A stretch of 39,985 bases of DNA. Origin: Nitrospirota bacterium (GTDB lineage Bacteria > Nitrospirota > Nitrospiria > Nitrospirales > Nitrospiraceae). The position numbers and the translations under genes are program-made. The DNA is taken from contig SCVN01000009.1 of the NCBI GenBank assembly GCA_004296885.1, positions 1 through 39,985 on the forward strand, given 5' to 3'. The notes under the pieces were generated by a model. The model ran no database searches. It was not told where the DNA came from and saw only the letters and a list, made by a program, of their open reading frames with translations. The stretch's first letter is position 1. Every line of letters starts with the position of its first letter. Below, one piece after another: positions 1 to 39,985 of the stretch.

Positions 1-572
1 ACCTCCGCAAACTTCACTTCCTCGTAGAGCCGCGCCTGCACGATCGCCGCCGACATCAAGGCGGAAATGATCATCAGAATGGAGACGTCCTTCTTGCCCA
101 GCCGTCCGCGGCGCTTGTTGAGCACCTCCAGCACCCCGATCGGCTTGCCTTCCCAGGGCTTCAGCGGCAGCGTAATCATATCCTTGGTCTGATACCCGAT
201 GCTGGCATCCACCCGGGCCAGGTGACGGCGATCCCGCGACACGTCCTGCGAAATGTGCGGCTTGCCGGACTTGAACACGGCGCTGGCGATCCCCTGGTCC
301 CAGGGAATCGCCATGCCGCGCAACCGCTTGGCCTTCTGCCCGATCACATGGCGAAACACCAGCTGCTTGGAGGCCGGATCGGCCAACAGCACCGAGGCCG
401 CATCGGCCCCCACCACCTCCAATGCCGTGCGGAGGGCATGACGGATCAGCGAATCGACGTCCGTCTGCCGCGAGAGCGACTGACTGATCCGGCGCGCCGC
501 TTCCAGTTCTTTCGCGAGCTGGGCGGTACGGCTCCGGCTCGGCGCGCTGGTCGACTTGGTTCGGGCAGGCAT
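1..572 (-). CDS. GAF-domain protein, C-terminus beyond window
   Basis: Read on the minus strand from ATG at 572, the frame stays open to the window edge (about 190 codons) and begins MPARTKSTSAPSRSRTAQLA. After a basic, low-complexity start (residues 1-20) comes a GAF-like domain (about 25-185). It shows the helix ISQSLSRQTDVDSLIRHAL, the strand pair around ADAASVLLAD, then GIASAVFKSGKPHISQDVS and ITLPLKPWEGKPIGVLEVLN, all typical of GAF ligand-binding or dimerisation modules. Such domains sense small molecules or redox state in cyclases, phosphodiesterases and kinases. The output domain lies outside the window, so function cannot be given. There is no Shine-Dalgarno sequence; a promoter at 581-609 places the transcript start close to the ATG. 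It is divergent from the amidohydrolase gene. Confidence 0.8.
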   Translation of the reverse strand, partial: MPARTKSTSAPSRSRTAQLAKELEAARRISQSLSRQTDVDSLIRHALRTALEVVGADAASVLLADPASKQLVFRHVIGQKAKRLRGMAIPWDQGIASAVFKSGKPHISQDVSRDRRHLARVDASIGYQTKDMITLPLKPWEGKPIGVLEVLNKRRGRLGKKDVSILMIISALMSAAIVQARLYEEVKFAE

Positions 573-580
573 GGGGGCCC

Positions 581-609
581 ATGGTAGCGCATCCGCAAAG
601 ACAGGACAA
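581..609 (-). promoter_or_regulatory. Predicted leaderless-type promoter of the GAF gene
   Basis: On the minus strand there is TTGTCC (609-604), a 17-nt spacer and TACCAT (586-581), followed after 8 nt by ATG at 572. No purine-rich ribosome site lies between, so transcription should start within a few bases of the start codon. Similar arrangements recur in the window. Confidence 0.45.
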
Positions 610-734
610 GTCACGGCGCCGGATCGCCTGAGGGGCCCGCCGATACGGCCCGCGGCACGTTTTCTGATGCAGGATTCGGCGCCGTTGTGCTACTTGAATA
701 GGGGGTTCCGAAGAGGGGAAGGGAGGTTCCCGTC

Positions 735-1955
735 ATGTCCTTGGCCATTCGCAACGTGCGGATCATCGACGGGCTCGGGCAGGTGATCGAGCGCGGCACA
801 CTGCTCGTCAGCGGAGATCGTCTCGTCGCGGTGGGAACGGAACGGGACGTCCGCGTGCGGCGAGGAACGCCCATCGTGGACGGGCGCGGCCTCACGGCCT
901 TGCCGGGCCTGATCGACTGCCACGTCCACCTCTGCCTCGGCGGAGACGCCGATGTGGTGGGGACGATCCGCGATGAGGAGCCGGCCCTCACCCTGTTGAA
1001 AGCCTCCCGCTTCGCCCGCCTGACGCTGGCCGCAGGCGTCACCACCGTCCGCGATGTCGGCGCCAGAGACCATCAGATCTTCGCCCTCAAACAAGCCCAG
1101 GCCGCCGGCCTGGTTTCGGGTCCGCGTATCCTCGCGGCCGGCCTGGCCGTCTGTATGACCGGCGGCCACGCCCGTTTCATCGGGCGCGAAGCCGACGGGC
1201 CGGAGGAAATCCTGCGGGCCGTCCGGGAGCAGCTGGCGGCCGGGGCGGACGTGATCAAATTCATCGCCTCCGGCGGCGTGCTGACGCCCGGCACCTCCCC
1301 CGATCGCCCCCAGCTGACCCGGGACGAGCTGGCCGCCGGCATGGACGAGGCGCGCCGCGCCGGCCGGCGCGTGGCCGCGCATGCGCACGGGGCCGAAGGT
1401 ATGAAGAACGCCATCCGCGCGGGCGCCCATTCCATCGAACATGCGACGTTGCTGGACGACGAAGCCGGCGAGTTGATGCGCGCCCACGGCGTGTTCATGG
1501 TCCCGACCCTGTCGGCGCTGGCCACGACCGCCGCCTGCGGGTCCGGCTGCGGCGTGCCGGAATCGGCCGTGACCAAAGCCCGCTCCATGAAGGCCCGGCA
1601 CGAAGCCAGTTTCAAGCAGGCCCTCCGGTCCGGCATTCCCATCGCGATGGGCACCGACGCCGGCACGCCCTTCAACTATCACGGAGACAACGCCCAGGAG
1701 TTGACGCGGATGGTGGCGCTGGGGATGAGCCCGATGGAGACCATCCTCTCCGCCACGGCTTCCGCCGCCGAGTTGCTCGGCATCACCCAGCTGGTGGGGA
1801 CCCTCGAGCCGGGCAAGATCGCGGATATCGTACTGGTGGACGGGAATCCCTTGAAGCGGATCGAGCTGTTGCAGGATCAGGGCCGCCTCGCCGGAGTGAT
1901 GCAGGCGGGCAAGTTCGTCAGCGGCCCTCTGGCAACGGTGAAAAGTGAGCCGTAA
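735..1955 (+). CDS. Amidohydrolase family metal-dependent hydrolase
   Basis: The 406-residue protein has the full metal-site signature of the imidazolonepropionase/prolidase-like branch of the amidohydrolase superfamily. His63 and His65 lie in DCHVHL, a probable carboxylated Lys175 in IKFIASGG, His216 and His218 in AAHAHG, His236 in SIEHA and Asp308 in GTDAGTP. Residues 1-60 plus the C-terminus form the usual beta-sandwich, ending in the typical PGKIADIVLVDGNPL segment. There is no signal peptide, so it is probably cytosolic with a binuclear metal centre. These enzymes hydrolyse amide or cyclic amide bonds; the substrate (peptidic, imidazolone-like or other) cannot be told from sequence. The start is supported by GGGAGG about 10 nt upstream. 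The 3' end overlaps an inverted repeat. Confidence 0.9.
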   Translation: MSLAIRNVRIIDGLGQVIERGTLLVSGDRLVAVGTERDVRVRRGTPIVDGRGLTALPGLIDCHVHLCLGGDADVVGTIRDEEPALTLLKASRFARLTLAAGVTTVRDVGARDHQIFALKQAQAAGLVSGPRILAAGLAVCMTGGHARFIGREADGPEEILRAVREQLAAGADVIKFIASGGVLTPGTSPDRPQLTRDELAAGMDEARRAGRRVAAHAHGAEGMKNAIRAGAHSIEHATLLDDEAGELMRAHGVFMVPTLSALATTAACGSGCGVPESAVTKARSMKARHEASFKQALRSGIPIAMGTDAGTPFNYHGDNAQELTRMVALGMSPMETILSATASAAELLGITQLVGTLEPGKIADIVLVDGNPLKRIELLQDQGRLAGVMQAGKFVSGPLATVKSEP

Positions 1956-2010
1956 ACAGTAAATAGTGCGGCCTCACTTTTCTCTGTTCACTATTCTCCA
2001 TTCACTTTTC
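1938..2010. repeat. AT-richer inverted repeat between convergent genes
   Basis: GTGAAAAGTGAG (1938-1949) is matched by CTCACTTTTC (1973-1982) and again by TTCACTTTTC (2001-2010). Inside these, AATAGTG (1962-1968) is matched by CACTATT (1989-1995). The block spans the stop codon of the amidohydrolase and ends just before the stop codon of the convergent J-domain gene. It could serve as a bidirectional transcription terminator or belong to a dispersed palindromic repeat family. It is AT-richer than its surroundings. Confidence 0.5.
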
Positions 2011-2014
2011 ATCG

Positions 2015-2656
2015 TTACCGCCTCACGTAAAACAACTCCAGGGCGTTTCGGAACCCGCTGAGCCGGCCTCGGTGGAACGTCGTCTCGAACCGATTCCTGA
2101 CGTCGGCAACCCCTCGGTCATCTCCCTTCCGAATTGCCCCCTGCGACACCATCATTTGCAGAGCGACGTCCAGCAATCGCTTTCGCCTCGCCTCCATCTC
2201 GGGCGTGACCAACTCCTCCATGATCTCGGAGGCCCGGTCGAAAATCAGCGGCTCCTTGAAGCTGTCATAGCCCTGCGCCTCCACCGTCCGTTCGCGGATC
2301 AGCGCGAGCTCGCGCTTGATCCGGGCGACATCCTTCATGAGCGCGGCGAAGATTTCCTTCTGTCCCTCGTCGTGGAGCTTGTGCTCCATCGCCTCCAGGA
2401 CGATCGCCGGATCGGGCGCCTTCTCCGCCACGTCCTCGGGCCCGAACCGCAGCCGCTCGTAGGATCGGCGGTTCTCCGGATCGCCGATGACTTCATAGGC
2501 GGCGTTGATTTCACGGATCTTGGCCTCCGCCTCTTTGTCGTCGGGGTTCCGATCCGGGTGATACTCGAAGACGCGCTTCCGGTACGCCTTCTTGATCTCC
2601 TCGTCCGAGGCGCTCCGGGCGACTCCCAGGACGGCGTAGTAATCCAGTGGTGGCAT
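2015..2656 (-). CDS. J-domain (DnaJ-like) protein, type III
   Basis: A 213-residue protein with an N-terminal J-domain (about 5-70): DYYAVLGV, the helix II lysines and the invariant HPD at 33-35, ending [18 protein letters not shown]. The Gly/Phe region, zinc finger and C-terminal substrate-binding domains of DnaJ are absent. Residues 75-213 are a charged, mostly helical tail without a recognised domain. It should stimulate an Hsp70 (DnaK) ATPase through HPD, with client choice set by the unusual tail; it is probably cytosolic, as no signal peptide or membrane segment is visible. No Shine-Dalgarno sequence is evident at ATG 2656, but a promoter sits immediately upstream (2666-2694). Divergent from the MFS gene. 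Confidence 0.88.
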
Positions 2657-2665
2657 GGTGGGCCG

Positions 2666-2694
2666 ATGATAGCATCAGGGCCGCCCGCCCGCAA
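2666..2694 (-). promoter_or_regulatory. Predicted leaderless-type promoter of the J-domain gene
   Basis: Minus strand: TTGCGG (2694-2689), 17-nt spacer, TATCAT (2671-2666), then 9 nt to ATG at 2656. It stands back to back with the MFS promoter at 2723-2751. Confidence 0.5.
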
Positions 2695-2722
2695 TTATGC
2701 GTCCGCCCCGCCCTGACACGGC

Positions 2723-2751
2723 TTGACAGTCGCCCCCAACCCCCGTAGCCT
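2723..2751 (+). promoter_or_regulatory. Predicted promoter of the MFS transporter gene
   Basis: A perfect -35 TTGACA (2723-2728), a 17-nt spacer and TAGCCT (2746-2751) precede ATG 2762 by 10 nt. The in-frame TTG at 2723 is therefore part of the -35 box rather than a start codon. The predicted leader is only a few nucleotides. Confidence 0.55.
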
Positions 2752-2761
2752 GCGCGGCACG

Positions 2762-4066
2762 ATGGACACCGGCCGGCATCCACCCCACCGTCCCTGGCAC
2801 GAAGGCGTCACGCCCTACCAGTGGCTCGTCCTCTTCGTCGCCTGGCTGGGGTGGGTCTTCGACTCCATGGACGCGACGATCTACGCCATCGTCCTCCATC
2901 CGGCCCTGGAAGAGCTGCTGAGTCATTCCGGCGGCGGGCCGGTCACCAATGAAATGATCGGCTGGTATGGCGGACTCATCCTCTCCATCTTCCTGATCGG
3001 CTGGGCCATCGGCGGAGTCCTGTTCGGCGTGCTGGCGGACTATTTCGGACGGACCAAAACCCTCGTGGCCACGATTCTTATCTACGCCCTCTTCACCGGA
3101 CTGGCCGCTCTGTCACAGGACTGGTGGCACCTGGCGATTTACCGCTTCCTGACGGCGCTGGGGATCGGCGGGGAATGGGCCGCGGGCGCGGCCATCGTCG
3201 CGGAGGTCTGGCCCGAGGACAAGCGGACCAGGGCGGCGGGTCTTCTGCAATCGGCCTGGGCCGCCGGGTTTTTTCTGGCCGCCGCCATGAATTTGCTGCT
3301 GAAAGGGTACGGGTGGCGGGCTCTGTTCCTGGTCGGCATCGTCCCCGCCTTCGTCGCGATGCTGGTGCGCCTCTGGGTCAAGGAACCGGAGCGGTGGGTG
3401 CAAGCCCAGGAGCGCGAGAAAGCCCTGGGCCTCGAACACAAGGTCCTGCTCCCCGAGCTCTTCCACGCGCCGCTCCGACGCGCCACGCTCGCGGGCTCGA
3501 CGCTGGCCTTCGTCGCGGTGTTCGGCCTCTGGGGCGCGAGCAACTGGACCCCCACGTTGATCGGCGCCCTGCCGGACATGCAGGGGCTCAGCCGGGTCGA
3601 CATCGCTGGCAAGGTGAGCTATGCGATCATGCTGTTCAACCTCGGCGCCTTGCCGGGCTACCTCAGTTTCGGTCCCCTGGCCGACCGGTTCGGACGGCGC
3701 CCGGTCTTCGCGCTGATGTGCACAGGCAGTCTGATTATGGTGCCGGTCACGTTTTTCGCGCCGCACGCCTATACGCACGTCCTGCTGCTGTTGCCCATCC
3801 TGGGATTCTTCAGCAGCGGCATCTTCAGCGGTTTTCCGATCTACCTGCCCGAGCTCTACCCGACCCGCCTGCGTGCCACCGGCGCCGGCTTCTGCTTCAA
3901 TGCCGGCCGCGTGCTGGCATCCGCCGGACCGTTCCTGACCGGCGCGCTGGTCACCGCGCTCGGCAGTTTCGGCCGTGCCGCCAGCGCCGTCGCGCTCGTC
4001 TACCTGCTGGGGCTGGCCGTCCTGCCGTTTGCACCGGAAACCAAAGGCCGTCCGTTGCCGGAGTAG
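2762..4066 (+). CDS. MFS transporter, sugar/metabolite:H+ symporter type
   Basis: A 434-residue inner-membrane protein with about 12 hydrophobic segments. Both halves carry the Major Facilitator Superfamily cytoplasmic-loop motif: GVLADYFGRTKTL after TM2 and GPLADRFGRRP after TM8. PELYPTRLRATGAGF near the C-terminal half is typical of the sugar/metabolite:H+ symporter group (sialic acid, shikimate or aromatic-acid carriers), as is WVFDSMDATIY in TM1. The most likely role is proton-coupled uptake or exchange of an organic solute, substrate unknown. The frame is open upstream to a TTG at 2723, but that TTG lies in a promoter -35 box, so ATG 2762 (MDTGRHPPHR) is preferred. It is apparently a single-gene unit. 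Confidence 0.88.
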   Translation: MDTGRHPPHRPWHEGVTPYQWLVLFVAWLGWVFDSMDATIYAIVLHPALEELLSHSGGGPVTNEMIGWYGGLILSIFLIGWAIGGVLFGVLADYFGRTKTLVATILIYALFTGLAALSQDWWHLAIYRFLTALGIGGEWAAGAAIVAEVWPEDKRTRAAGLLQSAWAAGFFLAAAMNLLLKGYGWRALFLVGIVPAFVAMLVRLWVKEPERWVQAQEREKALGLEHKVLLPELFHAPLRRATLAGSTLAFVAVFGLWGASNWTPTLIGALPDMQGLSRVDIAGKVSYAIMLFNLGALPGYLSFGPLADRFGRRPVFALMCTGSLIMVPVTFFAPHAYTHVLLLLPILGFFSSGIFSGFPIYLPELYPTRLRATGAGFCFNAGRVLASAGPFLTGALVTALGSFGRAASAVALVYLLGLAVLPFAPETKGRPLPE

Positions 4067-4310
4067 TTGTGCCGGTCAACCGGCTGCCCCCGCCGCGCCT
4101 AAGCAACCGGGCAAGCGACTTGACGCCGACGCAAACTCTATGGTTTTCTCTCACCCATTGATCCTTCCCTTGGCGGTATTCCACGAAAGACAACGGTCGG
4201 CTGGCAGATAGAAGCGGAACCCCCTTGCATACAACCGGCCCTCGTGCTACCCAATCACTAGCTCCATCCACGTTGCCCGACTTCCGCTCAAGTTTTTATT
4301 GGGACATCGC

Positions 4311-5687
4311 ATGAATCGGCCCATTTGGATGCTCCTGGCCTGCGCCACCGTACTATCCCTCGGTCTCGCCCCCGGCCTTGCTCCAAGCCTCACGCAAGCG
4401 GAGATGGGGCCGGACAAGCCAGGCGCGGCCCTCCCGATCGGCCCCCTGACTCCCGCAGTCAGCGAGCCGGCGCCGCTCTCGGAGGAGCGGCAGGGGCGAG
4501 TCGCCTCCCCGCAAGAGCCGGACCTGGCGTCCATGTTTACGAGCGGAGACTACACCTATTTTCCCCTCCCCGCCTTCGGCTATTCCCGGAACGAGAGCTT
4601 CTACATCGGCGCCCTCATGCCGGTCCTCAAGGCCAACCCCAAGGGGGAGATCGACGATATTTTCGCCCCTCAGTACCTCTACAACCAATTCGTCGGCAAC
4701 AGCCTGACCCTAAACTACTACGGCTACCGGTCGGACACGGTGCAGTACCGGGCCGTCGTCAACTATGCCGAGCGGGCGCAGGAAAATTTCGACTTCGCCT
4801 ACAAGGATCTGGGGGCCGGAGGCGGGCGGTACATCCTGGGCGGCCAGATGAATTTCTTCAAAAATCCCTTCGCCCGCTTCTTCGGCTTCGGCAACGGGTC
4901 CCGATTGAATGCAGAGACCGATTACACGGCGCGGGAAACGAATATAAACGGGTATATCGGGCTGAACATCAGCCCCGACTTGTCCATCATCTTGACCGGC
5001 CGGTACCGGGCCGTGCGGGTGGACAATGGCATCATCCCCACATTACCCCAGACCAACGTGAACTTCAGAACCGCGCCGGGAGTGGATGGCTCGCAAATGC
5101 TCGGCGGGAAACTCTCCCTGCTCTACGACACCAGGGACTCCCAACTCACCCCGGTCAAAGGCACCTATGTTCTTTTTTCCACGGAATGGATTTCGAACGT
5201 GCAGCACGACGACCCCAATCGCTGGGTGCGTTTCATGCTCGACGCCCGCCACTTGGTGCCCCACGACGGAGGCACCAAGGTCTTTGTCGCCCGCTTCCTG
5301 GCCGACGGCGTGGTGCGGACCGACCATACTCCCGGCCGTGACATTCCGTTCTACGAGCGGCCCACGCTGGGCGGCGAGACGACGCTGCGCGCCTTCGGCC
5401 TGAACCGGTTCATCAGCGATCAGGCGTTCCTCGTCAACCTGGAGGAACGGGTGCGGATGAAGGAAGTGCAGATTATGGATCACAAGATCGACTTCGAGCT
5501 CGCGCCGAACCTCGACGTCGGGCGGGTCTATAACCTGACCCGCGCCTCGTTCACCATGGCTCAAATGCAGATCAATCCGGGCATAGGCCTCCGCGTGATG
5601 GCCAAGCCGCATGTGGTCGGACGGTTGGACATCTCCTATGGACGTGACGGAAGCAATGCGTTCGTCGGGGTGGATTACCCGTTCTGA
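4311..5687 (+). CDS. Omp85-type outer-membrane beta-barrel protein
   Basis: A 458-residue exported protein. A signal peptide spans about residues 1-30 (MNRPIWMLLACATVLSLGL, with a likely cleavage before AEMGPDK). After a proline-rich linker come alternating strands typical of a transmembrane barrel, such as LTLNYYGYRSDTVQYRAVVNY and LSIILTGRYRAV. Around residue 355, GGETTLRAFGLNRF resembles the conserved loop motif of the Omp85/bacterial surface antigen (D15) family, and the chain ends in an aromatic residue (GVDYPF), the usual BAM signal. No POTRA repeats are visible, so this is a barrel-only member rather than BamA or TamA. Export, secretion or a structural role are all possible. ATG 4311 is preferred over the in-frame TTG at 4299 because it starts a normal signal peptide. 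Confidence 0.8.
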   Translation: MNRPIWMLLACATVLSLGLAPGLAPSLTQAEMGPDKPGAALPIGPLTPAVSEPAPLSEERQGRVASPQEPDLASMFTSGDYTYFPLPAFGYSRNESFYIGALMPVLKANPKGEIDDIFAPQYLYNQFVGNSLTLNYYGYRSDTVQYRAVVNYAERAQENFDFAYKDLGAGGGRYILGGQMNFFKNPFARFFGFGNGSRLNAETDYTARETNINGYIGLNISPDLSIILTGRYRAVRVDNGIIPTLPQTNVNFRTAPGVDGSQMLGGKLSLLYDTRDSQLTPVKGTYVLFSTEWISNVQHDDPNRWVRFMLDARHLVPHDGGTKVFVARFLADGVVRTDHTPGRDIPFYERPTLGGETTLRAFGLNRFISDQAFLVNLEERVRMKEVQIMDHKIDFELAPNLDVGRVYNLTRASFTMAQMQINPGIGLRVMAKPHVVGRLDISYGRDGSNAFVGVDYPF

Positions 5688-5754
5688 AATTCGGGGAGCA
5701 ATCGGCCATCAGCCTCTGGCGCTGACGACTGAACGCTGTCGGCTGAAAGCTTCT

Positions 5755-8199
5755 TTACGCGCGCGTGCCGGTGTAATCCAGCGCTTCCCGCACTTTCAGC
5801 GCCAGCTCTTCGGGCGTAAAGGGCTTCTGGAGCAGCAGCGTATCCCGACCGGCGGGGGTTCGGTTCGCGGTGGCGACTTCGGCATAGCCGGTGAGATAGA
5901 GGGCCTTCAGGCCAGGCCTGACGGCCGTCAACTGAGTCACGAGGTCGGGGCCGCTCATCTCCGGCATCACCACATCCGTCACCAAGAGATGGATCGCGCC
6001 GGGCTCCTGCTCCGCGAGCGCCAGGGCGGCAGGACCGGACACCGCATCCAGCACGGTATAGCCGTGCTGCTCGATCACCTTCCGGATCAGGGTGCGGACG
6101 ACCGCATCGTCCTCCACCACCAGCACGGTTTCGGTGCCGCGGGGAATGCAGCCGGCATCGGCCACAGTCGTCGTAGCCCCTGCCTGGGTATCCCACCGCC
6201 GCAGATAGATCGTCATGGTCGTGCCCTGCCCCACCTTGCTTTGGATGTCGATCGCCCCCTCGCTCTGCTTCACAATGCCGTACACCGTCGCCAGCCCGAG
6301 CCCGGTGCCCTGCCCGCTCGGCTTGGTGGTAAAGAACGGCTCGAAACAGCGGGCGAGGGTCTTGGCGTCCATCCCGGTGCCGGTGTCCTTCACCGAGAGC
6401 CGGACGTACCGCCCCGGTTTCGTGCCCGGATGCCTCCGGCTGAACGCTTGATCCAGATCCACGTAGGCTGTCTCCAACGTCAAGGTCCCTCCCCGCGGCA
6501 TGGCATCCCGGGCATTGACCGCCAGATTCACGATGATCTGCTCGATCTGGGTCGGGTCTTCCTGGACCACCACCGGATCCGGCGCCTGCTGGGTGACCAG
6601 ATGAATATGTTCCCCCAGCAGGCGCCGCAACATCCGGGTCAAATCGGTCACGACATCGTTGAGATCCAGCGCGGTCGGCTGACGGGACTGCTTCCGGCTG
6701 AACGCCAGCAGCTGCTGCGTGAGGGCGGTGGCTCGCTTCGTCGCCTTGCGGATCTCCTCCACATCGTGGAAGGCGGCGTCTTGTGGCGTCAACGACTTCA
6801 ACAGGAACTGGCTGTACCCTCCGATGATCGTCAGCAGGTTGTTGAAGTCGTGGGCCACGCCTCCGGCCAGCTGCCCGATCGCTTCCAGCTTCTGCGACTG
6901 CCGCAACTGCTCCTCGCTCTCCTTGAGCGCCTTCTCCAGCGCCTCCTCCCCCCACTTGCGTTCCGTGATGTCTCGGAAACTCCACACCCGCCCCAGGACC
7001 GCGCCGCCGCTGCGGTGCGGCTGTGAATAGCGCTCGAAGAGCCGGCCGTCCTTGAATTCCACCACGTCGTAACTCTCCGCATCCGGCTGTCCGTACAGGG
7101 TCCGGACCTTGGACAGAAACTTCGCCGGATCTTTCACCTGATCCAGCGCGAAAGTCAGGAGATGGTTGTCGTTCCTGGTCGCCATGACGGAGTCCGGAAT
7201 TCTCCACATCTCGATGAATTTCTGGTTGCAGCACACAATCTTCCGGTCGCCGTCCACCACACACATGCCGTCGCTGGTGGATTCCAGGGTCGCCGCCAGG
7301 AGGGCCTGGCTGTGCCGGAGTTCCTCTTCGGCGCGCTTCTGCACCGTTACGTCCACAAATCCCCACAGCAATGCCGGGGTTCCATCGAACAGTAACGGCT
7401 GGATGGAGACACGCGCCGAAAACGGCTTCTGGTCCGCGTTCGTGCAACTCACCTCATAGTTCTGCACCTGCCCCTGCTTTCGGAGCGCCGCCAGCAGGGC
7501 CTGCCGCTGCGCCAGCGTCTGAACGTACTCCGCCAGCTTCCGGCGGACCATCGTTTCCGTCGCACACCCGAACAAGGCTCCGAGGCGTTCGTTTCCGAAG
7601 AGGATGGTCGTGTCGGCGGCCCGACACAGAGCCATGGGAATCGGGCTGGCTCCGGCCAGGACGCGGAAGAGTTCGTCGTTGTCGCGCACCACGTCCTCTC
7701 CGCGCCGCCGTTCAGTGGCGATAAACGCCGCGAGAGTGTTGGTATTCTCCATCAAGGCGGCCGTCTGCTCGCGCGCCGTCCTGAGCTGCGTGGCCAGTTC
7801 GCCCACTTCTTCGGTCTTGTGTCCTTCCAGGCCCTTGATCAGATTGGCGATGCCGGCCAACTCGGCGGACAGCACTTGAAGCTGCCGGTCGATCAGGCTT
7901 TTTTTGGCGTCCAATTCTTTGGCGCCGGCGGCGCGCTCGGATTCCAACTTGGATTTGGCCAGCTTGACGACTTCTTCGGTGGATTTGGAGAGGAGGTTCG
8001 ACGTCAGATTCCCCACGCTGGCCTCGATGGTCTCGACGACCGCGGCCAACTGGGCCTTCTGTTCCGCGTGATGCTCGCGGAACAGTCGTTCGGCCAGCTC
8101 CTTGGCTGCCGTGGCCTGCTGGCGCCGCAGCAGGGAGGCCGCGCCAAGTCCCAGGGCCAGGCCGATGAGGAGCGCCGCCGAAACGGACATCCATAACAT
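5755..8199 (-). CDS. Membrane-anchored PAS hybrid sensor histidine kinase
   Basis: An 814-residue hybrid kinase. One N-terminal membrane helix (4-24) precedes a long coiled coil (28-165) that resembles the N-terminal region of RmuC rather than a periplasmic sensor. Two PAS domains follow (about 175-290 and 295-415; the second ends in FRDITERK), then a HisKA domain with phosphoacceptor His450 (GGVAHDFNN), a HATPase domain (N-box around LAVNARDAMP, G boxes DTGTGM and GTGLGLATVYG) and a receiver with Asp742 in TDVVMPEMSG and Lys792 in the KPF motif. Sensing is probably cytoplasmic through the PAS domains. No separate response regulator is adjacent. A TACAAT element 7 nt before the ATG and the lack of a Shine-Dalgarno sequence suggest a leaderless mRNA. 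Confidence 0.92.
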   Translation of the reverse strand: MLWMSVSAALLIGLALGLGAASLLRRQQATAAKELAERLFREHHAEQKAQLAAVVETIEASVGNLTSNLLSKSTEEVVKLAKSKLESERAAGAKELDAKKSLIDRQLQVLSAELAGIANLIKGLEGHKTEEVGELATQLRTAREQTAALMENTNTLAAFIATERRRGEDVVRDNDELFRVLAGASPIPMALCRAADTTILFGNERLGALFGCATETMVRRKLAEYVQTLAQRQALLAALRKQGQVQNYEVSCTNADQKPFSARVSIQPLLFDGTPALLWGFVDVTVQKRAEEELRHSQALLAATLESTSDGMCVVDGDRKIVCCNQKFIEMWRIPDSVMATRNDNHLLTFALDQVKDPAKFLSKVRTLYGQPDAESYDVVEFKDGRLFERYSQPHRSGGAVLGRVWSFRDITERKWGEEALEKALKESEEQLRQSQKLEAIGQLAGGVAHDFNNLLTIIGGYSQFLLKSLTPQDAAFHDVEEIRKATKRATALTQQLLAFSRKQSRQPTALDLNDVVTDLTRMLRRLLGEHIHLVTQQAPDPVVVQEDPTQIEQIIVNLAVNARDAMPRGGTLTLETAYVDLDQAFSRRHPGTKPGRYVRLSVKDTGTGMDAKTLARCFEPFFTTKPSGQGTGLGLATVYGIVKQSEGAIDIQSKVGQGTTMTIYLRRWDTQAGATTTVADAGCIPRGTETVLVVEDDAVVRTLIRKVIEQHGYTVLDAVSGPAALALAEQEPGAIHLLVTDVVMPEMSGPDLVTQLTAVRPGLKALYLTGYAEVATANRTPAGRDTLLLQKPFTPEELALKVREALDYTGTRA

Positions 8200-8206
8200 G
8201 GGCGGG

Positions 8207-8212
8207 ATTGTA
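8207..8212 (-). promoter_or_regulatory. Candidate -10 element of the hybrid kinase gene
   Basis: Minus-strand TACAAT lies 7 nt before ATG 8199. No convincing -35 is seen at the usual distance, so support is weaker than for the other leaderless-type promoters here. Confidence 0.3.
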
Positions 8213-8276
8213 TCACTTGGGGAACGGAGGGGCCAGCCAAGCGGGAGTTTCCCCCAACCGGCGGAAAGAGCGGGGG

Positions 8277-10943
8277 CTAGGCCGAGATGAGCCGGGCCGC
8301 CAAGGCCCGCTCCTCCTCGTCGGTGCGCACCTCTCCGTTCAGCCTGGCATCCAGAAGCCGTTGCAGGATCTGCCTGTACCGGGGGCCGGGCTTCAGGCCC
8401 AGCGCCTTCAGGTCCGCCCCGGTCAAGGCCGGCTTGGTCCGCCGGTCGACGGCAAGAAAGGCGACCACGAGTCGTTTCACGGATTCCGTCTTGGCCTTCG
8501 CCAGCACCAGCAGCAGCGTTTCATCGGACAGGCCGACAAGCAGATGGTAGGCCTGCGCCGGGCCGGGTGCGGGCCGTGCGGCCAGCCGTCGGAGGATGCC
8601 ATTGGCGGTGAAGCATCCGGCCCTCACGGTCTGCGCGACCGACGCCGGCACCGCAAGGCGCGCCAGGGTGTCCTCCACCGCCCGCGCGGGGAGCGGCTCC
8701 AGCAAGGCCATGAGATAGACCACCCAGGGCTTGGCCGCCGGGCCCTCCGGCCAATCCAGCGCGGCGATCTTGTACCAGTCCAGCGCATCCTCCACCGCCT
8801 GCACCAGCGAAGCCAGCCGGGACGACCACGTCAGACGCGGGTGAATGAAGCGGAGCAAGTCCAGGTCGGCCAGACGCCGCAACCCCGGTTGCGGCTTCAG
8901 TTCGGACAGCAGCAGCCGCAATTCCTCCAGCAGCCGGTGCCCCGACAGCCGATGGAACAGGTCCATCTTCACGGCGCCCTTGATCAGTGCCAGGGTTTCC
9001 TTCCCCAGGCGGAACCCGAACCGATGTTCGAAGCGGATGGCCCGGAATACGCGGGTCGGGTCCTCCACGAAACTCAGGCTATGGAGAACGCGGATTGCGC
9101 GTTCGTGCAGGTCCCGCTGCCCCCCGTAGAAATCCACCAGCTCCCCGAACAAGCGCTGGTTCAGCCTGATGGCCAGGGTATTGATCGTGAAATCCCGCCG
9201 ATAGAGGTCCTTCTTGATCGAACCCTGCTCCACGGTCGGGAGCGCGGTCGGATACTCGTAGTACTCCGTCCTGGCCGTGGCCACGTCCACTTTCATGCCG
9301 TTCGGCAGCATGACGAGCGCGGTGCCGAACCGGTCGTGCACCTTGACGCGAGCTCCCTCCTGCTTCGCCAGCGCACGGGCGAAGGCGATCCCATCCCCTT
9401 CGATCACCAGGTCCAGATCCAGATTCTCGATGCCCAGCAACAGGTCCCGGACAAAACCACCGACCGTATAGACCGACAGACCCAACCGGTCGGCCAGCCG
9501 CCCGGCCTCTTCCAACAGCGTATAGAGCCGCCTGTTGAGTCGCTCCCGCAGCAAGGACCGGACGTTCCGACGGCGGGTGTACTGAGACGGGCCCGGCTCT
9601 TCCTGTCCCTTGGCCCTTGCCCTGGCCGCCGCGAGGACATCGTCGTGCAAGGCCCTAAGCAGGTCGGTCCTGGTGATCACGCCCACGACTTTGGCGGATG
9701 CGGCAGGCCCCCTCACCACCGGCACGAACCGCTGGTTGCGCTCGATCATCTGCTGTTCGATCTCATGAAACGGCGTTTCCGGGGCGGCCCGATACTGCTC
9801 CGTCTGGACGAACTCGCGGACCGGCGACTTGGCCAACCCGTGGAACAACGCCTTCTGGACGATCTCCCGCGTCATCAGTCCCCGGAATCGCTCCCGCGCA
9901 TCCAGCACCGGCAAGACATTGACGCCGTATTTGGTCATCAGCCCTTCGACGTCCAGCACAGTCGCCTCTTCGCCGGCGGCTTTCACCGGCTTGGTCATCA
10001 CGTCCTGCGCGAGCAAGGTCGGACGGAACCGTTCGGCCAGCAACTGCGTCAGCCGCTCCCGAATCTCGACGAGCGTCCGCCCTTTCACACTCGCCGCCGC
10101 CGCCTCGGCATGCCCGCCGCCGCCGAATTCTTCCAGGATCCGTCCGACGTCGATCTCCGGCCTCCGGCTCCGTCCGATGATCTCGACCTTCTCCTCCATC
10201 GCCACGGCCGCCAAGACCGCATCGAACCCCTCCATCTCGGCCAGCTTATGCACCACTTCGGCCAGGTCGCCGCGATAGCGGTCGAAGGTGCTCGTGGACA
10301 GGAACACCTTCCGTCCCTCCACATAATGGGTCTCCCCGTGCTGCAGCAAATCGTTCAGGATGGCGATCTGATCCGGATCGAGGTGCCGGCGCAGGGTGTC
10401 GGATACGAGGTTCAGGTCCGCGCCGGCCCGCAGCACGAACGCAGCCGCATCGAGATCGCGGGGAGTCGTGGACGCATAGGCCAGGGAGCCGGTTTCCTCG
10501 TAGAGCCCGATCGCCAGCACCGTGGCCTCGAAGGGACTGATGGAGAGCCTCTGGGCGTGGAGCTGCTCGATCAGGATCGTGGTGGTCGCCCCGACGGCCT
10601 CCACCACCGACAGGTCGGGGCGGAGCGGCGGCGTCTCATCCGAGGAAGCAGCCGGGTGGTGGTCGTACACATGGATCGAGACACCCGGCCGGCTGCAGAG
10701 GTCTTTGAACGGGCCAAGGCGCGACGGTTCGTGCGTATCCACGAGGATGAGTCTGGTGATTTGGCTGCAGTCCACGTCCTTCAGCCGGGCAACCCCGAGG
10801 TCGTGGACGGCCAGAAAGCTGCGGACCGTCTCCTGCGCGCCAGCCGGCAGAGCCAACGTCGCGCCGGGATAGAGCTTCCGCGCGGCCACCATGGAAGCCA
10901 GGCCGTCGAAATCGGCGTTGAGGTGGGTGGTGATGAGCTCCAT
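8277..10943 (-). CDS. DHH phosphoesterase-CBS-tRNA nucleotidyltransferase fusion
   Basis: An 888-residue three-part protein. Residues 1-300 are a DHH/DHHA1 phosphoesterase with HLNADFD (His7, Asp11, Asp13), the DHH triad at 94-96 and GGGGH at 274-278. Residues about 310-435 hold two CBS repeats (AQDVMTKPV, REFVQTEQY). Residues about 465-888 are a class II poly(A)/CCA-type nucleotidyltransferase with VGGFVRD (494-500), the catalytic carboxylates Asp509 and Asp511, RRDFTIN (582-588) and EDPTRVFRAIRFEHR (627-641). Known relatives with this order are annotated as A-adding or CCA-adding enzymes. The likely role is tRNA 3'-end maturation or repair; the DHH part may hydrolyse a nucleotide or RNA phosphoester and the CBS pair may sense adenylates. 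All catalytic residues named are present. It is monocistronic with its own promoter. Confidence 0.9.
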   Translation of the reverse strand: MELITTHLNADFDGLASMVAARKLYPGATLALPAGAQETVRSFLAVHDLGVARLKDVDCSQITRLILVDTHEPSRLGPFKDLCSRPGVSIHVYDHHPAASSDETPPLRPDLSVVEAVGATTTILIEQLHAQRLSISPFEATVLAIGLYEETGSLAYASTTPRDLDAAAFVLRAGADLNLVSDTLRRHLDPDQIAILNDLLQHGETHYVEGRKVFLSTSTFDRYRGDLAEVVHKLAEMEGFDAVLAAVAMEEKVEIIGRSRRPEIDVGRILEEFGGGGHAEAAAASVKGRTLVEIRERLTQLLAERFRPTLLAQDVMTKPVKAAGEEATVLDVEGLMTKYGVNVLPVLDARERFRGLMTREIVQKALFHGLAKSPVREFVQTEQYRAAPETPFHEIEQQMIERNQRFVPVVRGPAASAKVVGVITRTDLLRALHDDVLAAARARAKGQEEPGPSQYTRRRNVRSLLRERLNRRLYTLLEEAGRLADRLGLSVYTVGGFVRDLLLGIENLDLDLVIEGDGIAFARALAKQEGARVKVHDRFGTALVMLPNGMKVDVATARTEYYEYPTALPTVEQGSIKKDLYRRDFTINTLAIRLNQRLFGELVDFYGGQRDLHERAIRVLHSLSFVEDPTRVFRAIRFEHRFGFRLGKETLALIKGAVKMDLFHRLSGHRLLEELRLLLSELKPQPGLRRLADLDLLRFIHPRLTWSSRLASLVQAVEDALDWYKIAALDWPEGPAAKPWVVYLMALLEPLPARAVEDTLARLAVPASVAQTVRAGCFTANGILRRLAARPAPGPAQAYHLLVGLSDETLLLVLAKAKTESVKRLVVAFLAVDRRTKPALTGADLKALGLKPGPRYRQILQRLLDARLNGEVRTDEEERALAARLISA

Positions 10944-10949
10944 CGGCCC

Positions 10950-10979
10950 ATTCTAGCAGGATTGGCGCAGAGGGTTAAA
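10950..10979 (-). promoter_or_regulatory. Predicted leaderless-type promoter of the DHH-CBS fusion gene
   Basis: Minus strand: TTTAAC (10979-10974), 18-nt spacer, TAGAAT (10955-10950), then 6 nt to ATG 10943. No Shine-Dalgarno sequence is present. The rest of 10980-11166 holds no gene that I can recognise. Confidence 0.45.
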
Positions 10980-11166
10980 CCGAACCACCGGGACATCCAT
11001 CGAAGCGCGGCCGATACTGCATGCGATGGAGCATTTGAGGAAAGCCCGCACGCTGCCGGCAATCGACTGCCCCCACGGATCACCACCAAACGGCCAGGCG
11101 AGAGGATTGGCCGGACGACTTCGGGCCGGCGAACGAACAAAACGAGAGCACCGTTACGCCGAGCGG

Positions 11167-11919
11167 TCAGGGAGACTTTCTGAACAGGATGTCTCCGTAG
11201 TAGGCGACGGCATTTTCTTTTGTATTGTCGCTGTCGGTCATAATGGCCACGCCGGAGACCATGGGCGGTTCTTCGCCGAACACACGCTTGTAGTCCTCCA
11301 GCAGGTTCCGCTCTTCGGTGACCCAGGTGTTGAGCCGTTCCACCCCACTCTCCGTCACGACCATCTTGACCCGGTCCGTGTAGGGATTGGGCACGATCGT
11401 GCCCCTTGGAGCTTTACTTTCCCAGATATAATTGATTGCCCCGAGGGGGGGATACTCGCCGTAGAACAGCCGAACCGTTTCGTACTTGGCCTTCTCCAGA
11501 AGCCCGATCTTGCTCGCGTCATATTCGAAAGTGATGTAGATGCGGGCCGGGTAATCATCCCCTTCCTTCTTCGACACGTCGCCGTTCTTGTAGATATTGG
11601 CCACTTTCCAGCGCCACTGGATGACCGGATAGTCCTTGAGGTTGATCCTGATCTCCCTCGTCAGCCCGGAGGAGGAAGCCTCGCTCACCGCCTTGACGAC
11701 GACGGACCCGCCGTCCTTCACCAGGCTGTAGCTGGTATGCCGTTCGATCTTCTTGAAGGTCAGGGGCTTCCAGTCGGCCGGCGGGCCCTTGCCCTCCGCT
11801 TCAGCCGAGAACTTCCCGACCTCCAGCACCGAAACCGGTTCGGCCAACAGGCCAAGCGGGACAAACAGCGCGGCGACGCCCGCCGCCCAAGCCACAGGTC
11901 TCGACGCTCGTTGCCTCAC
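11167..11919 (-). CDS. DUF3047 family exported protein
   Basis: A 250-residue protein with an N-terminal signal peptide (about 1-26, ending PLGLLAEP), so probably periplasmic. The mature part matches the DUF3047 family pattern: DWKPLTFKKIERHTSYSL, an IQWRWKVANIY core strand, YPARIYITFEYD, IWESKAP and a C-terminal VAIMTDSDNT segment. The family has no established biochemical function. The GTG start at 11919 is supported by TGGAG seven nucleotides upstream. It begins 10 nt after the stop codon of the FAD oxidoreductase, so it is the third gene of the TVP38-oxidoreductase-DUF3047 operon and falls under the ECF-type promoter at 14353-14378. A role in envelope stress is an inference from that context only. 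Confidence 0.82.
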   Translation of the reverse strand: MRQRASRPVAWAAGVAALFVPLGLLAEPVSVLEVGKFSAEAEGKGPPADWKPLTFKKIERHTSYSLVKDGGSVVVKAVSEASSSGLTREIRINLKDYPVIQWRWKVANIYKNGDVSKKEGDDYPARIYITFEYDASKIGLLEKAKYETVRLFYGEYPPLGAINYIWESKAPRGTIVPNPYTDRVKMVVTESGVERLNTWVTEERNLLEDYKRVFGEEPPMVSGVAIMTDSDNTKENAVAYYGDILFRKSP

Positions 11920-11929
11920 CGCCGCTCCA

Positions 11930-13483
11930 CTACCGACGCATCCAGGCGAAGAGCTTGGCCAGAAATGCCTTCTTGCCCTGCGTAAACGTGGTCTTGCGCC
12001 AGGCGTTCGCCACCTTCTTGACCACCTCGCCCTGGGTCGGATAGGGATGGATCGTGCGGCAGATCGTGCCCAAGCCCTTGCCGGCCTTCATCACGACCGA
12101 GAACTCGGTGATTAGATCGCCCGCACGCGCTGCGACGATGGTCGCGCCGAGGATCTGGTCGGTCCCTTTCCGGACGTGGACCCGCGCGAAGCCTTCCTCC
12201 TCTCCGTCCAGGATGGCCCGGTCCACCTCGTCCAGCTTGAACGTAAACGTCTCCACCTCCAGCCCATTGGCCTTGGCGTCCTTTTCATACAGGCCCACGT
12301 GGGCGACTTCCGGCTCCGTGAACGTCGCCCAGGGCATGACCAACGACTCGGCGCTGGCATAGCCCAGCCCGAAGGGATGAGGGAACAGGGCGTTCTGAAT
12401 CACGATCTGCGCCATCGCGTCGGCGGCATGCGTAAACTTGTACCGGGAGCAGACGTCGCCGGCGGCGAAAATGCGCGGGTTGCTCGTCTGCAACCGGTCG
12501 TTCACGATCACGCCGCCCTTGTCGAACTGCACGCCGACGGTGTCCAAACCAAGCCCCTCCACATTCGGCGTCCGGCCGACCCCGACCAGAATTTCGTCCA
12601 CGATCACGTCATAGCGTTGCCCGTGCGAGTCCACCGTCAACCGCTTCCCGCCCTCGGTCTTGGCGACGGTCAGGTCTTTCCCGCAGCAGAGCAGCTTGAC
12701 CCCGTCGCGCACCAAAGACGCCTGGACGATCTCCGCCGCGTCCCGGTCTTCGTTCGGCAGGATGCCGTGCTGCGCCTCGACGAGATGCACTCGGCTGCCG
12801 AACCGGGCAAAGGCTTGCGCCAGTTCGCAGCCGATCGGACCGGCCCCGATGACCGCCAGGCGTGCCGGGAGATCGGTCAGCGTAAAGACCGTTTCGTTCG
12901 TGAGATACCCGGCCTCCTGCAAGCCGGGCACGGACGGGGCGGAGGCGCGGGCCCCGGTGCAGATCGCCGCCTTGACGAAGCGCAGGGCCCGGTTGCCGGC
13001 AGGCCCTTCGACCGTCATCGTATCCGGTCCGGCAAAACGGGCATTACCGACATAAACATCCACGCCCAGAGACTTGTAGCGGTGCGCCGAGTCATTGTGG
13101 CTGATGCGGGCCCGCAGTTGGCGCATGCGGGCCATGGCCGCGGCAAAGTCGTACTTCACGCCGGCCGGAATGTGCACGCCGAATTCGTCCGCACGCTTGA
13201 CATCGGCCCAGGCCCGCGCGGCCCGGATCACCCCCTTGGAGGGTACGCAGCCGACGTTGAGGCAATCCCCGCCCATGAGGTGCTTCTCGATCAAGGCCAC
13301 CTTGGCGCCGACCGCCGCCGCAATCACCGCCGTCACCAGACCGGCCGTGCCGGCGCCGATCACAACAAGGTTGTACCGATCGGCCGGCTCTGGGTTCACC
13401 CAATCGGGCGGATGGACGTTCTTGACCAGGGCCCGGTTGTGCTCGTCGTCCGGAAGCACCGTGACGGTTTCGTGTGGGCTCAC
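11930..13483 (-). CDS. FAD-dependent pyridine nucleotide-disulfide oxidoreductase, MerA/Lpd-like
   Basis: A 517-residue flavoprotein of the dihydrolipoamide dehydrogenase/mercuric reductase family. It shows the FAD fold VVIGAGTAGL (about 40-50), the redox pair Cys74/Cys79 in GGDCLNVGCVPSKG, an NAD(P) fold at AVIGAGPIGCELAQAF, the second FAD motif IFAAGDVCS and the C-terminal His in IHPYPTQGE. The MerA-specific C-terminal Cys-Cys pair and N-terminal heavy-metal domain are absent, so mercuric reductase activity is not supported; reduction of another disulfide or thiol is more likely. A 35-residue N-terminal extension precedes the fold. The GTG start at 13483 has GAGGAG nine nucleotides upstream. 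It lies 35 nt after the TVP38-like gene, a pairing seen in other bacteria. Confidence 0.87.
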   Translation of the reverse strand: MSPHETVTVLPDDEHNRALVKNVHPPDWVNPEPADRYNLVVIGAGTAGLVTAVIAAAVGAKVALIEKHLMGGDCLNVGCVPSKGVIRAARAWADVKRADEFGVHIPAGVKYDFAAAMARMRQLRARISHNDSAHRYKSLGVDVYVGNARFAGPDTMTVEGPAGNRALRFVKAAICTGARASAPSVPGLQEAGYLTNETVFTLTDLPARLAVIGAGPIGCELAQAFARFGSRVHLVEAQHGILPNEDRDAAEIVQASLVRDGVKLLCCGKDLTVAKTEGGKRLTVDSHGQRYDVIVDEILVGVGRTPNVEGLGLDTVGVQFDKGGVIVNDRLQTSNPRIFAAGDVCSRYKFTHAADAMAQIVIQNALFPHPFGLGYASAESLVMPWATFTEPEVAHVGLYEKDAKANGLEVETFTFKLDEVDRAILDGEEEGFARVHVRKGTDQILGATIVAARAGDLITEFSVVMKAGKGLGTICRTIHPYPTQGEVVKKVANAWRKTTFTQGKKAFLAKLFAWMRR

Positions 13484-13518
13484 GGAGCAATTCTCCTCAT
13501 CAGGCAGGACCGGCGCGG

Positions 13519-14265
13519 TCACCCTGACTTCTTGGTCGCAAATTTCTGATAGAGCGTCGGCACCAAGGCCAGCAAGCCCAGGAGCGTAAAGGCCATCAAT
13601 ACGTTGGGCGAGGCGATCTCCCGCAATGTATTGATCGTCCCCAGCTGCCGGCCCGCATAGGCATAGACAAAACTGCCGGGGATGATGCCGACGGCCGTCG
13701 CCGTGACATAGGTGCTCAGTCTGACTTTGGTCAGGCCGGACAAGGCATTCACGATAAAAAACGGGGCGATCGGAATAAGCCGGATCGTGATCAAATAACT
13801 GAAGGCATTCTTCCCAAATCCTTCCTGGAAAGGCCCCACCCACCCGCCGAACTTGGCCTCCACCCAGTCCCGCAGCAGATAGCGGGAGGCCAGGAACGCG
13901 ATGGTTGCGCCGCTCGTGGCCCCCAAGTTGACGTACACCGTCCCCACCACGCTGCCGAAGAGGAGGCCTCCGGCCAAGGTGAAAAACACCGCCCCCGGAA
14001 GGGAGGCGGAGACCAGCAGGCAGTAGGAGCCGATGAAGATGGCGACGGATGCGAGGTAATGCTCTTCCGTAAACAGCAACAGGCGATCGCGATTGGCTTT
14101 GAGCGACTCGAGGGAAAGGTACCGGCCCAGGTCGAAATAGAAGAACCCGCCGATGGCCGCGGCAAGCAGCAGGGCGATCACCAGTTTCCCCTTGCTGAAC
14201 GAGCCGGCCTCGGCGATCCTGTCGACGGATGGTTGCATCAGGACCTCTCCCTCGATTCGTATCAT
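13519..14265 (-). CDS. TVP38/TMEM64 (DedA-like) membrane protein
   Basis: A 248-residue integral inner-membrane protein. Hydrophobic segments lie at about 27-45, 70-115 and in the C-terminal third. The family core is clear: SLPGAVFFTLAGGLLFG, then GATIAFLASRYLLRDWVEA, then LIPIAPFFIVNALSG and VGIIPGSFVYAYAGRQLG, all characteristic of TVP38/TMEM64 (VTT domain) proteins, which are linked to lipid or membrane homeostasis. ATG 14265 is preferred because GGAGGAGAGG precedes it at ideal spacing; the frame is open further upstream, and ATG 14238 is an alternative with its own purine-rich site. It is the first gene of the operon with the FAD oxidoreductase and DUF3047 protein, read from the ECF-type promoter at 14353-14378. 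Confidence 0.87.
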   Translation of the reverse strand: MIRIEGEVLMQPSVDRIAEAGSFSKGKLVIALLLAAAIGGFFYFDLGRYLSLESLKANRDRLLLFTEEHYLASVAIFIGSYCLLVSASLPGAVFFTLAGGLLFGSVVGTVYVNLGATSGATIAFLASRYLLRDWVEAKFGGWVGPFQEGFGKNAFSYLITIRLIPIAPFFIVNALSGLTKVRLSTYVTATAVGIIPGSFVYAYAGRQLGTINTLREIASPNVLMAFTLLGLLALVPTLYQKFATKKSG

Positions 14266-14352
14266 GGCGACCTCTCCTCCCCCTGTCAATGAGCCGATCG
14301 CTCCGCCGGTTTTCGCCATCCGGCCCTGTCGCACAGACGGTCTCGCCTAAGA

Positions 14353-14378
14353 GTCGCGCTCGGTCGCGCATCCTTACA
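14353..14378 (-). promoter_or_regulatory. ECF-sigma type promoter of the TVP38-oxidoreductase operon
   Basis: Minus strand: TGTAAG (14378-14373), 16 nt, CGAC (14356-14353). The same two boxes with the same 16-nt spacing occur upstream of the debranching enzyme/sigma operon and of msrA. The predicted leader to ATG 14265 is about 80 nt. Confidence 0.6.
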
Positions 14379-14423
14379 GGGCTGCGACAAGAAAAAAGGA
14401 CGGATTTCCGGGAAAGAGGGTAG

Positions 14424-14720
14424 CTACGTCCGGTCCCGGATGGCGCGTCTGATACGCTCGCGGGCTTCCGGGGAGAGGCCGGGACTGTCGGGAGAAGGCC
14501 CGCCTTCGGTCAGCGTATCGGGTCGGCTGCGGACCGCCCGCCGTAAGAAGGCGATTTGCCGAAGGTAGCGCCGGCACCACACGCAGATCAGAAGGTGGAA
14601 CCGGACGGCCAGCCGTTGCCCGAACGGGAGCGACCGATCCAGCGCGTCGGACCCCAACCTGGTTACTTCCCGGCAGGACGGCAGGCGCGCAGCCAGATAT
14701 CGTGTGAATGCGTCGGACAT
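14424..14720 (-). CDS. ZAS-type anti-sigma factor
   Basis: A 98-residue cytosolic protein encoded 11 nt after the ECF sigma factor stop codon. Residues 16-49 carry a Cys plus the HxxxCxxC signature (Cys16; His42, Cys46 and Cys49 in FHLLICVWC), the zinc-binding anti-sigma fold found in ChrR, RsrA and the neisserial MseR type. The helix after the motif (RRYLRQIAFLRRAVR) is basic and amphipathic and would contact sigma regions 2 and 4. By family knowledge, oxidation of the zinc thiolates releases the sigma factor. No membrane segment is present, so this is the soluble class. ATG 14720 (MSDAFTRYLA) is chosen over the longer frame starting at 14771 because that would overlap the sigma gene by 40 nt. 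Confidence 0.8.
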   Translation of the reverse strand: MSDAFTRYLAARLPSCREVTRLGSDALDRSLPFGQRLAVRFHLLICVWCRRYLRQIAFLRRAVRSRPDTLTEGGPSPDSPGLSPEARERIRRAIRDRT

Positions 14721-14731
14721 GGTCAACCTGC

Positions 14732-15328
14732 TCACGCCGGAGCGTCGGTGAAATGGTGCAGCTCCAGACACCGTCGCAGATGCCGGCGAGCCCGGTGCAG
14801 CAGCACCCAGAGATTGGCCTGACTGATCTTCAGCGCTTCACAGACCTCGTCTGCGCTCAACTCGTCCACTTCCCGCAACGAAAAGACCCGGGCCATCTTC
14901 GGCGGTAGTTCGCCGAGGCAATGCGTGAGCACATCCCAGAATTGCTTCCGCTCCAGTTCCAGGCTGGGACTGTCCGGCCAAGCCCTGGGAGCCCTCCCAT
15001 CCAACTTCCAATGGCCCTGCTCGTCGAAGTCGCCCGCCTGATCCTGATCGAACCCCGCCCGATCGAGGTCCTCGGTCGGAGTCTCCCGGACCGTCTTCCG
15101 GAACTGGTCCACAATCTTATGTTTCATGATCCCGATCAGCCAACTCCGCTCGGAGGACTGGCCGGCAAAGCGCCCGCGGGCCTTGAGCGCCGCCAGGAAG
15201 GTTTCCTGGACGATCTCTTCCGCCAATGTCTTGTCGCGGACCCGGAGGAGGGCGCAGCGAAAGAGGTAATCGCCGTGCCGGTCCGGCCAGGTTTCCGGAT
15301 CGGAGAGAACCCGCTCGGCCCCCGTCAC
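14732..15328 (-). CDS. ECF RNA polymerase sigma factor, TIGR02943-like
   Basis: A 198-residue extracytoplasmic-function sigma factor. Region 2 (about 15-80) includes DYLFRCALLRVRDKTLAEEI, VQETFLAALKARGRF and SWLIGIMKHKIVDQFRK. A variable linker (81-125) is followed by region 4 (about 128-187) with LPPKMARVFSLREVDELSADE and the helix-turn-helix EALKISQANLWVLLHRARR. Length and motifs fit the TIGR02943-type group. The GTG start at 15328 overlaps the debranching enzyme stop as GTGA (4 nt) and has AGGAGGG seven to eight nucleotides upstream, which implies translational coupling. A ZAS anti-sigma gene follows. The likely targets are promoters with TGTAAG-N16-CGAC, one of which drives this operon, giving autoregulation (inference). 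Confidence 0.92.
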   Translation of the reverse strand: MTGAERVLSDPETWPDRHGDYLFRCALLRVRDKTLAEEIVQETFLAALKARGRFAGQSSERSWLIGIMKHKIVDQFRKTVRETPTEDLDRAGFDQDQAGDFDEQGHWKLDGRAPRAWPDSPSLELERKQFWDVLTHCLGELPPKMARVFSLREVDELSADEVCEALKISQANLWVLLHRARRHLRRCLELHHFTDAPA

Positions 15329-17382
15329 GAGCGCCCCCTCCTGGTCTGCGACCTGGACAAGTTCGGTGCCGGCATCGGCGCGGCGGCGGTTCGCCCGTCC
15401 GGCGCCAGGCCGTACACGTCCTCCAGCAACGCCCGCAACGGCTCGGCCACCGACCAAGCCTGCGCAAAACAGCCGCGGGGCCGGTGCGGCGGATCGCCGT
15501 CGAAAATTTCCGAGACCTGGCCCAAGCCGGCCTCTCCCAGGTGCCGTTCGATCCCGTCAAAAAAATCGCGCGCTTTTTTTCTGGCGCCAGGGCTCCCGTC
15601 GTGGGTCTTGATCCAGGCCGTGACGAAAGCGCCCATGAGGTAGGCCCAGACCGTACCCTGGTGATAGGCCCCGTCCCGCTCGACTACGCCGCCTCCGTAG
15701 CGAGGCTGATACCGGGGGTCGTTCGGCGACAGGGTCCGCAACCCGGCCGGCGTCAGCAACTCGACCTCCACGGCCTGGACGACGCTCCAGGCCTGCTCTT
15801 CCTTCAGGAGCCGGTCGTCCAGCGCCACGGCGTAGAGCTGATTCGGCCGGAGGCTCGGGTCGTCTCCCTGCTCCCCGTCCACCACGTCATAGAGATACCC
15901 GCCGTCCCCGTACCAGAACCTGATGCGGAAAGACTCGATGGCGCGCGCCCGATCCTCTGCGCAACGCTTGGCATAGGCCTTGTCGCCGAACCGGACGGCC
16001 AATGTCTCGCCGATGGACAGGGCATGGACCCAGAGGGCCTGGATCTCCACCGCCTTGCCCCGGCGCGGCGTCACCACCCAGTCCCCCACTTTGGCGTCCA
16101 TCCAGGTGAGTTGCACGCCGGGGGCGCCGCCGGTCACCAGACCGTCCGCATCCACGCGGATGCCATATCGGGTCCCATAGCGATACCCGTCCAGCACGGC
16201 CCTCACGGCGGGCCAGCCGACTCGTTTGACCGCGGTCACGTCTCCCGTATAGGCCAGGTACCGCCCCACAGCCCGGACAAACCAGAGCGACGCGTCAATC
16301 GTGTTGTACTCCGGCACCTCCCCCGCATCGGGAAACCGGTTCGGGATCATCCCCTCCGAAATGTGTGCGGCGAAGGCGGCGATGATTTGCCTGGCTTCGG
16401 CATACCAGCCGGTGACCAGGCAGAGGCCCGGCAAGCAGATGAACGTATCCCGCCCCCAATCGGTGAACCAGGGGTATCCGGCGATCACCGTCTTCTGACG
16501 GCCCCGTTCGACGATATAGGCCTCGGAGGCCTGCCACAGGGCATGGACAAGAGGGTCCTCGGTGGGAATTGGCTTCGTCGCGTCTTCGAGTCGGCGCGAC
16601 GACAACCGGCGACGCCGCTCCACGCGAATCGCATCCTCCGCATCGGCTGCCGGCACCGCTTCCGTCGAGAATACGATCTGGGCCGGCTGCTGCCCCGTCA
16701 GCGTAAACGTCAGGTCACCCGGCCTCCACCAGTCTTCCTCGAAATCCAAGCCCCGTTCCCGCTCGACCGGATACTGTACCCGGCGATACCAATCGGGCGC
16801 ATGGCGATAGCTGCCGTTGTGCAGGGCTTTGACGGCCGGGAGATCGTGGTACGGCTGCCACGTCACCGCGCCCTTTTTCACCAGGGCATCCGGTCGCACG
16901 GCTCCGTTCTCCCGGTGCAGGCCATGGTGGTCCCGGCCGGTGAGCATGGGGTTGACGCAGAGTTGGACCGGTGTCGTTCCCCGACCAAGCAAGGCCCAGC
17001 GGACGACCACCAGATCCCGCCCCTGCGGACAGAAGATTTCCCTGGTCAGTCGAACCCCGCCGACTTCGTAGGTCCAGGTCGGCCAGGGATCGGCCGAGAA
17101 GCCGGCACACGTCTTGTAGCCTTCCGGATGGACCGCGCCGGGATACAGATTGCAGGACAGAGCATAGACCTGCCCGCCGACCTCCACGGTCTCCTCCACG
17201 TGGTTCACCAGAACCACCCGGTCAACCGGAGGACGTCTGGCAATCAGCAACAAGGCATGATACCGGCGGGTGTTGGCCCCAGCCACCGTGCCGGAGGCAA
17301 ACCCGCCGCGGCCGTTCGGTTCAAGCCACTCCAGGCTCAGCGCACGATCCAGGTTTTGACAGTCCGAGGCGGGTATGTTCAC
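15325..17382 (-). CDS. Glycogen debranching enzyme (amylo-alpha-1,6-glucosidase)
   Basis: About 685 residues. The N-terminal domain begins LEWLEPNGRGGFASG and TVAGANTRRYHALLL, a hallmark of the bacterial/archaeal glycogen-debranching family (TIGR01561/GDE_N). The C-terminal half is the alpha/alpha-toroid catalytic domain with PWFTDWGRDTFICLPGL, NTIDASLWFVRAVGRYL, ALWVHALSIGE and GTVWAYLMGAFVTAW. It hydrolyses alpha-1,6 branch points in glycogen or related alpha-glucans in the cytosol. The start is uncertain: GTG 17382 (VNIPASDCQN) fits the family, but its ribosome site is weak and the frame stays open upstream. The ECF-type promoter at 17484-17509 is upstream. The gene is coupled by a 4-nt overlap to the ECF sigma gene, an odd partner for a storage enzyme. 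Confidence 0.9.
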   Translation of the reverse strand: MNIPASDCQNLDRALSLEWLEPNGRGGFASGTVAGANTRRYHALLLIARRPPVDRVVLVNHVEETVEVGGQVYALSCNLYPGAVHPEGYKTCAGFSADPWPTWTYEVGGVRLTREIFCPQGRDLVVVRWALLGRGTTPVQLCVNPMLTGRDHHGLHRENGAVRPDALVKKGAVTWQPYHDLPAVKALHNGSYRHAPDWYRRVQYPVERERGLDFEEDWWRPGDLTFTLTGQQPAQIVFSTEAVPAADAEDAIRVERRRRLSSRRLEDATKPIPTEDPLVHALWQASEAYIVERGRQKTVIAGYPWFTDWGRDTFICLPGLCLVTGWYAEARQIIAAFAAHISEGMIPNRFPDAGEVPEYNTIDASLWFVRAVGRYLAYTGDVTAVKRVGWPAVRAVLDGYRYGTRYGIRVDADGLVTGGAPGVQLTWMDAKVGDWVVTPRRGKAVEIQALWVHALSIGETLAVRFGDKAYAKRCAEDRARAIESFRIRFWYGDGGYLYDVVDGEQGDDPSLRPNQLYAVALDDRLLKEEQAWSVVQAVEVELLTPAGLRTLSPNDPRYQPRYGGGVVERDGAYHQGTVWAYLMGAFVTAWIKTHDGSPGARKKARDFFDGIERHLGEAGLGQVSEIFDGDPPHRPRGCFAQAWSVAEPLRALLEDVYGLAPDGRTAAAPMPAPNLSRSQTRRGRS

Positions 17383-17483
17383 TGGTCGGTGGTCATCCGG
17401 TTCAATGCACGTGGCCCAGACGGCGGCCGGTATCGTACCACAAAGAGGGCGGGATGCCGCCAACAACCGTGGGTTACCGTCCG

Positions 17484-17509
17484 GTCGAGAATAAGCCCGA
17501 AACCTTACA
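17484..17509 (-). promoter_or_regulatory. ECF-sigma type promoter of the debranching enzyme/sigma operon
   Basis: Minus strand: TGTAAG (17509-17504), 16 nt, CGAC (17487-17484). It lies about 100 nt before GTG 17382 and would make the sigma factor autoregulated. Confidence 0.6.
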
Positions 17510-17614
17510 GACAGAGCCGGGCGGATGAGGAGCAAGGGCAAGAAAGACGGCATCCGCCGGGCCCGCTCAAGTTCACCAGGGGCCTGCCGATACTCAGTTC
17601 AGGAGGGCTTGCAC

Positions 17615-17803
17615 ATGACCGGTATCATGTTCAATTTGTTCTCGTTGGCGGCCAGTCTGATCATCGTTGGAATGGCCAGCGGCTCCTGGCTCCTCGCCGC
17701 CCCCTTCGCCGTCTTTTGGGGCCTCGGCTTGGCGATCAGCATCGCCCAATGGTGGCAGTGGGAGCGCCGCCTGGCGCTGACGCTCCACTCCCACCATTCC
17801 TGA
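17615..17803 (+). CDS. Small two-helix membrane protein
   Basis: A 62-residue protein, MTGIMFNLFSLAASLIIVGM onward. Two hydrophobic helices are visible (about 5-22 and 24-44, the latter LLAAPFAVFWGLGLAISIAQW), followed by a short basic, His-rich tail (RRLALTLHSHHS). ATG 17615 is strongly supported by AGGAGGG seven nucleotides upstream; the frame is open back to 17525 but those residues are not hydrophobic and lack a ribosome site. I recognise no family. It is probably an inner-membrane protein of unknown function, standing alone between two leftward units. A GC-rich hairpin (17812-17840) follows the stop. Confidence 0.7.
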   Translation: MTGIMFNLFSLAASLIIVGMASGSWLLAAPFAVFWGLGLAISIAQWWQWERRLALTLHSHHS

Positions 17804-17811
17804 AGCGGCCG

Positions 17812-17840
17812 GCCCGCCGTTCTGGGCCAGCGGCCGGCGG
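17812..17840 (+). terminator. GC-rich hairpin after the small membrane protein
   Basis: CCCGCCG (17812-17818) pairs with CGGCGGG (17834-17840) around a 15-nt loop that itself contains CTGG/CCAG. It has no T-run, so termination activity is uncertain. Confidence 0.3.
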
Positions 17841-17883
17841 GAGGCGAAGCCTTGACCGCTGCCGGAAACCTGCCGCGCTTGTG

Positions 17884-17903
17884 CGGACACGATCTAGTGT
17901 CCG
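17884..17903. terminator. Palindrome at the end of the CoA-binding gene
   Basis: CGGACAC (17884-17890) and GTGTCCG (17897-17903) form a perfect 7-bp stem with a 6-nt loop spanning the stop codon of the leftward CoA-binding gene. It is a possible terminator for convergent transcripts, with no T-run seen. Confidence 0.35.
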
Positions 17904-18334
17904 CCCGCCCGACGTTTGTATTCCTTCTTCCAGCACCGATCCATAACGACCAATAGTCCCGCCTGCTGCGCGCGCTGGGCCGCAGCGTCGTCGATCACGC
18001 CTTCCTGCAGCCACACAGACTTGGCCCCGATCGTGATCGCTTCGTCCACGACCTTGCCTGCCTCTTCCGACTTGCGGAAGATGGACACCAAATCCACTTG
18101 CACGGGCACGGCGGTCAGCACGGCATAAGCCGTCTCACCGAGGACCGGTACTTCCAGCGGGTTGACTGGAATGATGCGGTAACCCTGCTGTTGCATGAAA
18201 GAGGCCACGTCGTAGGAAGGGCGCGGCGGGTTGGACGAGAGGCCGACGACGGCGATCGTGCGGCATTCGTCGAAGATGCGCCGGATCGTCTCAGAACTGG
18301 ATATGATGTTGTTCGCGCCCGATACGTCCGTCAT
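17894..18334 (-). CDS. CoA-binding domain protein (YccU-like)
   Basis: A 146-residue cytosolic protein consisting of one CoA-binding Rossmann domain. TIAVVGLSSNPPRPSYDVAS forms the first strand and nucleotide-binding loop, then GYRIIPVNPLEV, then VDLVSIFRKSEEAGKVVDEA, and finally KSVWLQEGV with a C-terminal VVMDRCWKKEYKR. This matches the stand-alone YccU/CoA_binding_2 proteins, which bind CoA but have no firmly assigned reaction. ATG 18334 (MTDVSGANN) gives family-typical length; it overlaps the end of the aldo/keto reductase gene by 44 nt and has only a weak ribosome site, suggesting translational coupling. The longer frame to 18454 would run deep into the upstream gene and is unlikely. Confidence 0.85.
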   Translation of the reverse strand: MTDVSGANNIISSSETIRRIFDECRTIAVVGLSSNPPRPSYDVASFMQQQGYRIIPVNPLEVPVLGETAYAVLTAVPVQVDLVSIFRKSEEAGKVVDEAITIGAKSVWLQEGVIDDAAAQRAQQAGLLVVMDRCWKKEYKRRAGGH

Positions 18335-19325
18335 AGGCCCGCGAGGATTTAAACAGTTCAAAGCGCCCATCGGCTGCGTAGGCGGCGACGCGGGTCCGGA
18401 GGTCGGCCATCTCTTGTGCCGACATCGGCGTGAACCGCCTGGCGATTCCGACATTCTGCCGCAGCACGTCGCGTGAATCCACGCCGGTGACGACCGTGCA
18501 GACTGGCAGGCTCAAGACGTAGCGCAGAGCCTCCTCCGGCGTAATGATGCCGCGCTTGATCGGCTCCCCGTTGCCGCTCAAGGTCTTCATGGCCAGGGGC
18601 GCGATGCCCCGCTTGGCCAGCACCGGCAACACCTCCCGCTCGAAGCTCCGATAGGTCCCGTCGAAGACGTTCAACGGCAACTGACAGGCGTCGAACGGAA
18701 AGTCGTGCGCCAGCATCTTCAAGTGGATGCTTGGGTCCTTGTGGCCGGTAAAGCCGATGAACCGGACCTTGCCCTGCTTCTTCGCTTCCAGTAGAGCCTC
18801 GGCTGCCCCGCCGACCGCAAAATGCCGGTCCGGGTCGTCCTCATAGACGACTTCGTGAATCTGCCAGAGGTCCAGATAGTCGGTCCTCAGCCGCCGCAAA
18901 GATTCTTCGAGTTGCTGCATAGCCACGCGCTTATCCCGTCCGTGGGAACAGACCTTGGTCATGAGAAATACTTTATTGCGCTTCCCGACGAGGGCCTTGC
19001 CCATCCATTCCTCGGCCCGCCCTCCCGCATATTCCCAGGCGTTGTCCATGAAATCGATCCCCGCATCGATCGCCTCATGAACCACCGAGGCTGCTTCCGC
19101 GTCGTTCTCCAGCCGCGACAGATGCGCCCCGCCGAGGCAGAGGGCCGAGACCTCGATGCCGGTCTTGCCGAACGGCCGACGCAGGATCGCACCGGACGCA
19201 GGCGGCGCGCCGGCCTCACCAATAGCCCTGGCCCAGTCCAGTGGGCCGGTCAGCGCCGCCGCGGCTCCGGCCAGTCCCAGGGCTTTAAGGAGTTCTCTTC
19301 GATTGACCCGACGAGAGAAGGCCAT
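18291..19325 (-). CDS. Aldo/keto reductase with Tat signal
   Basis: A 344-residue protein. The N-terminus carries a twin-arginine signal (NRRELLKALGLAGAAAAL, about 8-25), so the folded enzyme is probably exported to the periplasm by Tat. The (beta/alpha)8 aldo/keto reductase domain (about 46-330) shows the tetrad Asp94 and Tyr99 (DNAWEY), Lys124 (LMTKV) and His157 (WQIHEV), with VRFIGFTGHKDPSIH downstream. It would reduce carbonyls with NADPH. Tat-exported members are less common, and a periplasmic NADPH source is unclear. ATG 19325 is supported by GAGGA seven nucleotides upstream; an earlier ATG at 19373 would mask the Tat signal. The CoA-binding gene overlaps its 3' end. Confidence 0.88.
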   Translation of the reverse strand: MAFSRRVNRRELLKALGLAGAAAALTGPLDWARAIGEAGAPPASGAILRRPFGKTGIEVSALCLGGAHLSRLENDAEAASVVHEAIDAGIDFMDNAWEYAGGRAEEWMGKALVGKRNKVFLMTKVCSHGRDKRVAMQQLEESLRRLRTDYLDLWQIHEVVYEDDPDRHFAVGGAAEALLEAKKQGKVRFIGFTGHKDPSIHLKMLAHDFPFDACQLPLNVFDGTYRSFEREVLPVLAKRGIAPLAMKTLSGNGEPIKRGIITPEEALRYVLSLPVCTVVTGVDSRDVLRQNVGIARRFTPMSAQEMADLRTRVAAYAADGRFELFKSSRAYDGRIGREQHHIQF

Positions 19326-19515
19326 GATCGATCCTCGCACGACAGATGGACGAGAGATTGAAAAGCTTAGCAAAGGCAGCCTGAGAAGGCCAGCCGCTCC
19401 CCTTTGATAGAGAGTCGTGCAAGGAGGCCAATTCTTATAGAGTCAGGGAGGTATCGACCCAATAACCCAGCGGCAGTAAAATGTCCCTGGGCATCAATCG
19501 AACGAAGGAATCTCA

Positions 19516-20475
19516 ATGCTAAGAGAATATTGGCGCGCATGGAGGCAAAAGTCTGCTGCTATTCCAGACCGCTTAAAGGAAGCTTTAGGCTGGGTTGGCA
19601 TCGGGCATGGAAGGACGGCAATGTATGAAAAGCTCTTGAGAGAGTACTCGCAGGGGCTTCAGTCAGACCAACATTTTTTCGCCTACTACGAGGCAACAGA
19701 AATTCTCGACATCTTCAATTCATGGAAGAGTAGAGCAACTGACTTTCCAGGCATTCAGGGTAAAATTTCTCGTGTTTTCAAGAAAGGAACAGTCCTCAGT
19801 GAAGACGAAAGCGCTTCAGCAAACTCGAACCAGCCCAGAAACGATGCCTTTGTTTACGTGCTAGCAGGGAAATTGCTGCATGTTGCCGAAGCGCATGTCG
19901 TTTCCGTTGATGGTATCAACAACGCAAAGATCATGCATGGCCAGACCCAACAAGGCTCTCCGTCCGACATTTTCCTCCTATTTCGAGATAATCCAATTCG
20001 GATCGAGTGCAAAAGGCCGATGAATGAGGCCACCTTACAGGAAAACGCCGACACCGCATATCATCAGCTTAACGATAATTTAGCCGGTCAACCGTGGGGA
20101 GTAATTGCGATCGATGCATCACGGATCGTGAGGAAACCCGGAGAATACCTGCAAGTACCGTCCTTGGAAGCAGGCACAAAATTTCTATCGAACGAGCTTG
20201 AGAAGCTTTTGGTCCCGATCGCAAAGAAGCTCAACCACGAGAAAGTCCTCGGCGTCATTGGCTTCTCAAGGATTCCGCTTATCGGCACAGTCAAGAGCCG
20301 AATATTAAAGCTTGATGGGACGCCTTTTGTACTGGAAAATCTGTCGAGCGCTGCGATCGCCTATTTGTGTATTAAGAACGCAAAGTCTCCGCAAGGTGAT
20401 TTGATGCACGAGCTCCAAAGATCTTTTTCACGAACAACTCATGATGTGCCGCAAGACTCCATACCCATAACCTAA
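19516..20475 (+). CDS. Putative PD-(D/E)XK nuclease-like protein, AT-richer insertion
   Basis: A 319-residue protein of no family I can name. Residues 149-168 (SPSDIFLLFRDNPIRIECKR) fit the PD-(D/E)XK nuclease core: Asp151, a strand, then Glu164-x-Lys166, followed by a helix containing Gln184 (AYHQLND). A preceding helix has Glu125. No helix-turn-helix, helicase or membrane segment is visible. If catalytic, it would cleave DNA with divalent metal, as in restriction or repair enzymes; this is inference from one motif. Composition differs sharply from its neighbours: positions 19681-19740 contain 26 G/C in 60, against 47 in 60 at 19201-19260. ATG 19516 has AAGGA seven nucleotides upstream. It is a lone gene next to a MITE-like repeat, with no methylase beside it. 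Likely transferred. Confidence 0.6.
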   Translation: MLREYWRAWRQKSAAIPDRLKEALGWVGIGHGRTAMYEKLLREYSQGLQSDQHFFAYYEATEILDIFNSWKSRATDFPGIQGKISRVFKKGTVLSEDESASANSNQPRNDAFVYVLAGKLLHVAEAHVVSVDGINNAKIMHGQTQQGSPSDIFLLFRDNPIRIECKRPMNEATLQENADTAYHQLNDNLAGQPWGVIAIDASRIVRKPGEYLQVPSLEAGTKFLSNELEKLLVPIAKKLNHEKVLGVIGFSRIPLIGTVKSRILKLDGTPFVLENLSSAAIAYLCIKNAKSPQGDLMHELQRSFSRTTHDVPQDSIPIT

Positions 20476-20585
20476 TGCCAAGCAATAGAGTCTGGATGCG
20501 AGTCAGGTTGGGCTGGCAATACTGTCCCGTCGGCCCCAATCGACCCGGATCATCGCCAGCGTCTCCGCTTCAGCATCCCATCTTA

Positions 20586-20708
20586 CAGGATGGTCAAAAA
20601 GGCCGTTCAGCGAGGCCGCAGCGAGTGAAGGCCCGAGGCGTACTGAGAAAGTACGTTGAGGGTCTGAGCGATGCGAGAACAAAGCTGGCGGCCTTTTTCA
20701 ACATCCTG
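20586..20708. repeat. MITE-like palindromic element, 123 bp
   Basis: Terminal inverted repeats of 20 bp match at 18 positions: CAGGATGGTCAAAAAGGCCG at 20586-20605, and the complement of CGGCCTTTTTCAACATCCTG at 20689-20708. A perfect internal stem, CGTACT (20639-20644) with AGTACG (20650-20655), sits at the centre. It contains no open frame of note. It lies between the nuclease-like gene and the 3' end of msrA, ending 4 nt from the msrA stop codon. A related element is at 32493-32726. Confidence 0.7.
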
Positions 20709-20712
20709 CCGG

Positions 20713-21345
20713 CTAGCCTTTGCTAGCGCCCCACAGCTGCGCCAGCCGCTGAGCCCGGCCGCAGTTGTGCTTGTAAAATTTGTACCGGATGGGATTCTTT
20801 TTATAGAAGTCCTGGTGGTATTCCTCGGCCGCATAGAAGGTCGAGACCGGCACGATCTGGGTCACGACCGGCTCCTTGAAGGGCTTGGTCGCCTCCACCT
20901 TCTTTTTAGATTCTTCCGCCAGTCGCTTCTGCTCTTCGTTGTGATAAAAAATGGCCGAACGGTACTGGCTCCCGATGTCGCAGAACTGCCGGTCCGGGGT
21001 TGTCGGATCGATGTTGCGCCAGAAGACCTCCAACAGCTTGCCGTAGCTCACCTTCGCCGGGTCGTAGAGGATTTCCACCGACTCGGCATGGCCCGTGCCC
21101 CCGGCCGAGACCTCTTCGTAGGTCGGATTGCCCTTCTGGCCGCCCGTATAGCCGGAGGTGGCGGAGACGACTCCGTCAATATCCTGAAACGCTTCCTCCA
21201 CGCACCAGAAGCAGCCGCCGGCGAAGGTGGCCTTAGCCGGTTGGCTGGCCCCTGTGCCTTGCTCAGCCCCCGTCGCAGTCGCACCCAGCGCTGCCAGCAA
21301 GACAGAGGCAAGCACCAGATTGATGCCCATCCGACTCCTGTTCAT
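20713..21345 (-). CDS. msrA: Peptide-methionine (S)-S-oxide reductase, exported
   Basis: A 210-residue MsrA. An N-terminal signal peptide (about 1-27, NLVLASVLLAALGATATGA) indicates export, so it repairs oxidised methionine in the periplasm, unlike cytosolic E. coli MsrA. The family signature GGCFWCVE places the catalytic Cys45, followed by SGYTGG (64-69), GHAESVEI and the C-terminal resolving Cys195 in KHNCGRAQ. It reduces methionine-S-sulfoxide using thioredoxin-like reductants. ATG 21345 has AGGAGGGGG just upstream. The promoter region carries the ECF motif (21443-21468), so it is probably part of the sigma/anti-sigma regulon; neisserial ECF sigma factors also control msr genes. A MITE-like repeat abuts the 3' end. 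Confidence 0.94.
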   Translation of the reverse strand: MNRSRMGINLVLASVLLAALGATATGAEQGTGASQPAKATFAGGCFWCVEEAFQDIDGVVSATSGYTGGQKGNPTYEEVSAGGTGHAESVEILYDPAKVSYGKLLEVFWRNIDPTTPDRQFCDIGSQYRSAIFYHNEEQKRLAEESKKKVEATKPFKEPVVTQIVPVSTFYAAEEYHQDFYKKNPIRYKFYKHNCGRAQRLAQLWGASKG

Positions 21346-21442
21346 ATCCCCCTCCTGTCGTACATCCGGCCTCCTATACCCCTTCGAGCCGGACTGAGGT
21401 TTGGATTCCCCTCACCTGACGCAGCCGGCGCCCTGCCCATAG

Positions 21443-21468
21443 GTCGGAGGGACCGGCGATTTCTTACA
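21443..21468 (-). promoter_or_regulatory. ECF-sigma type promoter of msrA
   Basis: Minus strand: TGTAAG (21468-21463), 16 nt, CGAC (21446-21443). The predicted leader to ATG 21345 is about 90 nt. Box sequences and spacing are identical to the sites at 14353 and 17484. Confidence 0.6.
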
Positions 21469-21507
21469 CCAGCACGGCTGAAGCCGGGGCGGGACAGGCG
21501 TGACGGC

Positions 21508-22938
21508 TTATCCCTTCTCGCTTGCCGGCGCCGGCTCCGCCGGTTGGGTCTCCGTGGCGGCAATCGGCGGCCAGCCCCCGCCCAGAGCCTTGTAGAGCTG
21601 GACGATGGACACCAGATGGAGCCGATGCGTGCCCGTGAGGGCCAGCTCCGCGTCGAAGAGGTTCCGTTGCGCGATCAGCACGTCCAGGTAATTGGCCAGC
21701 CCTCCCTTGTACCGCAGATTGGCCAGGTGCAGAGCCGATCGCAGGGACTCGACCTGCTCGGCTTGCACGGCCCGTTGCTTGCGGGACGTGGTCACCGCCA
21801 CCAGCGCATCCTCGACTTCCCGGAAGGCCACGATGATCGTCTGTTCGTACTGGGCCAGGACCTGCTTGGCCTGGGCCTCGGCGGCCTTCTGCTGGAAGCC
21901 CAGGATCTGGGCGTTGAACAGAGGACCGGTGACGCTGGGGCCGGCTACGCGGAAGTCGCCGCCGCGCGTAAACAACTGCGAGAAGGACGGATCGGCCACG
22001 CCCAGGAGCCCGGTGATGGACAGTTTGGGAAAGCGGTCCGCCTTGGCCATCCCGATGCGCGCGGTGGCCGCGCCCAGTTCCTGCTCGGCCCGGACGATGT
22101 CGGGACGGCGCTGGAGCAGCTCCGAGGGGAGGCCGGCCGGCACCTGCGGCGGCACCGCCTGCTCGGTGAGGGAACGGCCCCTCGGAATCCGGACCGGGTT
22201 CCGTCCCAGCAGCACGCTGAGCTGGTTCTCCTTCTGGACCATCTGCCGCTCCAATTCCTCCGCGCGGGCCGCCGCATTGGCCCGTTCCGCCTCGAACTGG
22301 TCCGCGTCCAGCTTGGCGATGATGCCCCGCCGCAGCCGAGCCTTGGCGATCCGTACCGATTCGTCCCACGCGACCAGGGTACGTTTGGCGATGTCCAATT
22401 GCATATCGAACTGGCGCAGGTCGAAATAGGCCTGGGCCACGTCGCTGACCAGCTCCAGAATGACGGCCCGCCTGGCCTCCTCCTTGCCGAGCAAATCCGC
22501 GCGAGCCGCTTCGTTGGATCGGCGGATACGCCCCCAAATATCGATCTCCCAGGAGAGATTGCCCTGCACGTAGTAGTTGAAAGGGTTGGGAAATCCCGGA
22601 AACAGAAACAGGGACTGCCGGCCGAACGAGGGCGCGTAGACGGTCCCATCCAGCTTCGGGGCGAAATCGGTCCTGGCGATGAACAGCCGGGCCTCGAATT
22701 CTTCGATCGTGGCCGTGGCCTGCTTGAGGTCCTTGTTTTCCTCCAGCGCGATCCGGATCAGCTTCTGAAGCTCTTCGTCCTGGAGCAGCTCCCACCAGGG
22801 TAGGTTCGCGATGGACCGCCCGTCCGTCTCGGCCATGCGAAAGGCCTCGGGCTTCGGCACGTCGGGGCTGGTGTAGTCCGGCCCCACGGCGCAGGAGATC
22901 AGCAGCAGCGACACAGTGGCAAGGAGCAGACTGCGCAT
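21508..22938 (-). CDS. RND efflux outer-membrane lipoprotein (NodT/OprM family)
   Basis: A 476-residue outer-membrane factor. A lipoprotein signal ends at LLISCAVGPDY with lipidation on Cys16, followed by the family opening VGPDYTSPDVPKPEAF. Two repeats of the TolC-like helix-strand pattern are visible, with LPWWELLQDEELQKLIRIAL, LSWEIDIWGRIRRSNEAARA, then RRPDIVRAEQELGAATARIGMA and QYEQTIIVAFREVEDALVAV, all standard for the NodT/OprM group. As a trimer it forms the outer-membrane channel of the tripartite pump. It begins one nucleotide after the RND pump stop codon and is the last gene of the sigma-54-type operon. Confidence 0.94.
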   Translation of the reverse strand: MRSLLLATVSLLLISCAVGPDYTSPDVPKPEAFRMAETDGRSIANLPWWELLQDEELQKLIRIALEENKDLKQATATIEEFEARLFIARTDFAPKLDGTVYAPSFGRQSLFLFPGFPNPFNYYVQGNLSWEIDIWGRIRRSNEAARADLLGKEEARRAVILELVSDVAQAYFDLRQFDMQLDIAKRTLVAWDESVRIAKARLRRGIIAKLDADQFEAERANAAARAEELERQMVQKENQLSVLLGRNPVRIPRGRSLTEQAVPPQVPAGLPSELLQRRPDIVRAEQELGAATARIGMAKADRFPKLSITGLLGVADPSFSQLFTRGGDFRVAGPSVTGPLFNAQILGFQQKAAEAQAKQVLAQYEQTIIVAFREVEDALVAVTTSRKQRAVQAEQVESLRSALHLANLRYKGGLANYLDVLIAQRNLFDAELALTGTHRLHLVSIVQLYKALGGGWPPIAATETQPAEPAPASEKG

Positions 22939-22939
22939 G

Positions 22940-25900
22940 TCACTCCCCTCCTTCCGACGTGGCCGATCCGGATAATCCCGGCGCCTCGCCCGCAGCTTCC
23001 GTCCTCCGACCCATGATGCGCCGGGAGACTTGCTGAATCACCACGAAAAAGAGCGGCACGAAAAAGATGGCCAGGAACGTGGCGGCGAGCATCCCGCCGA
23101 AGACGCCGGTGCCGATGGAGTTCCGGCTGGCCGCTCCGGCGCCGGTCGCCACTACCAGCGGGACCACGCCCATGATGAAGGCCATAGAGGTCATCACGAT
23201 CGGCCGGAACCGCAGCTTGGCCGCCTCGATCGCCGCCTCCGCCATCGGCAGGCCGGCGGCGTGGCGCTTGTTCGCGAACTCGACGATCAGGATCGCGTTC
23301 TTGGCGGCGAGGCCGATCAGGGTGACCATGCCGATCTGAAAGTAAATGTCGTTGCTCAATCCCCTGAGCCACACGGCCGTCAAGGCTCCGAAGGCCCCGA
23401 ATGGCACGGCCAGGATCACGGCGAAGGGCACCGACCAGCTCTCGTACTGGGCCGCCAGCACCAGAAACACCATGACCAAGCCGAACGCAAAGGCCAGGGC
23501 CGATTCCGAGCCGACCTTGTGCTCCTGGTAGGAGATGCCGCTCCAGTCGATTCCGTAGCCTTGAGGCACCAAAATTTCCTGCGCCAGCCGGTCCAGGGCA
23601 TCCAGCGCCTGGCCCGAACTGTAGCCGGGCTTCGCCGCCCCCAGCACCAAAGCCGTGTTGAACCCGTTGAAGTGCGTGACCGGGTCCGGACCGCTGGTAT
23701 GTTCCGTCGTCACCACCGTATCCAGTGGAATCATGGACGCGCCCTGCCCGTTCAGCGCGCGCACGTAGATTTTGGCGATGTCCTCCGGGTCCGACCGGTA
23801 CTGGGCCTCCGCCTCCGTCTGCACCCGATAGACGCGGCCGAACTTGAGGAAGTCGTTGACGTAGAGGTTGCCGAAATAGGCCTGGAGCGTGTCGAATACC
23901 TCGGAGATGGGCACCCCCAGGGCCTTGGCCCGCTCCCGGTTCACGTTCGCATAGATGCGGGGGGCGCTCACGCGGAAACTGGTCCCGATCGCGCCGATCG
24001 CCGGGTCCTGCCGGGCCTTGGCGAGAAAGGCCTGCGCCACGGAGGCGAACTGTTTAAAATCCCCACCGCTGGGGTCTTGGAGCTGGACGGAAAACCCTCC
24101 CGTGGCGCCGAGCCCTCGGATCGACGGCGCGTTGAACGCCAGAATCAACGCTTCGGGAATCTTCGCGAATTCCTGGTAGGCCGCGCCGATCAAAGCCGTG
24201 ACGTGCTGGCTCGGATCCTTCCGTTCATCCCAGTGCCGCAGCGGCAGGAACATGGTCGCCGCGTTCGGCCCCCGCGTGTTGAAGACGAAATTCTGGCCGG
24301 ACAGGGCGTCCGTCGAGTGGATCGAGGGCACCGACAGGAAATACCGTTCCACTTTGTCGAGGACCGCGTCGGTCCGTTGCTTGGACGCCCCGTCGGGCAG
24401 TTGGACGATGGCGATGAAATAACCCTGGTCCTCGTCCGGCAGGAAGCTCGGCGGGATCATCCTGAGCAGGCCGACGGACAGCCCGATGAGGAGGCCGAAG
24501 ACCACCAGCGCCAGCAGCGACCGCTTGAGAAGCACCTCGACGGTCGCCGCATAGCGGACTTGCGTCCAATCGAAGAACCGGTTGAAGAGCCCGAAGAGGC
24601 CCCCGCGGGACTCGTGACCCGGCTTGAGGACGAGGGCGCAGAGGGCGGGGCTGAGCGTCAGCGCGACGAAGCCCGAAATGATCACGGAGATGGCGATGGT
24701 GATGGCGAACTGCTTGTAGAGCTGGCCGGTGATCCCGCCCAGGAATCCCACGGGCACGAACACGGAGCAGAGGACCAGCACGATCGCAATGACCGGCCCC
24801 GCCACTTCGCCCAGGGCTTTCTTGGCGGCGTCCTTGGGCGGGAGCCCGCCCCGCGTCATGTGGCGCTCGACGTTCTCGACGACCACGATCGCATCGTCCA
24901 CCACGATACCGATGGCCAACACCATCCCGAACAGCGTGAGGGTGTTGATGGAAAACCCCAGCGCGCTCATGCCGGCGAAGGTGCCGATCAGGGAGACCGG
25001 CACCGCCACGCCGGGAATCAGCGTGGCGCGCCAGCTCTGCAGAAACAGATAGACCACCAGGATGACCACCACCATGGCCTCTCCCAGCGTCTTGACCACT
25101 TCCTGGATGGAGACCTCGATGAACCGGGTCGTGTCGTAGGGGATGTCATACGACACGCCTTGGGGAAAGCTCTTGGCCAGGCTGTGCATTTCCTTGCGGA
25201 CCCGCTTCACCGTGTCGAGGGCGTTGGCGCCCGGCGACAGGAAGGTCAGGAGGAACACGTTGGGCTTGCCGTTCCACCGTCCTTCGAGGTCGTAGGACTG
25301 GGCGCCCAGTTCGACCCTGGCCACGTCCTTCAGGCGAACCATGGAGCCGCCGGGAAGGGCCCGCACGATCAACTCCTCGAAATCCTTCACCTCCGTCAAA
25401 CGGCCGCGCGTGATGACCGGGATGGTGAGCTCGGTCCCCTTGGCGGCCGGCTCACGCCCGACCGTGCCGGCGGGAAAGTCCCGGTTCTGTTCGCGGACGA
25501 CGGCCGCAATGTCGGTCGGCGTGAGGCTGAGCTGGGCCATCCGGACCGGGTCCAGAATCAGCCGCATGCTGTAGTTCTGCTGGCCAAAGACCATGGCATC
25601 GCCCACGCCGGGGAGTCGCTTGAGATTGTCGATCACGCGCAGGATGGCGTAGTTGGAGAGAAAGACCGTGTCCTGCCGGGGATCGTTGGAACTCAGCGCC
25701 ACGACCGCGAGCAGATCCGGCGACACTTTCTTCACGGTGACGCCCTGGCGGACCACTTCGGGCGGGAGCTGCGGCTCCGCCAGCTTCTGACGGTTCTGCG
25801 TCTGGACCTGGGCGATGTCCACGTTCGTGCCGATCTCGAACGTGAGCTTGATGCTCATGTGCCCGTCGTTGGTGCTGGTGGAATCGTAGTAGAGCAGATT

Positions 25901-26122
25901 GTCGATGCCGGGGAGCTGCACTTCGATGGGACGCGCCACCCCGTCCGCCACCACTTCCGCGCTGGCCCCCGGATAGTCGGCGTCGATCTGCACGACCGGA
26001 GGCGTGATCTCCGGAAATTGGGCGATGGGCAGGGACTGCAAGGACACCAGCCCAACCAGGACGATGACGATGGACAGGACCGCCGCGAAAATCGGCCGGT
26101 CGATGAAAAATCCGCCGCTCAT
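22940..26122 (-). CDS. RND multidrug efflux pump, HAE1 (AcrB/MexF) family
   Basis: A 1060-residue inner-membrane proton antiporter. It opens MSGGFFIDRPIFAAVLSIVI (TM1). The proton-relay Asp409 and Asp410 are in GIVVDDAIVVVENVERHM (TM4), and the partner Lys is in GLAAKNAILIVEFANKR (TM10). Two large periplasmic porter loops and about 12 membrane segments give the full family length. It exports hydrophobic or amphiphilic compounds from periplasm or membrane to the outside with the adjacent adaptor and outer-membrane factor. Its ATG overlaps the adaptor stop as ATGA and the outer-membrane factor follows after 1 nt, indicating tight coupling. Substrate is not predictable; the reductase in the operon hints at electrophiles or aromatic compounds. 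Confidence 0.96.
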   Translation of the reverse strand: MSGGFFIDRPIFAAVLSIVIVLVGLVSLQSLPIAQFPEITPPVVQIDADYPGASAEVVADGVARPIEVQLPGIDNLLYYDSTSTNDGHMSIKLTFEIGTNVDIAQVQTQNRQKLAEPQLPPEVVRQGVTVKKVSPDLLAVVALSSNDPRQDTVFLSNYAILRVIDNLKRLPGVGDAMVFGQQNYSMRLILDPVRMAQLSLTPTDIAAVVREQNRDFPAGTVGREPAAKGTELTIPVITRGRLTEVKDFEELIVRALPGGSMVRLKDVARVELGAQSYDLEGRWNGKPNVFLLTFLSPGANALDTVKRVRKEMHSLAKSFPQGVSYDIPYDTTRFIEVSIQEVVKTLGEAMVVVILVVYLFLQSWRATLIPGVAVPVSLIGTFAGMSALGFSINTLTLFGMVLAIGIVVDDAIVVVENVERHMTRGGLPPKDAAKKALGEVAGPVIAIVLVLCSVFVPVGFLGGITGQLYKQFAITIAISVIISGFVALTLSPALCALVLKPGHESRGGLFGLFNRFFDWTQVRYAATVEVLLKRSLLALVVFGLLIGLSVGLLRMIPPSFLPDEDQGYFIAIVQLPDGASKQRTDAVLDKVERYFLSVPSIHSTDALSGQNFVFNTRGPNAATMFLPLRHWDERKDPSQHVTALIGAAYQEFAKIPEALILAFNAPSIRGLGATGGFSVQLQDPSGGDFKQFASVAQAFLAKARQDPAIGAIGTSFRVSAPRIYANVNRERAKALGVPISEVFDTLQAYFGNLYVNDFLKFGRVYRVQTEAEAQYRSDPEDIAKIYVRALNGQGASMIPLDTVVTTEHTSGPDPVTHFNGFNTALVLGAAKPGYSSGQALDALDRLAQEILVPQGYGIDWSGISYQEHKVGSESALAFAFGLVMVFLVLAAQYESWSVPFAVILAVPFGAFGALTAVWLRGLSNDIYFQIGMVTLIGLAAKNAILIVEFANKRHAAGLPMAEAAIEAAKLRFRPIVMTSMAFIMGVVPLVVATGAGAASRNSIGTGVFGGMLAATFLAIFFVPLFFVVIQQVSRRIMGRRTEAAGEAPGLSGSATSEGGE

Positions 26123-27369
26123 TGGCCGGCCTCCGGCTTCGGGCCCGTCTCCGGCTTGGCCGCGGGCTTCGCGTCAGCCTTCGCCTGTGGAGCCTGGCTG
26201 CCGGAGGAAGCAACCGGACCGTGATAGGGAACCGGCTTGACCGGCGCGCCGGGGACGATGCGATACATGCCTTCCACCACAATCCGCTCTCCGGCCTTCA
26301 ACCCTTCTTCCACAAGCCATTGGTTGCCGTGCCAGGCAGCCGCCAGGATATCGCGGACCTCCACCTTGTCGCCCTCGCCCACGACATAGATGACCGACCC
26401 CTTTGCCCCTTGCTGCACCGCCCGTTGCGGCACCAGGATGGCCCCGGTCCGCACGGCGCCCAGGAAGCGGACTTTCACGAACTGTCCCGGTAGCAGCGCC
26501 CGCTCCGGGTTGGGGAACACGACCCGCACGTCCATCGTGCCGGTCGTGGTGCGCAGCCCCACATCGAGCAAGTCCAAATCCCCCTCATGCGGGTAGATAC
26601 TGCCGTCCGTAAAGGTGATCACGCCCCGCAGATCGTAGACCTCCGCGCCCTGCACCTTTTTCGACGCCCGCTCCCGACGCCGCTTGAGCAAGAAATTCTC
26701 CGGAGCGCTGACGATGACGTACATCGGGTCCATCTGGTGGATGACCGTGAGCAGATCGGTCTGCGCGGCGACCAGCCGCCCTTCGTAGACCTTGGTCCGT
26801 TCGATCAGGCCGTCGATGGGGGCGGTGATGAGCGTGTTGTTCATGTCGAACTCCGCCTTGGTCAACTCTGCCTTGGCGGATTCCAGCGCCGCCTTCGACG
26901 AGAGGTCTTCCGCCACCGCATCGTCCACGTCCTTCTGGCTCACGGCCTGCTCCTCCAACAGGGGCTTGACGCGGGCCAGGTTCTGTCGTGCCTGCACGAC
27001 GCGCGCCGCCGCCTGGGCGACCTTGCCTTTGGCGCTGGCCACGGCAGCCTGGAACGGCACGGGATCGATTTGATACAGCCGGTCGCCTCGCTTGACGTCC
27101 CGGCCTTCGGTGAAATAGCGCTCTTTGATGATCCCCGTCACTTGCGACCGGATCTCGACCGGACGGGAGGACTCGGCCTGTCCGATCAGTTCCGGCTCGT
27201 CCGCCACTTCCTGGGCCGTCACCGTCAGCACCTCGACTTCCGGCAGAGACTGCGCCGGCGTGGAGGCCGCTTCCTGCTTGCACCCGACCGACGCGGTGAT
27301 CGCCACCCAGAGAAACAGGATGGCCGCCGCCCGAATCGTCCGACCGATGAAATGCGTTGCGGGGCTCAT
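26119..27369 (-). CDS. RND efflux periplasmic adaptor (membrane fusion protein)
   Basis: A 416-residue HlyD/AcrA-type adaptor. A lipoprotein signal with Cys30 (VAITASVGCKQE) anchors it to the inner membrane. The lipoyl/barrel-sandwich half starts VEIRSQVTGIIKERYFTEG, followed by an alpha-helical hairpin (about 95-165, AKGKVAQAAARVVQARQNLAR through LESAKAELTKAEFDMNN), the second lipoyl half ITAPIDGLIERTKVYEG, and a beta-barrel with LLPGQFVKVRF. It bridges the pump and outer-membrane channel. ATG 27369 is supported by AAGGAG five nucleotides upstream and overlaps the STAS stop by 4 nt (ATGA); its own stop overlaps the pump start the same way. Confidence 0.94.
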   Translation of the reverse strand: MSPATHFIGRTIRAAAILFLWVAITASVGCKQEAASTPAQSLPEVEVLTVTAQEVADEPELIGQAESSRPVEIRSQVTGIIKERYFTEGRDVKRGDRLYQIDPVPFQAAVASAKGKVAQAAARVVQARQNLARVKPLLEEQAVSQKDVDDAVAEDLSSKAALESAKAELTKAEFDMNNTLITAPIDGLIERTKVYEGRLVAAQTDLLTVIHQMDPMYVIVSAPENFLLKRRRERASKKVQGAEVYDLRGVITFTDGSIYPHEGDLDLLDVGLRTTTGTMDVRVVFPNPERALLPGQFVKVRFLGAVRTGAILVPQRAVQQGAKGSVIYVVGEGDKVEVRDILAAAWHGNQWLVEEGLKAGERIVVEGMYRIVPGAPVKPVPYHGPVASSGSQAPQAKADAKPAAKPETGPKPEAGQ

Positions 27370-27677
27370 CGTTGCTCCTTCTGCGTGGCCTGGCACGAAT
27401 CGCTCGGAGCGCCCGTCGTGATCTCCTCCACGATGCACCGGGTCAGGCAACCGGCGGCCTGCAGCTTGGCGCCATCCTTCCACAAACGGGCAAGCAGCGC
27501 CTTGCCCGCACCGTCGATGAAGGTGACCCCGGACAGGTCCACGATCGGATGCCCCGGCCGGGGATCGGGCATGTTGCGCCAGGCACGATCCAATTCGTCC
27601 ACCCAGGGGCCGGCCAGCCGGCCTTCCACCTCGAGCGTCGCTCCCGATGTCTCCTCGCGAACCGTGATTTTCAGCAT
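27366..27677 (-). CDS. STAS-domain protein with altered phosphorylation site
   Basis: A 103-residue protein with a single STAS domain: TLEVEGRLAGPWVDELDRAW, then HPIVDLSGVTFIDGAGKALLARL. The fold resembles anti-sigma factor antagonists (SpoIIAA type). In those the segment reads D-S-x-G with a phosphorylatable Ser; here it is D55-G56-A-G, so the usual phospho-switch is missing. A small C-terminal extension (SDSCQATQKEQR) includes Cys residues. It overlaps the adaptor start by 4 nt and follows the reductase gene by 30 nt, hence co-transcribed with the efflux pump. It may be a constitutive binding partner or a structural subunit rather than a classic antagonist. No partner kinase is nearby. Confidence 0.82.
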   Translation of the reverse strand: MLKITVREETSGATLEVEGRLAGPWVDELDRAWRNMPDPRPGHPIVDLSGVTFIDGAGKALLARLWKDGAKLQAAGCLTRCIVEEITTGAPSDSCQATQKEQR

Positions 27678-27707
27678 CGGAAATGCCCTTTCACCAGACG
27701 AGCCGCG

Positions 27708-28805
27708 TCATGCGGCTTCAGAACTCGTGGAATCCGGGTAATCGGTGTAGCCCTTCGGCCCCGGCGTATAGAACGTGGTTGGGTCCGGTTGCGCCAGGAG
27801 GGCGGCGGTCCGGAACCGACGCACCAAATCGGGATTGGCGATGAACGGCCTGGCGAAGCCGATCATGTCCGCCTGCCCCAAGCTCAACAGCTCATTCGCA
27901 CTCTCGCGATCGAATCCGCCGGTGGCGATGATCGGCCCCGTGAAATGCGTCCGCATGAGGGCGATCGGATCGAACGTCTGCTCCTGCTGCGGAAGCTTCC
28001 CCGATCGCTGCACGTGCAGATAGGCCAGCCCCAGAGGGTTGATGGCCTTGGCCAGGTAGGGATAGAGGTCGAGCGGATCGTTCTCCTGGATGTCGTTGAA
28101 GGTATTGCCGGGGCTGACGCGCAGACCGATCCGGCTCGCCGACCCGGCCCCATCCGCCATGGCTTCCAGCGTCTCGATGACGAGGCGCGCCCGGTTCTGG
28201 ACGGTGCCTCCGTAGTGGTCCGTCCGTCGGTTGCTGTTGGAGGCCAGGAATTGCATCGGCAGGTAGCCGTTCGCCCCGTGCAGCTCGACCCCGTCGAATC
28301 CGGCCAGCATGGCGTTGATCGTCGCCTGCCGGTACTCGTCAATGACCGACGGGATCTCTTCCGTTGCCAGGGCGCGGGGCATGCTGTGGTCCTGGAGCCC
28401 CAGGGCATCGGTGTACATCTGCCCGGCTGCGCGGATCGCCGAGGGGGCGACGGGCGGGCCATCCACCGTCCGGTTCAGACGGTGGGCGATACGCCCCGTA
28501 TGCATGAGTTGGAGGACGATCCGCCCGCCGCGCGCGTGGACCGCCTCCGTCACCTTCCGCCAGGACGCGATCTGTTCGGGCGAGTGCATGCCCGGGGTCC
28601 GCGGGTACCCCTGGCCGTTCGCGCTGGGCTGCGTCCCTTCCGTGATGATCAGGCCTGCCTCCGCCCGCTGCGCATAATAGGTCGCGGCCAGATCAGACGG
28701 CACCCCCGTGACGCTGGCCCTGCTTCTCGTCATCGGCGCCATGACGATCCGGTTGTTCAGCTCCAGTGCACCGCTCACGATCGGCTCGAACAATGGCTCG
28801 CTCAT
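27708..28805 (-). CDS. Old yellow enzyme family alkene reductase (NemA-like)
   Basis: A 365-residue FMN-dependent ene-reductase. The TIM barrel opens LFEPIVSGALELNNRIVMAP MTRSRA; other family marks are AGLIITEGTQPSANGQGYP, IVLQLMHTGRIAH, the substrate-binding His/Asn segment VELHGANGYLPMQFL, SNRRTDHYGGTVQNRARL and IATGGFDRESANELL near the FMN phosphate. Such enzymes reduce activated double bonds, nitro compounds and quinones with NAD(P)H in the cytosol. GGAGGAGG lies just upstream of ATG 28805. It is the second gene of the sigma-54-type operon, between a small membrane protein and the STAS protein. Its pairing with an RND pump suggests detoxification of electrophiles by reduction plus export (inference). 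Confidence 0.94.
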   Translation of the reverse strand: MSEPLFEPIVSGALELNNRIVMAPMTRSRASVTGVPSDLAATYYAQRAEAGLIITEGTQPSANGQGYPRTPGMHSPEQIASWRKVTEAVHARGGRIVLQLMHTGRIAHRLNRTVDGPPVAPSAIRAAGQMYTDALGLQDHSMPRALATEEIPSVIDEYRQATINAMLAGFDGVELHGANGYLPMQFLASNSNRRTDHYGGTVQNRARLVIETLEAMADGAGSASRIGLRVSPGNTFNDIQENDPLDLYPYLAKAINPLGLAYLHVQRSGKLPQQEQTFDPIALMRTHFTGPIIATGGFDRESANELLSLGQADMIGFARPFIANPDLVRRFRTAALLAQPDPTTFYTPGPKGYTDYPDSTSSEAA

Positions 28806-28847
28806 TTCTTATTCCTCCTCCTCGTGCCGCACTCAGACTGCCGATCT

Positions 28848-29045
28848 TCAGAACATGGAAAAGACCTGACGTATCCTCCGGCGTGGCCCCGAATGAGTCG
28901 GCCCTCCGGCCTGACCGTTCCCGGCCGCCCGGCTCTGCTGCCGGGAGACGTGAGCGGTTTGTACCTTGAGCCCGTTAACGGCAACCAGGAGAGCCAGCAG
29001 CATGACAACCGATAGAGCGGGAAATATGATCATCATCCAGGACAT
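28848..29045 (-). CDS. Small membrane protein, first gene of efflux operon
   Basis: A 65-residue protein, MSWMMIIFPALSVVMLLALL onward. One hydrophobic helix (about 4-24) is followed by a 40-residue polar, basic tail (KVQTAHVSRQQSR ... PRRRIRQVFSMF). The ATG is strongly supported by AAAGGAGGG five nucleotides upstream. No family is recognised. It is the first gene read from the sigma-54-type promoter at 29092-29107 (leader about 36 nt) and precedes the ene-reductase by 42 nt. It could modify the pump or sense membrane state, but nothing in the sequence proves this. Confidence 0.7.
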   Translation of the reverse strand: MSWMMIIFPALSVVMLLALLVAVNGLKVQTAHVSRQQSRAAGNGQAGGPTHSGPRRRIRQVFSMF

Positions 29046-29091
29046 GATGCCCTCCTTTCTTCTTCAAAAATCCATAGACACTGTTCGGTAG

Positions 29092-29107
29092 AGCAAAGGC
29101 CGTTCCA
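29092..29107 (-). promoter_or_regulatory. Sigma-54 (-24/-12) promoter of the reductase/efflux operon
   Basis: On the minus strand TGGAACGGCCTTTGCT (29107-29092) matches the sigma-54 consensus TGGCACG-N4-TTGCW with one mismatch and exact GG-to-GC spacing. The predicted transcript start is about 29081, leaving a leader of about 36 nt with a ribosome site before ATG 29045. Confidence 0.72.
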
Positions 29108-29148
29108 TGCCGTGGACGGCATAGCAAACTATGACGCAAGACGATGAT

Positions 29149-29161
29149 TAACAATAAATTA
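29149..29161. promoter_or_regulatory. IHF-like bending site
   Basis: TAACAATAAATTA fits the IHF consensus WATCAAN4TTR with one mismatch. It lies in an AT-rich patch between the sigma-54 promoter and the upstream palindromes, the usual place for IHF in sigma-54 control regions. Confidence 0.45.
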
Positions 29162-29203
29162 TTCGCATCGTCATGATGACTGACTCGTCTGGAATTGATC
29201 AGG

Positions 29204-29252
29204 TGCCGATCGGCAGGCGCCGACATGACGGCACGATGCCGATATGTCGGCA
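29204..29252. promoter_or_regulatory. Three activator-binding palindromes (upstream activating sequence)
   Basis: Three related inverted repeats occur: TGCCGATCGGCA (29204-29215, perfect), CGCCGACATGACGGCA (29218-29233) and TGCCGATATGTCGGCA (29237-29252). The half-site is TGCCG(A)/(T)CGGCA. Their centres lie 16 and 19 bp apart and about 110-145 bp upstream of the sigma-54 promoter. They probably bind the activator encoded immediately upstream. Confidence 0.65.
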
Positions 29253-29279
29253 CGCAAAACCGCTTCGATTGGAACTGTT

Positions 29280-31322
29280 TTATCGAGGGCGGGAGATGTG
29301 GAGCTTCTGCATTCTGGATTGAAGCGTAGTCCGTTTCATGCCGAGTTTGGCTGCGGCGCCGGTGGAACCGCCAATCACCCAGCCGGTGGCGTTGAGCGCG
29401 CGCAGAATATGTTCGCGCTCCGCTGCTTCGAGCGTGGCGACCGGCTGGAGCTCATCCCTGGCCGCCGCCTTCAACTCCGCGAGCGGTACGTGCAGGTCGG
29501 CGCCACGGGAGAGAATGACGGCTCGCTCGATCAGGTTCTCCAACTCGCGGACATTGCCGGGCCAGTGATACCGGGACAAGGCGGCCATGACGCCGCTCGG
29601 GACGGTCTCGATCCGCTTGTTCATCCGCCTGGCGAATTTCTGCGCGAAGTAACGGACGAGCGAGGGAATGTCCTCCCGGCGTTCGCGGAGCGGCGGCACC
29701 GTGAGGGGAAAGACATTGAAGCGATAGTAGAGATCGCTGCGGAATTGTTTCTCGGCGACCAGGCGGACGTTGACCCGAATCGTCTTCGTGCTGCCAAGCC
29801 GTTCGAACTCCTGCTCCTGCAACACTCGCAACAATTTGGATTGCAGCTCGAGCGGAATGTCGCCCACTTCGTCGAGAAACAGGGTCCCCCCGTCGGCCAG
29901 CTCGAACCGTCCGATTTTCGTGGCGATCGCCCCGGTAAACGCGCCTTTTTCGTGACCGAACAATTCGCTTTCCACCAGCCCGCTCGGGATAGCCGCGCAG
30001 TTCATTTTGACGAAAGTCCTGCCGCGCCGGCCGCTGCGATTGTGGATGGCGCGGGCCAGCAATTCCTTGCCGGTTCCGGTCTCGCCCAGAATCAGGACCG
30101 TGGAATCGGTCGGAGCCACGATCTCCACCTGCTGCAGGACCCGCCTGAGGGCCGGCCCGTCCCCGACGATCTCTTCGAAGTTGTACTCGTTCTGGATTTC
30201 CCCTTCGAGGTAGAGCTTTTCCTTGCTCAGCTTGTCCTTCAGCTCGGCGATCTCCCGATACGCCAGCGCGTTCTCGACCGCGATCGCGATCTGGCTCGCC
30301 ACCTGGGTCAGCAAATCCACGTCGTCCTGGCCAAAGGCATCGGCGCGCAGGCTGGCGATGTTGAGGGTCCCCAGTTGCCGGTTGCGCGATCGGAGCGGCA
30401 CGCAGCAGATAGATTTGATCCCTTCGGCCAGCAGCAGCTTCACGAACTCCGCCGTGAACGTCTGCAATTCGTTCTCGCCGAACCGTTGCGGCTTCTCCGA
30501 GCGAAGCGCGACGCCCGCCGGGGTCCCCTCGACCGGATTCACCATGCCTTCATGGAGCAAACCCTTGCTCACGGGAAAATCCAGGGCATAGAGGCGGAAC
30601 CGGTCGCCCTCCGGTTCGTGCAAAGCCAGGCTGGTATAGTCGTTCGGCAGCACGCGGCGGAGGGAGGCCGCCGTGGCGGCAAACACATCCCGAAACTCCA
30701 AGTGCGAGACCACGGCATTGTTGACCTCCAGCAAGAGCATGAGCCGGTCGCGCTCCCTGGCCAGGTGCTGCTGGGAGGCTTGAACCGCCTCGTAGTTCAG
30801 GACGTTGTCGATCGCCACCGCCACTTGCTTGGTGACTTGATCGAGGAACGCCAGCTCCGCGTCCCCGAAGGCGCAAGGCTTGAGGCTTCCGAACCCCATG
30901 GTGCCAAGGCGGCGTACCGCCGTGGTGAGCGGGAACATGCACAACGACGCCACGCCGATGTCTCTGAGGATCGCAAGCCCTTTGGGAAAGCGCGTTTCGT
31001 CTTTCAGGCAGGGCACGATGAGCGGCTGTTGGTGCGTCCACACCCAGCCGCCTGCCGACTCGGCGACCGGCAATTCCATTCCGGAAGGCAGGGTTTTGGA
31101 CTCGGAGGTTTCCAGCACATGGACGCGCATGACGTCCCGCGCCGGATCGTGCAGGAGAAATCCGACATACTCAAACCGAACGACCGCGGGGAGGCGACGG
31201 GCCAGTTCCCGGCACAAAGCGGCCAGATCACGGTGTGCGGCGATCGCTTCCGTGACCTCCAGCAGGGCGCCATACCGGTCGGCGCCGGGCTCCGCCGTCA
31301 GTGATCCAGGCTTCTCCGCCAT
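29280..31322 (-). CDS. FhlA-like sigma-54-dependent activator, Sensor I region missing
   Basis: A 680-residue bacterial enhancer-binding protein. Two GAF domains (about 17-175 and 190-355) precede a coiled linker, then an AAA+ domain (about 380-610) with Walker A GETGTGKE (413-420), GAFTGA (460-465) and Walker B LFLDEVG (Asp484, Glu485), and a C-terminal Fis-type helix-turn-helix (about 630-680, [18 protein letters not shown]). Arginine fingers Arg528 and Arg534 are present (FRSDLYYR). Between VRLVA (519-523) and EKQFRSD, about 11 residues found in FhlA-type proteins (ATNRDL...) are absent, removing Sensor I; the frame is intact. The gene ends 27 bp from three palindromes that precede a sigma-54 promoter, so it probably controls the efflux operon. 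A leaderless-type promoter lies at 31330-31358. Confidence 0.92.
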
Positions 31323-31329
31323 GCCCGCT

Positions 31330-31358
31330 AGTATGGCGACGCCCTATCCGTTATGCAA
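31330..31358 (-). promoter_or_regulatory. Predicted leaderless-type promoter of the sigma-54 activator gene
   Basis: Minus strand: TTGCAT (31358-31353), 17 nt, CATACT (31335-31330), then 7 nt to ATG 31322. No Shine-Dalgarno sequence. Confidence 0.5.
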
Positions 31359-31372
31359 CTGAGGAGCGACGT

Positions 31373-32101
31373 TCAGGGCAGGATGATGGCCTGCTCGGGA
31401 TAGCCCAGGGCTTTCAGATTTCCTTCCAGCGCGTCCACCATCGGCGGAGGCCCGCAGAGGAAGACGACCGTATCGGAGCCCGGCGGCGGCAGGTGCGTGC
31501 GGAGCATGTCCGGCGTCACCCGCCCGACGCCCATCGACCACCCGGTGGGCGGTTGGCCGAGGACGTGGTAGCAGTGGAAATTGAGGTGCTCGCGGGCCGC
31601 TTGCTCGAACTCCTCCCGCAAAATGATATCGGCCTCGGTCTTGTTCGCGAAGACCAACCACAGTTCGACCGGCAAGCGCTTCGCCAGAATCCACCGGATG
31701 ATGGAGATCATCGGAGTGATGCCGGTGCCCCCGGCGACGAACCCGACCCTGGTCGCCATCCCGTCGACCCAGTGGCCTCCCGCGTACGGCCCGCTGATCT
31801 CCACCGTCTCGCCGACCCGGCGGTCGTGCAAATACTTGGAAACCGCCCCGGTTTCATACCGTTTCACGGTGAGTTCAAAAAATCCGAGGGTGCCGACGAG
31901 GGATGACGGCGTGTAGGGCCGCTTCACGGCCTTGCCGTTCACCGTGGCATGCACGGTCACATGATCGCCGGGCAGCAGATCCAGCGTGGCATCGGCCGGC
32001 AGGGCAAACCGGAACGTTTTGGTGTCGTGGGTTTCGGGACGAAGCTCGGCAAGGAGATAGGGGGTCGGGGTTTTCGTTTTGATGCGGATCACATCCGCCA
32101 T
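31373..32101 (-). CDS. Ferredoxin reductase-type FAD/NAD(P)H oxidoreductase
   Basis: A 242-residue flavin reductase of the ferredoxin-NADP reductase/cytochrome b5 reductase superfamily. The FAD barrel holds RPYTPSS (61-67) and the flavin-contact stretch YETGAVSKYLHDRRVGE; the nucleotide domain holds GGTGITPM (124-131) and the C-terminal FLCGPPPMVDAL. No iron-sulfur motif is visible, so it passes electrons between NAD(P)H and a separate partner, unknown here. It is probably cytosolic. A 61-residue protein gene lies 25 nt upstream, making a two-gene operon from the promoter at 32357-32385. The sigma-54 activator gene follows but has its own promoter. Confidence 0.9.
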   Translation of the reverse strand: MADVIRIKTKTPTPYLLAELRPETHDTKTFRFALPADATLDLLPGDHVTVHATVNGKAVKRPYTPSSLVGTLGFFELTVKRYETGAVSKYLHDRRVGETVEISGPYAGGHWVDGMATRVGFVAGGTGITPMISIIRWILAKRLPVELWLVFANKTEADIILREEFEQAAREHLNFHCYHVLGQPPTGWSMGVGRVTPDMLRTHLPPPGSDTVVFLCGPPPMVDALEGNLKALGYPEQAIILP

Positions 32102-32126
32102 GCAACCCCCGCGACGGATGGGCGAT

Positions 32127-32312
32127 CTAATTCCAGGTGACCTGATCCTGGTTCACCAGGAAGTCGATCAACTCGATGCTGTCCCGAAGCTCGGCTTGGG
32201 CATGCTCGGACATGGGGAGGATCGCCCCCACCGGCTTGCCCGCTTCCAGTTCTTCCAGGGCCGGCAGGCCATCGAGGCTGGACTTTTCAAGTTCCGAACG
32301 GAAGGCAGCCAT
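32127..32312 (-). CDS. Small conserved-looking hypothetical protein
   Basis: A 61-residue acidic protein, MAAFRSELEKSSLDGLPALE onward, ending LIDFLVNQDQVTWN. It has no membrane segment, cysteine or recognised domain; predicted helices flank a Pro-Met hinge (GAILPMSEHAQAELRDSIE). The ATG has AGGGAG about five nucleotides upstream. It is the first gene of the operon with the ferredoxin reductase-like protein and could be a partner or regulator of it; no function can be given. Confidence 0.65.
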   Translation of the reverse strand: MAAFRSELEKSSLDGLPALEELEAGKPVGAILPMSEHAQAELRDSIELIDFLVNQDQVTWN

Positions 32313-32356
32313 CGGCTCTCCCTACCTTCACCGGCCTATTCGACCGGTGTCTTCAA

Positions 32357-32385
32357 ATTATATAAGCAAGGAATAAGCAAGGAAT
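32357..32385 (-). promoter_or_regulatory. Promoter with 11-bp tandem repeats replacing the -35 box
   Basis: On the minus strand a perfect -10 TATAAT (32362-32357) is preceded by two exact tandem copies of ATTCCTTGCTT (32385-32375 and 32374-32364). No consensus -35 is found at 16-18 nt. Repeats one helical turn apart over the -35 region suggest binding of a dimeric activator. Confidence 0.5.
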
Positions 32386-32492
32386 GCGCCAAGTCAAGGG
32401 AACGAGTTCATCATACCACAAGAAGTCTTCCAAGAAAGGCCGGAGGCAAAACTCGCCGGCAGGGGAAAAATCAGCCGATCGGGGGCGTTGAG

Positions 32493-32726
32493 CAGGAGGT
32501 TCAAAATGGCCACCGCTTTCACCCTCCCAACCCCGGCGCGCCAAGACGCGCCATCTCCACGGGCGAGGCCGCAGAAAGCGAGGACCAGGAGGAGGGACAT
32601 ATCAAGCTTTGCTTGAACCGCTCGCTTCGATCACATGCGAGCGGATAGTTATTTTGCCCGCGCCCGATCGTATGCTGAGGGGTCGAGCGACCGAGAACAA
32701 AGCGGGAGGCCTTTTTCAACATCCTG
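32493..32726. repeat. Second, diverged MITE-like element (234 bp)
   Basis: The right end (32708-32726, GGCCTTTTTCAACATCCTG) is identical to the right end of the 20586-20708 element, and the adjoining stretch ending GAGAACAAAGC is nearly so. The left end CAGGAGGTTCAAAATGGCC (32493-32511) matches its inverted partner at 16 of 19 positions, and GGGCGAGGCCGCAG follows at 32561. The middle is longer than in the first copy. It abuts the beta-helix gene stop codon at 32727. The surrounding gap 32313-32726 (414 bp) otherwise holds only the promoter at 32357-32385; I see no gene in it. Confidence 0.55.
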
Positions 32727-33755
32727 TCATGGGCGCGCGCTCATTGGAGGCAACGCCCCGAGATAGGCAAACTCGCCCCGTCGGACCAGGGGCGTCTCGG
32801 GACGGAGCCGAAAATCATCCCGCTGCGGATCGACGAACAGCGGGTCCCCGACGATGTCCGACTCCCCTTTCAGCTCCGCTTGTCCATCGGCCGGCTCGGT
32901 CCGGCGATATTCGGACTCGCTGTTGTAGAGCGCATTGGTGGAGAGGGTCGCCAGACTCGAGGGCCCCAGCAGGAAGCCCACTTTATTGAGTCCCACGATG
33001 TTCCCGGAGGCCACGCTGCTGGAGGCCCCGAGAAAGGCGGCCCCGCCGCCATTCTTCACAATCGTGTTGCTCACTAATATCGCGCGGGCCTTATCCGTGA
33101 CCACCACCCCTTCGAACAGGCTGCGGACGATCACGTTCCGCTCCAGCCGCACGTCGGACCTGCCGGCGATGATGACGCCGTGGTCGTTGTCGTGGATGTA
33201 ATTGCCCACCAGCGTGGCTTGCGAGTCGGCAAATTGGACCCCGGTCGTTTCGCTTCCCCCGATGTCGCATTGTTCGATCCGGACATCCTGGACCTGCTGC
33301 CCGAATACCATCCCATTGATGCGGATATGGTGCAGCCGGATGTTGCGTCCGTTGAAGATGCCCATCGCATGCCCGCCGTGTTCATAGATGGTCAGGCCGC
33401 TGATTTCGATCTCCGTCGCCCCGTAGGGCCACTTGCCGATATGGAAGACGCCGACCCGCTCGCGGCCCAGGACTTTGACCCGGTCCGCCCCCGCCCCGAT
33501 CAGCTTCAACCGTTCCTTGCTGTGAATCGTGACATCTTCCCGATACTCCCCCGCCTTGACTTGTACCGTGTCCCCATCGTGGGCGTCGTCGATCGCATCC
33601 TGGATGGACGTGAATTGGCCGGACCCGTCTCCCGCCACGACCAGCGTGCGCGGCCCCTGGTTCGCAGGCTTGCCGTCGGGGATCGCCAGGGCCGTGCCGT
33701 GGCCCAGGCACAGAAATAGGATCAGGAGGACGGTCGGTCGGATGGCCGCATGCAT
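32727..33755 (-). CDS. Exported right-handed beta-helix protein
   Basis: A 342-residue secreted protein. The signal peptide is about 1-24 ([17 protein letters not shown]). The mature chain begins [20 protein letters not shown] and [19 protein letters not shown], the typical first coil of pectin-lyase-like/DUF1565 proteins, followed by many 20-25 residue coils such as [49 protein letters not shown] and [19 protein letters not shown]. It may bind or cleave a polysaccharide, but no catalytic residues can be assigned. ATG 33755 (MHAAIRP) is chosen because a strong promoter lies just upstream; the frame is open to 33887. A MITE-like repeat touches its stop codon. Confidence 0.85.
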
Positions 33756-33761
33756 GCGAGC

Positions 33762-33791
33762 GTGATACAGGGAACGCCCACGGTCTGTCAA
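33762..33791 (-). promoter_or_regulatory. Predicted leaderless-type promoter of the beta-helix gene
   Basis: Minus strand: perfect -35 TTGACA (33791-33786), 18 nt, TATCAC (33767-33762), then 6 nt to ATG 33755. It is back to back with the coaE promoter. Confidence 0.6.
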
Positions 33792-33811
33792 CCCGGCTCC
33801 GAACGAGTTCC

Positions 33812-33840
33812 TTGTGAGGGCCGCGGGCCCGTGGTATCCT
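33812..33840 (+). promoter_or_regulatory. Predicted leaderless-type promoter of coaE
   Basis: TTGTGA (33812-33817), 17 nt, TATCCT (33835-33840), then 6 nt to ATG 33847, with no Shine-Dalgarno sequence. Confidence 0.5.
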
Positions 33841-33846
33841 TCGCCC

Positions 33847-34449
33847 ATGATCCTGGTGGGGCTGACAGGCGGACTGGCGACCGGCAAGAGCTCGGTCGCG
33901 CGCCTCTTTCAAGACAACGGAGCCTACGTCATCGACGCCGACGAACTGGCGCGGCAGGTCGTCCAGCCGGGCAAGCCGGCCTGGTGCGATATCGTGCGCA
34001 CCTTCGGCAAACAGGTCGTGAATCCGGATCGCACGCTGAACCGCGCAGCCCTCGCCGAGGTGATCTTCCGGAACGAGGCCAAACGCCGGCGGCTGAATGC
34101 CATCGTCCATCCGCGCGTCGCACGGGCGCAAGCGAGGCTGACGGCGGCGATCGCCAAGAAAGACCCCAACGCCATCGTCCTCTACGATGTCCCCCTGCTC
34201 TTCGAAGCCGGCGTGGATCAACGGGTGGACAAGATCATCGTCGTGACCGCGGACCGGGCCACTCAAATCAAACGCCTCATGACCCGCAACGGCTTCACAC
34301 GCGCCGAAGCGCTCCGCCGTCTCCGCGCCCAGATGCCGCTGCGGGAGAAGATCGCCAGAGCCGACGAGGTGATCGACGGCACGTTGTCGTTCGCACAAAC
34401 CAAAGGCGAAGTGGAACGGATCGTTTCGGAGCTCAAGCCGCTCGCCTGA
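33847..34449 (+). CDS. coaE: Dephospho-CoA kinase
   Basis: A 200-residue cytosolic kinase that phosphorylates dephospho-CoA with ATP, the last step of coenzyme A synthesis. The P-loop GGLATGKSS (8-16) follows the first strand MILVGLTGG. Other family marks are [16 protein letters not shown], the [18 protein letters not shown] segment, [15 protein letters not shown] and the lid region [17 protein letters not shown]. The length is normal. ATG 33847 matches the family start; the frame is open upstream to 33814 but that part overlaps the promoter. It is the first gene of a likely coaE-trxB-thiI cluster and divergent from the beta-helix gene. Confidence 0.96.
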
Positions 34450-34480
34450 TTTCCGGCTTCCGCTCGCCCCTTCCCTGTGT

Positions 34481-34486
34481 TACATT
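34481..34486 (+). promoter_or_regulatory. Candidate -10 element before trxB
   Basis: TACATT lies 7 nt before ATG 34494 in a gap with no Shine-Dalgarno sequence. No clear -35 is seen; trxB may also be read from coaE. Confidence 0.3.
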
Positions 34487-34493
34487 TCCTTTC

Positions 34494-35411
34494 ATGCATC
34501 AGGTCGTCATCATCGGATCGGGGCCGGCCGGGCTGACCGCCGCCATCTATGCGGCGCGGGCCAACCTGTCGCCGCTGCTCATCGAAGGGCTCCAGGCCGG
34601 AGGCCAGTTGACCACCACCACCGAGGTGGAAAACTATCCGGGCTTCGAGCAGGGCATCCAGGGTCCGGAATTGATGAAAGTCATGCGGGCCCAGGCGGAG
34701 CGGTTCGGCACGGAATTTCTCACCGGCGACGTGTCCGCCGTCGATCTCGGCCGGAAGCCGTTCACCATCACCGTCGAAGGGGAACGGCGGATCGAGACCA
34801 AGACGCTGATCATCGCCACCGGCGCCTCGGCCATTCACATCGGACTCCCCAACGAATCGCGGCTGACGGGCCACGGCGTCTCCACCTGCGCGACCTGCGA
34901 CGGCTTTTTCTTTCGCGGAAAGGAACTGGTCGTCGTCGGAGGGGGGGACAGCGCCATGGAAGAGGCGAACTTCCTCACGAAATTCGCCACCAAGGTGTCC
35001 GTCGTCCATCGGCGGGACAAGCTGCGCGCCTCCAAGATCATGCAGGACCGGGCGATGAAAAACGAGAAAATCGCCTTCGTCTGGAATTCCGTCGTGGAGG
35101 ACATCACCGGCGACCAGGTGGTGACCGGCGTCCGTTTGCGCAACGTCGTCACCGGCAAAACATCGCAGTTGCCTTGCGCCGGTGTCTTTGTGGCCATCGG
35201 GCACAGTCCCAACACCGGCTTGTTCAAGGGCCAGGTCGGGATGGACGCCAAGGGGTATCTCCTGACCACACAGGGCACGGCCACCAACGTGCCCGGCGTC
35301 TTCGCCGCCGGCGATGTCCAGGATGCCCGCTATCGCCAGGCGATCACCGCCGCCGGCTCCGGCTGCATGGCCGCCATCGACGCCGAGCGATTCCTGGACA
35401 ACCAAGGTTGA
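34494..35411 (+). CDS. trxB: Thioredoxin-disulfide reductase
   Basis: A 305-residue flavoprotein that transfers electrons from NADPH to thioredoxin in the cytosol. The FAD motif is [20 protein letters not shown] (4-23), the redox pair Cys132/Cys135 is in [10 protein letters not shown], the NADPH fold is [15 protein letters not shown] with HRRDKLRAS binding the 2'-phosphate, and the second FAD motif is [15 protein letters not shown]. Length and residue order are normal for bacterial TrxB. It starts 44 nt after coaE. A TACATT element lies seven nucleotides before the ATG and no Shine-Dalgarno sequence is seen. It could supply reducing power to MsrA and other thiol enzymes encoded in this window. 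Confidence 0.96.
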
Positions 35412-35464
35412 GGCCGAGGTTAAGGTTGAGCGACAACCGTCCTGGACCCCAACCTGCGAAGCCT

Positions 35465-36643
35465 ATGCGCTGCGCGATCATCCATTACCACGAACTCGCC
35501 CTCAAGGGACGCAACCGTCCCTACTTCGAACAACGGCTCGTTAGAAATATCCGGCTCGTTCTGCGCGATCTTGGGGTCGGACAGGTGGACGCCCTGCCCG
35601 GCCGCATCCGCGTCGTCCTCAAAGACGAGACCTCCTGGGATGCCGTCAACGAACGGCTGAAGCGGGTCTTTGGGATCGCGCACTATTCGCTCGCCCACTC
35701 GGTGCCGCTGGACCTGGCACGCCCCAACCTCGACGCACTCAAGGAAGCCGTCGGCCGGGAAGTGGCGCCCCAGTCGTTCGCCACCTTCCGCGTCTCGACC
35801 AAACGGGCCGACAAGCGCTTTCCCTTTACCTCGGTGGACGTGGACCGGGATGTCGGCGCCCACCTCTGCCGGCTCACCGGCAAGAAGGTCAACCTGAGCC
35901 GCCCGGACCTGACCGTGCAGATCGAGCTGCTGGCCAAAGCCGCCTACTATTCGACCAAGAAAGAAGCGGGATCGGGCGGATTGCCGGTCGGTATCAGCGG
36001 AAAGGTGGCCTGCTGTATTTCCGGCGGCATCGACTCTCCGGTCGCCGCCCACCGCATGATGAAGCGCGGCTGCCGGGCCGTCTTTGTCCATTTCCACGGC
36101 CGCCCCTACGTGAGCCGCGCCTCGGAGGAAAAGGTCCGGGAAATCGTCCGGCTCCTGACGCAATACCAGTGCTACTCGCGCCTGTATCTGGTGCCGTTCG
36201 GGGAGATTCAGCGGCAGATCGTACTGGGCGCGCCAGCCGCCTTTCGCATCGTCCTGTACCGCCGGATGATGCTCCGCATCGCCGAGGAGCTGGCGCGGAA
36301 GGAGCGCTGCTGGGCCCTGGTCACCGGAGACAGCCTCGGCCAGGTGGCCTCGCAAACGCCGGAGAACTTGAGCGTGGTGCAGGAAGCGGCGCAGTTGCCG
36401 ATCCTGCGTCCGCTGATCGGCATGGACAAGATCGAGATCACCGAGCAGGCGGAGCGGATCGGCACGTTCGAGACCTCCATCGAACCGGACCAGGACTGCT
36501 GCTCGCTCTTCGTCCCACCGCATCCCAGCACCAAGACCGGACTGGACACGATCCGGAAAATCGAGCGCGCGTTCGACCTCGTCGCCCTGGTCAAGCAGGG
36601 ACTGGAGCAGGCGGAGTTGGCCGAATTCTCTTTCCCGACTTAG
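35465..36643 (+). CDS. thiI: tRNA 4-thiouridine synthase, short form
   Basis: A 392-residue ThiI. An N-terminal ferredoxin-like and THUMP region (about 1-165, with HYHELALKGRNRPYFEQRL) binds tRNA. The PP-loop ATPase domain carries ISGGIDSPVAAHRMMKRG (SGGIDS at 186-191). It adenylates U8 and makes 4-thiouridine, and in some bacteria also supplies sulfur to thiamine synthesis. The C-terminal rhodanese domain of E. coli ThiI (482 residues) is absent; the chain ends soon after the EPDQDCCSLF cysteines, as in Bacillus-type enzymes. It follows trxB by 53 nt, where AAGGTTGAG occurs twice (35404-35412 and 35422-35430). Its stop overlaps the convergent SRPBCC gene by 4 nt. Confidence 0.93.
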   Translation: MRCAIIHYHELALKGRNRPYFEQRLVRNIRLVLRDLGVGQVDALPGRIRVVLKDETSWDAVNERLKRVFGIAHYSLAHSVPLDLARPNLDALKEAVGREVAPQSFATFRVSTKRADKRFPFTSVDVDRDVGAHLCRLTGKKVNLSRPDLTVQIELLAKAAYYSTKKEAGSGGLPVGISGKVACCISGGIDSPVAAHRMMKRGCRAVFVHFHGRPYVSRASEEKVREIVRLLTQYQCYSRLYLVPFGEIQRQIVLGAPAAFRIVLYRRMMLRIAEELARKERCWALVTGDSLGQVASQTPENLSVVQEAAQLPILRPLIGMDKIEITEQAERIGTFETSIEPDQDCCSLFVPPHPSTKTGLDTIRKIERAFDLVALVKQGLEQAELAEFSFPT

Positions 36644-37260
36644 CGCGCCTGCGCCCGCGCGAGAGCCGTCTCCCGCAGGATGCGGAAGTGCTTCTCCAAT
36701 TGCCGCTTCAGCTCCAACGCCACGAGCCAATCGGGAGCCAGGGTCTTCACCTCTACGAGCAGGGTGAACTCCGCCTTCGTGGCCGCGGCGCTTCCATCCG
36801 GGCCAAGCGTCCACGTCCGCTCATATCGTTTGAAGTCCCCTTCCAGAAACGTCGTGACCAGCCCGCCGCCGGGCGGCACTCGGTTGTCGCACATGAGACG
36901 GCTTTCACCGGGCAAGATGGGGTGCCGGATGTAGAGCTCCGTGATCACCCTGTCCGACCGGCGGTCCAGACGCGCCATGCGCATGGTCACCCCGAACAGG
37001 TGCGGCCAGTTTTCATAGTCCGTCAGCACTTGCTGCACCACGGACGGAGGGACCGGCAGGCGGAGCGAGGCGGTGGCTCGGAGTCCACCGGCTGGATCGC
37101 CGGTCACGGTCAGCGTCATCTGGTCCTGCGCAGAAGCCGAGAGCGCGGCGCAGGGAGCGATGACCACGCCGGCCCAGGCCAGCAGCCCCCCAAGCAACGT
37201 GGCGGCCCGGCGGCCGAAACGCGGCGCAGGGACAATGGAAAGGCGAGGGTTAGGATTCAT
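36640..37260 (-). CDS. SRPBCC/START-like exported protein
   Basis: A 206-residue protein with an N-terminal signal or anchor (about 15-45, RRAATLLGGLLAWAGVVIAP ... SASA). The rest fits the SRPBCC/polyketide cyclase fold: a first strand LTVTGDPAGGLRATASLRLP, then PPSVVQQVLTDYENWPHLFG (the conserved D-Y-xx-W-P segment), IRHPILPGESRLMCDN, RTWTLGPDGSAAATKAEFTL, and a long C-terminal helix VALELKRQLEKHFRILRETA. Such proteins bind hydrophobic ligands; the ligand is unknown. ATG 37260 lies inside the last codons of the upstream hybrid kinase (11-nt overlap), so translation is probably coupled to it. Its 3' end overlaps thiI by 4 nt. Confidence 0.82.
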   Translation of the reverse strand: MNPNPRLSIVPAPRFGRRAATLLGGLLAWAGVVIAPCAALSASAQDQMTLTVTGDPAGGLRATASLRLPVPPSVVQQVLTDYENWPHLFGVTMRMARLDRRSDRVITELYIRHPILPGESRLMCDNRVPPGGGLVTTFLEGDFKRYERTWTLGPDGSAAATKAEFTLLVEVKTLAPDWLVALELKRQLEKHFRILRETALARAQAR

Positions 37261-39145
37261 CCAACAAGCTTCGAACGGTGCGCAGCAAGAGGTCCGATGA
37301 GAAGGGCTTCTGCAAGAAGGCCCGATTCGCATCCGACAGTTCCCGAAGATCGACCGGCTGATCGGTATAGCCGGACATATAGAGCACTTTCAGGTTCGGA
37401 TACCGCGGAACCAGCCGCTGAACGAGAGCTTGCCCCCCTAACGTAGGCATGACCAGATCCACCACCGCCAGGTGGATCGGCCCTGCGTGGTCCCGACACA
37501 CCTGGAGCGCCGCCTGGCCATCCTCTGCTTCCAGGACCCGATAGCCCTTCTCCCTGAGAGCCGCGCGCAGCACTTTGCGCACCGCCAGCTCGTCTTCGGC
37601 GATCAGAATCGTCTCGGTGCCTGTGAGCGGCCCGGTTGACGATTTCTCCGGACTCAATTCGTCCGCGGCCTGAACCACCGCCGGCAGCAGGATCGTAAAA
37701 CAGGTGCCCTGTCCCGGCTGACTGGCGACCCGAATATGGCCCCCGGTCTGCGCGATCAATCCATACACGGTGGACAAGCCCAGACCGGTACCCTTGCCCA
37801 CCTCCTTGGTGGTAAAAAACGGTTCGAAGATCCGCGCGAGCACCTCAGGCTGCATGCCGCAGCCCGTATCGCGCACGGTGAGCCTCACGTACGCGCCGCG
37901 CGGAATCCCCGGATAGGCCTCACCCGCATTCTCCCAGAGGGTCAGTTGGGAGGTCGCGATCGTCACCACGCCGCCTTTCGGCATGGCGTCCCGCGCGTTG
38001 TTCACCAAATTGAGCAACACCTGCCCGATCTGCGCCGGGTCCGCCTTGACCCGCGGCAGATCCGGCGCCAGTTCCACCTCCAGCTTGATGGACTCGCCGA
38101 TCAGCCGGTCCAACATCCGGTGTTGCTCCACGATAATCGCATTGAAATCCAGGACCCGCGGCATGATCACTTGCCGCCGGCTGAACGCCAACAATTGGTT
38201 CGTGAGGCTCGCGGCCCGGTCCGCCGACTGTTCGATCCCTTCGACGTCCCGCCGCAGGGCCTCCTGCTTCGCCAGCCCGGGCAGGAGGAAATAGCAATAG
38301 CCCTTGATGACCTGGAGAATGTTGTTGAACTCGTGGGCGATGCCGCCCGCCAACTTGCCGACCGCTTCCATCTTCTGCGATTGGAGCAGTTGTTCCTCGC
38401 TCTGCTTGAGCGCCGCCTCGGTCTGCCGCCGCTGCTCGATCTCCGCCGTCAGGTCCGTGTTCAGCCGCTCGGCCCTCTCCTTGGCGTCCGTGAGATAGGC
38501 GATCAGCTCGCGATTCTCATGGCGCAGATTGAGCGAGGCGACGATCGTCACATGCGTGCGCCAGGCGGTTGCCCAAAGGGCGGCCCCATACAGGACCGCC
38601 ATGAGGCCCATGAACAGATGCACCTCGTCGCCCATGGTCAGCAAGCGGACGGTCAGCGGGATCAACAAGGGAAGAACAAAACAGAGGAACGCAGGCTTGC
38701 TCGCCGGCAGGTAGGCGGCGGCGCCCGACACCATACCGGCCAGCACGAAGACGAGAAACATCTGGTGCGCGATGGAGTCGACGGGAAAGAGCAGGGACCC
38801 GGTGATTCCCCAGCCGATCCCCAGGAGGCCGGTGACTATGACATAACGCCGGTGCCACAGAGGGGCCGCCGCCACCCGGTCCGCCGCCTGCCAATAACGG
38901 TAAGCGAGACCGAGCCGCCCGAGGGCCACCACCAGCAAATAGGCGATACAGGGCGCGAGGACCACGGTGGGAATGACGTCGCGCTGGATATAGGCGATGA
39001 ACAGGCCGTTCACCACCGTGACCAGCGAGGCGTCGCGCGATCCCCGGTAGACGACCGCGACTTGGTCCGCAAAGACCAGCGGCGCGCGGGCTTCCGGAAT
39101 CGCCGGCATCTCCTGATCGGCGAATTTTGGAATCGTTAACGACAC
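37250..39145 (-). CDS. Hybrid histidine kinase with six-helix membrane sensor
   Basis: A 631-residue protein. About six membrane helices (40-195) form an integral sensor without a large periplasmic loop. A coiled coil (205-255) leads to HisKA with His271 (GGIAHEFNN), HATPase (N-box [28 protein letters not shown]) and a receiver with Asp563 ([11 protein letters not shown]) and Lys in LQKPFSS. GTG 39145 is preferred because AAGGAGG lies seven nucleotides upstream; the longer frame to 39199 adds residues without a ribosome site. It is a close paralogue of the kinase immediately upstream (39219 onward), including a 118-bp identical stretch, and its stop overlaps the SRPBCC start. Confidence 0.92.
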
Positions 39146-39218
39146 CGCGCCGCCTCCTTCAGGACTCCGCCTGTACCCGCGACGACAACCTTGTATCAAG
39201 GAGCGACCCGTTCAACGA

Positions 39219-39985
39219 CTAGAATCCATTCAGCAGGTCACGGACCTTGCGCAACAAGATTTCCGAGGAGAAGGGCTTCTGCAAGAACGCCTTGATCGAA
39301 TCCGGCAGCTCCTGCGAATCCATCGGCTGGTCGGCATAGCCGGACATATAGAGCACTTTCAGGTTCGGATACCGCGGAATCAGCTGCCGGACAAGATCGC
39401 GCCCGCCCATTGCCGGCATCACCAGATCCACCACCGCCAGGTGGATCGGCCCTGCGTAGTCCCGACACGCCTGGAGCGCCGCCTGGCCACCCTCTGCTTC
39501 CAGGACCCGATAGCCCTTCTCCCTGAGGGCGGCGTGCAGCACTTTGCGCACCGCGGGTTCATCTTCAGCCAACAGAATCGTTTCGTTCCCCGTCAGCGCA
39601 TCGGTTGCCGGCCGCGCCGGCCCGGCCGCTTCCGCCGCCGGCTCCACCGCCGGGAGCAGAATAGTAAACCGAGTGCCCTGCCCGGGCTGGCTGGCGACCC
39701 GAATGTGTCCCCCGATCTGCGCGATCAGTCCGTAGACCGTCGAAAGTCCCAGGCCGGTGCCCTTGCCCACTTCCTTGGTCGTAAAGAACGGCTCGAAGAT
39801 CCGTTCCATAACCTCCGGCGGCATCCCGCAGCCCGTATCGCGCACGGTGAGCACCGTGTAGACGCCCCGCGGAATCCCCGGATAGGCCTCACCCGCATTC
39901 TCCCAGAGGGTCAGTTGGGAGGTCGCGATCGTCACCACGCCGCCTTTCGGCATGGCGTCCCGCGCGTTGTTCACCAAATTGAGCA
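39219..39985 (-). CDS. Hybrid histidine kinase paralogue, N-terminus beyond window
   Basis: The last 255 or so residues of a hybrid kinase are present; the frame runs off the window end. Visible are the HATPase domain ([43 protein letters not shown]) and a receiver ([44 protein letters not shown]). It aligns almost residue for residue with the kinase at 37250-39145, and DNA identity is complete over the final 118 bp. The stop codon lies 73 nt before the GTG of the next gene, so the two are probably co-transcribed. The sensor domain is not in the window. Confidence 0.9.
39868..39985. repeat. 118-bp exact copy shared with 37899-38016
   Basis: The segment is identical to 37899-38016 over all 118 bases and runs to the window edge, so the identity may continue. 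It encodes the HATPase N-box region of both tandem kinases. Confidence 0.85.

Follow-up and report, generated by a model that had tools for sequence, protein, structure and literature searches.

The region between positions 29280 and 29045 of the window (the whole stretch of 39,985 nucleotides that was analysed, from a Nitrospirota bacterium) very probably controls a sigma-54 operon in an enhancer-dependent manner, through the FhlA-like activator encoded upstream of it. The elements of this region (Table 1), their conservation as one unit of fixed spacing, and their link to a subfamily of helix-turn-helix (HTH) proteins were computed directly. The activator itself, in this genome, has an in-frame gap in its ATPase domain, which bears on whether the control region is in use here.

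Table 1. Features of the control region, the activator gene and the predicted operon (positions in the window)
Feature	Position	Strand	Basis or remark
FhlA-like group-3 enhancer-binding protein, 680 aa	29280..31322	minus	Pfam, NCBIfam
11-residue in-frame gap in AAA+ domain, junction	29753..29754	minus	comparison with 74 copies
Operator site 1, TGCCGACATATCGGCA	29252-29237	minus	16-bp palindrome
Operator site 2, TGCCGTCATGTCGGCG, 19 bp from site 1	29233-29218	minus	16-bp palindrome
Third site, TGCCGATCGGCA	29215-29204	minus	12-bp palindrome; conserved half-site TCGGCA at 29209-29204
IHF-like site, AATCATCGTCTTG	29149-29137	minus	one mismatch to WATCARNNNNTTR; A+T-rich flank 29162-29150
Sigma-54 promoter TGGAACGGCCTTTGCT, TGGAACG-N4-TTGCT	29107-29092	minus	pattern match
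Small protein, 65 aa, one apparent membrane segment, first operon gene	28848..29045	minus
Old yellow enzyme family flavoprotein, nearest N-ethylmaleimide reductase	27708..28805	minus	PF00724 1.7e-78; NF007899 351 bits, below cut-off 403
STAS-domain protein, 103 aa	27366..27677	minus	weak PF13466 and TIGR00377 matches
RND efflux periplasmic adaptor	26119..27369	minus	TIGR01730 256 bits, above cut-off; likely start 27369, overlapping STAS stop
HAE1-type RND efflux permease	22940..26122	minus	PF00873; NF000282 1391 bits, above cut-off
NodT-type outer-membrane efflux factor (OMF)	21508..22938	minus	TIGR01845 353 bits, above cut-off
Peptide methionine sulfoxide reductase MsrA	20713..21345	minus	PF01625 3.4e-67

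The elements of the control region

A first-pass annotation had placed three palindromes, an IHF-like site and a -24/-12 promoter between the stop codon of the activator gene (TAA, 29282-29280, minus strand) and the start of a small gene, and all of its coordinates hold. Their number has to be read differently, in that there are two full 16-bp sites and a third element that is a conserved half-site, nearly complete here by happenstance; at 12 bp and not 16, palindrome 3 is not the equal of sites 1 and 2. The T at position 6 of site 2 is the commonest base in the class of modules with 19-bp spacing. The 3.26-Mb genome has a single copy of the exact first palindrome; the strict pattern of the tandem pair also occurs once, and the regulator therefore looks local. 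Another palindrome, TGCCGTCCACGGCA (29121-29108), abutting the -24 element, was left out; it is unconserved in two sister species.

The promoter carries GG at 29106-29105 and GC at 29094-29093, the two dinucleotides standing at the fixed spacing of TGGNACG-N4-TTGC that marks a sigma-54 promoter by sequence, and it predicts a transcription start near 29081. In the 40-kb window only TGGAACGGCCTTTGCT matches TGGNACGNNNNTTGCW exactly, and 1.03 matches with up to one mismatch would be expected there. The promoter is conserved, and the one mismatch that had been noted in it is no departure: 77 of 81 modules have A as the last base of TGGN, and TGGA is accordingly the norm of the family. The IHF-like site, also put forward with one mismatch, is there as described and its position is conserved in the family: it lies 29 bp upstream of the -24 element in the window and in both sister species, whose own sites read AATCATCAACTTG and AATCATAGTCTTA. 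The predicted site, an IHF consensus between enhancer and promoter, is what IHF-assisted activation leads one to expect of the sequence. The small reading frame is preceded by a purine-rich ribosome-binding site, AAAGGAGGG. No sigma-70 promoter was found on the minus strand of the control region, the two promoter-like matches there being on the plus strand.

Conservation of the operator and promoter as one module

In favour of the palindromes being nothing more than an accident of G+C-rich DNA, near-matches to a single palindrome number 10 in the 40-kb window against 4.3 expected; single TGCCG-N6-CGGCA sites stand at only about twice their expected frequency, an excess that is insignificant alone. 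What goes beyond chance is not the single palindrome but how the pair is spaced in tandem, where it lies and how well it is conserved, and the co-conservation of the spaced pair in many genomes has already refuted an accidental origin, to which we leave next to no probability. Among at least 80 relatives of the activator, taken from named genomes among the matches listed, many have, shortly behind their stop codon, 16-bp TGCCGA-N4-TCGGCA sites repeated in tandem at 18–19 bp spacing, and such operators follow genes of the FhlA-type HTH in Nitrospirota, Acidobacteriota and Deltaproteobacteria. When the tandem operator was used as a DNA pattern alone, with no protein as reference and with the reversed pattern as a control, it was matched in 80 of the 197 genomes of the order and in 19 of 35 genera, against three matches in total for the control (genomes, operators and modules are all counted as they stand, uncorrected for relatedness). 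The order is Nitrospirales by inference, Nitrospira and other Nitrospirae assemblies being the nearest named relatives among the matches listed. Allowing one mismatch at most, a -24/-12 element lies 119–153 bp downstream of 80 of the 102 distinct operators found in this way by DNA alone, as compared with 15 of 1170 control windows per strand (1.3%).

The logo of 81 modules reads yGCCGAnnnnTCGGCA at site 1 and TGCCG[A/T]nnnnTCGGC[A/G] at site 2, followed, exactly 14 bp after the right arm of site 2 and in both spacing classes, by a third element, TCGGCA, which is weaker but clear; this third half-site is kept only partly in the sister species and lies within a complete short palindrome in the window. 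IHF-like sites with up to one mismatch were found in 34 of the 81 modules, where 10 would be expected, and 25 of the 39 matches lie 24–29 bp upstream of the -24 element on the promoter strand. When a relaxed scan asked for no fewer than 11 of 13 positions at 22–31 bp upstream of the -24 element, 64 of 81 modules qualified, against 5–10 of 81 in three control positions. The distances from operator to promoter form two clusters, 125–134 and 138–145 bp, about 13 bp apart. The distance from IHF site to -24 element was seen to be nearly the same in both, 24–27 and 26–29 bp respectively.

At the 19 activator-linked loci with a clear promoter, the operator stands 142.5 ± 4.1 bp from the -24 element (range 130–150), whereas its distance from the stop codon is 50 ± 54 bp (range 3–197 bp), and because the former is nearly constant and the latter variable, the operator is tied to the promoter and not to the end of the gene. 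Palindromic sites about 80–200 bp upstream and fixed relative to the promoter have the arrangement of upstream activating sequences. The same distances bear on the proposal that the palindromes form an RNA hairpin, a terminator or attenuator behind the activator gene. The stretch does fold better than its shuffles (z -3.1), as is expected of any set of palindromes, but a terminator-like site is absent from 28950-29400, Rfam gives no match, and a hairpin serving the activator transcript would sit uneasily with a stop-codon distance that is not conserved beside a promoter distance that is; the terminator or attenuator was rejected on these grounds, and a hairpin of either kind seems to us hardly tenable. 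The first-pass annotation had staked its reading on finding the palindromes conserved in related genomes, and they are, together with the IHF-like site and the promoter at fixed spacing. The enhancer-dependent geometry that it had proposed is thereby borne out, with operator, IHF-like site and promoter conserved as a unit in the family, and with one RpoN gene and three HU/IHF-family genes in the window genome.

Which protein reads the operator

A sister class of arrays, with the pattern TGACG-N8-CGTCA (TGACGA-N6-TCGTCA), was found in 37 of the 197 genomes with zero control matches; it has the same third half-site, and its first palindrome lies 142–147 bp from the -24 element where a promoter was found. 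At 11 loci (L234, L243, L246, L249-L251, L253-L257), counted among those where an upstream activator gene runs the same way, the sister array was observed to begin exactly at the TGA stop codon of that FhlA-type gene, so that the first arm of the operator includes the stop codon. A TGTCGA class, with two matches in 197 genomes and no promoter nearby, was discarded as an operator and served as a control.

The recognition helices of the two classes differ: LG[LI]KRTTL[T/G/Q] with TGACGA operators, and mostly LGMKRTTLQ with TGCCGA operators. The residue after RTTL is Q in 60 of 60 TGCCGA-class proteins and other than Q in 8 of 13 TGACGA-class proteins (Fisher 1e-7, from counts entered by hand and in a test that ignores relatedness). 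The link is imperfect, as LG[LI]KRTTLQ proteins accompany operators of either class, and a code of one residue was abandoned, these exceptions and the relatedness of the proteins forbidding a rule. Even so, the co-variation of helix and operator supports the view that FhlA-like proteins would be what binds the operators.

An activator gene ends within 400 bp upstream of 34 of the 80 promoter-linked operators; the other 46 have none directly upstream. Because it adjoins at 34 of 80 only, the pairing of operator and regulator seems to go by family and not always by neighbourhood, although the same 46 operators, and the fact that 16-bp palindromic sites are common to many regulator families, could be taken to mean that some unrelated dimeric regulator, for example a repressor, binds sites that happen to adjoin sigma-54 promoters. 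We consider such a regulator distinctly improbable, since the distances to the -24/-12 element and to the IHF site are fixed, the operator variant changes along with the subclass of activator, and the TGACGA arrays start at an activator stop codon in those 11 cases.

The activator and its sensor I gap

The activator reading returns us to the protein encoded in the window, which has two GAF domains, a sigma-54 AAA+ domain with GAFTGA and a Fis-type HTH, and so the domains of a group-3 enhancer-binding protein of the FhlA/NorR group (by translation and by Pfam: PF00158 at 8.6e-62, two GAF stretches and HTH_8). The GAF group of enhancer-binding proteins is named in PMC7175178. The closest named full-length relative is FhlA of E. 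coli, with about 44% identity over 81%, and the two have GAF domains, AAA+ and HTH in common; against the FhlA equivalog model of NCBIfam (NF011958) the activator scores 544 bits, below the curated cut-off of 830. Unlike the case of E. coli FhlA, there are no formate hydrogenlyase genes among the examined neighbours of the activator. The operator of E. coli FhlA presumably differs from the operator here.

The first-pass annotation had taken this neighbour to be the matching activator, and as to type it is, being FhlA-like with a matching helix-turn-helix; as to function it may fail in this organism, for the sensor I motif ATNRDL is missing from it, a gap that had been overlooked. All 74 comparison copies retain the motif or a close form of it, and the linker at this place is 14 residues long in the same 74 and three residues long in the window genome only, so that it is in the window copy alone that the AAA+ motor is incomplete. 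The gap falls between two in-frame Val-Ala pairs, and the reading frame is otherwise open. Those other enhancer-binding proteins of the genome that the search pattern caught retain ATN, TTN or ATH there. To judge by the title of a work referenced in PMC2745333, the sensor I threonine of PspF couples hydrolysis to promoter remodelling, and the loss of the segment should therefore cripple activation. Without sensor I the window activator may thus be ATPase-defective here, unless the gap is an error of the metagenome-assembled genome (MAG); a genuine in-frame loss and a fault of assembly could each account for it.

It follows that the control region could be intact and yet silent in this genome, the activator being a loss-of-function allele and the operon either uninducible through it or driven by a paralogous FhlA-like protein, a state of affairs to which we give a real chance, if rather less than an even one. 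In its favour are the uniqueness of the 11-residue gap beside so many copies that keep the motif, and the presence in the same genome of a paralogue, L006 (G000:C6:17292-18902), an FhlA-like activator with an intact ATN motif and a recognition helix, KRSTLQ, similar to that of the window activator. Against it, the assembly is in 23 contigs, 3.26 Mb in all, and may contain a consensus error, and the operator, the IHF site and the promoter are without decay, as is the frame outside the gap. Silence of this kind concerns the window genome only and is compatible with an enhancer-dependent control region in the lineage. The paralogue, going by its helix, could bind the same operator, and if the gap is real, either the enhancer has been kept next to a crippled activator or L006 may have taken over. 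At L006 itself a palindrome, TGCCCACATATGGGCA, was noted and judged a matter of chance: it is single, has no tandem partner and overlaps the likely start of the reading frame (...CATATGGGCACATCG...).

The operon and its regulon

Behind the promoter, the 65-aa small protein has no Pfam or NCBIfam match and is conserved at full length in a sister species (locus L216), where the ene-reductase and the RND permease are found as well. MsrA, on the same strand, is probably the last gene of the operon. In many relatives within Nitrospira (L074, L051, L050, L098, L223) the first gene after the promoter was observed to encode a small zinc-ribbon-like protein, CPRC...RC.QCGE, where the window has its membrane protein.

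Other genomes may carry several operators in one neighbourhood, as does G025, with four within about 16 kb. Their recurrent cargo is a STAS gene plus an exporter, whether RND, MFS with HlyD, or ABC, and the output therefore points to efflux and detoxification. A STAS gene lies downstream in 26 of the 46 promoter-linked operators without an adjoining activator. We also observed that no downstream partner of the operators is as constant as the STAS-domain protein, which recurs across phyla and is often encoded by the first gene after the promoter. It is conceivable, though as a whole unlikely, that activator, tandem operator and STAS protein make up a single modular cassette that has spread through several phyla and become attached to different exporters (RND, MFS with HlyD, ABC), in which the STAS protein would act back on the FhlA-like activator by partner-switching and the recognition helix would read its operator, of the TGCCGA or TGACGA class, by a simple code. 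We know of no control of the partner-switching type for sigma-54 activators.

A model of activation and its relation to known systems

The binding, the looping, the dependence on RpoN and the inducer are inferred. Dimers of the GAF-sensing FhlA-like protein would bind the two TGCCGA-N4-TCGGCA palindromes and the third half-site, and there assemble into an AAA+ ring, which would contact the sigma-54 RNA polymerase at TGGAACG-N4-TTGCT across a loop, bent by IHF, of about 100 bp. The operon for the small protein, the ene-reductase, the STAS protein, the RND pump and the OMF (and MsrA) would in this way be switched on, the presumed trigger being a toxic small molecule sensed by the GAF domains. 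In the window genome this activation is possibly impaired, unless a paralogue such as L006 stands in for the activator or the gap comes from faulty assembly.

The nearest parallel is NorR, whose sites we take to be GTCA-N3-TGAC and thus unlike the operator here. Both systems have a GAF-type group-3 enhancer-binding protein and enhancer sites upstream of a sigma-54 promoter; the system in the window differs in its two full sites plus a half-site, in its two GAF domains, and in its target, an operon for efflux and an ene-reductase that runs in the same direction as the activator. At norVW of E. coli, three enhancer sites scaffold the AAA+ oligomer of NorR (so a passage in PMC2941729, which cites Tucker et al. 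2010). By analogy, the five to six half-sites here would fit three dimers.

Sigma-54 regulomes have reportedly been reconstructed in Desulfovibrio and Clostridiales by pairing an enhancer-binding protein with a palindromic motif. The sigma-54 regulome of PMC4641369 rests on the same kind of inference, in which an enhancer-binding protein is matched to a palindromic motif and to a -24/-12 promoter that is conserved, and in the passages of its text that were covered the present operator goes unmentioned. Six exact forms of the operator gave no match in the text of the open literature searched, and searches there likewise gave nothing specific on FhlA-like sigma-54 regulators in Nitrospira or Acidobacteria. 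The earlier claim of an operator for an undescribed FhlA-like regulator therefore stands as regards the open literature, the word “undescribed” being provisional. The mechanism is of a known kind; the operator sequence is apparently new.

Among the matches listed, Nitrospira and Acidobacteria have many FhlA-like activators, and no operator was found reported for them. The module described here would give a whole uncharacterised subfamily a defined operator, a geometry and a predicted regulon of efflux, STAS proteins and detoxification enzymes, in such a way that operator and regulon could be read straight from the genomes of organisms that are hard to grow. The window itself would offer a natural example in which the enhancer is intact while the activator next to it is apparently without part of its ATPase.
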